From NCBI RefSeq assembly GCF_022919715.1, contig NZ_CP095042.1, positions 4,186,164 through 4,250,163 of the forward strand: a stretch of 64,000 bases of DNA, in the 5' to 3' direction. Origin of the DNA: Agromyces sp. H17E-10. GTDB taxonomy: Bacteria; Actinomycetota; Actinomycetes; Actinomycetales; Microbacteriaceae. Every line of letters begins with the position of its first letter. Positions within the stretch are counted from its first letter, which is position 1. Shown in pieces: positions 1-64,000 of this stretch. The notes below the pieces were generated by a model. That model saw only the letters and a program-made list of their open reading frames with translations, was not told where the DNA came from and ran no database searches. Position numbers and translations under genes: made by a program.

Positions 1-174
1 CGAGCCGAGCACGACCGCGTCGACGCGATCGGGCAGCCGGTCGGCGTCGTCGACGGCGATCACCTCGGCGTCGAGGCCGGCCCACGCCGCCCGCATCGCG
101 AGCACCTGGGCGTTCTGCGCGTCGCCGTTGGTGTTCTGCAGGGCCGGCAGCAACGAGACGATCGTGAGGCTCAT
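1..174 (-). CDS. gatD: Lipid II isoglutaminyl synthase, glutaminase subunit GatD (5' part only)
   Basis: This is the N-terminal 58 residues of a class I glutamine amidotransferase-like protein; the rest lies outside the window. It begins MSLTIVSLLPALQNTNGDAQ, which fits GatD, the subunit that releases ammonia from glutamine so that MurT can amidate the D-glutamate of lipid II. The catalytic Cys and His are not in the visible part. The ATG overlaps the murT stop codon as ATGA, so the two proteins are translationally coupled, as expected for a heterodimer. The assignment rests mainly on this pairing with murT. Confidence 0.82.
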   Translation of the reverse strand, partial: MSLTIVSLLPALQNTNGDAQNAQVLAMRAAWAGLDAEVIAVDDADRLPDRVDAVVLGS

Positions 175-1442
175 TCGGTACCCGTCAATCCGAGGTGTGC
201 ACGCGTGCGCCGCATCGAGTCGGCCGAGAAGACGATCGTCTTCACTCCCGAGGTGGGAGCCGGTGCAGCGAGGAAGTCGTCGAGCGCGCGACCGAGGTCG
301 GGTTCGACCCGGTCGATCTCGACGCCGTCGTAGGCGAGCATGAGCGCCGCCTCGCCGGCCTTCGAACCGCTCACGATCGCGACCCGACCGAGCGACGAGG
401 CATCCGCCGGCCAGAAATAGGAGGGATCGCGCACGTCGGAGCCGATCGCGAACAGGATGTCGCTCGTGCCGGGTTCGATGCTGTCGACGTTGAGCTGGTA
501 GCTCGCGGGATTCTGGATGAGGACGAACTCGACGTCCTGACCGCGCACGCTCAACCGCTCGCCGCGACCGAACACGGCCGGGATCGCGGTGAGCGCCGCA
601 GCTGCGGTCTCCGCCGAGAAGCGCTCGCCGAGGACGGCCTTCGCGGTCGAGTACGCGGCCGCCGCATCGACGGCGTAGTGCGTGCCGCGCGCCGGCAGTC
701 CGGCCTCGACCCGCAACCCGTCGTCGAGGAGCACGACCTCGCGGCCGTTCACCGCCTCGATCACGACGCCGACGGCCGGGTCGAGGCGATCGGTCGACGT
801 CTCGGTGTAGCCGAGGCCGCGGGGCGACGCATCGAGCACCGCCTGCGAGACCCCGTAGCGCCGCACCGCGACGCCGGGGCGAACCTTCGCGGCGAGCCGC
901 TCGAGGTAGGCGTCGTCGGCGTTCACGACCACCGACTCCCCCGCCCGCGCGGCGATGCGCTCGAGCATGCCGGCGACCATCTCGGAGTCGTGGAAGCGGT
1001 CGATCTGGTCGACCATGACGTTGGTGAGGCAGACGACACGGGCGTCGACACCCTGCATGACGAGGGCGCCATGTCCTTCGTCCATCTCGAGCACGGCGAC
1101 GTCACCGGGCACTCGTCCGCGCCAGTCGGCCTGCTCGAGCAGCGCCGAGGTCAGCCCCTGGCTGATGTTCGCGGTCGACGGGTTCGTGAAGACGTCGACG
1201 CCGTGCTCGCGCAGGATGGCGACGAGCATCTTCGTGGTCGTCGACTTTCCCGCCGAACCCGACACCACGACGAGCCCCTGCGGGAAGCCCGACAGGGTGC
1301 GCTTCAGGTAGTTCGGCGCGATGCGGTTGACGACGAGCCCGGGAACCGCAGAACCGCCGCCCGGCTTGCGCAGCCGGGCGGCGAATCTGGTGAGTCTGCC
1401 GACGAGGATCGCCGGCCCATAACGCAGGGATCCAGCGCGCAC
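171..1442 (-). CDS. murT: Lipid II isoglutaminyl synthase, Mur-ligase-like subunit MurT
   Basis: Predicted ATP-dependent subunit of the MurT-GatD complex, which converts D-isoglutamate of lipid II to D-isoglutamine at the cytoplasmic membrane face. A P-loop of form GSAGKST lies near residues 62-68, a Mur-ligase central domain follows (LEMDEGHG near 119-125), and the C-terminal DUF1727-type domain includes SDVRDPSYFW, the area that supplies the Asp of the GatD catalytic triad in studied MurT proteins. The start is GTG, seven bases after the sigA stop. Oddity: the protein has a single cysteine (about residue 138), so the Cys4 zinc ribbon found in Staphylococcus and Streptococcus MurT is absent. 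The length, 423 residues, is normal. Confidence 0.88.
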   Translation of the reverse strand: MRAGSLRYGPAILVGRLTRFAARLRKPGGGSAVPGLVVNRIAPNYLKRTLSGFPQGLVVVSGSAGKSTTTKMLVAILREHGVDVFTNPSTANISQGLTSALLEQADWRGRVPGDVAVLEMDEGHGALVMQGVDARVVCLTNVMVDQIDRFHDSEMVAGMLERIAARAGESVVVNADDAYLERLAAKVRPGVAVRRYGVSQAVLDASPRGLGYTETSTDRLDPAVGVVIEAVNGREVVLLDDGLRVEAGLPARGTHYAVDAAAAYSTAKAVLGERFSAETAAAALTAIPAVFGRGERLSVRGQDVEFVLIQNPASYQLNVDSIEPGTSDILFAIGSDVRDPSYFWPADASSLGRVAIVSGSKAGEAALMLAYDGVEIDRVEPDLGRALDDFLAAPAPTSGVKTIVFSADSMRRTRAHLGLTGTE

Positions 1443-1449
1443 CGGCGGC

Positions 1450-2775
<1,326 letters not shown>

Positions 2776-2890
2776 ACGTATGAACCTCTCCTACCGTCGC
2801 GCGGCGTGTGCCCTCTCGGAAGGCGCGGCTCGTGCAGTCGGTCCGGTCGTTTTCGGACACTATGAGGACCCATGTCAAGTCCGCGTGATC

Positions 2891-2910
2891 GGTACGACGA
2901 CCGTCGTACC
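2891..2910. promoter_or_regulatory. Perfect 9-bp inverted repeat in the sigA leader
   Basis: GGTACGACG and CGTCGTACC form a perfect dyad with a two-base spacer, about 20 bases downstream of the predicted sigA transcription start. A two-base loop is too tight for an RNA hairpin with full arms, so a protein-binding operator is the simpler reading. No known regulator was recognised. Confidence 0.5.
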
Positions 2911-2936
2911 CGCGAACCCGAACGGGTCCTGCCTTA

Positions 2937-2942
2937 ATTATA
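2937..2942 (-). promoter_or_regulatory. -10 box of the sigA promoter
   Basis: A perfect TATAAT on the minus strand, the best -10 hexamer seen in the window, about 160 bases upstream of the sigA start codon. No convincing -35 box lies 16-18 bases upstream. Transcription from here would give a leader of about 155 bases that carries the dyad at 2891-2910. Confidence 0.55.
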
Positions 2943-3043
2943 CAGACCCTTGACCGCTGACGCGCACACCGAACACCCCGCCGCTCATCAAGTGACAACA
3001 CCGACGAACGATCGGTCATTCCCCGGCCGCACGGCCGCGCGGC

Positions 3044-3970
3044 TCAGCCGCCGAGTGGCGGCTCGTCGTCGCTCGAACGCCGGAAGGCGAGGAACTTCTC
3101 GAGCTCGGCCGCGATCTCGTCGGCGCTCGGCAGCTCGCCGTCCTCGTCGGTCAGCGGCGATCGCAGGGTGGTGCCCTCCATGTAGGCGTCGTGACGCTGC
3201 TCGAGGGTGCCGACGAGCTTCGCCAGCTCGCCGTTCTCGGCCACCTGTTCGTCGATCCGCGCGATGAAGTCGCGGCCCTGTTCGCGGAGCGCGTCGGTCG
3301 GGAAGATGCGACCGGTCGCGGCGCTGATCGCCTCGAGCGCGGCGACCGCAGCCGACGGATACTCGGTGTCGCCGAGGTAGTGCGGGATCAGCAGCACGAA
3401 TCCGGTCGTCGGATGCCCGAGTTCGACCAGACGGTACTCGACGAGGTGGAGGGCGTTGCCCGGCACCTGCGTCGTCGGCCGCCACACCGACATCGCATCG
3501 ATCAGCTCGTCGCGGTTGCCGCTCACCGTCATGCGGATCGGTCGCGTGTGCGGCACCGGCATCGGGATGGCGTTCACCCAGGTCGTCGACGAGACCTGCA
3601 GGTCATCGACGAGCTGCAGCACCGCGGCGGTGAACCACTCCCATTTGAAATCGGGCTCGAAACCCGTGAGCAGCAGGAACGGCCGACCGAGCTCGTCGTT
3701 CGCGAGTTCGAGCGCGAGCCGTGGCGGCGTGTACTCGGTGAAGTGGTCGCCTTCGAAGAGCATGATCGGCCGGCGCGCCCGGTAGTCGAGCAGCTCGTCG
3801 ACGTCGAACGCGGCGACGGTCGTCGTGTCGAGCGTCTCGCGAAGGTACTCGGTCGTCTGCGCGACCGCCCCGCCGGCATCGGCGAAGCCCGTGAGCCCGG
3901 CGACGAGCGGCAGCCCCGGCGGCACCATGACCTCGGTGTTCAGCTCGTAGAGGGATCGTGGATCACGCAT
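3044..3970 (-). CDS. PAC2 family protein (proteasome assembly chaperone-like)
   Basis: Soluble 308-residue protein of the PAC2 family, related to archaeal and eukaryotic proteasome assembly chaperones and widespread in Actinobacteria; its bacterial function is not settled. Family features visible are the N-terminal GLTGFADAGGAVAQ, the IMLFEGDHFTEY segment and the conserved core NAIPMPVPHTRP and VLLIPHYLGDTEYP. The C-terminal 60 residues are acidic and helical. A TAGGCT -10 box sits exactly six bases upstream of the ATG and there is no Shine-Dalgarno sequence, so the mRNA is probably leaderless. It stands alone between sigA and the divergent pepA. Confidence 0.88.
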   Translation of the reverse strand: MRDPRSLYELNTEVMVPPGLPLVAGLTGFADAGGAVAQTTEYLRETLDTTTVAAFDVDELLDYRARRPIMLFEGDHFTEYTPPRLALELANDELGRPFLLLTGFEPDFKWEWFTAAVLQLVDDLQVSSTTWVNAIPMPVPHTRPIRMTVSGNRDELIDAMSVWRPTTQVPGNALHLVEYRLVELGHPTTGFVLLIPHYLGDTEYPSAAVAALEAISAATGRIFPTDALREQGRDFIARIDEQVAENGELAKLVGTLEQRHDAYMEGTTLRSPLTDEDGELPSADEIAAELEKFLAFRRSSDDEPPLGG

Positions 3971-3976
3971 GATTCC

Positions 3977-3982
3977 AGCCTA
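3977..3982 (-). promoter_or_regulatory. -10 box for leaderless PAC2 gene
   Basis: TAGGCT followed by six bases and the ATG at 3970. Transcription would start at or next to the A of the start codon. Confidence 0.55.
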
Positions 3983-4045
3983 CTGACGCGGTGCCGGCCG
4001 CCCGCCGCGGCAGGCTTCCGCCAGAACATGCCCAGAGCGAACACG

Positions 4046-4051
4046 TAACAT
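4046..4051 (+). promoter_or_regulatory. -10 box for pepA
   Basis: TAACAT eight bases upstream of the pepA ATG. The mRNA would be leaderless or have one or two leader bases; the GGAG at 4054-4057 would then barely be included. Confidence 0.4.
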
Positions 4052-4059
4052 CTGGAGCC

Positions 4060-5532
4060 ATGACCGTTCCCGTGCTTTCCGTGTTCGATACCCCTGCGGC
4101 CGCCTCCGACGCCGATGTCGTCCTCCTCGTCGCCCGTGCCGGCGACGACGGGCCCGAGCTGCTCGCCCCCGAGGGGTTCGACTGGGTGCTCCCCCAGCTC
4201 GTCGCACTCGGCGCGACGGGCGCCGCCGACGAGCTGACGCGACTTCCCGGCGTCGAAGGCGGACCGCGCGTCGTCGCGGTGGCCGGCGTGGGCGATGCTG
4301 CGGATGCCGCGAGCCTGCGTCTCGCGGCCGGTTCGGCCGTCCGTCGCCTCGCCAAGACCGAATCGGTGGCCGTCGCCGCCCCGTTCGACGAGGCCGGGTC
4401 GGTCGCGGCCATCGTCGAGGGCGCCGCCCTCGGCGCATACGCCTTCGACGAGTACCGCAGCGACGCGAAGCCGCGCATCTCGCGCATCGACCTGCACACC
4501 GCGTTCGACGCCGAAGCGGTCGGGTTGGACCGCGTGCGTGCCGTGGTCGCCGCGATGGCCCGCACGAAGGACCTCGTGAACACGTCGCCCTCCGAGCTCT
4601 TCCCGGCGAGCTTCGCCGAGCTCGCCGTCGCGGCAGCGGCCGAGGTCGGCGTGACCGCCACCGTGTGGGACGAGCGGGCGCTCGCCGCCGACGGGTTCGG
4701 CGGGATCCTCGGTGTCGGCCAGGGTTCGAGTCGGGGGCCGCGACTGGTGCGCCTCGAGTGGGCCCCGGCCGGAGCATCCACCCATCTCGCCCTCGTCGGC
4801 AAGGGCATCACCTTCGATTCGGGCGGCCTCTCGCTGAAGCCCATGCTCTCCATGGTGGGCATGAAGACCGACATGGCCGGCGCGGCCGCGGTGCTGTCGG
4901 CGATGATCGCGTTCGCCGAGCTCGGCGTCCCGATCCGCGTGACCGGCTGGCTGTGCCTCGCGGAGAACCTGCCGTCGGGCACCGCGACGCGCCCGAACGA
5001 CGTGCTGCGGATCCGCGGCGGCAAGACGGTCGAAGTCCTGAACACCGACGCAGAGGGCCGGCTGGTGCTCGCCGACGGCCTCGTCGCGGCGAGCGAGGAG
5101 CAGCCCGACGCGATCGTCGACGTCGCGACGCTGACCGGCGCGCAGATGGTCGCCCTGGGCGGCCGCATCTCGGGCCTGCTCGGCGACGACGAACTGGTCG
5201 CGACCGTGCGACGGGCCGCCGACGGCGTCGACGAGGCCGTCTGGCCCATGCCGTTGCCGAGGGACCTGATGCCGCTCCTCAAGTCGGACGTGGCCGACCT
5301 CGCCAACACGAAGCTCGGTCAGACCGTGCCGGGGATGCTGCTCGCCGGTGTCTTCCTGCAGGAGTTCGTCGGCACGCGCGAGGGTACGGACGCACGGATT
5401 CCGTGGGCGCACCTCGACATCGCCGGGCCGTCGCACAACGCGGGAGCGGGCTGGGGCTTCACCGGAACCGGCGCCACCGGAGCGGCAGTCCGCACGCTCG
5501 TCCGGCTGGGCGAGGACCTCGCCGCCAGGTAG
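4060..5532 (+). CDS. pepA: Leucyl aminopeptidase, M17 family
   Basis: Cytosolic zinc/manganese aminopeptidase that removes N-terminal residues from peptides. The 490-residue protein has a variable N-terminal domain (about 1-165) and the catalytic domain with GKGITFDSGGLSLKP, the metal-binding and signature motif NTDAEGRLVLADGL, and the C-terminal AGPSHNAGAGWGFTGTG. The frame is open further upstream, but the ATG at 4060 is preferred because the protein begins MTVPVLSVFD like the family and because a -10 box lies just upstream. The neighbouring PAC2 gene is divergent. Confidence 0.95.
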   Translation: MTVPVLSVFDTPAAASDADVVLLVARAGDDGPELLAPEGFDWVLPQLVALGATGAADELTRLPGVEGGPRVVAVAGVGDAADAASLRLAAGSAVRRLAKTESVAVAAPFDEAGSVAAIVEGAALGAYAFDEYRSDAKPRISRIDLHTAFDAEAVGLDRVRAVVAAMARTKDLVNTSPSELFPASFAELAVAAAAEVGVTATVWDERALAADGFGGILGVGQGSSRGPRLVRLEWAPAGASTHLALVGKGITFDSGGLSLKPMLSMVGMKTDMAGAAAVLSAMIAFAELGVPIRVTGWLCLAENLPSGTATRPNDVLRIRGGKTVEVLNTDAEGRLVLADGLVAASEEQPDAIVDVATLTGAQMVALGGRISGLLGDDELVATVRRAADGVDEAVWPMPLPRDLMPLLKSDVADLANTKLGQTVPGMLLAGVFLQEFVGTREGTDARIPWAHLDIAGPSHNAGAGWGFTGTGATGAAVRTLVRLGEDLAAR

Positions 5533-5538
5533 TAAGGT
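5533..5538 (+). promoter_or_regulatory. Candidate -10 box for lpd
   Basis: TAAGGT directly after the pepA stop codon would start a leader of about 85 bases before lpd. No -35 box was recognised. Confidence 0.3.
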
Positions 5539-5630
5539 CGTTCAGGGCGAGAACGTCGCCCGAACGCCTGCCCGGGCGACACGCCTGAGGCAGTCCGTGT
5601 CGCAGATCAGGTGCGCAAGGGAGATTGCGG

Positions 5631-7004
5631 TTGTCCGAGCAGAACTTTGACATTGTCGTCCTCGGCGGGGGCAGCGCGGGCTATGCCGCAGCGATCCGCG
5701 CGGTGGAACTCGGCCTCACCGCCGTGGTGATCGAGAAAGACAAGCTCGGCGGCACGTGTCTGCACCGCGGATGCATCCCCACCAAGGCGCTCCTGCATGC
5801 GGCCGAGGTCGCCGAGGTCTCGAAGGAGTCGGCGAAGTACGGCGTCAAGACCGCGTTCGAGGGCATCGACATGGGCGGCGTCACCGCCTACCGCGAGGGC
5901 ATCGTCTCGAGCAAGTGGAAGGGCCTGCAGGGCCTCCTGAAGGCGCGCGGCATCACCGTCGTCGAGGGCGAGGGCCGCCTCGTCTCGTCGAACACCGTGC
6001 AGGTCGGCGACGACCGCTACGTCGGCAAGAACGTGCTGCTCGCGACCGGTTCGTACTCGCGCTCGCTGCCGGGCCTCGAGATCGGCGGCCGGGTCATCAC
6101 GAGCGAGCAGGCGCTCGAGCTCGACTTCGTGCCGAACAAGGTCGCCGTGCTCGGCGGCGGCGTCATCGGCGTCGAGTTCGCGAGCGTGTGGCGCTCGTTC
6201 GGCGCAGAGGTGACGATCATCGAGGCGCTCCCCCACCTCGTCCCCAACGAGGAGGAGTCGGTCTCGAAGCAGCTCGAGCGCGCCTTCCGCAAGCGCGGCA
6301 TCGACTTCTCGCTCGGTGTTCGTTTCCAGAGCGTCACGCAGAACGACCAGGGCGTCGTCGTGACCCTCGAGAACGGCTCGACCTACGAGGCCGACCTGCT
6401 GCTCGTGGCCGTCGGTCGCGGACCCGTCACCCAGAACCTCGGCTATGAAGAGGCCGGCATCACGATCGACCGCGGGTTCGTCATCACCGACGAGCGCCTG
6501 CAGACGAGCGTCCCCGGCGTCTACGCCGCCGGCGACATCGTGCCGGGCCTCCAGCTCGCGCACCGCAGCTACCAGCAGGGCATCTTCGTCGCCGAGGAGA
6601 TCGCGGGCCTGAACCCGATCATCGTCGAGGACATCAACATCCCGAAGATCACCTACTGCGAGCCCGAGGTCGCCTCGATCGGCTACACCGAGGCGAAGGC
6701 CGCCGAGAAGTTCGGTGCCGAGCAGGTCAGCTCGTTCGACTACAACCTCGCGGGCAACGGCAAGTCGAGCATCCTCGGCACGGGCGGCTCGATCAAGGTC
6801 ATCCGGGTGAACGACGGCCCGATCGTCGGCGTGCACATGATCGGCGGCCGCGTCGGCGAGCTCATCGCCGAGGCGCAGCTCGCCGTCAACTGGGAGGCGT
6901 ACCCCGAGGACATCGCCCCGTTCATCCACGCGCACCCGACCCAGGGCGAGGCGTTCGGCGAAGCCGTGCTGAAGCTCGCCGGCAAGCCGCTGCACGCCAT
7001 CTGA
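5631..7004 (+). CDS. lpdA: Dihydrolipoyl dehydrogenase (E3)
   Basis: FAD flavoprotein that reoxidises dihydrolipoyl groups of 2-oxoacid dehydrogenase complexes with NAD. Seen in order: the FAD Rossmann motif VVLGGGSAGYAA, the redox disulfide GGTCLHRGCIPTK, the NAD-binding GGGVIGVEFASVW, the second FAD motif YAAGDIV, and the dimer-interface HAHPTQGEAFGEA carrying the catalytic His-Glu pair. TTG at 5631 is chosen over the in-frame TTG at 5625 because the AAGGGAG ribosome site at 5617-5623 is seven bases from the former and only one from the latter. It is followed closely by the E2 gene. Confidence 0.96.
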   Translation: MSEQNFDIVVLGGGSAGYAAAIRAVELGLTAVVIEKDKLGGTCLHRGCIPTKALLHAAEVAEVSKESAKYGVKTAFEGIDMGGVTAYREGIVSSKWKGLQGLLKARGITVVEGEGRLVSSNTVQVGDDRYVGKNVLLATGSYSRSLPGLEIGGRVITSEQALELDFVPNKVAVLGGGVIGVEFASVWRSFGAEVTIIEALPHLVPNEEESVSKQLERAFRKRGIDFSLGVRFQSVTQNDQGVVVTLENGSTYEADLLLVAVGRGPVTQNLGYEEAGITIDRGFVITDERLQTSVPGVYAAGDIVPGLQLAHRSYQQGIFVAEEIAGLNPIIVEDINIPKITYCEPEVASIGYTEAKAAEKFGAEQVSSFDYNLAGNGKSSILGTGGSIKVIRVNDGPIVGVHMIGGRVGELIAEAQLAVNWEAYPEDIAPFIHAHPTQGEAFGEAVLKLAGKPLHAI

Positions 7005-7031
7005 GTCCGCTGCCCGTACCCACGACTGCAA

Positions 7032-7037
7032 TAAGCT
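7032..7037 (+). promoter_or_regulatory. Candidate -10 box for sucB
   Basis: TAAGCT in the 68-base gap between lpd and the E2 gene, giving a short leader with the AAGGAGA ribosome site at about 7058-7064. No clear -35 box. Confidence 0.35.
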
Positions 7038-7072
7038 AGAACGCGTTCCCACGCTGTGAAGGAGACAAGCGC

Positions 7073-8629
7073 ATGAGCGAATCCGTCAGCCTCCCGGCAC
7101 TCGGCGAGAGTGTCACTGAAGGCACGGTCACCCGCTGGCTGAAGAATGTCGGCGACCGTGTCGAGGTCGACGAGCCGCTGCTCGAGGTCTCGACCGACAA
7201 GGTCGACACCGAGATCCCGTCGCCCGTGGCGGGTGTCATCGAGGCGATCCTCGTCCAGGAGGACGAGACCGTCGAGGTCGGCACCGCACTGGTCACGATC
7301 GGCGACGGTTCCGGTGCTGCCGCGCCCGAGGCCGCCGCTCCGGCGCCGGCCGAGGCGCCGGCCGCCCCCGTCGAGCAGGCCGCGCCCCCTGCGCCCGAGC
7401 CAGTGGCGGCCCCGCCCGCTCCCGAGCCCGTGGCCGCCCCGCCTGCTGCTCCGGCTGCAGCACCGGCGCCCGCGCCCGCCGCTCCGGCCGAGCCCGCGGC
7501 GCCCGCCGCGCCTGCTGCTCCCGCGCCCGCCGCAGAGGCACCGGCTCCGGCCGCGCCGGCTGCTCCCGCGCCCGCCGCAGAGGCCCCCGCTCCCGCTGCA
7601 CCGGCTGCCGCTCCCGCGGCACCTGCCGCTCCGGCAGCACCTGCGGCTCCGGCCGCTCCCGCAGCGCCGGCGGCTCCGGCAGCACCTGCAGCTCAGGCTG
7701 CGCCTGCGGCATCGTCGGGTGCGCACGCCGGCCCGTCGGGCTACGTGACGCCGATCGTCCGCAAGCTCGCGAACGAGCAGGGCGTCGACCTCGCCTCGGT
7801 CACCGGCACCGGCGTCGGCGGTCGCATCCGCAAGCAGGACGTGATCTCCGCACAGGCCGCTCCGGCAGCCGCTGCTTCCGCCGCACCGGCGCGCCAGCCG
7901 CTCGAGACGTCGCCGCTGCGCGGCACGACCGTCCCGATGACGCGCCTGCGCAAGGTCGTCGCCGAGCGAGCCGTCGTCTCCATGACCTCGACCGCCCAGC
8001 TCACCACCGTCGTCGAGGTCGACGTCACCCGCATCGCGCGCCTGCGCGACCGGGTCAAGGCCGACTTCCTCGCGAAGACGGGCAACAAGCTGTCGTTCCT
8101 GCCGTTCTTCGGTCTGGCCGCGGCTGAGGCGCTCAAGGCGTACCCGATCATCAACTCGACCGTCGACGGCGACAGCATCGTCTACCCGGCGCAGGAGAAC
8201 ATGAGCATCGCGGTCGACACCGAGCGCGGCCTGCTCACTCCGGTGATCCGCAACGCCGGCGAGCTCGACATCGCGGGTCTCGCCGCGCAGATCGCCGACC
8301 TCGCCGACCGCACGCGCAACAACCAGCTGAAGCCCGACGAGCTCGCCGGGGGCACGTTCACGCTGACCAACACCGGTTCGCGTGGCGCGCTGTTCGACAC
8401 GCCCGTCGTCTTCCTGCCGCAGTCGGCGATCCTCGGCACGGGTGTCGTCGTCAAGCGTCCGGTGGTCGTCAGCCAGGACGGCGCTGACGCGATCGCGATC
8501 CGCTCGATGGTCTACCTCGCGCTGTCGTACGACCACCGCATCATCGACGGTGCCGACGCCGCCCGCTTCCTGACGGCCGTCAAGGAGCGCCTCGAGGAGG
8601 GTGCGTTCGAGGCCGACCTCGGCATCTAG
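7073..8629 (+). CDS. sucB: 2-oxoacid dehydrogenase complex E2, dihydrolipoyllysine acyltransferase
   Basis: Core acyltransferase of the 2-oxoglutarate and/or pyruvate dehydrogenase complex. Domains of the 518 residues: one lipoyl domain (1-78, lipoyl Lys about 43 in STDKVD), an Ala/Pro linker (about 81-221), the peripheral E3/E1-binding domain ([20 protein letters not shown]), a second short linker, and the catalytic domain ending in [17 protein letters not shown] with the active His and Asp. Actinobacterial E2 proteins often carry two or three lipoyl domains; this one has one and an unusually long linker. lpd lies directly upstream and lipB/lipA are nearby. Whether it serves oxoglutarate, pyruvate or both cannot be told from sequence. 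Confidence 0.93.
7314..7735 (+). repeat. Ala/Pro-coding repetitive linker inside sucB
   Basis: About 140 codons that are nearly all Ala and Pro, with a few Glu and Val. Repeated blocks are visible, for example [15 protein letters not shown] twice in tandem and long runs of APAAPA. It is the flexible linker between the lipoyl and the peripheral binding domain. The DNA is repetitive enough to vary in length by slippage. Confidence 0.85.
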
Positions 8630-10356
8630 TCGAACAGTTCCCGAAGCCGCCAACCGGCCTCGCCCCTCATCACGAGGAGCGAGGCCGGTTCGCGTTGCGG
8701 GTCGAGGTACGGGAGGCGCAGCAGCACGGCTTCGCCCATCTCGGCCGACACCGACATCGCGTCGAGCGCATGGTCGGCGACGACGGGGTCGTCGCCTTCG
8801 CGCGCCGCCGCGAGCATCGCCCGGTCGGCACGCTCGATCGCAGAGCCGGGCTGGTCGACGCCGTCGAGGCAGCCGGCGTCGAGCTTCGCCAGGCACTCGG
8901 CACGGACCGACATCAGTTCGATCGCCGCGGCGACGGGGTCCGCTGCGGCGCCGATGGCGGCGCCGGCCTCCATGTCGGCTGCCCCGGCACTCGAGCCGGT
9001 CGCGCCCGGGCCCGCGGACGGCACGTCGGAAGGCTCGTCACCGGAGCCGTCGCCGAGTCGCGCGGCGCCGCCCGACGGTGCGCCCGCGGTCGTCCCGACC
9101 GGCGACGACGAGGCGGACGACGACTCGGCCGATCCCGACGCCGGCACCTCGACCGCCGCCGCGTCCTGGGTTCCAGCCGACCGCCCGGCGTCGGCCGACG
9201 GCGGCACGAGCGTGAGCAGCAGCACGAGGGCGGCACCGCCCGTCGCCGCTCCGACGACCAGCGTGCGTCGTCGCCCCGCGACGAACGCTCGCGCGCGTCG
9301 GCGGAGTGCTCCGGCGGGTTCTGCATCGGCGGCGTCGGCGACCCGATCGACGACCACCGGCGGCAATTGCGCGACCTCGCCGAGCACCTTCCGCCAGCCA
9401 CGTGGGCGACTCGTGCTCGTGCTCACCGGCACGATGGTGCCCACGTGTGCGACGTCGGCATCGTGCCCGGTCGCGGTGATGACGCCCGTCGAAGGCCCGA
9501 AGCGGGTCGGCAGCGCCTCGCGACCCGGCTGATTCACGCCCGTCCGCAGCGGCACCGCCGGCGCGGCCGCGAAGAGCGCACGTTCGATCTCGCCCTCGGT
9601 CCGCTCGAACGGTCGGGAGTCGGCACCCGCGCGCGCGACCGCGACCGCCCGCTCGAACGCGGCCGGCCGACGCGTCGATCGCGCGACCTCCTCGATGAGG
9701 CCGGCGAGTCGACGATGCCCGTCGCGCAGCAGCTCCGTCCGGGCGACCGCGCCGCCGGCGGCGTCGAGCGCGCGGACGGCCCCCAGGCCGATGAGCCGAG
9801 GCCGGCCGGTCTCGTCGATCATGACGTCGCTCGTCGCCAGGCGACCGTGCACGAAACCGACGTCGGTGAGCTCGGCAGCTGCCGCGACGAGCGGCGCGAG
9901 GATCGTGGTCGCCTCGCCGGGATCGAGCACCCGCTCGCCGAGGACGCGTGCGAGCGTGGGGCCGCCGATGCGTTCGACGACGAGGATGCGGCGCCCGTCT
10001 TCGAGGACGGCGACGTCGACGAGGGCGGGGAGCGTGCCGGAGGCGTCGGCCGACATCGCGGCGATCTCGGTGCCGATCCTGTCGTCGTCGCTCCCTGGCC
10101 GGTAGATCCGGACGGCGAGTGCACGACGGGCGACGTGACGTGCGGCGTCGTGGTCGGCGGGCTCCGTCGCCTCGACCGCCAGGTGCACCTCCGCACGATC
10201 CCCCGTCGCGACCCGTCGGAGCAGCCGATACCCCGCGACGACCCCGGATCCGGCCGCCTGGGGCATCGTGTCCGTGTCGGGCGCCGACGTCATGCGCGGT
10301 GCGCTGCCGGGTTCGGCCGATTGCGACGTCGATCCCGTCTTCGCTGAGCGTCTCAT
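8626..10356 (-). CDS. Membrane-anchored pseudokinase (degenerate Ser/Thr protein kinase fold)
   Basis: The N-terminal 260 residues follow the protein kinase layout but every catalytic motif is changed. The glycine-rich loop reads [12 protein letters not shown] (50-61), the VAIK lysine is Arg (LAVRIYRP, about 83), the catalytic loop HRDxxxxN is HGRLATSDV (about 170-178) without the Asp or Asn, and DFG reads LIGLG. A single membrane helix follows (about 365-384), then a Ser/Ala/Gly/Pro-rich external linker and a 110-residue external domain of unknown type. No phosphotransfer is expected; a scaffold or sensor role is inferred. A CAGACT -10 box lies six bases before the ATG. The stop codon overlaps that of sucB in a shared CTAG. 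Confidence 0.75.
8652..8690. terminator. Hairpin at the convergent ends of sucB and the pseudokinase gene
   Basis: Perfect 12-bp arms AACCGGCCTCGC and GCGAGGCCGGTT around a 15-base centre that can itself pair (CCTC with GAGG). It starts 22 bases after the sucB stop but lies inside the last codons of the opposing gene. There is no U tract. Confidence 0.5.
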
Positions 10357-10362
10357 GCCGCC

Positions 10363-10368
10363 AGTCTG
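10363..10368 (-). promoter_or_regulatory. -10 box for leaderless pseudokinase gene
   Basis: CAGACT, one base off TAnnnT, followed by six bases and the ATG at 10356. No Shine-Dalgarno sequence is visible. Confidence 0.4.
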
Positions 10369-10452
10369 CGTCGCCGCGCCGCCCGGACGGGCCGGCTCGG
10401 GGCAGGATGTACGCCGGTCCGCGGCATCCCCGGCTGTGGAGGAGAAGTCGCC

Positions 10453-10458
10453 TAGACT
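10453..10458 (+). promoter_or_regulatory. -10 box for leaderless lipB
   Basis: TAGACT followed by GGCCGA and the lipB ATG at 10465. There is no Shine-Dalgarno sequence in the six-base gap. Confidence 0.55.
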
Positions 10459-10464
10459 GGCCGA

Positions 10465-11106
10465 ATGCTCGACATCGTCGTCACGGGGCTAAGCGCCAAC
10501 TCCGTGCCGTACATCGAGGGTCTCGACCTTCAGCGCGCCGTCCATCGCGCGGTCGTCGCGGGCGAACGCCCCGACACCGTCCTCCTCCTGGAGCACCCCT
10601 CCGTCTACACCGCCGGGAAGCGAACGTCTCCCGACGAGCGGCCGACCGACGGCACACCCGTCATCGACGTCGACCGCGGCGGCAAGATCACCTGGCATGG
10701 CCCCGGCCAGCTCGTGGGGTATCCGATCCTGCATCTCGCCGAGCCGATCGACGTGGTCGGCTACGTGCGCCGGCTCGAAGGCGTGCTCATCGACGTCCTG
10801 CGAGCGCTCGGCGTCGACGGCCGCCGCGTCGACGGGCGCTCGGGAGTCTGGGTCGGCTCCCCCGGCCTCGAGAACAAGATCGCGGCCATCGGCATCCGCG
10901 TCGCCGACGGCGTCACGATGCACGGCTTCGCCCTCAACTGCTCGAACTCGCTCGAGCCGTACGAGCGCATCGTCGCCTGCGGCATCCGCGATGCCGGGGT
11001 GACGACGATCACGCGCGAACTCGGCCGCACGGTGATGCCGAGCGACCTCGTCGACGCCGTCGGCACCCGTCTGCGAGTCGAGTTCGAGCAGGCGATCGCC
11101 GCATGA
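10465..11106 (+). CDS. lipB: Octanoyl-[acyl-carrier-protein]:protein N-octanoyltransferase LipB
   Basis: Transfers octanoate from acyl carrier protein to the lipoyl domains of E2 and related proteins, the first step of endogenous lipoate synthesis. The 213-residue protein shows the signature [18 protein letters not shown], the catalytic Lys in ENKIAAIGI and the catalytic Cys in RIVACGI. Its stop overlaps the lipA start as ATGA. Its substrate protein, the E2 encoded by sucB, is 2 kb upstream. Confidence 0.96.
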
Positions 11107-12092
11107 CCACCGCACCCGAGGGGCGCAGGATGCTGCGCCTCGAAGTCCGCAATGCCCAGACGCCCATCGAACGCAAGCCCGAGTGGATCAAGACCAGGGC
11201 GAAGATGGGGCCCGAGTACCGCGCCCTGCAGTCGCTCGTCAAGAGCGAAGACCTGCACACGGTCTGCCAGGAGGCCGGCTGCCCGAACATCTACGAGTGC
11301 TGGGAGGATCGCGAGGCGACCTTCCTGATCGGCGGCTCGCAGTGCACCAGGCGGTGCGACTTCTGCCAGATCGACACCGGCAAGCCCGCCGAGTTCGACG
11401 CCGACGAGCCGCGCCGCGTCGGCGAGTCGGTCGTGCGCATGCAGTTGCGCTACTCGACCGTCACCGGCGTCGCCCGCGACGACCTGCCCGACGGCGGTGC
11501 GTGGCTCTACGCCGAGACGATCCGCGAGATCCACCGCCAGTCCCCCGGCACCGGAGTCGAGATCCTCGTTCCCGACTTCAACGGCGAGCCCGACCTCCTG
11601 CAGCAGGTCTTCGACGCCCGGCCCGAGGTCTTCGCGCACAACGTCGAGACGGTGCCGCGCATCTTCAAGCGCATCCGCCCCGCCTTCCGCTACGAGCGCT
11701 CGCTCGACGTCATCACGCAGGGCCGAGATGCCGGCCTCATCACGAAGTCGAACCTGATCCTCGGCATGGGCGAGGAACGGGCGGAGATCTCGCAGGCGCT
11801 GCGCGACCTGCACGACGCGGGCACCGACATCATCACCGTCACGCAGTACCTGCGTCCGAGCCCCCGCCACCTGCCGGTGGCGCGGTGGGTGCGCCCCGAG
11901 GAGTTCGTCGAGATCAAGGCGGAGGCCGAGGAGATCGGTTTCCTCGGCGTCCTCGCCGGTCCGCTCGTCCGCTCCTCGTACCGCGCCGGGCGTCTCTGGG
12001 CGCAGTCGATGCAGGCGAAGGGCCGCGAGCTTCCCCCCGAACTGGCGCACCTGGCAGACGCATCGCTCGGCTTCGCACAGGCGGTCGGCTGA
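11103..12092 (+). CDS. lipA: Lipoyl synthase LipA (radical SAM)
   Basis: Radical SAM enzyme that inserts two sulfurs into the octanoyl group made by LipB. Both iron-sulfur cluster motifs are intact: the auxiliary cluster cysteines in [13 protein letters not shown] and the SAM cluster CTRRCDFC (Cx3Cx2C). The C-terminal RSSYRA motif, whose Ser ligates the auxiliary cluster, is present as VRSSYRAG. The start at 11103 is set by the ATGA overlap with lipB; the frame stays open far upstream without coding character. The length of 329 residues is normal. Confidence 0.97.
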
Positions 12093-12176
12093 CCGCCACC
12101 GGGAGGGGCTTCCGGCGACGCGCCCCGGGGTCGTTCGGCCGTGCTCGACGCGGTCCGAGCGACCCCCGCGCGCCGG

Positions 12177-12182
12177 TATCCT
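12177..12182 (+). promoter_or_regulatory. -10 box for leaderless DUF4191 gene
   Basis: TATCCT followed by seven bases and the ATG at 12190, so the transcript begins at or one base before the start codon. Confidence 0.5.
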
Positions 12183-12189
12183 AGAGACC

Positions 12190-12903
12190 ATGGCACGCAC
12201 GAAGGACGCATCGAAGGCTCAGAAGGAGCCGGGCCGGCTCAAGCAGATGTGGCAGGTCTTCCAGATGACCCGCCGCTACGACCCGACCGCTCAGTGGCTG
12301 ATGCTCCTCGCGTTCCTCGTGCCCGTGCTCGCGGGCCTCGCGCTCGCGCTGTGGCTCAGCGAGGGCAACGGCTTCACGATCGCTCTGTGGATCGTTGCGG
12401 GCGTGCTCGCCGGCCTCCTGCTCGCCCTCGTGATCCTCGGCCGTCGTGCCGAACGTGCCGCCTACGCGCAGATCGACGGCCAGCCCGGCGCGGTCGGCGC
12501 CGTGCTCCGCAGCGGACTCCGTGGTGCGTGGGTCGGCAACGAGATGCCCGTCGCCGTCAACGGCAAGACGCAGGACGCGGTCTACCGGGCCGTCGGCCGC
12601 GGCGGCGTCGCCCTCATCAGCGAGGGCCCCGCCTCTCGCACGAAGCGGATGCTGGACGACGAGCAGCGCAAGGTCGCCCGCGTGCTTCCCAACGTGCCCA
12701 TCACCCTGATCTCGGTCGGCCACGACGAGGGCTCGATCGAGCTCTACAAGCTTCCTGCGACCCTGCGCAAGACCAAGAAGGCCCTCACCAAGCCCGAGGT
12801 GCTCGCGGTCACGAACCGCCTGAACTCGCTGCAGACCGCGCTGCCGATCCCGAAGGGCATCGACCCGATGAAGGTCCGCCCGCAGCGCGGCAAGATGCGC
12901 TGA
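12190..12903 (+). CDS. DUF4191 family membrane protein
   Basis: A 237-residue integral membrane protein of the actinobacterial DUF4191 family, function unknown. The N-terminus is basic and Lys-rich, two transmembrane helices lie at about 36-56 and 63-83, and the remaining 150 residues are a cytoplasmic domain rich in basic residues, ending RPQRGKMR. In many Actinobacteria this gene sits next to lipA and glnA, as here. It is alone on its transcript, with a leaderless-type promoter. Confidence 0.85.
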   Translation: MARTKDASKAQKEPGRLKQMWQVFQMTRRYDPTAQWLMLLAFLVPVLAGLALALWLSEGNGFTIALWIVAGVLAGLLLALVILGRRAERAAYAQIDGQPGAVGAVLRSGLRGAWVGNEMPVAVNGKTQDAVYRAVGRGGVALISEGPASRTKRMLDDEQRKVARVLPNVPITLISVGHDEGSIELYKLPATLRKTKKALTKPEVLAVTNRLNSLQTALPIPKGIDPMKVRPQRGKMR

Positions 12904-12963
12904 GCGCATCCGTCGACCACGCGGCATCCGTCATCGAGGCGGGTGCCGCTTCGTCGTTCAGGC

Positions 12964-12982
12964 GGCATCCCGGTCGGATGCC
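12964..12982. terminator. Small hairpin between convergent genes
   Basis: GGCATCC and GGATGCC separated by five bases, between the stops of the DUF4191 and RDD genes. A weak bidirectional terminator is possible. The arms are the recurrent GGATGCC motif of this genome. Confidence 0.3.
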
Positions 12983-12991
12983 CCGCAGCCG

Positions 12992-13426
12992 TCAGGCGCG
13001 GATGAGGACCGTGCCCGCGACCTTGTCGTGGAAGCCGCGCTGGTCGGAGTCCCACACGAGTGCGGGAACGACGATGAGGAGCAGCGCCGTGCGCACGACG
13101 GGCCGCCAGAGACCGATCCACCCGCCCTCGAGCGGCACGACGTGCATGCCGAGCAGGCGGTGGCCGATGCTGCCGCCGATCGTGGGGATGAACACCACCT
13201 GGAGCACGGCGAACACGAGGGGCACGACCCACGTGTAGGCGACCGACTCGTACGGCGTGAACAGCAGCGAGATGAGCATCGCGCTCGCCCAGTCGATGCA
13301 GATCGCGGCGATGCGCCGGCCGGCCCGGCCGACCGATCCGCGTCCGTGGTCGGGGAGTCCGAGTCGTTCGCCGGGCCACCGGCTCGGTTCGAGGTCTCCG
13401 AATGTCTGGGGCTTCGCGTCGGGCAC
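12992..13426 (-). CDS. RDD family membrane protein
   Basis: A 144-residue protein with the RDD domain: GRRIAAICIDWASA at the first helix, then GGSIGHRLLGMHVV and a last helix ending in FHDKVAGTVLI. Three to four membrane helices are predicted. The role is unknown; RDD proteins have been linked to ion transport or membrane quality functions. GTG at 13426 is taken as the start because TAGACT lies six bases before it, the leaderless arrangement seen repeatedly in this window. It is divergent from glnA and its promoter faces the GlnR-type operator. Confidence 0.85.
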   Translation of the reverse strand: MPDAKPQTFGDLEPSRWPGERLGLPDHGRGSVGRAGRRIAAICIDWASAMLISLLFTPYESVAYTWVVPLVFAVLQVVFIPTIGGSIGHRLLGMHVVPLEGGWIGLWRPVVRTALLLIVVPALVWDSDQRGFHDKVAGTVLIRA

Positions 13427-13432
13427 CCGACG

Positions 13433-13438
13433 AGTCTA
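13433..13438 (-). promoter_or_regulatory. -10 box for leaderless RDD gene
   Basis: TAGACT followed by six bases and the GTG at 13426. The glnA operator begins 17 bases upstream of this box, so a regulator bound there could also touch this promoter. Confidence 0.5.
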
Positions 13439-13454
13439 CCGATCGTGCATGGGC

Positions 13455-13492
13455 GTAACATGGCCGAAACATTCCGGTCACGGTCGGGAAAC
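13455..13492 (+). promoter_or_regulatory. Tandem GlnR-type operator upstream of glnA
   Basis: The sequence reads GTAAC-N6-GAAAC-N6-GTCAC-N6-GAAAC with exact six-base spacers. This matches in full the published a-site/b-site consensus for the nitrogen regulator GlnR of Streptomyces (gTnAc-n6-GaAAc-n6, twice). It lies just upstream of, and partly in the -35 area of, the predicted glnA promoter, the position expected for GlnR control by nitrogen supply. Confidence 0.8.
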
Positions 13493-13502
13493 GGCGCCCG
13501 GA

Positions 13503-13508
13503 TAGCGT
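13503..13508 (+). promoter_or_regulatory. -10 box of glnA
   Basis: TAGCGT about 11 bases after the GlnR-type operator. It gives a leader of roughly 50 bases with a CTGGAG ribosome site before the ATG at 13564. Confidence 0.5.
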
Positions 13509-13563
13509 CGCCGTTGGCTGTGCAAGTCCATCTGTTCGACCCCGCCCCCTGGAGATCCGTCAC

Positions 13564-14988
13564 ATGTTCAGTGATTCGTCCGAAGTGCTCAAGTTCATCA
13601 AGGAGACGGAGGTCAAGTTCCTCGACATCCGTTTCACCGATCTCCCGGGCGTGCAGCAGCACTTCAACATCCCGGCGTCGACCGTCGACGAGGAGTTCTT
13701 CACCGTCGGCCAGCTGTTCGACGGCTCCTCCATCCGCGGCTTCGCGTCGATCCACGAGTCCGACATGCAGCTCATCCCCGACGTGTCGACCGCCTACATC
13801 GACCCGTTCCGCGCCGAGCGCACGCTCATCATGGTCTTCGACATCTACAACCCGCGCAACGGCGAGATCTACTCGAAGGACCCGCGCCAGGTCGCGAAGA
13901 AGGCCGAGAAGTACCTCGCGTCGACGGGCATCGCCGACACGGCTTACTTCGCCCCCGAGGCCGAGTTCTACATCTTCGACGACGTGCGCTACGAGGTGAA
14001 CCAGCACTCGAGCTTCTACACGGTCGACTCCGAGGAGGGTGCGTGGAACACCGGCCGCGCCGAGGAGGGCGGCAACCTCGGCAACAAGACCCCCTACAAG
14101 GGCGGCTACTTCCCGGTCTCCCCCGTCGACAAGCAGGCCGACCTGCGCGACGACATCTCGCTCAAGCTCATCGACGCGGGCCTCCACCTCGAGCGCGCGC
14201 ACCACGAGGTGGGCTCGGGCGGCCAGGCGGAGATCAACTACCGCTTCGACACGATGGTCTCCGCCGCCGACGACATCCTGAAGTTCAAGTACATCGTCAA
14301 GAACACCGCCGAGCAGTGGGGCAAGACGGCGACCTTCATGCCGAAGCCGCTGTTCGGCGACAACGGCTCGGGCATGCACACGCACCAGTCGCTCTGGAAC
14401 GACGGCAAGCCGCTGTTCTACGACGAGGCGGGCTACGGCGGCCTCAGCGACGTCGCGCGCTGGTACATCGGCGGCCTGCTCAAGCACGCCCCCGCGGTGC
14501 TCGCCTTCACGAACCCGAGCGTGAACTCGTTCCGCCGCCTCGTGCCCGGCTTCGAGGCGCCCGTGAACCTCGTGTACTCGGCGGGCAACCGCTCGGCGTG
14601 CATCCGCATCCCGATCACGGGCACCAACCCGAAGGCGAAGCGCATCGAGTTCCGCGTTCCCGACGGCGCGTCGAACCCGTACCTCGCGTTCGCCGCGCAG
14701 CTCATGGCGGGCCTCGACGGCATCAAGAACCGGATCGAGCCGCACGAGCCGGTCGACAAGGACCTCTACGAGCTGCCGCCCGAGGAGGCCAAGGCGATCC
14801 CGCAGCTGCCGGCGTCGCTCGACGCCGCCCTCGACGCACTCGAGGCCGACCACGACTTCCTCCTCGAGGGCGGCGTGTTCACCAAGGAGCTCATCGAGAC
14901 CTGGATCGACTACAAGCGCGAGCGCGAGCTCAAGCCGCTCGCCCAGCGCCCGCACCCGTTCGAGTTCGAGCTGTACTACGGCGTCTGA
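13564..14988 (+). CDS. glnA: Glutamine synthetase type I (adenylylated form)
   Basis: Main ammonium-assimilating enzyme, making glutamine from glutamate, ammonia and ATP as a dodecamer. The 474 residues carry [15 protein letters not shown], the metal-binding [21 protein letters not shown], the ATP and glutamate site NRSACIRIP, and the regulatory loop [10 protein letters not shown] whose Tyr is the adenylylation site. This places it in the GSI-beta group controlled by GlnE, which is encoded 150 bases downstream on the opposite strand. A full GlnR-type operator precedes it and a strong hairpin follows. Confidence 0.97.
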
Positions 14989-15016
14989 CCGTCCCCCTGC
15001 AGCCCCTGCTGCGCTC

Positions 15017-15050
15017 GAAGGGCCGTCCCGCACACGCGGGGCGGCCCTTC
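15017..15050 (+). terminator. Terminator after glnA
   Basis: A 15-bp stem (GAAGGGCCGTCCCGC against GCGGGGCGGCCCTTC, one G-U pair) with an ACAC loop, 29 bases after the glnA stop. No U tract follows, as is common in high-GC Actinobacteria. Confidence 0.75.
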
Positions 15051-15125
15051 GGGCGTACTCGGCCGAGCACGGGTCGGATGCCCCGTGGTGACCGGTCGCG
15101 CGAGCGCGGCGACGGGCGGGAGGGG

Positions 15126-18100
15126 TCAGACGGTGGGCTCGCGCTTGGGCTCGAGCCCGTAGAAGCCCCGCTCGAACACGGCGCGGGCGCGCCGCGTGAG
15201 CTGGAGGTAGTCGTGCTCGAGCTGCGTCGCCGACCCCGGCGGGTACCCCATGATGCGGGCCACGCCCTCGAGCTGCGAGCGCTCGACGGGCAGCACGTCG
15301 GTCGTCTTGTCGAGCCACAACGTGAGCGCCGACCGGGCGCGTGAGGCGAAGATCCAGGCCGAGCGCAGCGTCTCGGCGTCGTCGGCGGCGATGAGTCGGG
15401 CGTCGGCCGCGGCATCCAGGGCCTCGAGGGTCGAGGTGGTGCGGAGCGCCGGCAGGTCTGCGCCGTGCTGGAGCTGCACGAGCTGGACGAACCACTCGAC
15501 GTCGGAGATCGATCCGCGCCCGAGCTTGAGGTGGCGCGTGGGGTCGGCGCCCTGCGGCAGCCGCTCGTTCTCGACCCTGGCCTTGATGCGCTTGACCTCA
15601 CGCACCTCCTGCTCGGTGATCTCGGCCGGGTATCGCACCGTGTCGGCGAGCTCGGTGAACTCGGCCACGAGCCCGGGGTCACCGGCGACGCCCCGCGCAC
15701 GGAGCAGCGCCTGCGCCTCCCACGTCAGCGACCACCGCGAGTAGTAGGCGCGATACGCATCGAGCGATCGGGCGACGACGCCGTTGCGTCCTTCGGGGCG
15801 GAGATCGGCGTCGAGCTCGAACGGGAGTCGCGCGTCCTCCGAGAGCCGGACGAGGTCGCCGACGATCCGGAGCGCGCGGGTGTGTGCGGCGTCGGGCTCG
15901 GCGCCCAGCGCACGGTACACGTAGATGATGTCGGCGTCCGAGCCGATGCCGAGCTCGCGCCCCCCGAACCTCCCCATGCCGATCACCGCGAACTCGATGC
16001 CGTCGGGCTCGTCGCCGCGGATCGCCGACACGAGGGCGGCGATGTGGTTCTCGGTCAGGTCGCTGAGACCGTGGCCGAGTTCCTCGACCGTGGTCACGTC
16101 GAGGATGCCCGCCAGGGCGAGTCGCAGCATCTCGCGCCGACGGACGGCACGGAAGATCTTCGCGGCGTCGTCGGCCTCGCCGTGCCGTTTCAGCACGGCC
16201 CGCGTCTCGTCCTGCAGGGCGGCGAGCGACCGTGGGCGCAGTTCGTCGAGATCCTCGAGCCAGGCGACGGCTTCGGGGGTGCGCTCGAGCAGTTCGGCGG
16301 CGTAGCGCGAACCCGACAGCACCCGGGTCAGCCGCAGCGCCGCGTCGGACGAGTCGCGCAGGAGACGGAGGTACCAGTGCGTCGTGCCGAGCGTGTCGCT
16401 CAGGCGCCGGAACGAGAGCAGGCCGAAGTCGGGATCGGTGCCCTCGGCGAACCACGAGATCAGCACCGGCATGAGGTGACGCTGGATCGCCGCCCGGCGC
16501 GAGAGGCCCGACGTGAGCGCCGCGATGTGCGCGAGCGCACCGCGCGGGTCGCGGAACCCGATCGCCGCGAGGCGCGCCTCGGCCTGCGCGCTCGTGAGCT
16601 CGAGACCCGAAGCCGGCAACGCCGCGACCGCCGACAGCAGCGGCCGGTAGAAGAGCCGCTGATGGAGACCTCGCACGCGCTGGCGCGTCGACTGCCAGAC
16701 CTTCGTGAGCTCCGCGGCGTCGCGGCCCAGCCCCGACGCCCTCGCGAGCACGCGCAGCCGATCGCCGTCGCGCGGCATCAGGTGCGTGCGGCGAAGACGC
16801 TCGAGCTGCAGCCGGTGCTCGAGCACACGCAGCACCCGGTAGTCGCGCGCGAACTCCCCCGCCTCCTCGCGGCCGACGTAGCCTGCATCGGCCAGGGCGT
16901 CCAGTGCGGCCAGCGTGCCGCCCTGCCGGATCGAGTCGTCGTTCGCACCGTGCACGAGCTGCAGCAGTTGCACCGTGAACTCGATGTCGCGGAGTCCGCC
17001 CGGGCCGAGCTTCAGCTGCACGTCGACCTCGTCGGCGGGGATGTGCTCGGTGACCCGCTCCCGCATGCGCTGCACCGACTCGACGAAGCCCTCGCGGCTC
17101 GAGCTCGACCAGACCATGGGAGCGACGCCCGCGGCGTATCGAGCGCCGAGCTCGCGGTCGCCGGCCAGCGGCCGAGCCTTCAGGAGCGCCTGGAACTCCC
17201 AGCTCTTCGCCCACCGCTCGTAGTACTGCAGGTGCGAGTCGAGCGTCCGCACGAGCGCACCGTCCTTGCCCTCGGGGCGCAGGTTGGGGTCGACCTCCCA
17301 GAGCGGCGGCTCGATGCCGGGCTCGTGGATGAGCCGCATCGCGACCATCGCGAGGCGGGTCGCGATCTCGACGGCGCGCGGCGTCGGCGTCGTCTCGTCG
17401 TCGGCCGACTCCCCGACGAAGATGACGTCGACGTCGCTCACGTAGTTGAGCTCGCGCGCGCCGGCCTTGCCCATGCCGATGACGGCGAGCCTCGTCGCGG
17501 CCACCTCGGCGGCCGGGTACCGGCCGGGTGCGGCGGGGCCGCCGTCGGCTCGGGCAACGAGGCGCCGCGCCCCTGCCAGCGCGGCGTCGAGCGCGGCGCC
17601 CGCCAGATCGGCGAGCCCCGCAGACACCACGTCGACGACGTCGACGGGATCGAGTCGCGTGAGGTCGTAGACGGCGATGCCCACGAGCAGGCGACGATAT
17701 CGAATCCGGAGCGCCGATGCCACGGCGTCGTCGACGGCCTCGGCGGGCAGGTCGTCGACGGCACCGACGAGAAGGGCCCGCGCCTCCTCGGCGGTGGGCG
17801 GCGGTGCCGGCACCGCGTGCAGCAGGGCGATCTCGGTGGGATGCCGCTGCAGGAACTCGGCCAGACCGCGAGACGCGCCGACGAGGCGTGCGAGACGCTC
17901 GGCCGCGGCCGGTTCGGCGAGCACCGCGGTGACCTCGGCGGGCGCGCGCTCGTGCAGCCGGCCGAGCTCGATCAGTGCCGAGTCGGGGTCGGCGGCCGCG
18001 CCCAGCGCCGCGAGCAGGTCCTCGCCGTCGACACCGGTCGCGACCGTGAGCTGTTCGAGCACGGTCGATGCCCGGCCGAGATCGTCGAAGCCGGCGCGTG

Positions 18101-18134
18101 CGAGTCGGCCGAGGGTCGGCGCCTGTCGAGACAT
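15126..18134 (-). CDS. glnE: Bifunctional glutamine synthetase adenylyltransferase/deadenylylase
   Basis: Switches GlnA off by adding AMP to its regulatory Tyr and on again by removing it. The 1002-residue protein has two nucleotidyltransferase domains. The N-terminal one contains GMGKAGARELNYVSDVD and the C-terminal one GMGRFGGRELGIGSDADIIYV, both with the GS/GA-x-DxD type metal site, separated by helical regulatory segments. The frame is open 76 codons further upstream inside glnA2; the ATG at 18134 is preferred because it follows the glnA2 stop by eight bases and gives the usual length. It is co-transcribed with glnA2 and convergent with glnA. Confidence 0.94.
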   Translation of the reverse strand: MSRQAPTLGRLARAGFDDLGRASTVLEQLTVATGVDGEDLLAALGAAADPDSALIELGRLHERAPAEVTAVLAEPAAAERLARLVGASRGLAEFLQRHPTEIALLHAVPAPPPTAEEARALLVGAVDDLPAEAVDDAVASALRIRYRRLLVGIAVYDLTRLDPVDVVDVVSAGLADLAGAALDAALAGARRLVARADGGPAAPGRYPAAEVAATRLAVIGMGKAGARELNYVSDVDVIFVGESADDETTPTPRAVEIATRLAMVAMRLIHEPGIEPPLWEVDPNLRPEGKDGALVRTLDSHLQYYERWAKSWEFQALLKARPLAGDRELGARYAAGVAPMVWSSSSREGFVESVQRMRERVTEHIPADEVDVQLKLGPGGLRDIEFTVQLLQLVHGANDDSIRQGGTLAALDALADAGYVGREEAGEFARDYRVLRVLEHRLQLERLRRTHLMPRDGDRLRVLARASGLGRDAAELTKVWQSTRQRVRGLHQRLFYRPLLSAVAALPASGLELTSAQAEARLAAIGFRDPRGALAHIAALTSGLSRRAAIQRHLMPVLISWFAEGTDPDFGLLSFRRLSDTLGTTHWYLRLLRDSSDAALRLTRVLSGSRYAAELLERTPEAVAWLEDLDELRPRSLAALQDETRAVLKRHGEADDAAKIFRAVRRREMLRLALAGILDVTTVEELGHGLSDLTENHIAALVSAIRGDEPDGIEFAVIGMGRFGGRELGIGSDADIIYVYRALGAEPDAAHTRALRIVGDLVRLSEDARLPFELDADLRPEGRNGVVARSLDAYRAYYSRWSLTWEAQALLRARGVAGDPGLVAEFTELADTVRYPAEITEQEVREVKRIKARVENERLPQGADPTRHLKLGRGSISDVEWFVQLVQLQHGADLPALRTTSTLEALDAAADARLIAADDAETLRSAWIFASRARSALTLWLDKTTDVLPVERSQLEGVARIMGYPPGSATQLEHDYLQLTRRARAVFERGFYGLEPKREPTV

Positions 18135-18142
18135 CCGTGCGG

Positions 18143-19480
18143 TCAGAGGATCTCGAGGTTGCGGTGCAGCTCGAAGGGCGTGACCTGCGAGCGGTAGTCG
18201 CGCCATTCGCGGCGCTTGTTGGCGAGCACGTAGTTGTAGACCTGCTCGCCGAGCGTCTCGGCGACGAGCTCGGATCCCTCCATGTACTCGATCGCGTGGT
18301 CGAGGCTCGCGGGCAGCGGGTGGTAGCCGAGGGCACGTCGCTCGCTGTCGGTGAGCGCCCACACGTCGTCCTCCGCCTCGGGCGGAAGGTCGTAGCCCTC
18401 TTCGATGCCCTTCATGCCCGCGGCGAGCAGCAGCGAGAATGCGAGATACGGGTTCGCGGCCGAGTCGATCGCGCGGTACTCGACGCGGGCGCTCTGCCCC
18501 TTGTTCGGCTTGTACAGCGGCACGCGCACGAGGGCCGAACGGTTGTTGTGGCCCCAGCAGATGAAGCTCGGCGCCTCGTCGCCGCCCCAGAGCCGCTTGT
18601 ACGAGTTCACGAACTGGTTCGTCACGGCCGAGATCTCGTTGGCGTGCCGCAGGAGGCCGGCGATGAACTGGCGGCCGATCTTCGAAAGCTGGTACTGTGC
18701 GCCCGGCTCGTAGAAGGCGTTCGTGTCACCCTCGAAGAGCGACAGGTGCGTGTGCATGCCCGAGCCCGGGTACTGCGAGAACGGCTTCGGCATGAACGTC
18801 GCATAGACGCCCTGCTCGATCGCCACCTCTTTCACGACGGTGCGGAAGGTCATGATGTTGTCGGCCGTGGTGAGCGCGTCGGCGTACCGCAGGTCGATCT
18901 CGTTCTGGCCGGGCCCCGCCTCGTGGTGGCTGAATTCGACCGAGATGCCGAGGTCTTCGAGCATGCGAACCGAACGCCGGCGGAAGTCGTGCGCGGTGCC
19001 GCCCGGCACGTTGTCGAAGTAGCCGGCCGAGTCGACGGGGATCGGGCCCTCGTCGCCGAACTTCGACGAGCGCAGCAGGTAGAACTCGATCTCGGGGTGC
19101 GTGTAGAACGTGAACCCGCGGTCGGCGGCCCGCTCGAGCGTGCGCTTCAGCACGTTGCGGGGGTCGGCGACGGCCGGTTCGCCGTCGGGCGTCGTGATGT
19201 CGCAGAACATGCGCCCGGTCGGGTCGATGTCGCCGCGCCAGGGAAGCGTCTGGAAGGTCGACGGGTCGGGGAACGCCAGCAGGTCGGACTCGTACGTCCG
19301 GCTGAGCCCCTCGATCGCGGAGCCGTCGAAGCCGATGCCCTCGGTGAAGGCGCCCTCGACCTCGGCGGGCGCGATCGCGACCGACTTCAGGGTGCCGACG
19401 ACGTCGGTGAACCAGAGCCTGACGAACTTGACCCCTCGCTCCTCGATCGTGCGAAGAACGAAGTCGCGCTGCTTATCCAT
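18143..19480 (-). CDS. glnA2: Glutamine synthetase-like protein, type I (GlnA2-like)
   Basis: A 445-residue glutamine synthetase fold protein with GFDGSAIEG, the PEIEFYLL metal motif, [15 protein letters not shown] and NRSALVRVP, so the ATP site is intact. In the place of the adenylylation loop it has [10 protein letters not shown], with no Tyr, so it should not be controlled by the GlnE encoded immediately downstream. Such GlnA2 proteins are either GSI-alpha glutamine synthetases or, as reported for a Streptomyces homologue, gamma-glutamylpolyamine synthetases; sequence alone does not decide. The start ATG at 19480 follows a GAGAGGG ribosome site; a -10 box TACGCT lies about 25 bases upstream. 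Confidence 0.9.
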
Positions 19481-19503
19481 CCACACCCTCTCTCGCGGTC
19501 TCC

Positions 19504-19509
19504 AGCGTA
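19504..19509 (-). promoter_or_regulatory. -10 box of the glnA2-glnE operon
   Basis: TACGCT on the minus strand, giving a leader of about 17-20 bases that includes the ribosome site. No GlnR-type operator is visible here, unlike at glnA. Confidence 0.4.
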
Positions 19510-19590
19510 CCGGTTCGACCCCGCCGGGCACGGCGCGGCGGCAGCATCCGGCGGGCACGACCGCGATGCCGCGTGTGCGAGGATGGCGAC

Positions 19591-20499
19591 ATGTCAGGCG
19601 AGCCCCAGACCTCAGCATCCGACGTCTCCCCCGCTGCCGGCGATGCCGCCGACGCGACGGTCGTGCAGAACCCCTACGGCGGTGCCGCGGCCGCCGGCGG
19701 GCCGAAGCGGGTGCGCACCCGTCACTTCCAGAACGCGAAGCGCGACGGCATCAAGATCACGGGTCTCACGAGCTACGACCAGCTCACGGCGCACATCTTC
19801 GACGAGGCGGGCATCGACTTCCTGCTCGTCGGCGACTCGGCGGGCAACAACGTGCTCGGGTACGAGACGACCCTGCCGGTCAAGGTCGACGACCTGATTC
19901 CGCTCACGCGCGCCGTCGCGGGTGCCGTCAAGCGCGCGTTCGTCATCGCCGACATGCCGTTCGGCTCGTACGAGAACGGCCCCGAGGAGGCCCTGCACAC
20001 CGCCGTGCGCTTCATGAAGGAGACGGGCGCCCACGCCGTGAAGCTCGAGGGCGGCGAACGCAGCGCCAAGCAGATCCGGCGCATCGTGCACGCCGGTATC
20101 CCCGTCATGGCGCACATCGGCTACACGCCGCAGAGCGAGCACGGCCTCGGCGGCCACGTCATCCAGGGGCGCGGCGAGGGACTCGACCAGCTCCTCGCGG
20201 ACGCGCGCGCCGTGCAGGAGGCGGGGGCGTTCGCCGTCGTGCTCGAGATGGTCCCCGCCGAAGCGGCCCGCCAGGTCACCGAGCTCCTCGACATCCCGAC
20301 CATCAGCGTCGGCGCGGGTCCGCACACCGACGGGCAACTGCTCGTCTGGACCGACTGGGCTGGCCTCACGACGGGACGCGTGCCGCGCTTCGTGAAGAAG
20401 TACGCCGACCTCGCGAGCGTGCTGAGCAACGCGGCGAACGCCTGGCGCGCCGACGTCGAGTCGGGGGCGTACCCGACGGCCGAGCACTCGTTCGAGTAG
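19591..20499 (+). CDS. panB: 3-methyl-2-oxobutanoate hydroxymethyltransferase (ketopantoate hydroxymethyltransferase)
   Basis: First committed step of pantothenate and coenzyme A synthesis: adds a hydroxymethyl group from methylene-tetrahydrofolate to 2-oxoisovalerate. The 302-residue protein carries [30 protein letters not shown] in two adjacent blocks (metal and substrate site), DMPFGSY, KLEGG and the catalytic Glu in VVLEMVP. The first 45 residues are a low-complexity Ala/Gly extension not needed for the fold. ATG at 19591 is preferred to the in-frame start six codons earlier because GAGGA lies at the right distance. Other pantothenate genes are not nearby. Confidence 0.95.
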
Positions 20500-20504
20500 C
20501 CCGG

Positions 20505-20690
20505 TCAGTCGTCGGCGGCGTCCTCCTCGGCCCACTTCGCGCTGTTCGCACGCAGGATCTCGAGCGCCCGCTCGGCCTCCTCGCGGGTCTCGAACGGGCC
20601 GACTCGATCGACCGACTGCGAGACGAATCCCTGCTCGACCTCGCCGGTCTTGAGGTTGTACCAGAACATGTGCTCGACGTTCTCGGTCAT
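20505..20690 (-). CDS. Small conserved protein, SPOR-like
   Basis: A 61-residue soluble, acidic protein. It contains MFWYNLKTGEVEQG and VGPFETREEAERALEI, a strand-helix pattern resembling half of a SPOR (peptidoglycan-binding) repeat, and similar short proteins in this family of bacteria are annotated that way. There is no signal peptide or membrane helix, so binding to the cell wall is doubtful. It is convergent with panB (five bases between stops) and divergent from map, with which it shares a 17-bp palindrome holding both start codons. Confidence 0.75.
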   Translation of the reverse strand: MTENVEHMFWYNLKTGEVEQGFVSQSVDRVGPFETREEAERALEILRANSAKWAEEDAADD

Positions 20691-20704
20691 AGGCTGATCC
20701 TATG
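20688..20704. promoter_or_regulatory. Palindrome holding start codons and -10 boxes of a divergent pair
   Basis: CATAGG-CTGAT-CCTATG. On the plus strand TAGGCT (20690-20695) lies six bases before the map ATG; on the minus strand TAGGAT (20702-20697) lies six bases before the ATG of the 61-residue gene. Each -10 box therefore overlaps the other gene's start codon, and both mRNAs should be leaderless. AGG in each arm could otherwise serve as a weak ribosome site. Confidence 0.6.
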
Positions 20705-21565
20705 CCCAAAGACGCCGCCGGCCACCTGATCCCCGGACGACTCTCGCCCGCCCGAGCAGTGCCCGCAGGCATCGCGCGACCCGAGTACGTCGGCCGTCGG
20801 GCGCCGCAGCCCAACACCGGGGGCGATCGCTACACCGCCGACGAGGTGGAGCGGATCCGTACCGCCGGCCGTATCGCCGCGGGCGCGATCGAGGCGGCCG
20901 CAGCGGCGATCCGGCCGGGGGTCACGACCGACGAGCTCGACCGCATCGTGCACGAGTACGTCACCGGTCACGGCGCCTACCCGTCGACGCTCGGCTACCG
21001 CGGCTACCCGAAGTCGAGCTGCACCTCGATCAACGAGGTCATCTGCCACGGCATCCCCGACGACACCGTGCTCGCCGACGGCGACCTCGTGAACCTCGAC
21101 GTCACGGCCTACCTCGACGGCATGCACGGCGACCTCAACCACACCTTCCTCGTCGGCGAGCCGACCGAGGAGGCGGCGCTGCTCGTCGACCGCACGCGCG
21201 AGGCGCTCGCCCGGGGCATCCGCGCCGTCGCCCCCGGCCGGCAGGTCAATGTGATCGGCCGTGCGATCGAGGCGTACGCGAAGCGGTTCGGCTACGGCGT
21301 CGTGCGCGACTACACGGGTCACGGGGTGGGGCGCGCGTTCCACACCGGCCTCGTCATCCCCCATTTCGACGACCCGAACGCGACGACCGTCATCGAAGAG
21401 GGCATGGTCTTCACGATCGAGCCGATGCTCACCCTCGGCACGATCGAGTGGGACGTCTGGGCCGACGACTGGACCGTCGTGACGCGCGACCGTTCGCTCA
21501 CCGCCCAGTTCGAGCACACGCTCGTCGTCACCGAGCGCGGAGCCGAGATCCTGACGCTCCCCTGA
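20702..21565 (+). CDS. map: Methionine aminopeptidase, type I
   Basis: Removes the initiator methionine from nascent proteins after deformylation. All five metal ligands are visible: the two Asp in [17 protein letters not shown], His in GHGVGRAFH, Glu in FTIEPML and Glu in FEHTLVV. The N-terminal 40-residue extension with Pro- and Arg-rich segments is typical of the actinobacterial type 1c enzymes that can bind the ribosome. It is 287 residues long. It starts inside a palindrome shared with a divergent small gene and lacks a good Shine-Dalgarno sequence. def, its partner in N-terminal processing, is elsewhere in the window at 46.7 kb. Confidence 0.96.
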
Positions 21566-21601
21566 CGCGGACGGCGACACGTCGGTCGTTCGCCGCCGCG
21601 A

Positions 21602-21607
21602 TAGTGT
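21602..21607 (+). promoter_or_regulatory. -10 box for leaderless ppgK
   Basis: TAGTGT followed by six bases and the ATG at 21614. Confidence 0.5.
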
Positions 21608-21613
21608 GAGCGC

Positions 21614-22366
21614 ATGGCCACGGAACTCGCGATCGGCATCGACATCGGCGGCACGGGGATCAAGGGGGCGGTGGTCGACCTCGGCGAGGGCATCCTCGTC
21701 TCCGATCGCATCAAGGTCAGGACGCCCGAGGGCGGCCGGCCTGCTGACATGCTCGCCGCGACGTCCGAACTGCTCGACCGCCTCTCCGCCGACTTCGACG
21801 ACTCGCTGCCGCTCGGCGTCTGCTTCCCGTCGATCGTCAAGCGCGGGCGCACCCTCTCGGCGGCGAACATCTCGCCCGAGTGGATCGGGCTGCCCGCCGA
21901 GGAGCTCTTCGAGGAGACGTTCGGCCGCGAGATCCACTTCATCAACGACGCGGATGCCGCCGGCTACGCCGAATCGCGGTACGGCGCGGCCGTCGATGCC
22001 GACGGGCTCGTCATCCTCACGACCCTCGGCACGGGCATCGGCTCCGCGTTCCTGTACGACGGCGTGCTCGTGCCGAACACCGAGCTCGGTCACCTCGAGC
22101 TCGACGGCGCCGAGGCCGAGAAGCGCGCCGCCTACTCGGCGATGGAGCGCGAGTCGCTCGACTGGGCCTCCTGGGCGACGCGGCTCCAGCGCTTCTACGC
22201 CCACGTCGAGTTCATCTTCTCGCCCGACCTGTTCGTCGTCGGCGGCGGCGTCTCGAAGCACCACGAGCAGTTCCTGCCGCTGCTCGACCTGAAGACCCCG
22301 ATCGTTCCGGCCCGGCACCGCAACAACGCCGGCATCATCGGCGCGGCCTCGCTCGCGGCGAGGTAG
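21614..22366 (+). CDS. ppgK: Polyphosphate glucokinase (ROK family)
   Basis: Phosphorylates glucose using polyphosphate or ATP; found almost only in Actinobacteria. The 250-residue protein has the N-terminal phosphate loop IGIDIGGTGIKGA, the sugar-binding INDADAAGYAE, the ROK segment TLGTGIGSAF with LGHLELDG, and the C-terminal VVGGGVSKHHE. The zinc-binding CxCGxxGC cluster of many ROK regulators is absent, as expected for PpgK. It stands alone with a leaderless-type promoter. Confidence 0.94.
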   Translation: MATELAIGIDIGGTGIKGAVVDLGEGILVSDRIKVRTPEGGRPADMLAATSELLDRLSADFDDSLPLGVCFPSIVKRGRTLSAANISPEWIGLPAEELFEETFGREIHFINDADAAGYAESRYGAAVDADGLVILTTLGTGIGSAFLYDGVLVPNTELGHLELDGAEAEKRAAYSAMERESLDWASWATRLQRFYAHVEFIFSPDLFVVGGGVSKHHEQFLPLLDLKTPIVPARHRNNAGIIGAASLAAR

Positions 22367-22425
22367 TGCGCACCGCGCGGCCGGCACCGCACCGCGCCGG
22401 TCGCCCGGGTCTGGTCGATGAGCGG

Positions 22426-22811
<386 letters not shown>

Positions 22812-22816
22812 CGTCA

Positions 22817-22822
22817 AGTCTA
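22817..22822 (-). promoter_or_regulatory. -10 box of rnpB
   Basis: TAGACT ends six bases before the start of helix P1, the expected distance for the mature 5' end of RNase P RNA to be the transcription start. Confidence 0.6.
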
Positions 22823-22874
22823 GCGGCAGGCGACTCCGCCGAGATCGACCGGGGGCGACGTCGGCGTCCCGGCG

Positions 22875-23612
22875 TCAGAGCCCCGACTCGTCGGTGCGCA
22901 CGAGGATGCGGTCGCACTCGGGGCACTGCACGACGTCGTCGGGGGCGGAGCGGCGCACCTGCTCGAGGTCGGAGCCCGTGAGCGTCATGGTGCAGCCGCC
23001 GCACGTGCGCTGCCGAAGGAGGGCGGCGCCGACCCCGGCGCCCCGCGCCCGTCGCTGCTCGTAGAAGGCGAGGAGCTCGGCGGGAACGCCCGCGGCGACG
23101 ACCTCGCGGTCGCGCTCCGTCTGCTCGCGCTCGACCCCGATTCCGCCGGCGGCGGCGTCGCGCTCGGCCTCGAGCTCGGCGACCTCGGACTCGATCGCGG
23201 CGCGCTGGAGGTCGATGCTCGACACCACGACCTCCGCGTCCTCGACCCGCTCCATGACGACGAGCTCCTGGTCTTCCAGGTCGCTGCGCCGCTTCGCGAG
23301 CGAGGCCAGCTCGGCCTCGAGCGCCTGGACGTCCTTCACCGACGAGGTGTGCTGCAGCCGGTCCGTGTCACGGGCGATGCGGGCCTCGACGACCGCGACG
23401 TCGGACTCGAGCCGGGTGAGCTCGGACCGCGCGTCCTCGAGGGCGCCGATCGCCTCGGCCCGGGTCCCGCGCACCGCGGTCTCGCGCTGGGCGAGCTCGG
23501 CGAGCGGTGCCGTCTGCGGCAGCGCGCCGAGCTTGTGCGCGAGCTGCTGGAGTCGGGTGTCGATCGACTGGAGCCGCAGCAGTTCCTGCTGGTCGGCGGG
23601 GGTGGCCTTCAC
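22875..23612 (-). CDS. Coiled-coil protein with C-terminal C4 zinc ribbon (CdsZ/DUF164 type)
   Basis: A 245-residue protein whose first 185 residues form a long Glu/Arg/Leu-rich coiled coil and whose last 50 hold a zinc ribbon, CGGC ... CPEC. This is the layout of the C4-type zinc ribbon (DUF164) family, including Helicobacter CdsZ and the Chlamydia homologue; proposed roles include nucleic acid or secretion-chaperone binding, and none is proven for Actinobacteria. GTG at 23612 has a GAGGAG ribosome site six bases upstream. It follows the Nif3-like gene by 37 bases and is likely on the same transcript. Confidence 0.88.
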   Translation of the reverse strand: MKATPADQQELLRLQSIDTRLQQLAHKLGALPQTAPLAELAQRETAVRGTRAEAIGALEDARSELTRLESDVAVVEARIARDTDRLQHTSSVKDVQALEAELASLAKRRSDLEDQELVVMERVEDAEVVVSSIDLQRAAIESEVAELEAERDAAAGGIGVEREQTERDREVVAAGVPAELLAFYEQRRARGAGVGAALLRQRTCGGCTMTLTGSDLEQVRRSAPDDVVQCPECDRILVRTDESGL

Positions 23613-23649
23613 GTGGTGCTCCTCGCGGGGGTCGGGGCTGGACTCGTCA

Positions 23650-24468
23650 TCATTGCACGACCTGGAAGTCCCAGGGGTCGGTGCGCAGTTCGCTCACGAC
23701 GACCTCGAGCCCCGGCAGCGCGTCGCGGAGCTCGGCGGCGGCGACGTCGAGCCACAGCCACTCGCTCGCCCAGTGCGAGACGTCGACGAGGGCCGGTCCT
23801 CCGCCGAGCGCCGCCTGTTCGCGGGCCTCGGAGGCCGGGTGGTGGCGCAGGTCGGCGGTGACGTAGACGTCGGCGGCGCGCACGAGCGGGTGGCCGAGTA
23901 GCGAGTCGCCGGCACCGCCGCACACGGCGACCGTCTCGACGAGGTCGTCGAAGCCGCCGGCGACCCGCACGCCGGTCGCCGTCGCCGGCAGCAGGTCGGC
24001 GAGCTGTCGCGCGAGCCGGCCCAGCGTGATCGGCTCGGCGAGGCGGCCCACCCTCCCGATGCCCGTCGCACCGTCGTCGGATGCCTCGATCGGACGCTGC
24101 CCGGCGAGCCCGAGCCGGTCGGCGAGCACGGCCGAGGTTCCCGTCGCGACGACGTCGGCGTTGGTGTGCGCGGCGAGCAGCGCGCAATCGGCGCGGATGA
24201 GTTTCGCGAGCAGCGCACCCTTGTAGCGGTCCTCTGCGACCGTGGTCACGCCGCGCAGCAGCAGCGGGTGGTGTGCGATCAGCAGGTCGGCGCCGTCGGC
24301 CACGGCCTCGTCGACCGTGGCGGCCACGGCGTCGACCGTCAGGAGCAGCCGTCGCACGGGGGCGTCGAGGGCGCCGGAGACGAGCCCCGAGGCATCCCAC
24401 GCCTCGGCACCCGCCGCGGGCCACAGGCGTTCGGTGGCGGCGAGCACATCGGCGAGGACGAGCGACAT
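23650..24468 (-). CDS. Nif3-like dinuclear metal-centre protein
   Basis: Member of the Nif3/YbgI family (GTP cyclohydrolase I type 2), hexameric proteins with a two-metal site and no settled substrate. Metal ligands appear in LIAHHPLLLRG (His-His), AAHTNAD (His) and VDVSHWASE (His, Glu). The 272-residue length equals the short bacterial form without the inserted PII-like domain. Its ATG lies one base after the discriminator base of the tRNA-Val gene on the same strand, so it has no untranslated leader of its own and the only ribosome-site-like sequence is inside the tRNA. The zinc-ribbon gene follows. Confidence 0.9.
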   Translation of the reverse strand: MSLVLADVLAATERLWPAAGAEAWDASGLVSGALDAPVRRLLLTVDAVAATVDEAVADGADLLIAHHPLLLRGVTTVAEDRYKGALLAKLIRADCALLAAHTNADVVATGTSAVLADRLGLAGQRPIEASDDGATGIGRVGRLAEPITLGRLARQLADLLPATATGVRVAGGFDDLVETVAVCGGAGDSLLGHPLVRAADVYVTADLRHHPASEAREQAALGGGPALVDVSHWASEWLWLDVAAAELRDALPGLEVVVSELRTDPWDFQVVQ

Positions 24469-24469
24469 G

Positions 24470-24542
24470 TGGGCCCTGCCGGGCTCGAACCGACGACATC
24501 CACGGTGTAAACGTGGCGCTCTACCAACTGAGCTAAAGGCCC
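24470..24542 (-). tRNA. tRNA-Val (anticodon UAC)
   Basis: A full cloverleaf reads on the minus strand: acceptor GGGCCTT with AGGGCCC (one G-U pair), D-arm AGCTCAGTTGGTAGAGC, anticodon arm CCACG-TTTACAC-CGTGG, T-arm GTCGG-TTCGAGC-CCGGC. The anticodon is TAC. CCA is not encoded; the base after the discriminator is followed at once by the ATG of the Nif3-like gene. Confidence 0.97.
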
Positions 24543-24569
24543 TCGCGCGGCGGGCCGCGCGGTCATCCC

Positions 24570-24575
24570 ATCCTA
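24570..24575 (-). promoter_or_regulatory. -10 box of tRNA-Val and downstream genes
   Basis: TAGGAT on the minus strand, giving a 5' leader of about 20 bases before the tRNA. It lies back to back with the promoter at 24591-24596. Confidence 0.5.
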
Positions 24576-24590
24576 TGGCCCACCCGGTCG

Positions 24591-24596
24591 TACACT
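24591..24596 (+). promoter_or_regulatory. -10 box for leaderless membrane-protein gene
   Basis: TACACT followed by six bases and the ATG at 24603. Confidence 0.5.
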
Positions 24597-24602
24597 CGGC
24601 TC

Positions 24603-25304
24603 ATGTCGAGCGATGCACCGCACTCCGACGCGCAGGAACGCCGCGCGGAGACGCGCTGGCCGGCGTTCCTCGGCATCGTCGTGGCCGCCGTGCTCGTGGC
24701 CTCGGTGCCGCAGCCCGGCACGGCGACGCTGCGCACGATCGCGCTCGTCGCGCTCACGCTGATGGCGGTGCCGCTCTTCGTCGTGAACCCGCACCGGCTC
24801 GACCGCGAGACGCAGTGGTCGCGGGCCCTGGCGATCGCCTTCGCCTTCGTGCTCGTCGGCGTCAACCAGGTCAGCGTCGTCGGGGTCATCGCACGTCTCC
24901 TCGACGGCAGCGCGGAAGGCGCCGAGGTGCTGCTCGAGGCCGGGCAGGTGTGGGTGACGAACATCATCGCGTTCGGCCTGCTGTTCTGGGAGCTCGACCG
25001 CGGCGGCCCCGTCTCCCGGGGCACGCTCGACCGAGGGAAGCTGCCGCTCGCGGACTTCTCCTTCCCGCAGGACGATCAGGCGGATGCCGCGCCGGAGGTC
25101 TCGGCGGGCTCGACCCGGCGCGCCGACTGGCGAGCGGGGTTCGTCGACTACCTGTACGTGTCGTTCACGAACACGGTCGCGTTCAGCCCGACCGACGCCA
25201 TGCCGCTGCGCTCGCGCACCAAGCTGCTCATGGCGGTGCAGGCGCTCACGGGATTCGTGCTGCTCGCGCTCGTGATCTCTCGAGCAGTCAACATCCTGTC
25301 GTGA
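24603..25304 (+). CDS. Integral membrane protein, unknown function
   Basis: A 233-residue protein with about five membrane helices: two near 20-65, two near 75-130 and one at the C-terminus ([20 protein letters not shown]). Before the last helix the segment [28 protein letters not shown] resembles the re-entrant loop and final helix of DUF1345 and two-helix ion-channel-like proteins, but no selectivity filter (TVGYG) is present. The family is therefore uncertain. It stands alone, divergent from tRNA-Val and convergent with the peroxiredoxin gene. Confidence 0.75.
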
Positions 25305-25305
25305 A

Positions 25306-25322
25306 GCCGGGGCGAACCCGGC
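25306..25322. terminator. Short hairpin between convergent genes
   Basis: GCCGGG and CCCGGC around GCGAA, just after the stop of the membrane-protein gene. It is short and has no U tract, so terminator activity is uncertain. Confidence 0.3.
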
Positions 25323-25356
25323 CGGTCCCTGCATTCCGCCGAGGCATCCCGCTCGG

Positions 25357-25827
25357 TCAGGCCGCCGACCTCAGGGAGGCGAGCGCCTCGCGGTACCGGT
25401 CGAGCGGGCGAGCCTCGCCCTTGGGCGTCGCGAAGCTGTCGACGACGACGCCGTCGGCGCCGATGAGGAACGTCGCCCGGGCCGCGATGCCGTGCTCGGC
25501 GTCGAACGCCCCGTACGCCGCCGCGACCTCGCCGTGCGGCCAGAAGTCGGCGAGCAGCGGGAAGTCGTAGCCCTGCGCCTCGCTCCACGCGCGGAGCGTG
25601 TGCTTCGAGTCGACCGACACGCCGACGAGCTCGACCGCGTTGTCGGCGAACATCGCGACGTTGTCGCGCAGCTCGCACAGCTCGCCCTGGCAGATGCCCG
25701 AGAAGGCGAGCGGGAAGAACACGAGGGCGGCCGGCCGTGCACCGCGGAAGTCGGCGAGGCGCACGGTGCGGCCGTGCTGGTCGACGAGCTCGAAGTCGGG
25801 TGCGACGGCACCGGGGGCGAGGATCAT
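25357..25827 (-). CDS. Peroxiredoxin, AhpE-like
   Basis: Thiol peroxidase of 156 residues that reduces hydrogen peroxide or organic peroxides in the cytoplasm. The peroxidatic Cys is about residue 46 in [14 protein letters not shown], where Ser replaces the usual Thr of the PxxxTxxC motif; a second Cys at about 51 could act as resolving residue. The conserved Arg is in [12 protein letters not shown]. This matches the AhpE group common in Actinobacteria. ATG at 25827 has a GGAGGG ribosome site. It is divergent from aceE. Confidence 0.9.
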
Positions 25828-25989
25828 GGACGGGTTCCCTCCGATCGGAACGGCCCATCATGGTACCGCCCCCGATTCCCGACGAGACTCATTAGGATGG
25901 CGGGGTGCCATGCGACCGCGAGGCGGTCAGCCTCGGCGTGCGCACGTCCACACCACGCAGGTGATCCCTGCAGAGAAGAGAGGTCGAGT

Positions 25990-28716
25990 GTGACTGTCAA
26001 CGACCAGGATCCTTACTCGGTCGAGGCGATGGACTCGGATCCCGAGGAGACGAACGAGTGGGCCGAGTCGCTCGACTCGCTCGTCGCCGAGAAGGGCCAC
26101 CAGCGGGCGCGTGAGATCATGCTGAGCCTGCTCAAGCGCTCGAAGGAGCTGCACCTCGGCGTGCCGATGGTGCCGACCACCGACTACCTGAACACCATCG
26201 CGCCCGAGAACGAGCCCGAGTTCCCCGGCGACGAGGAGACCGAGCGCCGCTACCGCGCCTGGATCCGCTGGAACGCGGCCATGCTCGTGCACCGCGCGCA
26301 GCGCCCCGGCATCGGCGTGGGCGGCCACATCTCGACCTACGCGTCGAGCGCCGCCCTGTACGAGGTCGGCTTCAACCACTTCTTCCGCGGGCAGGACCAC
26401 CCCGGCGGCGGCGACCAGGTCTTCTTCCAGGGCCACGCCTCCCCCGGCATGTACGCCCGCGCATTCCTCGAGGGGCGCCTCTCGAGCGACCAGCTCGACG
26501 GCTTCCGGCAGGAGAAGTCGCACGCGCCGAACGGCCTCTCGAGCTACCCGCACCCGCGGCTCATGCCCGAGTTCTGGCAGTTCCCGACCGTGTCGATGGG
26601 TCTCGGACCGATCAACGCGATCTACCAGGCTCAGCTCAACAAGTACCTCACCAACCGCGGCATCAAGGACGCGTCCGACCAGCACGTCTGGGCCTTCCTC
26701 GGCGACGGCGAGATGGACGAGGTCGAGAGCCGCGGCCAGCTCCAGGTCGCGGCGAACGAGGGCCTCGACAACCTCACCTTCGTCATCAACTGCAACCTGC
26801 AGCGCCTCGACGGCCCCGTGCGCGGCAACGGCAAGATCATCCAGGAGCTCGAGAGCTTCTTCCGCGGCGCCGGCTGGAACGTCATCAAGGTCGTGTGGGG
26901 CCGCGAGTGGGACTCGCTGCTCGCGAACGACCACGAGGGTGCGCTGCGCAACCTCATGAACGTCACGCCCGACGGCGACTACCAGACCTACAAGGCCGAA
27001 TCGGGCGCGTACGTGCGCGAGAACTTCTTCGGACGCGATCCGCGGGCTCTCGAGCTCGTGAAGGACCTCAGCGACGACGAGATCTGGGGCCTCAAGCGCG
27101 GCGGCCACGACTACCGCAAGGTCTACGCGGCGTTCAAGGCCGCGACCGAGCACAAGGGCCAGCCCACCGTCATCCTCGCGAAGACCATCAAGGGCTACGG
27201 CCTCGGTCCCGCCTTCGAGGGCCGCAACGCGACCCACCAGATGAAGAAGATGACGCTCGAGAACCTCAAGACGTTCCGCGACTCGATGCGCATCCCGATC
27301 ACCGACGCGCAGCTCGAGGAGAACCCCTACCTGCCGCCGTACTACACTCCGGGCGACTCCGACCCGGCGATCCAGTACCTGCACGAGCGGCGTCGCGAGC
27401 TCGGCGGCTACACGCCCGAGCGTCGTACCAAGTACACGCAGGTGACGCTGCCCGACGACTCGGCGTACGCGATCGCCAAGAAGGGCTCGGGCACGCAGGA
27501 GATCGCCACCACCATGGCGTTCGTGCGACTCCTGAAGGACCTGATCCGGTCGAAGGACTTCGGCAACCGCATCGTGCCGATCATCCCCGACGAGGCCCGC
27601 ACGTTCGGCATCGACGCGTTCTTCCCGACCGCGAAGATCTACAACCCGAACGGCCAGCACTACACGTCGGTCGACCGGGAGTTGCTCCTTGCGTACAAGG
27701 AGAGCCCGCAGGGCCAGATCGTGCACGTCGGCATCAACGAGGCGGGCGCGCTCGCCGCGTTCACCAACATCGGCACGTCGTACTCGACGCAGGGCGAGCC
27801 GCTCATCCCGATCTACGTGTTCTACTCGATGTTCGGGTTCCAGCGCACGGGCGACGCGATGTGGGCCGCCGGCGACCAGATGGCGCGCGGCTTCATCATC
27901 GGCGCGACCGCCGGTCGCACGACGCTCACGGGCGAGGGCCTGCAGCACGCCGACGGCCACTCGCCGATGCTCGCGGCGACGAACCCCGCGGTCGTCTCGT
28001 ACGACCCGGCGTACGGCTACGAGATCGGCCACATCATGCGTTCGGGCCTCGAGCGCATGTACGGCGGCCAGCACCCCGACCCGAACGTCATGTACTACCT
28101 CACGGTGTACAACGAGCCGATCGTGCAGCCCGCCGAGCCCGAGGGCGTCGACGTCGAGGGCATCGTCCGCGGCATCCACCGCCTCTCCGTCTCCGACGCC
28201 GCCGGCCCCAAGGCGCAGCTGCTCGCTTCGGGCGTCGCCGTGCCGTGGATCCTCGAGGCGCAGCAGCTCCTCGCGGAGGACTGGGGCGTCTCGGCCGACG
28301 TCTGGAGCGTGACGAGCTGGAACGAGCTCCGCCGCGACGGCCTGGCCGCCGACGAGCACAACTTCCTGAACCCCGACGCCGAGCGCCAGGTGCCCTACGT
28401 GACGCAGAAGCTCACCGGGTTGCAGGGGCCGTTCGTCGCCGTGTCGGACTACGCGCACTCCGTGCCCGACCAGATCCGGAAGTACGTGCCGGGCGAGTTC
28501 GCGACGCTCGGCGCCGACGACTTCGGTTTCTCCGACACGCGTGCCGCCGCACGTCGCTACTTCAAGATCGACGGCCCGTCGGTCGTGGTCCGTACCCTCG
28601 AGCAGCTCGCCGAGCGCGGCGAGGTCGACCGTTCGCTGCCGGCCCGTGCGATCGAGAAGTACCGTCTGCACGATGTGAACGCCGGCACGACCGGATCGGC
28701 CGGCGGCGAGAGCTAG
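25990..28716 (+). CDS. aceE: Pyruvate dehydrogenase E1 component, homodimeric
   Basis: Thiamine-diphosphate enzyme that decarboxylates pyruvate and acetylates the lipoyl group of E2. The 908-residue length is typical of actinobacterial AceE. The cofactor motif begins [10 protein letters not shown] and closes with NCNLQ; the activating Glu region lies near residues 500-560 after [16 protein letters not shown] at 25990 is chosen because AAGAGAGG lies six bases upstream and the protein then starts [11 protein letters not shown] as in homologues; the open frame runs further upstream without support. No E2 or E3 is adjacent, so it must use those encoded at 5.6-8.6 kb or elsewhere. fasR follows after 11 bases. 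Confidence 0.97.
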
Positions 28717-28727
28717 CGGGCAGCGAG

Positions 28728-29936
28728 GTGGCGACGAGGCCGAAGACGAAGGCGGAGACGCTCGCATGGTTGCGTACCATCGCGGGTGAGCTCGCGACCG
28801 CGACGCTCAAGCGACTCGAGGACACGTTGCCGTGGTACGGCGACATGCCCCCGAGCCGCCGCTCCGCCGTCGGCCTCGTCGCCCAAGCCGGCATCTCCTC
28901 GTTCATCGCCTGGTTCGACGACCCGCGGTCGACGCCGTGGATCGCGGCCGACGTGTTCGGAGCGGCCCCCAGGGAGCTGCTCCGTTCGGTGAGCCTGCAG
29001 CAGACGCTGCAGCTCATCCGCGTCGTCGTCGAGGTCGTCGAGGAGCGCGTGAAGGACGGCGGCGAGCCGCTGCGCGAGGCGATCCTGCTGTACTCCCGTG
29101 AAATCGCGTTCGCGGCGGCCGACGTCTACGCACGGGCCGCAGAGGCCCGCGGACTGTGGGACGCGCGCCTCGAGGCGCTCGTCGTCGACTCGATCCTCTC
29201 GGGCGAGGCCGACGACGAGCTGCCGAGCCGCATCGCCGCCCTCGGCTGGCACGGTCACGGCGAGGTCGCGGTGCTCGTCGGCACCGCGCCGAAGCAGCTC
29301 GACGTCGACCACGTCCGACGGGCGGCACGGCACATGCACGCCGATGTCCTCATCGGCGTGCAGGGCAATCGCCTCGTGCTCGTGATCGGCCGAGCCGACC
29401 CGCTCTCGGTCGACGGCGACGAGTCGATCGGCACGGCGCCTGCGCTCACCTTCCTCGAGATCGCGACCCAGCTCGAGCCGCACTTCGGACCCGGTCACCT
29501 CGTGCTCGGCCACGCCGTGCCCAATCTCGTCGATGCGTCGAAGAGTGCGAAGGCGGCGCTCGCGGGGTTCGCGGTCGCCCGCTCGTGGCGGCACGCGCCC
29601 CGCCCGGTGCACGCCGACGACCTGCTCCCCGAGCGTGCGCTCGCCGGCGACCCGCTCGCGCGAGCGACCCTCGTGCACCGCATCTACCGTCCGTTGCAGG
29701 CGCATTCGACCGAGCTGCTCACGACCCTCTGGAGCTATCTCGACAACGGCCGGTCGCTCGAGGCGACCGCCCGCGAGCTCTTCGTGCATCCGAACACCGT
29801 GCGGTACCGCTTGAAGCGCGTCTCCGACGTGATCGGGTGGGATGCGACAGGTGCACGCGAGGCGCTGATCCTGCAGTCCGCGCTCATCATCGGGTCGATG
29901 AGCGACCACGAGCATCCCCCGCGCCGACCGTCCTGA
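28728..29936 (+). CDS. fasR: PucR-family transcriptional regulator, FasR-like
   Basis: A 402-residue regulator with the PucR C-terminal helix-turn-helix, seen as LEATARELFVHPNTVRYRLKRV, and a long N-terminal helical and GGDEF-like middle region typical of the CdaR/PucR class. Its place directly before fabD-fabH-acpP-fabF is that of FasR in Streptomyces coelicolor, which activates the fatty acid synthase operon. GTG at 28728, 11 bases after the aceE stop, is the best start although its ribosome site is weak, so it may be translated by coupling to aceE. A palindrome in the fabD promoter is a possible target. Confidence 0.88.
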   Translation: MATRPKTKAETLAWLRTIAGELATATLKRLEDTLPWYGDMPPSRRSAVGLVAQAGISSFIAWFDDPRSTPWIAADVFGAAPRELLRSVSLQQTLQLIRVVVEVVEERVKDGGEPLREAILLYSREIAFAAADVYARAAEARGLWDARLEALVVDSILSGEADDELPSRIAALGWHGHGEVAVLVGTAPKQLDVDHVRRAARHMHADVLIGVQGNRLVLVIGRADPLSVDGDESIGTAPALTFLEIATQLEPHFGPGHLVLGHAVPNLVDASKSAKAALAGFAVARSWRHAPRPVHADDLLPERALAGDPLARATLVHRIYRPLQAHSTELLTTLWSYLDNGRSLEATARELFVHPNTVRYRLKRVSDVIGWDATGAREALILQSALIIGSMSDHEHPPRRPS

Positions 29937-30008
29937 GCGACCGGCGCGGGCAACGCGGCCCCGGTTGCCTGTGCAGTCGATACAACGGTTGCGCGAAGAG
30001 CTTGTGGC

Positions 30009-30018
30009 GTGTGCACAC
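30009..30018. promoter_or_regulatory. Palindrome in the fabD promoter, possible FasR site
   Basis: Perfect ten-base palindrome GTGTGCACAC, flanked by GTGG on the left and CCAC on the right, centred about 26 bases upstream of the fabD -10 box, roughly the -35 area. Binding by FasR is inferred from position only. Confidence 0.4.
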
Positions 30019-30039
30019 CACACTTCGCCCCGTGATTGG

Positions 30040-30045
30040 CAGACT
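30040..30045 (+). promoter_or_regulatory. -10 box for leaderless fabD
   Basis: CAGACT followed by six bases and the GTG at 30052, the same layout as at the pseudokinase gene. Confidence 0.4.
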
Positions 30046-30051
30046 GGGGTG

Positions 30052-30972
30052 GTGATCGTCGTCGTCTGCCCTGGACAGGGCTCTCAGACCCCCGGATTCC
30101 TCGCCCCCTGGCTCGCCGAGCCGGGCTTCGCCGCGCGCCTCGACGCGCTCTCGGCCGCCGCCGGCGTCGACCTGGCGACGCACGGCACCGTGAGCGACGC
30201 CGACACCATCCGCGACACCGCGGTGGCGCAGCCGCTCATCGTCGCGGCCGGACTGCTCACGCTCGACGCACTGCTCGCCGACGGCCGCGCGGCCCGCATC
30301 GGCGGCATCGCCGGCCACTCGGTCGGCGAGATCACCGCCGCCGCGGGCGCGGGCGTACTGAGCGGCACCGACGCGATGGGGTTCGTGGCCGAGCGCGGCC
30401 GGGCCATGGCCGAGGCGGCCGCGCTCGAGCCCACGGGCATGAGCGCCGTGCTCGGCGGCGACGAGGCCGGACTGCTCGCGCGTCTCGACGAGCTCGGTCT
30501 CGAGCCCGCGAACTTCAACGGCGGCGGCCAGATCGTCGTCGCCGGCGCGGTCGATGCGCTCGAGCAGCTGAAGGCCGAGCCGCCGGCAGGGGCCCGCGTC
30601 ATCCCGCTCCAGGTCGCGGGCGCGTTCCACACCCGCTACATGCGACCTGCCGTCGAACGGCTCGCGAAGGTCGCCGAGGAGCTCTCCCCCGCCGACCCGA
30701 CGCTCCCCATCTGGACCAACCGCGACGGCAGCGTCGTCGCCTCGGGCGCCGAGTTCCTCGAGCTGCTCGTCGGCCAGGTCTCCTCGCCCGTGCGCTGGGA
30801 CCGCTGCATGGAGTCGTTCGCCGCGGCGAACGTCACGGGCATCATCGAACTCGCTCCGGCCGGTGCTCTCGTCGGCCTCGCCAAGCGCGGACTCAAGGGC
30901 GTTCCGACCGTCGCCGTGAAGACGCCCGACGACCTGCCCGCCGCCATCGAACTCATCGATCAGGCCGCCTGA
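30052..30972 (+). CDS. fabD: Malonyl-CoA:ACP transacylase
   Basis: Loads malonate from coenzyme A onto acyl carrier protein for fatty acid elongation. The 306-residue protein has the N-terminal VVCPGQGSQTPGF, the nucleophile motif AGHSVGEITAA (Ser), the Arg and His positions in GRAMAEAA and GAFHTRYM, and a C-terminal VGLAKRG. The start is placed at GTG 30052 because upstream in-frame codons do not resemble FabD and a -10-like box is six bases away. An adjacent in-frame GTG at 30049 cannot be excluded. Confidence 0.94.
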   Translation: MIVVVCPGQGSQTPGFLAPWLAEPGFAARLDALSAAAGVDLATHGTVSDADTIRDTAVAQPLIVAAGLLTLDALLADGRAARIGGIAGHSVGEITAAAGAGVLSGTDAMGFVAERGRAMAEAAALEPTGMSAVLGGDEAGLLARLDELGLEPANFNGGGQIVVAGAVDALEQLKAEPPAGARVIPLQVAGAFHTRYMRPAVERLAKVAEELSPADPTLPIWTNRDGSVVASGAEFLELLVGQVSSPVRWDRCMESFAAANVTGIIELAPAGALVGLAKRGLKGVPTVAVKTPDDLPAAIELIDQAA

Positions 30973-31003
30973 TCCGCTTCGCCGAACCACGAGAAAGCCG
31001 AGC

Positions 31004-32008
31004 ATGACGAGACCAACCCTCCAGCAGTCGCACGGACCCGCCTACACGCGCATCTACGCGCTCGGCGCCGCGCGCGGCGAGAACGCCGTGCCGAACGACG
31101 ACCTCGTCGGGCCGATCGACTCGTCCGACGAGTGGATCCAGCAGCGCACCGGGATCATCACCCGCACCCGCGCCGGTGCCGACGTCCTCGCGGTCGACCT
31201 GGCCACCGCCGCCGCGACCGAGGCGATCGAGCGTTCGGGCGTCGCCCCCGAACTCATCGACCTCGTGATCATCGCCACGATCTCGAACGTGCAGCAGACC
31301 CCGTCGATGGCGGCCGTCGTCGCCGACCGTGTGGGCGCCAACCCGGCCGCGGCATACGACGCGAACGCCGCCTGCGCGGGCTACGCCTACGCGATCGCGC
31401 AGGCCGACGCGCTCATCCGCGCGGGCGCCGCGCACTACGCGCTCGTGATCGGCGCCGAGAAGCTCTCCGACGTCGTCGACCCGACCGACCGCTCGATCTC
31501 GTTCCTGCTCGGCGACGGCGCCGGCGCCGCAGTCATCGGCCCCAGCGACACGCCCGGCATCGCCCGTACCGTGTGGGGCTCAGACGGCTCGAAGGCGGGC
31601 GCGGTCGGCATGAACGGCACGCTCGTCGAGTTCCGCGACGGCGCCGCCGAGTGGCCGACGCTCCGCCAGGAGGGGCAGACGGTCTTCCGCTGGGCCGTGT
31701 GGGACATGGCGAAGGTCGCCAAGCAGGCGCTGGATGCCGCGGGCGTGACCAGTGCGGATCTGGCAGCCTTCATCCCCCACCAGGCGAACATGCGCATCAT
31801 CGACGAGTTCGCCAAGCAGCTGAAGCTTCCCGAGTCGGTGGTCATCGCCCGCGACATCGCGACGACCGGCAACACCTCGGCCGCGTCGATCCCGCTCGCG
31901 ACCCACCGCCTGCTCGAAGAGCACCCCGAGCTTTCCGGAGGCCTCGCCCTCCAGATCGGCTTCGGCGCCGGACTCGTGTTCGGCGCCCAAGTGGTGGTTC
32001 TGCCCTGA
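31004..32008 (+). CDS. fabH: 3-oxoacyl-[ACP] synthase III
   Basis: Starts fatty acid synthesis by condensing an acyl-CoA primer with malonyl-ACP. The catalytic triad is present: Cys in NAACAGYAY, His in PHQANMRI, Asn in GNTSAASIP. The 334-residue length is normal; primer choice (branched or straight) cannot be read from sequence. It lies 31 bases after fabD, with a GAGAAAG ribosome site. Confidence 0.96.
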   Translation: MTRPTLQQSHGPAYTRIYALGAARGENAVPNDDLVGPIDSSDEWIQQRTGIITRTRAGADVLAVDLATAAATEAIERSGVAPELIDLVIIATISNVQQTPSMAAVVADRVGANPAAAYDANAACAGYAYAIAQADALIRAGAAHYALVIGAEKLSDVVDPTDRSISFLLGDGAGAAVIGPSDTPGIARTVWGSDGSKAGAVGMNGTLVEFRDGAAEWPTLRQEGQTVFRWAVWDMAKVAKQALDAAGVTSADLAAFIPHQANMRIIDEFAKQLKLPESVVIARDIATTGNTSAASIPLATHRLLEEHPELSGGLALQIGFGAGLVFGAQVVVLP

Positions 32009-32028
32009 ACCACCGACCCTCGTCCATC

Positions 32029-32034
32029 TAGACT
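32029..32034 (+). promoter_or_regulatory. -10 box upstream of acpP
   Basis: TAGACT in the 66-base fabH-acpP gap. The predicted leader of about 35 bases would contain half of an inverted repeat (TGTCTC at 32034-32039, GAGACA at 32050-32055) and an AAGGAGAAG ribosome site. An internal promoter would help ACP be made in excess. Confidence 0.45.
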
Positions 32035-32074
32035 GTCTCTCGGTCAAACGAGACACCCCTCAAGGAGAAGAACC

Positions 32075-32323
32075 ATGGCATTGTCCACCGAAGAAGTGCT
32101 TGCCGGCCTGGCCGAGCTCATCAACGACGAGACCGGCATCGCGACCGACACGGTTGAGCTGGACAAGTCGTTCACCGACGACCTCGACATCGACTCGATC
32201 TCGATGATGACGATCGTCGTCAACGCCGAGGAGAAGTTCGACGTGAAGATCCCCGACGAGGAGGTCAAGAACCTCAAGACCGTCGGCGACGCCGTCGACT
32301 TCATCGTCAAGGCCCAGGCCTAG
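32075..32323 (+). CDS. acpP: Acyl carrier protein
   Basis: An 82-residue acidic carrier that holds growing acyl chains on a phosphopantetheine arm. The attachment Ser is in DLDIDSISMM, where the usual DSL is DSI. It has a strong ribosome site (AAGGAG), a private -10 box and a hairpin just downstream, consistent with high expression relative to the other operon members. Confidence 0.96.
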   Translation: MALSTEEVLAGLAELINDETGIATDTVELDKSFTDDLDIDSISMMTIVVNAEEKFDVKIPDEEVKNLKTVGDAVDFIVKAQA

Positions 32324-32332
32324 TCGCTACGA

Positions 32333-32365
32333 CGAGCGGGCCGCGGCACCGTCCCGGCCCGCTCG
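32333..32365 (+). terminator. Hairpin between acpP and fabF (attenuator)
   Basis: Perfect 11-bp arms CGAGCGGGCCG and CGGCCCGCTCG with an 11-base loop, nine bases after the acpP stop. No U tract. It could reduce read-through into fabF or protect the acpP mRNA 3' end. Confidence 0.5.
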
Positions 32366-32404
32366 ATCCGTCCCCTTCGTCTTCCTCCCCGGAGTGTTTT
32401 CGTC

Positions 32405-33640
32405 ATGACCAAGAACATCGTCGTCACGGGTATCGGCGCGTCGTCGCCGATCGGTGGCACCGCCCCCGACAGCTGGACCGCGCTGCTCGCCGGCGCGTCG
32501 GGCGCACGCACCCTCGAACACGACTGGGTGGCCGAGTACTCGCTGCCCGTCACCTTCGCGGCCGAGGCCCTCGTCCGCCCCGACACCGTCCTCGAGCGCC
32601 CTGTCGCGAAGCGTCTCGACCCGTCCTCGCAGCTTGCGCTCGTCGCCGCCCTCGAGGCATGGGCCGACGCCGGCAGCCCCGAGGTCGACCCCGAGCGACT
32701 CGGCGTCGACTTCGCCACCGGCATCGGCGGGGTCTGGACCCTGCTCGACGCGTGGGACACCCTGCGCGAGAAGGGCCCGCGCCGGGTCCTCCCGATGACC
32801 GTGCCCATGCTCATGCCGAACTCGGCCTCGGGCAACCTCTCGCTGCACTTCGGCGCCCGCGCCTTCGCCACCACGGTCGCGAGCGCCTGCGCCTCGAGCA
32901 CCGAGTCGATCTTCAACGCGATCGAGCACCTGCAGGACGGCCTGGCCGACGTCGTCATCGCCGGCGGCACCGAGTCCGCGATCCACCCCATCACGATCGC
33001 CTCGTTCGCCTCGATGCAGGCACTCTCCAAGCGCAACGACGACCCCGCGACCGCGTCCCGTCCGACGAGCGTCGACCGCGACGGGTTCGTCATGGGCGAG
33101 GGCGCCGGCGTCCTCATCCTCGAGACCGAGGAACACGCCAAGGCTCGCGGCGCGAAGATCTACGCCTACGTCGCGGGCGGCGGGGTCACCGCCGACTCGT
33201 ACCACATCACGGCGAACGACCCCGAGGGTCGCGGCGCGGCCCGTGCGGTCAAGCTCGCACTCGAGCAGGCCGGCGCCTCGCCCGACGACGTGACGCACAT
33301 CAACGCGCACGCCACCTCGACGCCCGTCGGCGACCCGAACGAGTACCAGGCGCTCAAGGCCGTGTTCGGCGACCGCGTCGACGAGATCCCCGTGTCGGCG
33401 ACCAAGGCCTCGACCGGGCACCTCCTCGGCGGCACCGGAGCACTCGAGGCGATCTTCACGGTGCTCGCGCTGCGCGACCGCGTCGCTCCCCCGACGATCA
33501 ACATCACCGAGCAGGACCCCCAGGTGCCGTTCCGTGTCTCCGGCAGCACGCAGGAGCTGGGCGCCGGCGACCAGCTCGCGATCTCGAACTCGTTCGGGTT
33601 CGGCGGCCACAACGCAGTCATCGCGTTCCGCTCCGCCTGA
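32405..33640 (+). CDS. fabF: 3-oxoacyl-[ACP] synthase II
   Basis: Elongating condensing enzyme of type II fatty acid synthesis. The Cys-His-His triad is readable: Cys in TVASACASSTESI, His in NAHATSTPVGD and His in STGHLLGGTGA. The C-terminal SNSFGFGGHNA is the family signature. It is 411 residues long and the last gene of the FAS-II operon, ending before three tandem terminators. Confidence 0.97.
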   Translation: MTKNIVVTGIGASSPIGGTAPDSWTALLAGASGARTLEHDWVAEYSLPVTFAAEALVRPDTVLERPVAKRLDPSSQLALVAALEAWADAGSPEVDPERLGVDFATGIGGVWTLLDAWDTLREKGPRRVLPMTVPMLMPNSASGNLSLHFGARAFATTVASACASSTESIFNAIEHLQDGLADVVIAGGTESAIHPITIASFASMQALSKRNDDPATASRPTSVDRDGFVMGEGAGVLILETEEHAKARGAKIYAYVAGGGVTADSYHITANDPEGRGAARAVKLALEQAGASPDDVTHINAHATSTPVGDPNEYQALKAVFGDRVDEIPVSATKASTGHLLGGTGALEAIFTVLALRDRVAPPTINITEQDPQVPFRVSGSTQELGAGDQLAISNSFGFGGHNAVIAFRSA

Positions 33641-33657
33641 TCACACATCGACAAGGA

Positions 33658-33805
33658 GAAGGACCCCGGCGCTGGCGCGCCGGGGTCCTTCTTCGTCGGT
33701 GACATCCAGACTGCGAAGGACCCCGGCGCTGGCGCGCCGGGGTCCTTCTTCGTCGGTGACATCCAGACTGCGAAGGACCCCGGCGCTGGCGCGCCGGGGT
33801 CCTTC
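33658..33805 (+). terminator. Three tandem copies of one terminator after fabF
   Basis: The hairpin GAAGGACCCCGGCGC / TGGC / GCGCCGGGGTCCTTC (15-bp perfect stem, four-base loop) occurs at 33658-33691, 33715-33748 and 33772-33805. The period is exactly 57 bases and the 23-base spacers are identical, so the unit was duplicated recently. TTCTTCG follows each stem. The arms are symmetrical enough to act in both directions. The rest of this 306-base gap (33806-33946) holds only the hairpin at 33900-33918. Confidence 0.85.
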
Positions 33806-33899
33806 TTCGTCGTCGGGCCGTCTGCTTCGCTCGTACGTCTGCCGGGGATCCCCCTTCCGACCTCCGCGTCGCGCCGCAGCCGGCCCGCGGTCAACGGGC

Positions 33900-33918
33900 C
33901 TCGCCCCGCGGGGGCGAG
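33900..33918 (-). terminator. Hairpin downstream of the DUF3145 gene
   Basis: CTCGCCCC and GGGGCGAG with a three-base loop, 29 bases after the stop of the DUF3145 gene on the minus strand. No U tract. Confidence 0.45.
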
Positions 33919-33946
33919 CGTCGTCGTGTCAGCGCGGTCACGTCGC

Positions 33947-34468
33947 TCACCCGACCTGATGCAGCCAGACCACCGGCGCGAAGTCGCTCGCGTGGCGGAA
34001 GGGTTCGAGCTCGTCGTCCCAAGCCTGGCCGAGCGCCAGCCGGAGCTCGCGATGCAGTTCCTGCGGGTCGTACCCGCCGACCTCCATCGCGTACCGGATG
34101 CGGTCCTCGGGCACGACCGTGTTGCCGACCGAGTCCGTCTGGGCGAAGAACACGCCGAGCTCGGGAGTGTGCATCCAGCGGGCGCCGTCACTGCCGGGCG
34201 CAGCATCCTCGCTCACCTCGAACCGCAGCTGGTCCCAGCCGCGCAGCGCCGAGGCGATGCGGGCGCCGCTGCCGGCAGCGCCCTCCCAGTAGTACTCGGC
34301 GCGCTGCGTGCCGCGCAGCACCGGCTGTTCCTGCCAGTCGAAGTTCACCGGCACTCCGAGCGCGCGGCCTGCGGCCCACTCGACATGCGGACAGAGCGCC
34401 CTCGGCGAGGAGTGCACGAACAGCACGCCTCGCGCGGCGCGTGCGGCCGGCGCGACCGTCTCTGCCAT
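33947..34468 (-). CDS. DUF3145 family protein
   Basis: A 173-residue soluble protein of the actinobacterial DUF3145 family, function unknown. Family features are RGVLFVHSSPRALCPHVEWAAG at the start, RWMHTPELGVFF in the middle, and EDRIRYAM and the C-terminal VVWLHQVG. A CGGAGAT ribosome site precedes the ATG. It lies convergent with fabF and divergent from a PadR gene. Confidence 0.88.
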   Translation of the reverse strand: MAETVAPAARAARGVLFVHSSPRALCPHVEWAAGRALGVPVNFDWQEQPVLRGTQRAEYYWEGAAGSGARIASALRGWDQLRFEVSEDAAPGSDGARWMHTPELGVFFAQTDSVGNTVVPEDRIRYAMEVGGYDPQELHRELRLALGQAWDDELEPFRHASDFAPVVWLHQVG

Positions 34469-34695
34469 CTCGATCTCCGTTCTCGTGAGGTGCGTCTTCC
34501 CCTACGACCTCGGAACGGCGGGTGGCCGGTGTTCGATTGTGGCGGCATCGGCCGCACCGCCGATTATGCCCCGGAACCCGTGCATTCACAAGGGTTCGCG
34601 CCTCACCGGCGCGCCGCACCACAGGCATCGGCGTCGCACGCGCGGAGCAACACTATGCTCGGTGAGGTATTCGAATTCGTCGAAGGGACGCCGAG

Positions 34696-35346
34696 ATGGC
34701 CGTCAGAGAAGCCCTCCTCGCTCTCCTGCTCGGCGGGCCGGCGTACGGCTTCCAGCTGCACGGCGCGCTCGCGACCAGAACGGGCGGACGACGACGGATC
34801 AACGTCGGCCAGAGTTATGCGACACTCGAGCGCGCCACGAAGTCGGGACTCATCGAGTCGGCCGGCACGACCGACGACGGCCTCCCCCTGCATCGGCTCA
34901 CCGAGGCGGGCACGGCGCTCGCGCTGGGCTGGTTGGGCGGGGCGGATGCCGCGGGCGCGGAGCCATGGGACGAGACGATCGACCGCGTGCTCATCGCAGC
35001 ATCGCTGCCCGAGATCGACGAGCGGCCCATCCTCGACGCCGAGCTCGGGCGGTGGGGCACCCGGCTGACCGACGCCGAGGCGAGGGCCGGTTCCGAGGTC
35101 GACTCCGATGCGAGACCCGACCTCGCTCCCGAGGCCGGCGCCGTCAGCGCGTTGACGAGGCTTGCGGCATCCGCCGACGCGGCACGAGCGCGCGCGGCGC
35201 TCGACTGGCTCGCGGTCGCTGCACTCGCAGCGGCATCCGGCACCCCGCTCACCTTCGCACCCACCACCGAGCGACCGCGCCGGGGCCGTCGCCCGAGGCC
35301 GTCGGCCGCCGCCGCCGAGTCGGTTCAGCCGTCGGCCATGCCGTAG
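34696..35346 (+). CDS. PadR family transcriptional regulator
   Basis: A 216-residue protein with the PadR winged helix in the first 80 residues (ALLALLLGGPAYGFQLH, INVGQSYATLERATKSGLI, HRLTEAGTALA). The C-terminal part is Ala- and acid-rich with a basic tail, longer than a minimal PadR. An AAGGGA ribosome site lies eight bases before the ATG. The last 22 bases overlap the 3' end of the opposing polymerase gene. No PadR-type ATGT-N8-ACAT site was found in the 227-base upstream gap, which holds only a short TATTCGAATTCG stretch. Confidence 0.85.
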   Translation: MAVREALLALLLGGPAYGFQLHGALATRTGGRRRINVGQSYATLERATKSGLIESAGTTDDGLPLHRLTEAGTALALGWLGGADAAGAEPWDETIDRVLIAASLPEIDERPILDAELGRWGTRLTDAEARAGSEVDSDARPDLAPEAGAVSALTRLAASADAARARAALDWLAVAALAAASGTPLTFAPTTERPRRGRRPRPSAAAAESVQPSAMP

Positions 35347-37085
35347 CTCTTGACGATCGCGAGGTCGAGCGGGAAGTCCACCGGGAAGTCGCCGAAGAGC
35401 AGCCGCCCAGCACCTTCGGCGCTCTCGCGCACCGCCTGTGCGACCTCGTCGGCGTGCTCGATCGGCGTGTGCACGATGATCTCGTCGTGCAGGTAGTAGA
35501 CGAGGTGCGGAACCGCGCCGAACACCGGACCCGAACGGTCGGCGATCGTCGCCGCGGGCGGAAACGCGGCGAGACGCGTGCGCAGCGCCGCCATCCAGCA
35601 CAGCGCCCATTCCGCAGCGCTGCCCTGCACCACGAAGTTGCGGGTGAACCGGCCCCAGTCTCGCGCGACGCTGCGGGCCCGCCGCTCGTCGGCGGCCGAG
35701 GCGTCGGGCTCGCTCGCACGCGCCTGGACGGCGTGCCACGACGCCGGCGGAACGGGCGAGGAACGCCCGAGATTCGTCGTGACCTGAGCGCCCCGCTCCC
35801 CCGTCGCGGCCGCGCGGTCGACGAGGGACATCGCCCGCGGGTACGCACGGGCGAGGCGCGGCACGAGGCGCCCGCTGTCGCCCGTCGTCGCGCCGTACAT
35901 CGCACCGAGGATCGCGATCTTCGCCTGGTCGCGCGTCTCGACGACGCCGTCGTCGACGATGCCGCGATAGATGTCACGTCCGCGGGCAGCGGTCGCCATC
36001 GCCTCGTCACGAGCGAGCCCGGCGAGCACGCGCGGTTCGAGCTGGGCCGCATCGGCGACGACGAGGGTCCAGCCCGGATCGGCGACCACGGCGCTGCGCA
36101 CGCCCTTCGGCAGCTGCAGCGCTCCCCCGCCCGAGGTCGCCCAGCGACCGGTCGCCGTACCCCCGGGCACGTAGTCGGGCCGGAATCGACCGTCCACGAT
36201 CCACTCATCGAGCCATGCCCATCCGTTCGCGCTCAGGAGACGTGCTGAACGCTTGTAGGCCAGCAGCGGGGCGATGGCCGGATGGTCGTGCTCGCGCAGC
36301 TCCCACTTCGCGGTCGAGTCGACCTGGATGCCCGCGTTGCGGAGCGCCCGGAGCAGCGACGCCTGCGAGTCGAGGTTCGCCGACGGCTGCTCGAGTGCCG
36401 CTCGCACCTCCGCCGCGAGCACGAGCATGCGCTCGGGCTTCCACCCCGGTTCGGGCCGTGCGCCGAGCTCGGCCTCGAGGATGCGTTCGTGCACCGAGCG
36501 GCTCCACGGGAGACCGGCGGCGCGCAACTCGGCGCCGATGAGCGCGCCGGCGGACTCGGCCGCCAGCAGGAGACGCATCGCGCCCGGATGGACGCTCGTC
36601 GCCGTCAGCCGCTCCTGTCGCCGGAACTCGCCGACCACCTCGGGGAGCGGGACGATCGAGGGATCGGTCGGCGAGACCCGATCGTCGTCGCCGCCGAAGG
36701 AATCGCCCAGATCGAAGAGGGCGGCGAGCTCTGACTGGGGTGCCGGGGTCGCAGCGCCGGGGACGCGCCCCGAGAGATTCGGCGCGGCCTCGAGCCACCC
36801 CGGACGCGTCGGCGCGTCGGCTCGGGCCGCGCGTGTCTCGGTCGAGCCCTCGAGCACCGCCCCGCAGAGCAGCAGGTCGTGGCAGCGTTCGACACGAACC
36901 CCGGCGGCGAGGAGCAACGGGTACCAATGCCGCGTGTCGCTCCACACCCATCGCGGTCGTGCGTCACGCTCGAGCGCCTCGACGCGCGACGGCAGCTCAG
37001 CCGTGGCCATCGTCTCGACGAGGGCCGCAGGGTCGTCGAGATCGACGAGCGCGACCCGGTCACGCCCGTCGGCTCCGACCGCCAT
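35325..37085 (-). CDS. Bifunctional 3'-5' exonuclease/DNA polymerase (family A related)
   Basis: A 586-residue protein of the actinobacterial Pol I-related group. The polymerase part keeps motif A as VVADAAQLEPRVLAGL, the finger helix as RDQAKIAILGAMYGATTG and motif C as YYLHDEIIVHTP, so catalysis is plausible. The N-terminal 180 residues correspond to a reduced exonuclease domain where I cannot place the usual DEDD residues. ATG at 37085 is preferred over the GTG at 37091 because GGTGGGG is then at ribosome-site distance. It is divergent from a nuclease-like gene across a 32-bp palindrome. Confidence 0.88.
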   Translation of the reverse strand: MAVGADGRDRVALVDLDDPAALVETMATAELPSRVEALERDARPRWVWSDTRHWYPLLLAAGVRVERCHDLLLCGAVLEGSTETRAARADAPTRPGWLEAAPNLSGRVPGAATPAPQSELAALFDLGDSFGGDDDRVSPTDPSIVPLPEVVGEFRRQERLTATSVHPGAMRLLLAAESAGALIGAELRAAGLPWSRSVHERILEAELGARPEPGWKPERMLVLAAEVRAALEQPSANLDSQASLLRALRNAGIQVDSTAKWELREHDHPAIAPLLAYKRSARLLSANGWAWLDEWIVDGRFRPDYVPGGTATGRWATSGGGALQLPKGVRSAVVADPGWTLVVADAAQLEPRVLAGLARDEAMATAARGRDIYRGIVDDGVVETRDQAKIAILGAMYGATTGDSGRLVPRLARAYPRAMSLVDRAAATGERGAQVTTNLGRSSPVPPASWHAVQARASEPDASAADERRARSVARDWGRFTRNFVVQGSAAEWALCWMAALRTRLAAFPPAATIADRSGPVFGAVPHLVYYLHDEIIVHTPIEHADEVAQAVRESAEGAGRLLFGDFPVDFPLDLAIVKSYGMADG

Positions 37086-37106
37086 CCGCACCCCACCATT
37101 CTCGCT

Positions 37107-37138
37107 CCGACCGCCGACATCGAGATGTCGGCGGTCGG
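37107..37138. promoter_or_regulatory. Perfect 32-bp palindrome between polymerase and nuclease genes
   Basis: Arms CCGACCGCCGACATC and GATGTCGGCGGTCGG around GA, in the 92-base gap between divergent start codons. CTCCGACCGCCA at 37074-37085, covering the polymerase start, repeats half of it. It does not match the actinobacterial LexA box. A shared operator is likely; a leader hairpin is an alternative. Confidence 0.6.
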
Positions 37139-37177
37139 CGGGACACTCGACACCATGACGAACGAGAGGTGGACGCC

Positions 37178-37939
37178 GTGCCCGGGGTGAGGTTCCGCTG
37201 CGGCCATGGTGCGACGGGCGACGACGCGTACTCGATCGCGCGCGACTGCCCGGTCTGCATGCTCATCGCCGAGACGCAGCGCTCCCGAGGCGAGCTGCTC
37301 GGGCGTGCCGCGCCCGCCGAACGAGGCAGGCTCGCGGCCGAGACCCGCCTCGGCGCCGAGTTCGAGTGGCGCTGCGACCGCGGGCACGACCGGTATCGTG
37401 CCACGATCGCCGAGCAGTTGACGGGTACCGGGTGCGCCAAGTGCCGGGCCAACGCGCACGCCCCTGCCGCGCTCCGCGAGGCGGGGGTCGCCTTCATGAA
37501 CCCCGGGCTGCGCACCCGCACCTCGGCCACCGAACAGCGACTGCGCGCACTGCTCGGCGAACGCATCAGGCTCCACCACCGGGTCAACGCCGTGCGCGTC
37601 GCCCGCACCTTCTTCGGTCGCACCGAGGTCTGGCCCGACATCATCGTGCCGCAGCTGCGCATCGCGATCGAGTACGACGACCCCGGCCGCTCGCGCCGTG
37701 CGCACGTCGGGCTCAAGGAGGCGTCCGACGTCGAGAAGGACGAGGCGCTCCGCGAGGTCGGCTGGCGAGTGATCCGGGTTCGCGGCGGCGGGCTCGACGC
37801 CCTCGGTCCCGACGACGTCGTCTGCCGGAACATCACCGCGGTCGTGGCCGACGAGGTCGTCGAACGGATGCGGCGCATTCGGGGTGACGACGCGGTGCGG
37901 GCACTCGAGCTTCCCGGCGCCGGGGCAGATCGGCTTTGA
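37178..37939 (+). CDS. Zinc-ribbon protein with Vsr/PD-(D/E)XK-like nuclease domain
   Basis: A 253-residue protein. The N-terminal 105 residues hold two zinc-ribbon-like units: FRCGHG ... CPVC and WRCDRGHDRY ... CAKC. The C-terminal half resembles very-short-patch-repair and DUF559 endonucleases: SATEQRLRALL, VWPDIIVPQLRIAIEYDD (candidate catalytic Asp and Glu), a Lys-rich VEKDEALREVGWRVIRVR. The substrate is unknown; DNA repair or defence are both possible. GTG at 37178 follows GAGAGGTGG by five bases. It is divergent from a DNA polymerase gene, with a shared palindrome, which favours repair. Confidence 0.7.
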   Translation: MPGVRFRCGHGATGDDAYSIARDCPVCMLIAETQRSRGELLGRAAPAERGRLAAETRLGAEFEWRCDRGHDRYRATIAEQLTGTGCAKCRANAHAPAALREAGVAFMNPGLRTRTSATEQRLRALLGERIRLHHRVNAVRVARTFFGRTEVWPDIIVPQLRIAIEYDDPGRSRRAHVGLKEASDVEKDEALREVGWRVIRVRGGGLDALGPDDVVCRNITAVVADEVVERMRRIRGDDAVRALELPGAGADRL

Positions 37940-37965
37940 TTCGGCGCGACCCGGTCTGCTAGGAA
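37936..37965 (+). promoter_or_regulatory. Promoter of the flavohemoglobin-DivIVA operon
   Basis: TTGATT (37936-37941), an 18-base spacer and TAGGAA (37960-37965). It overlaps the end of the preceding gene and gives a leader of about 120 bases that contains a short reading frame. Confidence 0.45.
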
Positions 37966-38000
37966 GGGAAGACCCCCTACCGGCCCGATGATTGGACCCG

Positions 38001-38087
38001 ATGATGAGTTCCCCCGCTCTCCAGACCGAAACCGAGGCCGTGACCGACGACGTCGCCGCGGGCGAGGCGTCGGCAGACACCGAGTGA
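38001..38087 (+). CDS. Possible 28-residue leader peptide
   Basis: A short frame, MMSSPALQTETEAVTDDV... ending SADTE, acidic and Ala/Thr-rich, with G or C in nearly all third codon positions like real genes here. It stops four bases before the GTG of the flavohemoglobin-like gene, in a different frame, so it could couple translation or be an N-terminal extension lost by frameshift. Its ribosome site is weak. Confidence 0.35.
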   Translation: MMSSPALQTETEAVTDDVAAGEASADTE

Positions 38088-38091
38088 CGAG

Positions 38092-39300
38092 GTGGACACC
38101 GACGCGCTGAAGCGCACCTGGTCGCTCGCCGAGACGCTCGGCGACGAGGTCCCGCTCTTCTTCTACTCGCATCTCTTCTACACGCACCCCGAACTGCGAG
38201 CGATGTTCCCGGTCTCGATGGCCACCCAGCGAGACCGGCTCGTCGGTGCGCTCGGGCGCATCGTCTCCAACGTCGACCGACTCGACGACGTGACGGCGTT
38301 CATCCAGCAACTCGGCCGTGACCACCGACGCTTCCAGGTGGTCGCCGAGCACTACGACGCCGTGGGGCTCTCACTCCTCACGACTCTCAAGCACTTCCTC
38401 GGCGACCAGTGGACGCCCGAACTCGCCGCCGACTGGGCCGCGGCCTACGGCGTCATCGCCACCGTCATGGTGCAGGCTGCCGAGGAGTCCGAGCAGACGA
38501 GCCCCGCCGCCTGGGAGGGGCACGTCATCGCCGTCGAGCGCCGCAACATGGAACTCGCGGTGGTGCAGGTGCGCCCCGAGCCCGAGATGTCGTTCGAGCC
38601 CGGGCAGTCGGTGGCGGTCGAGACGAGCTACGCGCCCCGGCTCTGGCGCTATCTCAGCATCGCGAATGCGCCGCGTGATGACGGAACGCTCGAGTTCCAT
38701 GTGCAGCTCGTGCCCGGAGGACAGGTGTCGAGCGCGATCGTGCGCAAGCTCAAGGTCGGCGATGTGCTGCGCCTCGGCGCACCCGTCGGGAACGAACTGA
38801 CCCTCGGTACCGACGAGCACGCTCGCGACCTCCTCATGGTCGCCGGCGGCACCGGGTTCGCCCCGCTCCGAGCCCACCTCGAGCGGATCGACCTGGCCTG
38901 GCAGCGGACCGGCGAGGCGCCGCGCGTGCACCTGTTCCACGGCGCGCGGGTGCCGTGGAACCTCTACGAGCACCGCCTGCTGCAGAGTCTCGCCGGCCGG
39001 CCGTGGTTCAGCTACACCCCCGTGGTCTCCGACGACCCGAGCTACCCGGGGCGGAAGGGACTGGTCGGCGATGCCGCCGTGGCCGAGGGACTCCGTCCCG
39101 ACGCGGTCGCGATGGTGTGCGGTTCGCCCGCCATGGTCAAGCACACGCTCGCCCGACTCCGCGACGCCGGCGTCGCGTCGGACGATCTCCGATTCGAGCA
39201 GTTCGCCACGCTCGAGGACGAGAGCCTGGAAGGCCGCAACGGCATCCGAGATGGGCAGCCCGCCGGGCAGCCCGCCGAACGAATGGGAAGTGCCCGATGA
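38092..39300 (+). CDS. Flavohemoglobin-like protein (globin plus FAD/NAD reductase)
   Basis: A 402-residue two-domain protein. The globin (1-140) has Tyr25 at the B10 position (FFYSHLF) and His78 as proximal ligand (LGRDHRRF). The reductase follows: FAD motif RYLS where Hmp has RxYS, the NAD motif VAGGTGFAPLRA and VCGSPAMV. This is the layout of nitric oxide dioxygenase Hmp, although the FAD motif and the C-terminal tail (Gly/Asn-rich, no Hmp ending) differ. The GTG start is next to a short leader frame and the stop overlaps the start of a DivIVA-like gene, so control by oxygen or NO may be joined to cell-wall growth. Confidence 0.85.
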   Translation: MDTDALKRTWSLAETLGDEVPLFFYSHLFYTHPELRAMFPVSMATQRDRLVGALGRIVSNVDRLDDVTAFIQQLGRDHRRFQVVAEHYDAVGLSLLTTLKHFLGDQWTPELAADWAAAYGVIATVMVQAAEESEQTSPAAWEGHVIAVERRNMELAVVQVRPEPEMSFEPGQSVAVETSYAPRLWRYLSIANAPRDDGTLEFHVQLVPGGQVSSAIVRKLKVGDVLRLGAPVGNELTLGTDEHARDLLMVAGGTGFAPLRAHLERIDLAWQRTGEAPRVHLFHGARVPWNLYEHRLLQSLAGRPWFSYTPVVSDDPSYPGRKGLVGDAAVAEGLRPDAVAMVCGSPAMVKHTLARLRDAGVASDDLRFEQFATLEDESLEGRNGIRDGQPAGQPAERMGSAR

Positions 39301-40124
39301 CTCCCGATCTTGACAACATGTCCCACCCCGAGCCCGAGTCCGAGGCCACGCCGGCTCCCCCGATGCCGGTGAGTCCGGTCCCCACGAGGACGGGTTCGAT
39401 CCCCGTGCAGCCGAGCCCGGCACCGGCAGCGGATGTCGACCTCGCGCGCGCCGTCGCACGCCTGCCGAAGACCGACCCGGCCAGGTTCACCGTCCGGCAC
39501 ATCGGTGCCGGCTACGATCGCGCGGAGATCGACGAGTTCCTCGGCGAACTGAACGAGGCCATCGACGGCGTGCGATCGGCCGTCGAACGCGATCGTCGCG
39601 AACTCGACGAACTGCGCGCGGAGAACGCCAGACTCAGCGCGACGGCCGACGCGAAGCTCGACGAAGAGGTCACGCTGGGTGCCGTCGACCTGCTCTCCCA
39701 AGCGCAGACGATCGCCGACAAGGCCGTCGCCGACGCGGAGCAGTACGCACGCGACCTCGTGCTCGCCGCCCGCGAGGAGTACCGCGACGTGCTCGAGCGT
39801 GCCGCTCGCGCCGAGGACGCGCACGCCCACGCTGCCCCCGGCCCCGGCGGCGCCCCAGCCGTGCCGCAGGCCGCGATGCCCGAGATCGAGTACGTGCGCA
39901 CGTATGCACAGGTCGCACAGGTCCAGCTGCGCTCGGTGCTCGAGGCGCTCGCCGAGCAGGTCGACCGTCTCGGGACGCTGCCGCAGACCGGAGCGGATGC
40001 CGCGAGCCCGATGCCCACGGCCGAGCACGACGCTGACGACGACCCGATCGACGCCGAACCCGACTGGCTGCCCGCCGTCCCGCCGGAGCCCGCGCTGCAG
40101 CGACAGACGTATATCAAGCCCTGA
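39297..40124 (+). CDS. DivIVA-domain coiled-coil protein
   Basis: A 275-residue protein. A Pro-rich N-terminal tail (1-45) is followed by a DivIVA-type domain, FTVRHIGAGYDRAEIDEFLGELNEAI, a coiled coil rich in Arg, Glu and Leu, a second helical segment (YARDLVLAAREEYRDVLERA), and an acidic tail. It is probably a cytoplasmic protein that assembles at curved membrane or wall-growth sites, like Wag31/SepIVA relatives, but it is not the main DivIVA by position. Its ATG overlaps the stop of the flavohemoglobin-like gene (ATGA). Confidence 0.8.
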   Translation: MTPDLDNMSHPEPESEATPAPPMPVSPVPTRTGSIPVQPSPAPAADVDLARAVARLPKTDPARFTVRHIGAGYDRAEIDEFLGELNEAIDGVRSAVERDRRELDELRAENARLSATADAKLDEEVTLGAVDLLSQAQTIADKAVADAEQYARDLVLAAREEYRDVLERAARAEDAHAHAAPGPGGAPAVPQAAMPEIEYVRTYAQVAQVQLRSVLEALAEQVDRLGTLPQTGADAASPMPTAEHDADDDPIDAEPDWLPAVPPEPALQRQTYIKP

Positions 40125-40199
40125 TCGGGCACCGCCCGACCATCGGATGTCGCGGGGGCGTGAGACGATCCCCGCAACGAACGATCGGCGGGAGGTGCG

Positions 40200-41396
40200 A
40201 TGCGGGGCGAGGCGACCGTGCTGCATGCCGACCTCGACGCCTTCTACGCCTCCGTCGAGCAACGCGATTCACCCGAGTTGCGCGGCCGGCCGGTGATCGT
40301 CGGCGGAGGCGTCGTGCTCGCGGCGAGCTATGAGGCGAAGGCGCGCGGCGTCCGCACCGCGATGGGAGGCCGTCAGGCCCGCGATCTGTGCCCCGACGCC
40401 GTGGTCGTCCCGCCCAGGATGGATGCGTACGCGGCGGCGAGCCGAGCCGTGTTCGCGATCTTCCGCGACACGACGCCGTTCGTCGAGGGCCTGTCCATCG
40501 ATGAGGCGTTCCTCGAGGTCGGCGGGCTCCGTCGGATCGCGGGTACACCCGAGCAGATCGCCACCGGCCTCCGGGCGCGCGTCCGGTCCGAGGCCGGCCT
40601 CGCCATCTCCGTCGGGGTCGCGCGCACCAAGTTCCTCGCGAAGGTCGCCAGCGCCGTCAGCAAGCCCGACGGCCTGCTCGTGGTCGAGCCCGAGCGCGAG
40701 GAGCAGTTCCTGCTCCCGCTGCCCGTCGAGCGCCTGTGGGGTGTCGGTGCGGTGACCGCAGAGAAGCTGCACCGGCTCGGCATCACGACCGTCGGGCAGT
40801 TGGCCGAGCTCGAGGGCGCGGTCGCCGAGCGGCTGCTCGGCAAGGCGACGGGCGCACACCTGCATGCGCTGGCGAGGCTCCGTGATCCGCGTCCGGTCGA
40901 CACCGCGCGCCGCCGCGGCTCCATCGGCTCCCAGCGCGCGCTCGGCGCTCGTGCGCGCTCGGCCGACGAACTCGGCGTCATCCTGACGCAGATCGTCGAT
41001 CGACTCGCCCGGCGCCTGCGCGACGGCGACCGCGTGTGTCGCACGGTCGTGCTGAGGCTGCGTTTCGGCGACTTCGCGAAGGCGACCCGGTCGCGCACGC
41101 TCGGCTCTGCGACCGACCGCACGAGCGTGCTGCTGGCCATCGCGCGGGAGCTCCTCGACGGCGCGCTCCCCGAGATCGCCGAGCGCGGCATCACCCTAGT
41201 CGGCGTCTCGTTCTCGCAGCTGGCTCGCGCCGACAGCCTTCAGCCCGAGCTGCCGATCGACTGGGACGACGGTGCCCGCCTCGACACGGTGCTCGACACG
41301 GTGCGAGATCGATTCGGCGCGGCATCCGTCACGAGGGCTGCGCAGCTCGGCCGCGACCCGGGCTGGTCGCCGCCGCAGCTGCCCGAGCACGAATGA
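40200..41396 (+). CDS. dinB: DNA polymerase IV (Y family)
   Basis: Low-fidelity translesion polymerase of 398 residues. The metal-binding motifs are intact: LHADLDAFYASVEQ and SIDEAFLEV. The helix-hairpin-helix segment GVGAVTAEKLHRLGITTVGQLAEL and the little-finger domain follow. No beta-clamp binding peptide is obvious at the C-terminus, which ends WSPPQLPEHE. GGGAGG lies four bases before the ATG. I see no LexA box in the upstream 75 bases. Confidence 0.95.
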   Translation: MRGEATVLHADLDAFYASVEQRDSPELRGRPVIVGGGVVLAASYEAKARGVRTAMGGRQARDLCPDAVVVPPRMDAYAAASRAVFAIFRDTTPFVEGLSIDEAFLEVGGLRRIAGTPEQIATGLRARVRSEAGLAISVGVARTKFLAKVASAVSKPDGLLVVEPEREEQFLLPLPVERLWGVGAVTAEKLHRLGITTVGQLAELEGAVAERLLGKATGAHLHALARLRDPRPVDTARRRGSIGSQRALGARARSADELGVILTQIVDRLARRLRDGDRVCRTVVLRLRFGDFAKATRSRTLGSATDRTSVLLAIARELLDGALPEIAERGITLVGVSFSQLARADSLQPELPIDWDDGARLDTVLDTVRDRFGAASVTRAAQLGRDPGWSPPQLPEHE

Positions 41397-41456
41397 CGGG
41401 CAGGCGCTGCGACGAAGCGTCTCCTGTATGGCGAATCTTGCGCCCAGCGCAAGGGG

Positions 41457-41486
41457 TTGGGGTGGTTCTGCACGCGTTGATACGTT
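41457..41486 (+). promoter_or_regulatory. Promoter of the DUF1704/ATP-grasp pair
   Basis: TTGGGG (41457-41462), 18-base spacer, TACGTT (41481-41486), then six bases and the ATG at 41493. The mRNA should be leaderless. Confidence 0.5.
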
Positions 41487-41492
41487 CATGAG

Positions 41493-42674
41493 ATGTCATC
41501 ACCTTCCGAGGAGCTGGCCCCCGCGCTCGACATCGACCGTCGGCTCACCGAGATCGAGCGTCGCGTCGATCTGCTCGTGAACGTCACGCCTCTCAACGCG
41601 TCGGACGCATGGACCGACTTCGAACGCAGCGACTTCGGCACAGCCCCGTCCCTCCAGCTGCGGGCGCTGGACTTCGACCCCGACCTCACGCGGCGCGACC
41701 TGTACGACCTCGAGGTCGAAGAGGTGGACGATCCGGCGCTGCACGCGCTCTTCCGCGCGAAACGGGACGAGATCGCCCGGCAGATCACGGCGCTGGAGGA
41801 CCGAGACACCTCACGCTTCGTCTACGGGTCTCTCCAGCTCTACGGAACAGTGGCGCCGCCGCTCGCGGCGGCGGCGGCAGAACTGCTCGAGACCGTCCCA
41901 CCGCAGGCGCCCAGCACCCAGACCGTCACCGCTGAGGCGTTCGCCGACGCGGCGCGTGCGGAATTCGAGCGGTATCGCGCGGTGTATCCGGATTTCCCGG
42001 TCCGTGTCGAAGTCCGGGACGACATCTCGGAGCTGATGGTGTCGTTCGGTCGGCTCCTCATCCCCGAGTCCGCCGCCTTCCGGGCCGACCGGGTCGAACC
42101 CCTCCTGCACCACGAGGTCGGCACTCATGTGGTCACGTACCAGAACGGGGCTCGACAACCGCTGACGCTGCTGACGATCGGACTGCCCGGCTACGACGAG
42201 ACCCAGGAAGGTCTCGCCGTGCTCGCCGAATACCTGACCGGCGGACTGGACCCGCGACGACTGCGCGTGCTCGCTGCGCGAGTCGTCGCGGTCGGCCAGA
42301 TGCTCGACGGGGCGGGCCTCCTCGACATCTTCGAGTCGCTCCGGACCGATCACCGCATACCGGCCCGTACGGCGTGGTCCATCGCCATCCGCGTCGTCGT
42401 CGGGGGCGGCTCGGTCAAGGACGCGATCTACCTGCGCGGGATCGCTCGCATCCTCGACGCGCTCGCCGAGGGCAGCAGCCTCGACCTCCTACTCGTCGGG
42501 AAGCTCGCGCTCGACCACATCCCGCTGGTGCAGGACCTGCTCGACCGAGACGTGCTCCGCGCGCCGTGGATCCGCCCGCGCTGGCTCGATGCACCCGGTG
42601 CACAGGATCGTCTCGACCGGCTGCGCGCCGGCGCGACGGTCACCGACCTCTACGAGGGCGGGGTGGCGGCATGA
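41493..42674 (+). CDS. DUF1704 metallopeptidase-like protein with QEGLA motif
   Basis: A 393-residue member of DUF1704, named in databases for its QEGLA motif as a flavohemoglobin expression modulator. The gluzincin-type zinc site is complete: HEVGTH at 207-212 and ETQEGLA with Gln-Glu near 238-239. The eukaryotic members MATCAP1/2 (KIAA0895L/KIAA0895) are carboxypeptidases that remove the C-terminal Tyr of alpha-tubulin, so a carboxypeptidase activity is a fair inference; the substrate here is unknown. Its stop overlaps the start of an ATP-grasp ligase (ATGA). No signal peptide is seen. Confidence 0.85.
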   Translation: MSSPSEELAPALDIDRRLTEIERRVDLLVNVTPLNASDAWTDFERSDFGTAPSLQLRALDFDPDLTRRDLYDLEVEEVDDPALHALFRAKRDEIARQITALEDRDTSRFVYGSLQLYGTVAPPLAAAAAELLETVPPQAPSTQTVTAEAFADAARAEFERYRAVYPDFPVRVEVRDDISELMVSFGRLLIPESAAFRADRVEPLLHHEVGTHVVTYQNGARQPLTLLTIGLPGYDETQEGLAVLAEYLTGGLDPRRLRVLAARVVAVGQMLDGAGLLDIFESLRTDHRIPARTAWSIAIRVVVGGGSVKDAIYLRGIARILDALAEGSSLDLLLVGKLALDHIPLVQDLLDRDVLRAPWIRPRWLDAPGAQDRLDRLRAGATVTDLYEGGVAA

Positions 42675-43669
42675 AGCTCGCATTCCTCGTCAACGACGTC
42701 GACACCGAGGTGGACGAGTACGCGACCACCCGACTGGCCAGGGCCGCCGCGAGGAGCGGGCACGAGGCTTGGTACGTCGGCGTGGGCGACCTCGAGCTGG
42801 GCAGTCATGACGGGCTCTTCGCGGCGAGGGCTCGCCCCGCGACGTGGAAGCGCCGCGACGACCTCGCGAGCTTCATGGAGCGGATCAAGGCGTGCGAGGC
42901 CGAGCGGATCGTCATGGACGAACTGGACGCGCTCGTCCTCCGCAACGAGTCGATCGACGACCTGCAGGCGCGCCCGTGGGCCAGCCCGATGGGCGTGGTG
43001 TTCGGACAGATGCTCGCCGCCCGCGGTGTCACGGTGGTCAACGACCCGAACACCCTCCATCGTGCGACCAGCAAGCTCTACCTGGAGGAGTTCCCCGAGA
43101 CCGTCCGGCCGCGGTCGCTCGTGACCCGCAGCCCGGAGGCGATCCAGCAGTTCGTCGACGAGGTCGGACACTGCGTCGTCAAACCGCTGTACGGGGCGAA
43201 GGGGCGCAACGTCTTCATGATCGACGGTCCCGGAGAGACCAACCTCGCGCAGATGACGGAGGCCGTGCTGCAGGACGGCTACGCCATCGTCCAGGAGTTC
43301 ATCGACGCAACCGATGACGGTGATGCCCGGATCTTCCTGCTGGAGGGACGCATCCTCGAGCGAGACGGACGGCCTGCCGCCTTCCGGCGCGTGCCCACCG
43401 GGAACGACCCGCGCGCCAACATCAGCACCGGCGGTCAGTCGGTGCCGCTCGAGATCGGTGCGCCCGTGCTCGGCATCGTCGAGGCGATGCACGACAAGCT
43501 CATCGCGGACGGCATGTTCCTCGTCGGGATCGACGTGATCGGCAGCCACGTCGTGGAGATCAACGCGGAGAGTCCCGGCGGCTTCCAGAGCGTCGAGCGG
43601 CTCTACGGCATCGACGTCGCCGAGACCGTCATCGAGGCCCTCGAGCGCCGTGCGATGCCGCCGTCCTGA
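42671..43669 (+). CDS. ATP-grasp ligase, glutathione synthetase-like
   Basis: A 332-residue ATP-grasp enzyme similar to GshB and RimK-type ligases, which join a carboxylate to an amine through an acyl phosphate. Nucleotide-site features are VNDPNTLHRATSKLY, VVKPLYGAKGRNVFMI, IVQEFID and the metal-binding Glu/Asn in HVVEINAESPGGFQ. Actinobacteria of this type usually use mycothiol, not glutathione, and no gamma-glutamylcysteine synthetase is nearby, so real glutathione synthesis is unlikely. The overlap with a DUF1704 peptidase suggests that the two act on the same peptide. The start at 42671 is fixed by the ATGA overlap. Confidence 0.85.
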   Translation: MKLAFLVNDVDTEVDEYATTRLARAAARSGHEAWYVGVGDLELGSHDGLFAARARPATWKRRDDLASFMERIKACEAERIVMDELDALVLRNESIDDLQARPWASPMGVVFGQMLAARGVTVVNDPNTLHRATSKLYLEEFPETVRPRSLVTRSPEAIQQFVDEVGHCVVKPLYGAKGRNVFMIDGPGETNLAQMTEAVLQDGYAIVQEFIDATDDGDARIFLLEGRILERDGRPAAFRRVPTGNDPRANISTGGQSVPLEIGAPVLGIVEAMHDKLIADGMFLVGIDVIGSHVVEINAESPGGFQSVERLYGIDVAETVIEALERRAMPPS

Positions 43670-43744
43670 GCCGTCCGCCCATCGAGCGGCAGGGCCGGCG
43701 CGCTCACGTGGGCGGATGCTTCGGCTCCCGGATGACCGCCTGAT

Positions 43745-44104
43745 TCACCCTGGGCCATCGGGGTACGCGAGATCGTAGGCGCGCGAGACCTTCTGCGGGA
43801 CGACCATGCGCCAGGCATCGACCACGAACTCGCGCGCCTCGCTCGGCTCCAGAGCAGCAAGTTCGGCATGAACCCAGTTGAAGCGCATGTCGGTAGGCGA
43901 CGGCAGTTGGAACTTGTGCGGCTGGCCCCCGACGAGCGCTGCCCGTTCCTCCTTCGGGAACGCGAAGCCCATCACGGTTTCGTCGAGGGAGAACGCGACG
44001 TAGACCAGCTGTCCGACGCGGAACTTCAACCTGTCGCGTACGTACACCTCGTACGACCGCTCGAGCTCGGTGCCCAGACGACGTACGTCTTCGAGTCGCG
44101 CCAT
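43745..44104 (-). CDS. MmcQ/YjbR family protein
   Basis: A 119-residue small protein with the CyaY-like fold family features VAFSLDETVMGFAFPKEER, FNWVHAELAAL and the C-terminal VVDAWRMVVPQKVSRAY. The family is annotated as DNA-binding but evidence is slight. TAGGGT lies six bases upstream of the ATG, so the mRNA is probably leaderless. Confidence 0.85.
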   Translation of the reverse strand: MARLEDVRRLGTELERSYEVYVRDRLKFRVGQLVYVAFSLDETVMGFAFPKEERAALVGGQPHKFQLPSPTDMRFNWVHAELAALEPSEAREFVVDAWRMVVPQKVSRAYDLAYPDGPG

Positions 44105-44110
44105 GCGTGA

Positions 44111-44116
44111 ACCCTA
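44111..44116 (-). promoter_or_regulatory. -10 box for leaderless YjbR gene
   Basis: TAGGGT, six bases, ATG at 44104. Confidence 0.5.
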
Positions 44117-44218
44117 CTTCGGATATCGCTCGGCGACGAGTACCTGCCGGACTCGATGATCAGCGCGTGCCGAGCACCGCCCGGACGCCCTCGCCGTCGT
44201 GCTCGCGCATTCTTCGAG

Positions 44219-44292
44219 TAGGGCGGACGGGACTTGAACCCGTGACCGATGGATTATGAGTCCACTGCTCTGACCAGCTGAGCTACCGCCCC
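44219..44292 (-). tRNA. tRNA with CAU anticodon (Ile2 with lysidine, or elongator Met)
   Basis: Cloverleaf on the minus strand: acceptor GGGGCGG with CCGCCCT (first pair G-U), D-arm AGCTCAGCTGGTCAGAGC, anticodon arm GTGGA-CTCATAA-TCCAT, T-arm CACGG-GTTCAAGT-CCGT. The anticodon is CAT. Identity cannot be settled by eye; the initiator is excluded because the anticodon stem lacks the three G-C pairs. CCA is not encoded. Confidence 0.92.
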
Positions 44293-44323
44293 GCGCGCCG
44301 CCGCGGCACCGCCCGGAGTACGG

Positions 44324-45571
44324 TCACTCAGGCGTCGCGACCGGCGCGGCGTCGGTGACGGGGTCCGTCACCGGCCTCCCACGATACAGGCTCTCGAACG
44401 TCGAGAGCGTGCGCTGGATGTCGTGCGCGGCGACGATGCGGATCGAGCCCTCCTTGAGGGCGCGATACTCGGATTCGGGCGCCTCGAGCACCTTGCGGAG
44501 CTTCGCCGCGAGGTCTTCGGGATTCGACGGCTCGAACAGGTAGCCGTTCTCGCCGTCGTGCACGAGGTGCGGCAGCGCCATCGCGTTCGCGGCCACGACG
44601 GGCAGCGCCGACGCCATCGCCTCCATCGTCACGATCGACTGCAGTTCGGCGATCGACGGCATCGCGAGCACCGAGGCGCGGTGATAGGCGTCGCGCAACT
44701 GCTCGTCGGTGACCCGGCCGGTGAACGTCACGCGGTCGGCGATGCCGAGCTCGGCGGCGAGGTGCTGCAGATTCTTCAGCTGGTCGCCGCCGCCGACGAT
44801 CTCGACCTTCGCGTCGAGCTCTGCGGGCAGCAGCTTCGCCGCGCGCAGCAGCACGTCGATCTGCTTCTCACCCGTCACGCGGCCCACGAACAGGATGCGG
44901 TTCTCGGTGCGCGGCTCCCAGTCGGGCGAGTACTTGTGCGCGTCGATGCCGCACGAGATGGCGTGCACGCCCTCGAGGCCGGTGTGCTCCTCGAGGAAGC
45001 GCGCGGCCTTGCGCGTCGGCGTGGTGACGGCCTCGGCCCGGATGAACGAGCGTCGGGCCGCCTTCCAGGCGAGGCCGGTCGCCCACTCCTGCCAGGCCTT
45101 CGGCAGCATCGTGAACTCGAGCATGTTCTCGGGCATGAAGTGATTCGTGCCGATGATGCGGATGCCCCGCTTCTCGGCCTCGACCGAGAGCCCGCGCCCG
45201 ACGACGATGTGCGACTGGAAGTGCACGACGTCGGGCTTCACCTCGTCGATGACTCGGGCGCTGTTCTGCTTGATGCGCCACGGCAGCGCGAACCGCAGCC
45301 AGTCGTGCGGGTACCAGCGCCAGCTGTAGAGGCGGTGCGCCGTGATCTCCTGACCCTCGTGCACCTCCTTCCACGTGCCGTGCTTGCGGCTCGCAGCCGG
45401 CGCCATGACGTGCACCTCATGCCCTCGCTCGACGAGTCCGGCCGCGAGGCGCTCGGCGAATCGCGCTGCGCCGTTGACGTCGGGAGCGAAGGTGTCGGCA
45501 CCGATCAGGATCTTGAGGGGGCGGTCGGACGTGGCGCCATCGGGCGCACTCGCACCGGGGGTGTCAGACAC
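44324..45571 (-). CDS. Glycosyltransferase family 4 (GT-B fold)
   Basis: A 415-residue cytoplasmic or membrane-associated sugar transferase. The acceptor domain begins KILIGADTFAPDVNGAARFAERLA and the donor domain carries ILFVGRVTGEKQIDVLLRAA and the GT4 signature MPSIAELQSIVTMEAMASALPVVAANAMALPH in adjacent parts, where the E-x7-E glutamates bind the sugar nucleotide. It resembles mannosyl- and glucosyltransferases for phosphoinositides or glycolipids, but the substrate is not determinable. The start is GTG with a GAGGAA ribosome site. Confidence 0.9.
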   Translation of the reverse strand: MSDTPGASAPDGATSDRPLKILIGADTFAPDVNGAARFAERLAAGLVERGHEVHVMAPAASRKHGTWKEVHEGQEITAHRLYSWRWYPHDWLRFALPWRIKQNSARVIDEVKPDVVHFQSHIVVGRGLSVEAEKRGIRIIGTNHFMPENMLEFTMLPKAWQEWATGLAWKAARRSFIRAEAVTTPTRKAARFLEEHTGLEGVHAISCGIDAHKYSPDWEPRTENRILFVGRVTGEKQIDVLLRAAKLLPAELDAKVEIVGGGDQLKNLQHLAAELGIADRVTFTGRVTDEQLRDAYHRASVLAMPSIAELQSIVTMEAMASALPVVAANAMALPHLVHDGENGYLFEPSNPEDLAAKLRKVLEAPESEYRALKEGSIRIVAAHDIQRTLSTFESLYRGRPVTDPVTDAAPVATPE

Positions 45572-45666
45572 GGGTCGTGGTTCCTCACAGTTTCTTGGGC
45601 AGGACGGTCGGTCCCGTCGAGTACCGCGGCGCGAAGCGATGGGCGCGGCGGACTGAATCCGACCAT

Positions 45667-45672
45667 AGTCTA
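45667..45672 (-). promoter_or_regulatory. -10 box of the glycosyltransferase gene
   Basis: TAGACT on the minus strand in the 171-base gap, giving a leader of about 90 bases. Confidence 0.4.
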
Positions 45673-45742
45673 CGCAGCGCAGCCGAGCGGATGCCGTGCG
45701 CGCATGTCGGAACCGAGACCGAAGGCTGCGCGCTCCGCGACG

Positions 45743-46660
45743 TCAGAGCCGCGTCTGCGGATGGTTCTTCGCGAGACGGAAGACACCCCACACGGCGATC
45801 GCACCCGAGAGCACGTAGATGACGAGCGCCCACGGCGGGGCCTGCGACGCCTCGCCGAGCACGGCGATGCCGATGACGACCGCCACGAGGGGGTCGACGA
45901 CCGTGAGCCCCGCGATGACGAGGTCGGGCGGCCCCGACGCGTAGGCGTTCTGCACGAAGTAGGCGCCCAGCGCCGTCGCCGCGAGCAGGCCGACGATGCA
46001 GAGGATGCTGAGCCAGCCGAAGTCGCCCTGCTCGATCGCCCCGAGCACGACCTTCGCGAGCGTGGCGACGAAGCCGTAGAGCACGCCGGCCATGATCACG
46101 TAATAGATCGCCCTGATCCGCTTGCGGAACCAGATGAACGTGACGAGCGCGATGAGCAGCACGACGAGCAGGATCGCGAGGATAATGATGAGCTGCGCGT
46201 CGGTGACCGGCTTGTCGACCGCGGTGAACGCGGCGACGCCGACGAAGAGGAACACGCCGCCGACGCACATGATGATCGCGACGATCGACTTGTGGCCCAG
46301 CTTCACGTGGTTCACCCGCGAGTTCACGATCGACGTGATCACGAGCCCGATGGCGCCGAGCGGCTGCACCACGATGATCGGCGCGAACTTGAGGCTCGCC
46401 AGCTGGAACACGATCGCGAGGCCGAGCATGAGGGTGCCGAGCACCCACGACGGCCGGGCGAGCAGCAGGCCGAGCTGGCGGAGGTCGAGCCCCTTGCCGA
46501 GCGTGTCGCTCGTGCGCGACTCCACCTTGACGACGCCCCGGTGCTGGAACTGCGCACCGAGCGAGAGGAAGATGGCGCCGACGAGCGCCAGCGGGATGCC
46601 GATGAACGTCTGAGGGTCGAGCGGGATCTGCTCCGCGAGGTCGCTCAGGTCGGGATTCAC
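45743..46660 (-). CDS. DMT superfamily (EamA/NIPA-like) transporter
   Basis: A 305-residue protein with about nine membrane helices and two related halves, the layout of drug/metabolite transporters. The segments IPLALVGAIFLSLGAQFQHRG and APIIVVQPLGAIGLVITSIVN resemble NIPA-type magnesium or metabolite permeases. The substrate is unknown. GTG at 46660 is preceded at six bases by TAGGGT, another leaderless layout, and it is divergent from def. Confidence 0.85.
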   Translation of the reverse strand: MNPDLSDLAEQIPLDPQTFIGIPLALVGAIFLSLGAQFQHRGVVKVESRTSDTLGKGLDLRQLGLLLARPSWVLGTLMLGLAIVFQLASLKFAPIIVVQPLGAIGLVITSIVNSRVNHVKLGHKSIVAIIMCVGGVFLFVGVAAFTAVDKPVTDAQLIIILAILLVVLLIALVTFIWFRKRIRAIYYVIMAGVLYGFVATLAKVVLGAIEQGDFGWLSILCIVGLLAATALGAYFVQNAYASGPPDLVIAGLTVVDPLVAVVIGIAVLGEASQAPPWALVIYVLSGAIAVWGVFRLAKNHPQTRL

Positions 46661-46666
46661 GCAACG

Positions 46667-46672
46667 ACCCTA
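46667..46672 (-). promoter_or_regulatory. -10 box for leaderless DMT transporter gene
   Basis: TAGGGT, six bases, GTG at 46660. Confidence 0.5.
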
Positions 46673-46688
46673 CCTGCTCGGCGCCCGA

Positions 46689-46694
46689 TATCCT
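46689..46694 (+). promoter_or_regulatory. -10 box for leaderless def
   Basis: TATCCT, six bases, ATG at 46701. Only 16 bases separate it from the divergent -10 box at 46667-46672, so the two polymerases would exclude each other. Confidence 0.5.
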
Positions 46695-46700
46695 TGCCGA

Positions 46701-47264
46701 ATGGCCGTGCTCCCCATTCGCATCTCCGGTGATCCGGTGCTGCACTCCCCCGCGAAGCCCGTCGACGAGATCGACGACGAGATCCGCAGGCTCGTCGCCG
46801 ACCTGTTCGAGACGATGGATGCCGCTCCCGGCGTCGGCCTCGCGGCACCGCAGGTCGGGGTCGGCCTGCGCATCTTCACCTACGGCTGGGTCGACGAGAG
46901 CGACACCCGCTGGCGGGGCGTGGCGATCAACCCCGAACTCTGGATCAGCCCGCCGCCGGCGGGCGAGCCCGACGTCCACGAGGAGGAGGGCTGCCTGTCG
47001 TTCCCGGGCGAGCGGTTCGGGCTGCGTCGTGCCGAGCACGCGATCCTCCGGGCGACCGACCTCGACGGCGAACGGTACGAGATCGAGGCGCACGGCTGGC
47101 TCGCCCGCATCTTCCAGCACGAGTACGACCACCTCGACGGCACCCTCTACATCGACCGGCTGGGCGAGCGCGACCAGAAGATCGTCGCCAAGATCGAGCG
47201 CAAGCTCGGCTGGGGTCGCCCGGGTCAGCAATGGATGCCCGGGGTCGACAACCTCGAGGGCTGA
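46701..47264 (+). CDS. def: Peptide deformylase
   Basis: Removes the formyl group from initiator methionine. All three motifs are intact in the 187 residues: GVGLAAPQ, EEGCLSFPG and QHEYDHLDG, which give the Cys and two His metal ligands and the catalytic Glu. The C-terminal 30 residues are basic. It acts before methionine aminopeptidase (map at 20.7 kb). Confidence 0.97.
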   Translation: MAVLPIRISGDPVLHSPAKPVDEIDDEIRRLVADLFETMDAAPGVGLAAPQVGVGLRIFTYGWVDESDTRWRGVAINPELWISPPPAGEPDVHEEEGCLSFPGERFGLRRAEHAILRATDLDGERYEIEAHGWLARIFQHEYDHLDGTLYIDRLGERDQKIVAKIERKLGWGRPGQQWMPGVDNLEG

Positions 47265-47273
47265 ACCTCGAGA

Positions 47274-47328
47274 CGGATGCCGCGTGCGGCATGTGTCCCG
47301 GTCGGGCGACGCCCGCTCGCGGCATCCG
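47274..47328. terminator. Inverted repeat between convergent def and azlD
   Basis: Arms CGGATGCCGCG (47274-47284) and CGCGGCATCCG (47318-47328) enclose 33 bases; an inner hairpin ATGCCGC / GCGGCAT is also possible at 47277-47292. It fills the gap between the two stop codons. Confidence 0.5.
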
Positions 47329-47330
47329 GC

Positions 47331-47636
47331 TCAGGTGAACGCGCGAATGCCCGCCGCGACCGCCGCGGCGACGAACACGACGACCACGAACGGCACCCTG
47401 AGGGCGTAGAGCGCGGCCGCGACGATGAGCGCGGGCACGCGGGCGTCGATGACGATCTGCTGGCCGGCGCCGAGCGTCTGCACCGCGATGAGCGCCGCGA
47501 GCAGCGCGACCGTGAGCAGGTCGGCGATCCGCGCCGGCCGCTCACGTTCGAGGAAGCCGGCGGGCACGAGATGCCCCGAGAGCTTGAGTGCGAGCGTCGC
47601 CGCGGACGCGAGCAGGATGATGTGCCAGGTCGTCAT
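47331..47636 (-). CDS. azlD: Branched-chain amino acid exporter small subunit AzlD
   Basis: A 101-residue protein with three to four hydrophobic helices, the AzlD domain (LSGHLVPAGFLERERPARIADLL is characteristic). With AzlC it forms a branched-chain amino acid exporter like BrnFE/AzlCD. Its ATG overlaps the azlC stop (ATGA). Confidence 0.88.
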   Translation of the reverse strand: MTTWHIILLASAATLALKLSGHLVPAGFLERERPARIADLLTVALLAALIAVQTLGAGQQIVIDARVPALIVAAALYALRVPFVVVVFVAAAVAAGIRAFT

Positions 47637-48427
47637 GCCGCCCGCCGCCTCGAGAACAGGTCGAACCACCCGACCACGACGGCGACGAGCGCCGCCACGA
47701 GGACGGGCAGGCCGGGCATGAGCACGGGGGTCGTGATGGTCGCGACGACCGCGGCGGCGACGGCGACCGCGCCGGCCTGCACGCGCTTCAGGCGCGGCCA
47801 GAGCAGGCCGAGGAAGGCAGCGGCCGCCGCCGCGTCGAGGCCCCAGGCGCTCGTGTCGCCGAGCGCGTCGCCGATGAGCGCGCCGAGGAACGTCGTCAGG
47901 TTCCAGCCGATGAAGATGACCGTTCCGGTGACCCAGAACCCGACCTTGGCGGCCCGGTCGGTCGACTGCGCGAGGGCGACGGCCGTCGACTCGTCGATCG
48001 TGAGCCACGCCGCGGCGACCGTGCGCCAGATGCTCGCTCGGCGGCCGTCGGCACGCGGTGCCTCGACGACGGGCTTCATGCGCATGCCGTAGACGACGTT
48101 GCGGATGCCGAGCATCGCGGCCGTCGCGATCGCCGAGCCGCCCGCGGCGACGCCGCCCGAGGCGAGCACACCGACGAGCGCGAACTGCGATCCGCCCGTG
48201 AACATGACGAGGCTGAGGAAGCAGGTCTGCCAGATGTCGAGGCCGGCCGCCACGGCCAGCGCGCCGAACGAGATGCCGTACACCGCGGTGGCGATGCCCA
48301 CGGCGAAGCCGTCGCGGATCGCGCTTCGCCGTGCATCGACATCGTCGGCGGCTGCGGCTGCGGCTGCGTCTGCCGGGCCGGACAGATCGGGGCCTGGCGT
48401 CGCGAGCGACTCGGACTCCTCGGCCAT
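47633..48427 (-). CDS. azlC: Branched-chain amino acid exporter large subunit AzlC
   Basis: A 264-residue membrane protein of the AzlC family. After an Ala-rich cytoplasmic tail of about 35 residues come GFAVGIATAVYGISFGALA and FTGGSQFALVG, the family signatures, and further helices to the C-terminus. It is translated together with azlD. No Lrp-type regulator is adjacent. Confidence 0.92.
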   Translation of the reverse strand: MAEESESLATPGPDLSGPADAAAAAAADDVDARRSAIRDGFAVGIATAVYGISFGALAVAAGLDIWQTCFLSLVMFTGGSQFALVGVLASGGVAAGGSAIATAAMLGIRNVVYGMRMKPVVEAPRADGRRASIWRTVAAAWLTIDESTAVALAQSTDRAAKVGFWVTGTVIFIGWNLTTFLGALIGDALGDTSAWGLDAAAAAAFLGLLWPRLKRVQAGAVAVAAAVVATITTPVLMPGLPVLVAALVAVVVGWFDLFSRRRAA

Positions 48428-48454
48428 GGCACCTCTCGTCGTCGGGATGGGAAA

Positions 48455-48483
48455 GGCCCCGCACTCGTGATGAGTGCGGGGCC
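48455..48483 (-). terminator. Terminator of tRNA-Asn
   Basis: Perfect 12-bp stem GGCCCCGCACTC / GAGTGCGGGGCC with a five-base loop, beginning six bases after the 3' end of tRNA-Asn; TTTCCC follows on the minus strand. It separates the tRNA from azlC. Confidence 0.8.
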
Positions 48484-48489
48484 CGTTCG

Positions 48490-48562
48490 CTCCCCCACTT
48501 GGACTCGAACCAAGAACCTATCGGTTAACAGCCGATTGCTCTGCCAATTGAGCTATGGAGGA
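48490..48562 (-). tRNA. tRNA-Asn (anticodon GUU)
   Basis: Cloverleaf on the minus strand: acceptor TCCTCCA with TGGGGGA, D-arm AGCTCAATTGGCAGAGC, anticodon arm ATCGG-CTGTTAA-CCGAT, T-arm CTTGG-TTCGAGT-CCAAG. The anticodon is GTT. CCA is not encoded. Confidence 0.97.
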
Positions 48563-48581
48563 TCGCTTGTTCAGCACCGTT

Positions 48582-48587
48582 ACTCTA
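48582..48587 (-). promoter_or_regulatory. -10 box of tRNA-Asn
   Basis: TAGAGT about 20 bases upstream of the tRNA 5' end. Confidence 0.5.
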
Positions 48588-48650
48588 GCAAACGCACGGC
48601 CAGTCTCCCAATTCGAGGAAGCCTCGGCCGACGCGCGGTCGGCACGGGCC

Positions 48651-49604
48651 TCAATACCCGGCCTCGAGGTCGATCAGGCCGGCGTAATCGCCCTCGCCGA
48701 GGAACGCCCGCACGTTGTGCTCGACCCGCTCGGCGAGCAGTGCCGGCGTCGTCGCGAGCGCATCCGCCACGTGCGGCGTGATGAGGCAATCGGGCGCGCT
48801 CCACAGCGCATGCCCCGCCGGCAGCGGCTCGGGATCGGTGACGTCGAGACCCGCCCCGCCGAGGTGACCGGAGTCGAGGGCCGCGAGGAGTGCGTCGGTC
48901 GACACGATCGGTCCGCGGCCGACGTTCACGACGACCGCACCCGGCGCGAGCGCGGCGAGCACGCCCGCGTCGACGAGCCCGCGGGTCTCTTCGGTCAGCG
49001 CCGCCGCGACGATGAGCACGTCGGCACCGGTCACGACCTCGAGGAGCCGCCCCGTCGTCACGGTGCGCTCGGCTCCCTCGACGGCCCCGCCGCCGCGGCG
49101 GACGACCGCGACCCTGGCGCCGAAGGGCGCCAGCAGGCGCAGGAGCGACTCGGCGATGCCGCCCGCCCCGAGCACGACGACCCGGGCGCCGAACAGGCTC
49201 CGGCTCGAGTGGTCGCGGCGCCACTCGTCGGCCCTGGCGCGTCGTGGCAGGCGGCGCAGGAGCGCGAGCGTCAGCGCGAGTGCGTGCTCGGCGACGGGCT
49301 GCGCGTACACGCCCTTGCCGCTCGTCCACACGCGGCCGTCGCCGTGCGCGGCCGCGAGCACGTCGGCGAATCCGTCGACCCCGGCCCACGGCAGCTGCAC
49401 CCAGCGCGTGCCGGGGGCTCGTCGGAGCGCATCGACGAGGTCGGCACCGCCGGCCGATGCACTCCAGACGATGCCCCTCGTGCGCTCGTCGAGCGGCGCG
49501 ACCGTGCCGCCGGCGCGTTCGACCGCCGCGACGAGCCCGGCCTCGGCCTCGGGTACGACGGCGATCGGCTCGAGCGCCGGGCGCGCGCCCGAGGCGGCCG
49601 TCAT
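48651..49604 (-). CDS. D-isomer-specific 2-hydroxyacid dehydrogenase
   Basis: A 317-residue NAD(P)-dependent dehydrogenase. The nucleotide fold is seen in RVVVLGAGGIAESLLRLL and the catalytic residues in VVNVGRGPIVST (Arg), LDVTDPEPLP (Glu) and LITPHVAD (His). The N-terminal substrate domain is short, as in glyoxylate/hydroxypyruvate reductase types. It is the last gene of the peptide ABC operon, its ATG overlapping the stop of the ATPase gene, which is an unusual partner. The substrate is unknown. Confidence 0.9.
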   Translation of the reverse strand: MTAASGARPALEPIAVVPEAEAGLVAAVERAGGTVAPLDERTRGIVWSASAGGADLVDALRRAPGTRWVQLPWAGVDGFADVLAAAHGDGRVWTSGKGVYAQPVAEHALALTLALLRRLPRRARADEWRRDHSSRSLFGARVVVLGAGGIAESLLRLLAPFGARVAVVRRGGGAVEGAERTVTTGRLLEVVTGADVLIVAAALTEETRGLVDAGVLAALAPGAVVVNVGRGPIVSTDALLAALDSGHLGGAGLDVTDPEPLPAGHALWSAPDCLITPHVADALATTPALLAERVEHNVRAFLGEGDYAGLIDLEAGY

Positions 49605-50455
49605 GCGAGCGGCTCGGCGAGGTCGTCGATGATCGCGTGCCCGTCGTCGAGGGCGCCCGCGAGTGCCATGACGTACGGATGCCGTGGGTCGTCGAAGACC
49701 TCGTCGATCGTGCCGATCGCGACGAGTTCGCCCCGGTCGAGCACCGCGATGCGATCGGCGGTGCTGCGCAGCACCGGCAGGTCGTGGCTGATGATCACCG
49801 CCGAGAACGTGTGATGGTCGCGAAGGTCGCCGATCAGCTGCGCGACCGCATCACGGACGCTGAGGTCGATGCCAGCCGTCGGCTCGTCGGCGACGAGCAG
49901 CGACGGACCGAGCACGAGCGCCCGGGCGAGCGCGACGCGCTGGCGCTGGCCGCTCGAGAGCTCGAACGGGTACTTCTCGAGCATGCCGAGGGGCAACCGC
50001 ACACCGTCGAGCATGGTCGCCACCCGCGTGGCGAGCGCCTTGCGGTTGTACCGGTGGTCGCGCTCGAGGATCGGCGCGCCGATGATCTCGGCGACGTTGC
50101 GATCACTCGGCAGCGTCGACGAGGCATCCTGAGCGAGGTAGCCCACATGGAAGCGGAACTCCGACACCTTGCGCTTGGGAAGCCCGCGCAGCCGCCGCCC
50201 GAGCACGGTCGCCTCGCCGCCGGTGATCACGGGACGCACGTCGGCCGAGCGCGGCTCGAGTGCGGCCCCCGAGATCACCTTCGCGAGGGTCGACTTGCCG
50301 CTGCCGGCCGAACCGAGCAGGCCCAGCACCTCGCCCGGGGCGAGCGTCAGCGACACGCCGTGCAGTGCGACGTGCGCAGGGCTCGCCCCGTGCGGCGGGT
50401 ACTCGATCGACAGGTCGCTCAGCACGACCGGGTAGCCGTGGGCGGTGCGATGCAT
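49601..50455 (-). CDS. Oligopeptide-type ABC transporter ATPase (third nucleotide-binding domain)
   Basis: A 284-residue ATPase with Walker A GSAGSGKST, signature LSSGQRQR and Walker B LLVADEPT, plus the DppD/OppD-like C-terminal DDPRHPYVMAL. The Walker A loop has Ala where peptide importers have Glu-Ser (GESGSGKS), and the signature has Ser in place of the second Gly. The operon already encodes a protein with two ATPase domains, so this one is extra; it may give an alternative subunit combination. The start is ATG 50455, overlapping the preceding stop as TGATG. Confidence 0.88.
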   Translation of the reverse strand: MHRTAHGYPVVLSDLSIEYPPHGASPAHVALHGVSLTLAPGEVLGLLGSAGSGKSTLAKVISGAALEPRSADVRPVITGGEATVLGRRLRGLPKRKVSEFRFHVGYLAQDASSTLPSDRNVAEIIGAPILERDHRYNRKALATRVATMLDGVRLPLGMLEKYPFELSSGQRQRVALARALVLGPSLLVADEPTAGIDLSVRDAVAQLIGDLRDHHTFSAVIISHDLPVLRSTADRIAVLDRGELVAIGTIDEVFDDPRHPYVMALAGALDDGHAIIDDLAEPLA

Positions 50456-52152
50456 CAATCAGCCTCTCGGAGCCGGCGCAGTTCCTCTCGACGTTCGGCC
50501 TGCGCCACCGGGTCGGGCACGGGCAGGGAGGCGAGCAACCGCTGCGTGTAGGGTTCGCGCGGGGCACCGAGCACCTCGGCGCCGGTACCCTCCTCGACGA
50601 GTTCCCCACGATAGAGCACCGCGATGCGATCGGCCAGCAGGTCGACCACGGCGAGGTCGTGGCTGATGAAGAGCGATGCGAACCCGAACTCGCGTTGCAG
50701 CTCGTCGAAGAGTTCGAGTACGCGAGCCTGCACCGACACGTCGAGCGCGCTCGTGGGCTCGTCGGCGATGAGCAGTTCGGGCTCGAGGGCGAGCGACCGG
50801 GCCAGGCTCGCGCGCTGCCGCTGACCGCCCGAGAGCTCGTGCGGGTAGCGGTCGCCGTAGGCCCGGGGCAGCTGCACCGCCTCGAGCAGCTCGTCGACCC
50901 GCTTGCGAGCGGCTGCGGCGTTCGAGGCGCGACCGTGCACGACGAGCGGCTCGGCGACGCACTCGGCGATCGTGAGCAGCGGGTTGAAGCTCGACGCCGG
51001 ATCCTGGAAGACGAAGCCGATGCGGCTGCGCACCGACCGGAACTCGCGTTCGCGGATGCCGTTCATCTCGTGGCCGAGCACGCTGAGCGAACCGCCCGTC
51101 ACCTTCGTGAGACCCGCGATCGCACGCCCGATCGTCGTCTTGCCGGAGCCCGACTCGCCGACGAGGCCGAGCACCTCGCCCGGACGGATCACGAAGTCGA
51201 CGCCGCCGACCGCGCGGAATCCGGGTCGGCCGAACCGGCCCGGGTACACGATCTCGAGGCCCTTCGCCTCGACGACGGGGGTCGCCTCGGCCCAGCCCTC
51301 GGGTCGGGCGGCCGCACGCGCCTCCGCCTTCGCGGTGCCCGTGCCGACGTACGGCACGGCGGCGAGCAGCGCCTTCGTGTAGTCGGCCTGCGGCGAGGCG
51401 AAGAGGGTCTCGGCGTCGGCCTGCTCGACGAGCTTGCCCTGATACATGACCGCGACGCGGTCGGCGAGGTCGGCGACGACGCCCATGTTGTGGGTGATGA
51501 GTACGATGCCCATGCCGAACTCGTCGCGGCAGCGGCGCAGCAGGTCGAGGATCTCGGCCTGCACCGTGACATCGAGCGCCGTCGTCGGCTCGTCGGCGAC
51601 GATGAGGCCGGGATCGAGCACGAGCGCCATCGCGATGACGATGCGCTGCTTCTGGCCGCCCGAGAACTGGTGCGGGTAGTGGTCGATGCGCGTCTCGGGG
51701 TCGGGGATGCCGACCCGGCGCATCACGTCGATCGCCTTCGCGCGGGCCTCGGTCTTGGAGACGTCGGCGTGCGAGCGCAGGCCCTCCATGATCTGCCAGC
51801 CGACCGTGTAGACGGGGTTCAGCGCCGTGGACGGCTCCTGGAACACCATCGCGACGTCGGCGCCGCGGATGTCGCGGAGCTTGCGCTTCGACACCGACAC
51901 GACGTCGTGCTGCCCGGTTCCGGCCTTGTTCGACAGGATCACGGCGCCCGACGCGGTCGCGGTCTCGGGCAGGAGCCCGAGGATCGTCTTCGCCGTGACG
52001 GTCTTGCCGCTGCCCGACTCGCCGACGATCGCGAGCACCTCGCCGCGTTCGACCCGCAGCGAGACGTCGTCGACGGCCTTCACGGCGCCGGCATCGGTCG
52101 AGAACGAGACGCCGAGGTTCTCGATGCTGACCACTGTGTTCGTCGTGCTCAT
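50455..52152 (-). CDS. Fused di-/oligopeptide ABC transporter ATPase (DppD-DppF type)
   Basis: A 565-residue protein with two complete ATPase domains. Domain 1 has GESGSGKTVTAK, FSGGQKQR and LIVADEPTTALDV; domain 2 has GESGSGKTTIGR, LSGGQRQR and LLIADEPTSALDV. Each ends with the peptide-importer C-terminal element (PQADYTKALL and PREPYTQRLL). It powers import through the permeases encoded just upstream; its start overlaps the permease stop. Confidence 0.94.
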   Translation of the reverse strand: MSTTNTVVSIENLGVSFSTDAGAVKAVDDVSLRVERGEVLAIVGESGSGKTVTAKTILGLLPETATASGAVILSNKAGTGQHDVVSVSKRKLRDIRGADVAMVFQEPSTALNPVYTVGWQIMEGLRSHADVSKTEARAKAIDVMRRVGIPDPETRIDHYPHQFSGGQKQRIVIAMALVLDPGLIVADEPTTALDVTVQAEILDLLRRCRDEFGMGIVLITHNMGVVADLADRVAVMYQGKLVEQADAETLFASPQADYTKALLAAVPYVGTGTAKAEARAAARPEGWAEATPVVEAKGLEIVYPGRFGRPGFRAVGGVDFVIRPGEVLGLVGESGSGKTTIGRAIAGLTKVTGGSLSVLGHEMNGIREREFRSVRSRIGFVFQDPASSFNPLLTIAECVAEPLVVHGRASNAAAARKRVDELLEAVQLPRAYGDRYPHELSGGQRQRASLARSLALEPELLIADEPTSALDVSVQARVLELFDELQREFGFASLFISHDLAVVDLLADRIAVLYRGELVEEGTGAEVLGAPREPYTQRLLASLPVPDPVAQAERREELRRLREAD

Positions 52153-53222
52153 CGCTCGACCTCGATTCCGTGCTCGTCGAACGTGGCTTCGTCTTCGAGA
52201 CCCCTGAGACCGCCGGGGCCGGCGACGAGCGTGCCGCCGGGCACGACCGACGTCTCGGCGACCTCGCCGGCCGACTGGGCGACCCGGCGACGGCCGCGCA
52301 GGCGCGGATCGGCGAGGTCGTTGAGGCTCTCACCGACGAGCGTGATGCCGAGCACGGCGAGCACGATCGCGAGGCCCGGGAAGAGGGCCGTCCACCAGAT
52401 GCCGCTCGTCACGTCGGCGACGGCCTTGTTGAGGTCGTAGCCCCACTCGGCTGCGGCGGTCGGCTCGATGCCGAAGCCCAGGAAGCCGAGACCGGCGAGG
52501 GTCAGGATCGCCTCGGACGCGTTGAGCGTGAAGATGAGCGGCAGCGTGCGCGTCGCGTTGCGCAGTACGTGCCGGAACATGATGCGCGCGTGCGGGGCGC
52601 CGAGCACCTTCGCCGACTCGACGTACGACTCGGCCTTGATGCGGACGGTCTCGGCCCGGATCACGCGGAAGTACTGCGGGATGAACACCACGGTGATCGA
52701 CAACGCTGCCGCGAGGATGCCGCCCCAGAGGCTCGACTGGCCGCCCGAGATGACGATCGAGAGCGAGATGGCGAGCAGCAGCGACGGGAACGCGTAGATC
52801 GCGTCGCACACGACCACGAGGACGCGGTCGAACCAGCCGCCGAAGTAGCCCGAGACGAGGCCGAGCAGCACGCCGATGAAGAGCGAGCAGACCACGGCGA
52901 CGACGATGACGAAGAGGGCGGTCTGCGCACCCCAGAGCACTCGTGAGAGCACGTCGAAGCCGCCCGAGGTCGTGCCGAGCAGGTGCTCGGCCGACGGCGG
53001 CTGCTGCGCGCCGAACCGGCCGTCGGGGCCGCGCAGCTGCGCGAACCCGTAGGGCGAGACGAACGGCGCGAGCAGGGCGGTGAGCACGAACAGCGCCGTG
53101 ATCACGAGGCCGGTGACGAGCATGCCGCGCTGGAGGCCGACGCTCTGGCGCAACTGGTGCACGACCGGCAGGCGGTCGCGCAGGCGCCGCTTGGGAACAG
53201 CGGGGACGGAGGTCGCGGTCAT
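52149..53222 (-). CDS. Di-/oligopeptide ABC transporter permease (DppC type)
   Basis: A 357-residue permease. The N-terminal helix (LVTGLVITALFVLTALLAPFVSPYGF split over the first 60 residues) and the OppC signature HLLGTTSGGFDVLSRVLWGAQT precede five more helices; the ATPase-docking EAA loop is in ESAKVLGAPHARIMFRHVL. A 55-residue cytoplasmic tail follows the last helix, longer than usual. It lies one base from the dppB-type gene. Confidence 0.92.
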   Translation of the reverse strand: MTATSVPAVPKRRLRDRLPVVHQLRQSVGLQRGMLVTGLVITALFVLTALLAPFVSPYGFAQLRGPDGRFGAQQPPSAEHLLGTTSGGFDVLSRVLWGAQTALFVIVVAVVCSLFIGVLLGLVSGYFGGWFDRVLVVVCDAIYAFPSLLLAISLSIVISGGQSSLWGGILAAALSITVVFIPQYFRVIRAETVRIKAESYVESAKVLGAPHARIMFRHVLRNATRTLPLIFTLNASEAILTLAGLGFLGFGIEPTAAAEWGYDLNKAVADVTSGIWWTALFPGLAIVLAVLGITLVGESLNDLADPRLRGRRRVAQSAGEVAETSVVPGGTLVAGPGGLRGLEDEATFDEHGIEVER

Positions 53223-53223
53223 C

Positions 53224-54321
53224 TCAGTACCTCACCCTCGGGTCGATGAAGGCGGCGATGATGTCGACGATGAAGTTCGTGAGGGCGACGATCACGGCCA
53301 GCAGCACGACGATCCCCTGCACCGCGACGAAGTCGCGCGCCTTCAGGAACTCGGCGAGCATGAAGCCCAGGCCCTTCCACTCGAAGGTCGTCTCGGTCAG
53401 CACGGCGCCGCCGAGCAGGAGTGCGATCTGCAGGCCGATGACCGTGATGATCGGGATGAGCGCCGGGCGGTACGCGTGCTTGCGGACGAGCCGGTACTCG
53501 CTCACGCCGCGGGAGCGTGCCGCATCGACGTAGTCGGTCGACAGGGTGCCGATGACGTTCGTGCGCACGAGCCGCAGGAAGATGCCCGCCGTCAGCAGAC
53601 CGAGGGCGATCGACGGGAGCACGGCGTGCGCGAGCACGTCGCCGAGCACGGCCGGGTCGCCGGTCATGAGCGCGTCGATCGTGTAGAAGCCCGTCGGATT
53701 CGGCAACGTGTCCATCGCGATCGTCGCGCCGGTCGAGGCGCGGCCGTTGACCGGCAGTACGCCGAGCCACACCGAGAAGATGAGCTTGAGCAGGAGGCCG
53801 GAGAAGAACACCGGAGTGGCGTAGCAGAGGATGGCGAAGACGCGGAGCGAGGCATCCTGCCCCTTGTCGCGGTAGTAGGCGGCGATGAGCCCGCCGGGAA
53901 TGCCGATCAGGAACGCGACGATGAGCGAGTAGAACGCCAACTCCATCGTGGCAGCGCCGTAGGTGAAGAGCACCTCGGTGACCGGGCGGTTGTTGGTGAG
54001 CGTCGTGCCGAAGTCACCCGTGAGCAGCTGGCCGAGGTACTCGAAGTACTGCACGAAGAGCGGCCGGTCGAAGCCCGCCGCGTGGATGCGCTCGGCGAGC
54101 TGGTCGGGCGGGAGCTGCCCGCCGAACTTCGCCGTGATGGGGTCGCCGGTCGTGCGCATCAGCAGGAAGACCAGCGTCACGAGGATGAACACCGTCGGGA
54201 TGATGAGCAGTGCTCGGATGATGATGTAGCGGCCGAGGCTGGGGCCGCCCGACGATCGCGGGGATCGCTTCTTCGGGGCCGGCTCAGCGCCGGTGGCGGG
54301 GGCCGTCGTCGTTGAGGTCAA
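53224..54321 (-). CDS. Di-/oligopeptide ABC transporter permease (DppB type)
   Basis: A 365-residue permease with the DppB pattern: first helix IIIRALLIIPTVFILVTLVF, the periplasmic segment with FVQYFEYLGQLLTGDFGTTL, and the EAA loop VDAARSRGVSEYRLVRKHA. A 30-residue cytoplasmic N-terminal tail rich in Lys and Pro precedes the first helix. It starts 95 bases after the binding-protein gene, from which it is separated by a hairpin. Confidence 0.92.
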   Translation of the reverse strand: MTSTTTAPATGAEPAPKKRSPRSSGGPSLGRYIIIRALLIIPTVFILVTLVFLLMRTTGDPITAKFGGQLPPDQLAERIHAAGFDRPLFVQYFEYLGQLLTGDFGTTLTNNRPVTEVLFTYGAATMELAFYSLIVAFLIGIPGGLIAAYYRDKGQDASLRVFAILCYATPVFFSGLLLKLIFSVWLGVLPVNGRASTGATIAMDTLPNPTGFYTIDALMTGDPAVLGDVLAHAVLPSIALGLLTAGIFLRLVRTNVIGTLSTDYVDAARSRGVSEYRLVRKHAYRPALIPIITVIGLQIALLLGGAVLTETTFEWKGLGFMLAEFLKARDFVAVQGIVVLLAVIVALTNFIVDIIAAFIDPRVRY

Positions 54322-54352
54322 TGTTCGCCAATCAGGGGTGGGACTCGAAGGC

Positions 54353-54384
54353 GGGTGGCCCGCTCGCGGAGGAGCGGACCACCC
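54353..54384 (-). terminator. Hairpin between binding-protein and permease genes (attenuator)
   Basis: Arms GGGTGGCCCGCTC (54353-54365) and GAGCGGACCACCC (54372-54384), one mismatch, six-base loop. A partial terminator here is common in binding-protein operons and lets the binding protein be made in excess. Confidence 0.55.
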
Positions 54385-54416
54385 GATTCATCGCTGAAGC
54401 GACTCTATCCGGCGGT

Positions 54417-56048
54417 TCAGCCCTTCGTGAGCGGGGCGAACCGGAACTTGAACGAACCGTCGAGCACGGCACCGTCGATGTCGGTGCCGGTGACCACGAC
54501 CTGCGCGCCCTGGAGGAACGGAACGGTCGACAGGTCGGCCGCCACCTTGTTCTGGATCTCCTCGATGAGCTTGGTGCGTGCCGCGGGGTCGGGCGTCACG
54601 GCCTGCTCGAGGATGAGGTCGTTGACCTCCTGGTTGACGTAGTGGTTGCTGAGGAAGTTGTCGATCAGGAAGAACGGCGTCAGGTAGTTGTCGGCGTCCG
54701 AGTAGTCGGGGAACCAACCGAGCTGGTAGGCCGGGTACACGTCGGCGACGCGGTCCTTCGAGTACTGCACGTACTCGGTCGACTGGAGGTCGACGTTGAA
54801 CAGGCCGTCGGCCTCGAGCTGGTCCTTGATGAGCGCGTACTCGTCACCCGAACCGGGGCCGTAGTGGTCGGTGTTGTACTGCAGGTGCAGGTCGACCGGG
54901 ATCGACACGCCCGCGTCCTCGAGCGTCTTCTTCGCCTTCTCGGCGTCGGGACCGCCCTGGCCGTCGCCGTAGAGGTCCTTGAGCGGCTCGACCGCGCCGG
55001 CCAGGCCCTCGGGGACGTACGAGTACAGCGGGGTGTAGGTGCCCTTGTAGACCTGCTCGCTCAGCGCGTCGCGGTCGATGAGGTCGGCGAGCGCCTGACG
55101 GACGGCGAGCGCCTTGGCCGGGTCGGCCTCGGCGGTCTTCGCACCGAACGGCTGCGTGTCGAAGTTGAAGACGATGTACCGGATCTCACCACCGGGACCG
55201 TCGACGACCTTGACCTTCTTGTTGCCCTTGAGGTCGTCGATGTCGGTCGCCGAGAGGCTGCGGTAGGCGACGTCGATGCCGCCCTCCTGCACGTCGAGCT
55301 TCATGTTCGACGAGTCGGCGTAGTACTTCAGGTTGACCGTGTCGGTCTCGGCCGGCTTGAGGAGACCCTTGTAGTTCGGGTTCTTCGTGAACGAGATCAG
55401 GTTGTTGAAGTCGTAGCTCTTGATCGCGTAGGGGCCGCCGAACGCGTTCGCGGCGACGATGTCGTCGTCACTCGTCAGCGAGTCGGCGGAGAACGACTCC
55501 TCGTCGACGATCGCACCCGGGAAGCTCGTGAGGATCTGCGGGAAGACCTGGTCGTTCTCGGCCTTCAGGTGGAAGACCACGGTGGTGTCGTCGGGCGCCT
55601 CGACGCTGTCGAGGTTGTAGAGCAGGCTCGATGCACCGTTGGGGTCGGCGATCTTCAGCTGACGGTCGAACGAGAACTTCACGTCGGACGAGGTCAGGTC
55701 GTTGCCGTTGGCCCACTTGAGGCCGGCCGGCAGCGTGACCGTGTACTCGGTCGGCGCGGTGAACTCGGCGCTCTCGGCGAGGTCGGGCACGACGTCGGTG
55801 CTGTTGTAGTCGGTGTTCAGCAGGTACGGGAACACCTGCGTCTGCACGGCGAGCGAACCGTTGTCGTACGAACCGGCCGGGTCGAGTGCGGTGACCTTGT
55901 CGGTCGTGCCGACGGTGATCGTCGAGCTCGAGGAGCCGCCGTCGCCATTGCCGCCGCCGGCCGAGCAGCCCGCGAGGGCGAGCGTTGCGGCCGAGAGCCC
56001 GGCGACCGCGAGGAGCGCGCGGCGGCCGTTCTTGGATGCGGATGTCAT
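54417..56048 (-). CDS. Peptide ABC transporter substrate-binding lipoprotein (SBP family 5)
   Basis: A 543-residue lipoprotein with a lipobox LALAGC near residue 28, then a Gly/Ser linker and the family 5 binding fold (DPAGSYDNGSLAVQTQVF, LKWANGNDLTSSDVKFSFDR). It is the extracytoplasmic receptor of the operon that follows; the ligand, probably a peptide, cannot be named. An AGGAAGAGG ribosome site lies nine bases before the ATG. It is divergent from the M6 protease gene. Confidence 0.94.
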   Translation of the reverse strand: MTSASKNGRRALLAVAGLSAATLALAGCSAGGGNGDGGSSSSTITVGTTDKVTALDPAGSYDNGSLAVQTQVFPYLLNTDYNSTDVVPDLAESAEFTAPTEYTVTLPAGLKWANGNDLTSSDVKFSFDRQLKIADPNGASSLLYNLDSVEAPDDTTVVFHLKAENDQVFPQILTSFPGAIVDEESFSADSLTSDDDIVAANAFGGPYAIKSYDFNNLISFTKNPNYKGLLKPAETDTVNLKYYADSSNMKLDVQEGGIDVAYRSLSATDIDDLKGNKKVKVVDGPGGEIRYIVFNFDTQPFGAKTAEADPAKALAVRQALADLIDRDALSEQVYKGTYTPLYSYVPEGLAGAVEPLKDLYGDGQGGPDAEKAKKTLEDAGVSIPVDLHLQYNTDHYGPGSGDEYALIKDQLEADGLFNVDLQSTEYVQYSKDRVADVYPAYQLGWFPDYSDADNYLTPFFLIDNFLSNHYVNQEVNDLILEQAVTPDPAARTKLIEEIQNKVAADLSTVPFLQGAQVVVTGTDIDGAVLDGSFKFRFAPLTKG

Positions 56049-56479
56049 ATCCGTCTACCTCTTCCTGTCAGGACTGAAGCGCGCCGCGGCTTCCACGGCG
56101 CGTACTCGTATCCCAGAGTTAGCACACCCATCGGCGACGGTGCTCGGACGGAGTGCCACCTGCCGCAATGTTTATTGATCTGCAATCTTCGACGCAACGG
56201 ATCGCCGCCACGGGCTCGCTGACGCGGAATTCCGCCGTTCTGCGGCCTCGCACGGCACGACGCAGAGGCTCGTCGCGACCAGGCCTTCAGGTCACTGATC
56301 GGATTTTCCGATGCTTAATCATCGGAATCTCCCACTCGTCGAATACACCCGAAAGCCTGTCGCCCGCTGGTCGGACGGTGAAAGGATCCGGGGAATCACC
56401 TAGCCGGCGGCTATGTGCCGCCAGATTGTGTGACGCATGCGGGCTGCATCGTCCCGCGCAAAAGATCTGGGAGGTTCAC
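56049..56479. other. Long non-coding gap with two dyads between divergent genes
   Basis: This 431-base gap between the peptide-binding-protein gene and the M6 protease gene is AT-richer than its surroundings and shows no coding pattern. It holds TTCCGATG / CATCGGAA with a six-base loop (56306-56327) and GGCGGC / GCCGCC around TATGT (56406-56422). I found no convincing -10 box for either gene; the promoters must lie here. Confidence 0.6.
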
Positions 56480-58633
56480 GTGTCACCGCACCAACACCGA
56501 CGCAGAGCAGGAATCCGGCGGGGCGGTCTGGCCGTCGCGGCGGCCCTCGGCGTCATCACGCTCGCCACGGTCTCGAACGGCACCGCGATGGCGGCACCGC
56601 CCGACGCATTCGATCCCGCCGTGCTCGACCCGATCGACCCGCAGCACTGGGAGAACATGGACGACATGACGTGGGACGACTACGTCGGCGTCCCCGGCAC
56701 GGACTGGGCCAACGACACCGAGGGGTCGGACCGCCAGTTCAACGGCGCGATCGTGCTGCTCGACTTCGAGAACCAGCCGTTCCTCGTCACCCAGCCGGAG
56801 GGCTCGCACCCCTTCGGCGACCCGTCGGGGCTCGCGAACGGCCTCGACCGCGAGGACGTTCCGCAGTTCTACCTCGACCTGCTCAACACCCCGAACGAGC
56901 TCAACCACGGCCGCACGATCAACGACTACTGGATGGAGCAGTCGGGCGGCCGGCTGAGCGTGCAGATGGAGGCCTTCGGCCCCTACCAGCTGCCTGGCAA
57001 CATCGAGGAGTACGGGCTCAACGACTCCTTCAACAAGCCCAACGCCGCATACTGCCCGCAGGGCGAGTCGTGCAACAAGGTGCTGCGCACCGACGCGCTG
57101 GCGCTGTGGGGGGCCGACCTCGGCGTGCCCGACCCGCTCAAGGAATTCGACCAGGTGTTCTACATCACGGCCGGACACGACGAGTCGTCGACCTGGGAGG
57201 AGTTCGGGCAGATGCTGTTCGAGTCGCCCGAGGACGTGACCGACGACTTCGGCCCGCCCCGCGACGAGAACGGCCAGGCCCTCGACCAGAACGGCCAGCC
57301 GATGGCCAACTGGGCGAAGACGCGGTACATCCCGTGGACGTCGTGGCAGGCCGCGATCAACCACTGGCCGAACGCGAACTTCCCCTCGAACGGCCGAGCG
57401 GGCAACTCGACGCAGGCCGAGTCGTCGGGCATGGGCACGTTCGCGCACGAGTTCTCGCACATCCTCGGCATCTCCGACAACTACGGCAACCCGTACGGAA
57501 CCGACGCCGACGACGGCGGCCCGCTCCGCGACACGAGCGGTCCGTTCGACGTGCTCGCGCGCGGCTCGTTCAACGGCCCCGGCGGTACGCACCAGCGCTG
57601 GAGCGTCCCCTCGGTCGCCGGTGGTTCGCAGCCCGCGGGCGTGGCGCTCCGCAACCGCATCAAGCTCGGCATCATCGACGCGGAGAACTACCTCAACCTG
57701 CAGGAGTCGCAGGTCGACGCCGCGGGCTCGATCGTCACCGAGCTCACCTCGCGCGCGGTGATGCGCCCGGGTGAGCTCATGGGCGTCAACCTCGTGTTCG
57801 ACAAGCCCGACGCCGCGGCCGCCGACAACTCGACCGGCAGCTGCACGCGGAAGGCGCAGTGGGACTGCGACGGCGGTTCGTTCGACAACTACACCCTCGA
57901 GGTCATCGACCGGATGGGCACGGACTCGTTCCAGCCCGACCACGGCGTCATGATCGCGAAGACGAAGAACCAGGACCGCAACCCGTTCATCTGGACGGTC
58001 GACGCGAACCCGCAGAACATCGACACGGTCGACTACGTCCGTCCCGACGGCACGCCGATCATGATCACCCGCGGTGACCAGCGCCAGCTCAACGACGCAC
58101 TGTTCCACGCCGGCAACGACTCCGGCTCGGAGTACGAGTACGTCGACGAGGCCAACGGCCTGCACTTCTACATCCTCGACGTGCACCGCGACGACGACGG
58201 CATCCTGAAGTACGACGTCGCCGTGCGTTCGACGGTCTCGGCCGGCCCGCAGGCCCGCGGTGTCGACCTCGGCAAGGCCGTGGTGAAGGGCAACCTCGCC
58301 TCGCTGCACGGCCAGGCGCAGGCCAACGGCGTCGCGATCGCGCAGTGCCAGGTGCCGCTCACGAACACCGGCGAGGCCGTCGCCGACGCCGGTGCGAACA
58401 GCGACATCTACCGGCTGTCGACGTCGATCGAGGGTCGCGGCTGGTCGGTGAACACGCCGAGCAGCGTCGTCGCCGCCGGTGCGGGTGAGACGATCACCCT
58501 GCCGGTCTACGCCTCGCGCGGCGCCGACGCCTCGCGCGACGCGACCGTCACCGTGACCGCGACGAGCGAGAACGACCCGACCGTCACCGAGACGATCACG
58601 TGCGAGCTCGACGCACCGGGCAACGCCCGCTGA
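56480..58633 (+). CDS. Secreted M6 family (immune inhibitor A-like) metalloprotease
   Basis: A 717-residue exported protein. The twin-Arg-like basic N-terminus and hydrophobic stretch end in TAMA-APPD, a likely signal peptidase site near residue 38. The metzincin-type zinc motif HEFSHILGISDNYG (from about 323) is intact with the third ligand in place (D for the distal position). The C-terminal 100 residues form a beta-rich, immunoglobulin-like domain (EGRGWSVNTPSSVVAAGAGETITLPVYA). There is no sortase motif or membrane anchor. GTG at 56480 has GGGAGG five bases upstream. A strong hairpin follows the gene. Confidence 0.9.
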   Translation: MSPHQHRRRAGIRRGGLAVAAALGVITLATVSNGTAMAAPPDAFDPAVLDPIDPQHWENMDDMTWDDYVGVPGTDWANDTEGSDRQFNGAIVLLDFENQPFLVTQPEGSHPFGDPSGLANGLDREDVPQFYLDLLNTPNELNHGRTINDYWMEQSGGRLSVQMEAFGPYQLPGNIEEYGLNDSFNKPNAAYCPQGESCNKVLRTDALALWGADLGVPDPLKEFDQVFYITAGHDESSTWEEFGQMLFESPEDVTDDFGPPRDENGQALDQNGQPMANWAKTRYIPWTSWQAAINHWPNANFPSNGRAGNSTQAESSGMGTFAHEFSHILGISDNYGNPYGTDADDGGPLRDTSGPFDVLARGSFNGPGGTHQRWSVPSVAGGSQPAGVALRNRIKLGIIDAENYLNLQESQVDAAGSIVTELTSRAVMRPGELMGVNLVFDKPDAAAADNSTGSCTRKAQWDCDGGSFDNYTLEVIDRMGTDSFQPDHGVMIAKTKNQDRNPFIWTVDANPQNIDTVDYVRPDGTPIMITRGDQRQLNDALFHAGNDSGSEYEYVDEANGLHFYILDVHRDDDGILKYDVAVRSTVSAGPQARGVDLGKAVVKGNLASLHGQAQANGVAIAQCQVPLTNTGEAVADAGANSDIYRLSTSIEGRGWSVNTPSSVVAAGAGETITLPVYASRGADASRDATVTVTATSENDPTVTETITCELDAPGNAR

Positions 58634-58654
58634 GTCGGTTCCACCGATCGGGCG

Positions 58655-58683
58655 CGCGGAGCCGGACCACGTCCGGCTCCGCG
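58655..58683 (+). terminator. Terminator after the M6 protease gene
   Basis: Perfect 13-bp arms CGCGGAGCCGGAC and GTCCGGCTCCGCG with a three-base loop, 21 bases after the stop. Confidence 0.75.
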
Positions 58684-58757
58684 TCGCCCCGGTCGCGCAT
58701 CGCCTCCCACTCCACCTCGACCGACGGCCCGCCGACGGGCGGGCGTCAGGAGACGCC

Positions 58758-59243
58758 ATGACCCTCCGCCTCCTCCGACGCGCAGCGAGCTGCGCCGTGC
58801 TCGCACTGCCCGTCGCCGCGCTCGTCGCGTGCGCCTCACCCGGCTCCGGTCCGGATGCCGCAGCCGACGCCGACGCGTTCCAGCTCGTAGTGCGCGACGG
58901 CAGCCTCCGCGAACTCGGCGCGACGTGCTCGGGCGCGCGACCGTACCTCGGGTTCCACAAGGGCGCCGAGCTCACCCTGACCGACGCGGCGGGCGAAGTC
59001 GCCTACTCCGCCGTGCTCGGCGACGGCGACGCCGTCAATGTCGACGACATCGACTACGGCAACGCCCCCCGCATCCCCACGTTCTGCCGGTTCGCGCTCG
59101 ACGCGGCCGACCTGGCCGACGGCACCTACCGCGTCGCCATCGACGGCGACGGCGTGGCCGAGTACGTCGTCGACGGCGATCCGGCGATGATCTTCGTGCC
59201 GGCGCTCGCGTCGGTCGCCCCCAACCCCGAAGGATCAGGATGA
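58758..59243 (+). CDS. Lipoprotein of unknown function with a Cys pair
   Basis: A 161-residue lipoprotein: basic N-terminus, hydrophobic stretch and lipobox ALVAC with the lipidated Cys at about 25. The mature part is acidic and contains just two more cysteines (about 57 and 110), likely a disulfide. I do not recognise the family. It overlaps the next gene, a TlpA-like thioredoxin lipoprotein (ATGA), which could reduce or make that disulfide. Confidence 0.75.
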   Translation: MTLRLLRRAASCAVLALPVAALVACASPGSGPDAAADADAFQLVVRDGSLRELGATCSGARPYLGFHKGAELTLTDAAGEVAYSAVLGDGDAVNVDDIDYGNAPRIPTFCRFALDAADLADGTYRVAIDGDGVAEYVVDGDPAMIFVPALASVAPNPEGSG

Positions 59244-59806
59244 CGCTCGCGCGAACCGCCACCGCCCTCGCCCTCCTCGTCGGGCTCGCGCTCTCGACCG
59301 CCGCCTGCGCGTCAGGGCCGCGCGGCGGCGCCGACCGGCTGCCTGGGCCGCTGCCGGCCGAGGCCACGTACGCCCCCGTCGCCGGAGCGCCCGATGCACC
59401 GGACATCGACGGACGCCTGATCGACCGCACCGCCGTCGACCTCGAGACGCTCGCCGCAGGGCGGCCGCTCATCGTGCAGTTCATGGCGAGCTGGTGCACC
59501 ACCTGCGCCGAGCAGCAGTCGGTCATCTCGACCATCGCCGACGAGTACGGCGACGCGGTCGCGATCGCGCAGGTCTCGGGTGACACCGACACGACCGCGC
59601 TCACGACCTATCTCGACGAGCATCAGGTGACGCAGCCGGTGGTCGTCGACCCCGACCTGCAGGTGTGGCGCTCGTTCGCCGTCACCGAGCCTCCGATGAC
59701 GGCGCTGATCGACGCCGACGGGCACCTCGTGAAGCTCTGGCCGACGGGAGCCGACGCCGACCGGATCCGTGCCGAGCTCGACGAGATCGTCGTCACGTCC
59801 GGCTGA
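59240..59806 (+). CDS. TlpA-like thioredoxin-fold lipoprotein
   Basis: A 188-residue lipoprotein with lipobox STAAC (Cys about 23) and a thioredoxin fold: IVQFMASWCTTCAEQ gives the redox pair C86-x-x-C89, and PPMTALIDADG contains the cis-Pro loop. It acts outside the membrane, either in protein disulfide reduction or cytochrome-type maturation; no ccm or ccs genes are nearby. The start is fixed by overlap with the preceding lipoprotein gene, its probable partner. Confidence 0.85.
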   Translation: MTLARTATALALLVGLALSTAACASGPRGGADRLPGPLPAEATYAPVAGAPDAPDIDGRLIDRTAVDLETLAAGRPLIVQFMASWCTTCAEQQSVISTIADEYGDAVAIAQVSGDTDTTALTTYLDEHQVTQPVVVDPDLQVWRSFAVTEPPMTALIDADGHLVKLWPTGADADRIRAELDEIVVTSG

Positions 59807-59874
59807 TCGTCCCGACGAGGCGCACCGACAGGCGCACGGACGCCGACCGCGTGATCGGCTGGGACGAGGGGCGG

Positions 59875-61743
59875 CTACTCGTCGCGCAGCGCCCGCCGCT
59901 CCTGCTCGAGCTCGACGAGCGCCCGCTGCAACGCGGCGAACGTCGCCTGGTCGGCGCGGTCGAGCCGCTGGAGCCGGCCGAGCAGCTCGGACTTCTGCCG
60001 GAGCAGCTCACGGTCGACGAGCGCGCTGACGACGCCGCGCACCCACGCATCGAGCTCGGCGCCGCTGCGTTGCGGCACGGGCAGGACCGCCAACTGCTGC
60101 ACGACGCCCGCGAACGGCTGGGGCACCTCGGCGATCACCCGGTCGACGCGGACGGCGGGATCGGTCGAGCCGAGCACCGACGCGATGCCGTCGCGCACGA
60201 CGGCGAGGGTGGCGTCGCCGAACCGGCAGTCGACGGCGTGCCGAAGCAGGTCGTCGCCGACCCGCTCGGGGAACTGCAGCATCGCCTGCAGCGCGTCGCG
60301 CTCGAGCCGGGTCGACGGGTCGCGCGGCAGAGCGGTGATCGAGAACGGCCGATCGCCGTCGGCCCCGTCGGCCGCAGCCGGCTGGGATGCCTCGGGCCGG
60401 GCGCCCTGCGCGGAGCGTTCGCCGCCCCGGCCGGCCGCACTGCGCACTGCGCGCGTGACCTCGCCGAGCTCCATTCCGAGCATGCGGGCGAGCTCGCGCG
60501 TGTAGCCGGGCCGGATCGACGCGTCGCGGATCTCGGCGACGACCGGCGCGGCCGACCGCAGCGCCGCGACCCGGCCCTCGACGGTCTCGAGGTCGTATCG
60601 CGCGAGCGTGTGGCGGATCACGAACTCGAACATCGGCACCTTCGTGTCGACGAGCGAACGCACCGCGGCGTCGCCGCGGGCGAGTCGCAGGTCGCACGGA
60701 TCGAGTCCGTCGGGAGCGACCGCGACGAAGGTCTGGGCGGCGAAGCGCTGCTCCTCGCCGAACGCGCGCATCGCCGCCTTCTGCCCGGCTTCGTCGCCGT
60801 CGAACGTGAAGACCACCTCACCGACGCCGGAGTCGTCGAGCACCCGGCGGAGCACCTTGATGTGGTCGACGCCGAACGCGGTGCCGCAGGTCGCGATCGC
60901 CGTGGTGACGCCCGCGAGATGACAGGCCATGACGTCGGTGTAGCCCTCGACGACGACGACGCGCTGGGTCCGTGAGATGTCGCGCTTGGCCAGGTCGAGC
61001 CCGTAGAGCACCTGGGCCTTGTGGTAGACCGCGGTCTCAGGGGTGTTGAGGTACTTCGGCCCCTTGTCGTCGTCGAGCAGGCGCCTCGCGCCGAAGCCGA
61101 CCGTCTGGCCCGTGACATCCCGGATCGGCCACACGAGCCGACCGCGGAACCGGTCGTAGACGCCGCGGTCGCCCTGGGAGACGAGGCCGGCGGCGGCGAG
61201 CTCCTCGGCCGAGTACCCGCGCCCGCGCAGGTGGTTCGTGAGCGCGTCCCAGCTCTTGGGGGCGAATCCGACGCCGAATCGGCGTGCGGCCTCGGCGTCG
61301 AACCCGCGCTCGCCGAGGAATCGGCGACCGATGTCGGCGCCGGGCTGCACGAGCTGCTCGACGAAGAACTCGGCCGCGGCCTGGTTCGCCGCGAGCAGCC
61401 GGGCGCGGTTGCCGTGATCGGCCGCCGGGCCGCCGCCGTCCTCGTAGTGGAGCTCGTAGCCGATGCGGCCGGCGAGGCGCTCGACGGCCTCGGTGAACGT
61501 GACGTGGTCGATCTTCTGCAGGAAGCTGTAGACGTCGCCGGACTCGCCGCAGCCGAAGCAGTGGTAGTAGCCGACGCCGGGCCGCACGTTGAAGCTCGGG
61601 CTGCGCTCGTCGTGGAACGGGCAGAGCCCCTTGAGCGAACCGACGCCGGCCGACTTCAGGCTCACGTGCTCGCCGATGATGTCGGCGATGTTCGTGCGGG
61701 CCTTCACCTCTTCGACATCGCTCTGTCGAATCCGGCCGGCCAT
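59875..61743 (-). CDS. dnaG: DNA primase
   Basis: Makes RNA primers for replication. The 622 residues carry the CHC2 zinc finger (Cys41, His44, Cys62, Cys65), the RNA polymerase basic segment, and the TOPRIM motifs VVVVEGYTDVMA and FTFDGDEAGQKAA. The C-terminal helicase-binding part is Ala/Arg-rich, as in other Actinobacteria. ATG at 61743 is chosen over the GTG at 61749 because TAGGAT lies exactly six bases before it, the leaderless layout repeated across this window. It is downstream of dgt and dus. Confidence 0.96.
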   Translation of the reverse strand: MAGRIRQSDVEEVKARTNIADIIGEHVSLKSAGVGSLKGLCPFHDERSPSFNVRPGVGYYHCFGCGESGDVYSFLQKIDHVTFTEAVERLAGRIGYELHYEDGGGPAADHGNRARLLAANQAAAEFFVEQLVQPGADIGRRFLGERGFDAEAARRFGVGFAPKSWDALTNHLRGRGYSAEELAAAGLVSQGDRGVYDRFRGRLVWPIRDVTGQTVGFGARRLLDDDKGPKYLNTPETAVYHKAQVLYGLDLAKRDISRTQRVVVVEGYTDVMACHLAGVTTAIATCGTAFGVDHIKVLRRVLDDSGVGEVVFTFDGDEAGQKAAMRAFGEEQRFAAQTFVAVAPDGLDPCDLRLARGDAAVRSLVDTKVPMFEFVIRHTLARYDLETVEGRVAALRSAAPVVAEIRDASIRPGYTRELARMLGMELGEVTRAVRSAAGRGGERSAQGARPEASQPAAADGADGDRPFSITALPRDPSTRLERDALQAMLQFPERVGDDLLRHAVDCRFGDATLAVVRDGIASVLGSTDPAVRVDRVIAEVPQPFAGVVQQLAVLPVPQRSGAELDAWVRGVVSALVDRELLRQKSELLGRLQRLDRADQATFAALQRALVELEQERRALRDE

Positions 61744-61749
61744 GGTCAC

Positions 61750-61755
61750 ATCCTA
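61750..61755 (-). promoter_or_regulatory. -10 box for leaderless dnaG
   Basis: TAGGAT, then GTGACC and the ATG at 61743. It lies in the 66-base gap after dgt, so dnaG has its own promoter. Confidence 0.5.
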
Positions 61756-61809
61756 TTCATCGGGTCGAGCTCGTCGGGCGAGCGGAACGGGCGGCGGAGC
61801 ACCGCCGCG

Positions 61810-63066
61810 TCACGGCTGCACGAGCCGCTCGTGCCAGGCGAGCGCCGACTGGTCGGTGAGGCTCGCGACCTGGTCGACGACGACGCGCTTGCGGCCCGCG
61901 TCATCGGGCGCGGCGGCCCAGTCCTCGGCGAAGCCCGTGTCGAGATGCTGCTCCCCCGTCTCGAAGAGCACGTCGGCGAGCGACGCGAGCACCTCGCGTT
62001 GCTGCCGGTAGATCGGCTGGCGGGTGTTGCGCGACATCACGAACGCCGCGACGATGCCCTTGAGCACCGCGATCTCGGCCTGGATCTCGCGCGGCACGAC
62101 GACGTCGGCGTCGAAGCGGATGAGGCTCGCGAGCGGGAACGCCGAGCGCGTCGCCTCGGTCGCCGCGTGCGCGAATCGCCCGATGAGCTGGCTCGTGAGG
62201 TTCTTGAGCCGAGCCTGGTCGCGCCGGCTGCCCGACCACTCGTCGAGCCAGACGTCGAGCGAGTCGAGCCGGTCGAAGGCGGCGATGAGTTCGTCGTGCG
62301 GGATCGCCCCGCCGATCCACTCGTACATCGAGGTCACGAGCTCGTCGTGGTCGACCCGGGCGCCGAGTGCGGCGACGTCGATGTAGCCGTTCACGATCGC
62401 GTCCTCGAAGTCGTGCACCGAGTACGCGATGTCGTCGGAGAGGTCCATCACCTGGGCCTCGATGCAGAGCCTCCGCTCGGGTGCCCCCGACCGCAGCCAC
62501 TCGAACACCGCGACGTCATCGTGGTAGAAGCCGAACTTCTGCCGGCCCGACGGGTCGGCGACGCCCGACGCCTCGGGCCACGGGTACTTGCAGCTCGCGT
62601 CGAGGCTCGCCCGGGTGAGGTTGAGCCCGTAGCTCCGGCCGTCGGCACCGAAGACCTTCGGCTCGAGGCGCGTGAGCAGGCGGAGGGTCTGGGCGTTGCC
62701 CTCGAATCCCCCGATGTCGGCGGCCCACGTGTTGAGCGCCTTCTCGCCGTTGTGCCCGAACGGCGGGTGCCCGAGGTCGTGCGCGAGGCACGCCGTGTCG
62801 ACGACGTCGGGGTCGAGCGCGAGGTTGTCGGCGAGCTCGCGGCCGATCTGGGCGACCTCGAGCGAGTGGGTCAGCCGGTTGCGCGCGAAGTCGAGGCCCG
62901 CGGTCGGACTCAGCACCTGGGTCTTCGCGGCGAGCCGGCGCAACGCGCTCGAGTGCAGCAGCCGGGCGCGGTCGCGCGCGAAGTCGCTGCGACGGGAGTA
63001 GTGCTCCTCGGGCAGCATCCGTTCGGTGTCGGCGGCCTCGTAGCCGCCGAACAGTCGTGCCGCCAT
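61810..63066 (-). CDS. dgt: Deoxyguanosinetriphosphate triphosphohydrolase-like protein
   Basis: A 418-residue HD-domain enzyme expected to cleave dNTPs to nucleosides and triphosphate. The HD metal residues are in RLTHSLEVAQI and LAHDLGHPPFGHNGE, and a later Asp in DLSDDIAYSVHD. It starts one base after the dus stop and is followed by dnaG, the common actinobacterial order. Confidence 0.94.
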   Translation of the reverse strand: MAARLFGGYEAADTERMLPEEHYSRRSDFARDRARLLHSSALRRLAAKTQVLSPTAGLDFARNRLTHSLEVAQIGRELADNLALDPDVVDTACLAHDLGHPPFGHNGEKALNTWAADIGGFEGNAQTLRLLTRLEPKVFGADGRSYGLNLTRASLDASCKYPWPEASGVADPSGRQKFGFYHDDVAVFEWLRSGAPERRLCIEAQVMDLSDDIAYSVHDFEDAIVNGYIDVAALGARVDHDELVTSMYEWIGGAIPHDELIAAFDRLDSLDVWLDEWSGSRRDQARLKNLTSQLIGRFAHAATEATRSAFPLASLIRFDADVVVPREIQAEIAVLKGIVAAFVMSRNTRQPIYRQQREVLASLADVLFETGEQHLDTGFAEDWAAAPDDAGRKRVVVDQVASLTDQSALAWHERLVQP

Positions 63067-63067
63067 C

Positions 63068-64000
63068 TCAGCCGCCGCTCGTGTCGAGTTCGGCGTCGAC
63101 GAGGGTGACCCGGTCGTGGCCGACCAGCTCCTGCGAATCGAGCCAGCCGTCGGGCAGCGCCGGGTTCTTCGGCGTGCCGGCGCGGCCGCGCGGGCCCTCG
63201 GCTCCTTCGCCCGGGTACGGCGTCGACCAGTCGAGCGTGCCGAGCAGGTCGTCGAGCATCGCGAGCGATTCGACGGTCGCGAGGCGTGCGCGCAGGTCGC
63301 CGCCGACCGGGTACCCCTTGAAGTACCAGGCCACGTGCTTGCGGATGTCGCGGCAGCCGCGCTCTTCGCTGTCGAAGAACTCGGTGAGGAGCTCGGCGTG
63401 CCGCCGGAACGTCTGCGCGACCTGGCCGAGCGACGGCCGGAACAGCGCTTCGTCGCCGCCGGCGAGCTCGCCGCGGAACCCCGCGGCCAGGTCGCCGAAG
63501 AGCCACGGCCGCCCGAGGCATCCGCGCCCGACGACGACGCCGTCGCACCCGGTCTCGGCGACCATGCGCAGCGCGTCGCCCGCCGACCAGATGTCGCCGT
63601 TGCCGAGCACCGGCACGCTCGTGACCGTCTCCTTCAGCTTCGTGATCGCCGACCAGTCGGCCTGGCCCGAGTAGAACTCGGCGGCGGTGCGTGCGTGCAG
63701 CGCGACGGCGGCGACGCCCGCGCCCTCGGCGATGCGGCCCGCCTCCAGATAGGTCAGGTGGTCGGAGTCGATGCCCTTGCGCATCTTCACCGTGAGCGGC
63801 TTGTCGCCCGCGGCCTTCACGGCGCCCTCGACGATGTCGCGGAAGAGCCCGGTCTTCCACGGCAGGGCGGAGCCGCCGCCCTTGCGGGTGACCTTCGGCA
63901 CGGGGCATCCGAAATTGAGGTCGATGTGGTCGGCGCGGTCTTCGGCGACGAGCATGGTGACCGCCTCGGCCACCGTCTTCGGGTCGACGCCGTAGAGCTG
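63068..64000 (-). CDS. dusB: tRNA-dihydrouridine synthase (5' end outside the window)
   Basis: The C-terminal 310 residues of an FMN-dependent enzyme that reduces uridines in tRNA D-loops. The catalytic Cys lies in LNFGCPVPKVTRKGGGSAL, FMN contacts in PLTVKMRKG, VALHART and PVLGNGDIWS, and the phosphate site in VVVGRGCLGRPW. The first visible residues are QLYGVDPKTVAEA; the start codon is beyond base 64000. The C-terminal 50 residues are a Gly/Pro-rich extension. Class B is inferred from the NFGCPxxKV motif. Confidence 0.93.
   Translation of the reverse strand, partial: QLYGVDPKTVAEAVTMLVAEDRADHIDLNFGCPVPKVTRKGGGSALPWKTGLFRDIVEGAVKAAGDKPLTVKMRKGIDSDHLTYLEAGRIAEGAGVAAVALHARTAAEFYSGQADWSAITKLKETVTSVPVLGNGDIWSAGDALRMVAETGCDGVVVGRGCLGRPWLFGDLAAGFRGELAGGDEALFRPSLGQVAQTFRRHAELLTEFFDSEERGCRDIRKHVAWYFKGYPVGGDLRARLATVESLAMLDDLLGTLDWSTPYPGEGAEGPRGRAGTPKNPALPDGWLDSQELVGHDRVTLVDAELDTSGG

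Follow-up and report, generated by a model that had tools for sequence, protein, structure and literature searches.

Two overlapping genes, which encode a zinc carboxypeptidase of the DUF1704 family and an ATP-grasp ligase, raise the question of whether one enzyme removes what the other adds at a peptide end, and on which substrate. They lie in a window (i.e. the whole stretch of DNA analysed, 64,000 nucleotides) that closes a one-contig actinobacterial genome of 4.25 Mb. The component enzymes are of known kinds, and the pair suggests a bacterial add/remove system for a peptide end. We give an even chance to the proposal that it is a reduced two-protein form of an ancient module, made of an N-formylglutamate amidohydrolase (FGase), a DUF1704 protein and a GshB-type ligase, that acts on a peptide end. 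Such a pair would reveal an unrecognised bacterial peptide-modification step, and the operon provides a defined, testable route to the ancestral substrate of the MATCAP family, to which DUF1704 belongs. The literature excerpts consulted described neither the pair as a system nor a role of bacterial MATCAP relatives; a 2009 survey of amidoligase neighbourhoods may mention the pair. The MATCAP enzymes of animals are themselves recent (Landskron 2022 and Nicot 2023, as cited in excerpts of PMC12393276).

Table 1. Features of the gene pair (window coordinates)
Feature	Position	Strand	Basis
DUF1704/MATCAP-family zinc metallocarboxypeptidase, short form, 393 aa	41493..42674	+	
GshB-clade ATP-grasp peptide ligase, 332 aa	42671..43669	+	GSH-S_ATP 142 bits
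HEVGTH, zinc-binding and catalytic motif, DUF1704 residues 207-212	42111..42128	+	
QEGLA motif, third zinc ligand E239, DUF1704 residues 238-242	42204..42218	+	
ATGA start/stop overlap, couples the DUF1704 and ligase genes	42671..42674	+	sequence
TACGTT, -10-like element (TANNNT), 6 bases 5' of the DUF1704 ATG	41481..41486	+	sequence

Structure of the gene pair and nature of the two enzymes

A previous sequence-only reading of the locus had pointed out the ATGA overlap, which is indeed present: the ligase start codon ATG begins at 42671 and the DUF1704 stop codon occupies 42672-42674. A 4-base overlap was found in 27 of 30 related loci (26 ATGA and one GTGA), the remaining ones having a 1-base overlap (one locus) or a gap of 1 or 4 bases (two loci). 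The same reading had assumed a single leaderless promoter. The position of TACGTT makes a leaderless start of DUF1704 plausible; a sigma-70 consensus scan of 41300-43900 returned no promoter, and no terminator either. The nearest named relatives of the DUF1704 protein are from Agromyces species (88-91% identity) and one Cellulomonas (90%). An apparent DUF1704-ligase gene fusion (P0005) continues through the overlap and loses the reading frame within the ligase; it was treated as a frameshift.

The DUF1704 protein scored 313 bits against the Pfam MATCAP family PF08014 (gathering cut-off 27). It has the MATCAP fold (about 21% identity when structurally aligned with MATCAP) and possesses the HExxxH motif and third ligand Glu of this family. 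HEVGTH aligns with HEIGTH, and QEGLA with EEGLA, of human MATCAP, and residues H207, E208, G210, T211 and H212 as well as Q238, E239, G240 and A242 are invariant among 51 aligned sequences. Both the intact zinc site (H207, E208, H212, E239) and the MATCAP-family membership previously proposed were thus confirmed. MATCAP1/2 (TMCP1/2) are animal tubulin metallocarboxypeptidases, whereas the window's protein is encoded in a bacterial operon with an ATP-grasp ligase. According to excerpts of PMC10499314, TMCP1 removes Tyr, Ala, Glu or Gly from recombinant tubulin with similar efficiency, TMCP2 prefers Glu and Ala on recombinant substrates, and both are sensitive to residues further in and shorten glutamate chains. 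Since TMCP1 accepts Tyr, Ala, Glu and Gly ends alike, DUF1704 need not act on tyrosine, and the earlier emphasis on this residue is not retained.

The DUF1704 protein also resembles, over nearly its full length, the NCBIfam equivalog TIGR02421 ('flavohemoglobin expression-modulating QEGLA motif protein'), but remains under its curated cut-off (309.4 vs 338.65 bits). In the window, a gene of flavohemoglobin type, with globin, FAD and NAD domains (38092-39300), is located 2.2 kb upstream of DUF1704; as a module part it was rejected, tblastn (E <= 1e-10) giving no match in 90 loci, many of them short.

The ligase matched the ATP-grasp GSH-S domain PF02955 well above its cut-off of 23 bits (score in Table 1). 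It is similar to GshB and to NF009110/PRK12458 over the whole length, but missed all cut-offs: its best NCBIfam model, NF009110/PRK12458, gave 319.8 bits (cut-off 408), and it was below the cut-offs of all three glutathione-synthase models matched, with 182.8 of 299.05 bits for TIGR01380 and 184.2 of 272 for NF003573. Relatives from S. meliloti and Photobacterium passed NF009110 (501 and 488 bits, respectively). Residues R220, R240, R248, D288, E296 and N298, aligned to the residues of E. coli GshB that bind ATP, Mg and the carboxylate, were kept in 50 of the 50 ligase sequences compared (three being duplicates from the same contigs). Position 303 is Gly, vs the Thr that follows Ser-Pro in three canonical GshB (i.e. 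SPGG instead of SPT), and, as a further difference from the GshB/NF009110 group, the window's ligase has no adjoining FGase. The TTL domain was absent among its four Pfam matches at E <= 0.001. It scored 25 bits against the S6-specific RimK model and 75 of 143 against the RimK family model, although the pair resembles RimK/RimB, a ligase for C-terminal residues linked to the gene of a protease (RimB, of another protease type). The conserved catalytic residues support the earlier assignment to an ATP-grasp ligase; its nearest relatives are GshB, neither TTL nor RimK, which weakens the comparison with TTL.

These relatives bring up a reading that we hold to be unlikely, namely that the product of the ligase is a gamma-glutamyl tripeptide resembling glutathione and that DUF1704 merely salvages or degrades this or another peptide. 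Placement of the ligase in the GshB clade agrees with it, as do the Photobacterium module ligase, which exceeds the NF003573 cut-off (292 of 272 bits), and the removal of Gly by TMCP1 (excerpts of PMC10499314). Glutathione synthesis had been called unlikely in this lineage, which is too strong: one protein of the window's genome is over the NCBIfam glutamate--cysteine ligase cut-off (533 vs 427 bits), and 59 of the 60 genus genomes have a member of this family (GCS2) that passes it. Such a core gamma-glutamyl ligase could supply a gamma-glutamyl dipeptide and is a candidate substrate source, but its distribution does not track the pair (59/60 vs 15/60), the window's ligase is under every glutathione-synthase cut-off, and Gly 303 departs from the canonical Thr. 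Automatic annotation under the names 'glutathione synthase' and 'flavohemoglobin expression-modulating protein' may be misleading.

Two further ligases were observed. The Photobacterium one (L052, 7968-8996) groups with canonical GshB in the tree, unlike the window's ligase. An Ensifer adhaerens plasmid (L053, 6001-7047) has a copy of the ligase near which no DUF1704 is annotated; the neighbours of this copy are small stress-type genes (CsbD, ferritin-like, PRC-barrel).

Linkage of the two genes and their partners

When the genome collection was queried with the DUF1704 of the window, 30 loci were retrieved, and the ligase was directly downstream in all 30. As such a search favours close relatives, genomes were also sampled blindly. 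PF08014 was detected in 15 of 60 genomes of the genus; the same 15 had a ligase match greater than 320 bits adjoining DUF1704, and none of the other 45 had a match above 90 bits. This pairing (15/15 vs 0/45) exceeds chance, the probability of such agreement between random sets being 1.9e-14 with kinship ignored, and it bears out the conserved DUF1704/ATP-grasp adjacency that was to be checked. In a sample of the phylum, PF08014 was present in 9 of 197 genomes and a strong ligase adjoined it in four of the nine; no genome without PF08014 had a strong ligase. The other five DUF1704 proteins (L032, L033, L034, L036, L039) are divergent, actinobacterial and devoid of a strong ligase; in one of these genomes (G183), DUF1704 is at a contig end. 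DUF1704 thus falls into two classes, the window's protein being of the paired one. In Vibrio and Pseudoalteromonas, too, the annotated neighbourhood of the DUF1704 gene had no strong ligase; together with the five phylum genomes, this indicates that DUF1704 can work without the ligase.

In the topology of a FastTree phylogeny of 56 DUF1704 proteins, ligase-bearing loci clustered, except for Photobacterium, which paired with Vibrio and in which the order of DUF1704 and ligase is reversed and their linkage kept. Bacterial MATCAP relatives are linked to a peptide ligase in three of the phyla covered, and frequently also to an FGase and to promoter motifs of general-stress type. Tree distances of DUF1704 and ligase were correlated in the 30 short-form loci (r 0.93; maximum of 2000 label shuffles, 0.63), which supports but does not prove coevolution, as shared descent alone can produce it. 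That DUF1704 and ligase are unrelated enzymes with only their transcript in common appears rather improbable to us. Each is also found alone, and stress promoters gather many unrelated genes, but co-occurrence is perfect in the genus sample, the gene overlap is conserved, linkage survives the reversed order in Photobacterium, and FGase is a common partner of both by operon and fusion.

The latter association also answers an earlier suggestion to look for a third conserved gene: FGase (PF05013) is an operon or fusion partner of DUF1704/ligase in other lineages. PF05013 had no match in the window's genome, where two of the three module parts are present. When neighbourhoods were compared (L001-L043), FGase alone among neighbour families reached five loci, all others being found in at most four; among the window's ORFs from 33 to 52 kb, the pair's own aside, none was matched in at least four loci. 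No substrate gene was conserved near the pair in these loci, nor was the protein with a conserved C-terminal tail that the sequence-only reading had suggested looking for. Since the pair is patchy (15/60 genus genomes) and located at differing genome sites, its substrate would have to be present whether or not a dedicated gene lies nearby.

These results bear on a protein-tail cycle resembling tubulin tyrosination, in which the ligase would add a C-terminal residue to a cellular protein and DUF1704 would remove it. Protein termini are targets of some ATP-grasp ligases, TTL and RimK among them, and DUF1704 has the fold and zinc site of MATCAP, a trimmer of protein tails. If the target were a protein that every cell has, the lack of an accompanying substrate gene would be accounted for. 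We nevertheless give this cycle little credence, because the ligase's nearest relatives are GshB rather than TTL or RimK, the linked FGase suggests acyl-amino-acid chemistry, and no tail protein is conserved near the pair.

In the two-enzyme form of the module that we prefer, the ligase would spend ATP to activate the C-terminal carboxylate of a small peptide as an acyl-phosphate, and would then couple an amino acid to it. This peptide would most probably be a glutamyl peptide, or a metabolite like it, supplied by core metabolism. The zinc carboxypeptidase would hydrolyse the same C-terminal bond, so that the balance between the two enzymes would decide the terminal residue. In other lineages, the N-acyl-glutamyl end would fall to FGase or to an apparently inactive copy of it fused to DUF1704. 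The intact zinc site, MATCAP fold, ligase residues, adjacency and third gene together make the opposed couple, as it had been put forward, a reasonable model, though one with no conserved tail protein near the pair. An extending ligase and a trimming carboxypeptidase kept together through rearrangement, along with an FGase, whose family acts on acyl-glutamate, point to a glutamyl peptide. We infer opposite action on one bond and a small glutamyl peptide as substrate; such a substrate fits better than a tubulin-like protein cycle.

Long-form DUF1704 proteins (P0241, residues 35-236; L031, 5949-7871) contain an FGase-fold domain without Pfam match, which seems to lack FGase motifs and adjoins a separate true FGase gene.

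Other associations were considered and rejected. The DNA polymerase IV gene of the window (40200-41396) is patchily distributed, 23 of 60 genus genomes having an ortholog at 82-100% identity, and an 89-100% identical dinB lies within about 2.5 kb of the pair in 4 of the 15 pair-bearing genomes (G000, G212, G227, G231). In G212 and G231, the orientation of the pair is opposite; dinB is not a conserved partner. Neither DUF1704 nor the ligase had a PADLOC match at E <= 0.01 that would indicate a defence system, and tblastn of DUF1704 gave no match in the phage collection.

Upstream regions and stress control

The 60 bases preceding DUF1704 were compared in 30 sequences (the window plus L002-L030). 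All promoter patterns, including those for other lineages, were written post hoc and the loci are not independent, so no formal significance is given. Four actinobacterial patterns were tried, of which the third is reported here: G-N2-T-N14-17-GGGTA[C/T], found in 13 of the 30 upstream regions and ending 9-10 bases before the start (expected 0.20 by resampling, maximum 2; 0.08 by a scan of the loci themselves). These 13 loci belong to Kribbella (8), Nocardioides (2), Terrabacter, Intrasporangium and a Propionibacteriaceae MAG, and most of their spacers are dissimilar, with a median identity of 0.43 and two pairs above 0.8. The other patterns occurred in 8/30 (GGTT-N15-17-GGG[TC]A; resampled mean 0.04), 8/30 (GG[TC]A[CT] variant; 0.21) and 17/30 sequences (-10 element alone at a fixed distance; 0.90). 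Judged from sequence, the 13-locus motif fits the published SigF consensus, GGWWT-N16-17-GGGTAY (excerpts of PMC7693655).

The window and other Agromyces-type loci had no match to this motif, and the upstream region of the window's pair showed no SigB/SigF-type promoter (GGWWT-N16-17-GGGTAY-like), with GATACGTT where GGGTAC would be. The window's genome has no SigB/F/G factor that passes the family cut-off: the best match, at 1489-2172 of the window, reaches 130 of 234 bits and is probably another sigma-70-type factor.

Of 13 rhizobial-type operons, 11 had GGAAC-N16-19-TT in the 170 bases that surround the FGase start, against 0.31 expected from resampled sequences and 0.43 from the background of the loci; the stricter GGAAC-N15-20-GTT was present in four of 13 (expected 0.11). 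GGAAC-(16-18)-GTT is the EcfG general-stress promoter, the looser form being that of S. meliloti RpoE2. No EcfG-type motif was found in the 200 bases upstream of the free Ensifer ligase copy (L053). RpoE2 acts in heat, osmotic, oxidative and starvation stress (excerpts of PMC3616915); the main text of that article is without 'GGAAC', 'glutathione', 'gshB' and 'formylglutamate'. From these motifs, the module would tend toward general-stress sigma factor control outside the window's genus; their use, and any stress role in the window's genome, are conjectural. Still bolder is the idea, which strikes us as distinctly improbable, that the pair is a bacterial prototype of the tubulin tyrosination cycle, a stress-switched, reversible code written in the C-terminal residue of some conserved peptide or protein of bacteria, and that the ancestral task of the MATCAP family was to reverse such an ATP-grasp ligation.

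In Photobacterium damselae, A0J47_RS17020 (GshB) and A0J47_RS17025 (QEGLA) are up 38-fold and 27.5-fold, respectively, at 1% vs 3% NaCl (excerpts of PMC10308900). From their names and consecutive numbers, they would be the same pair, and published comments on the 'GshB' of this species may concern the module paralogue, not the housekeeping gene.
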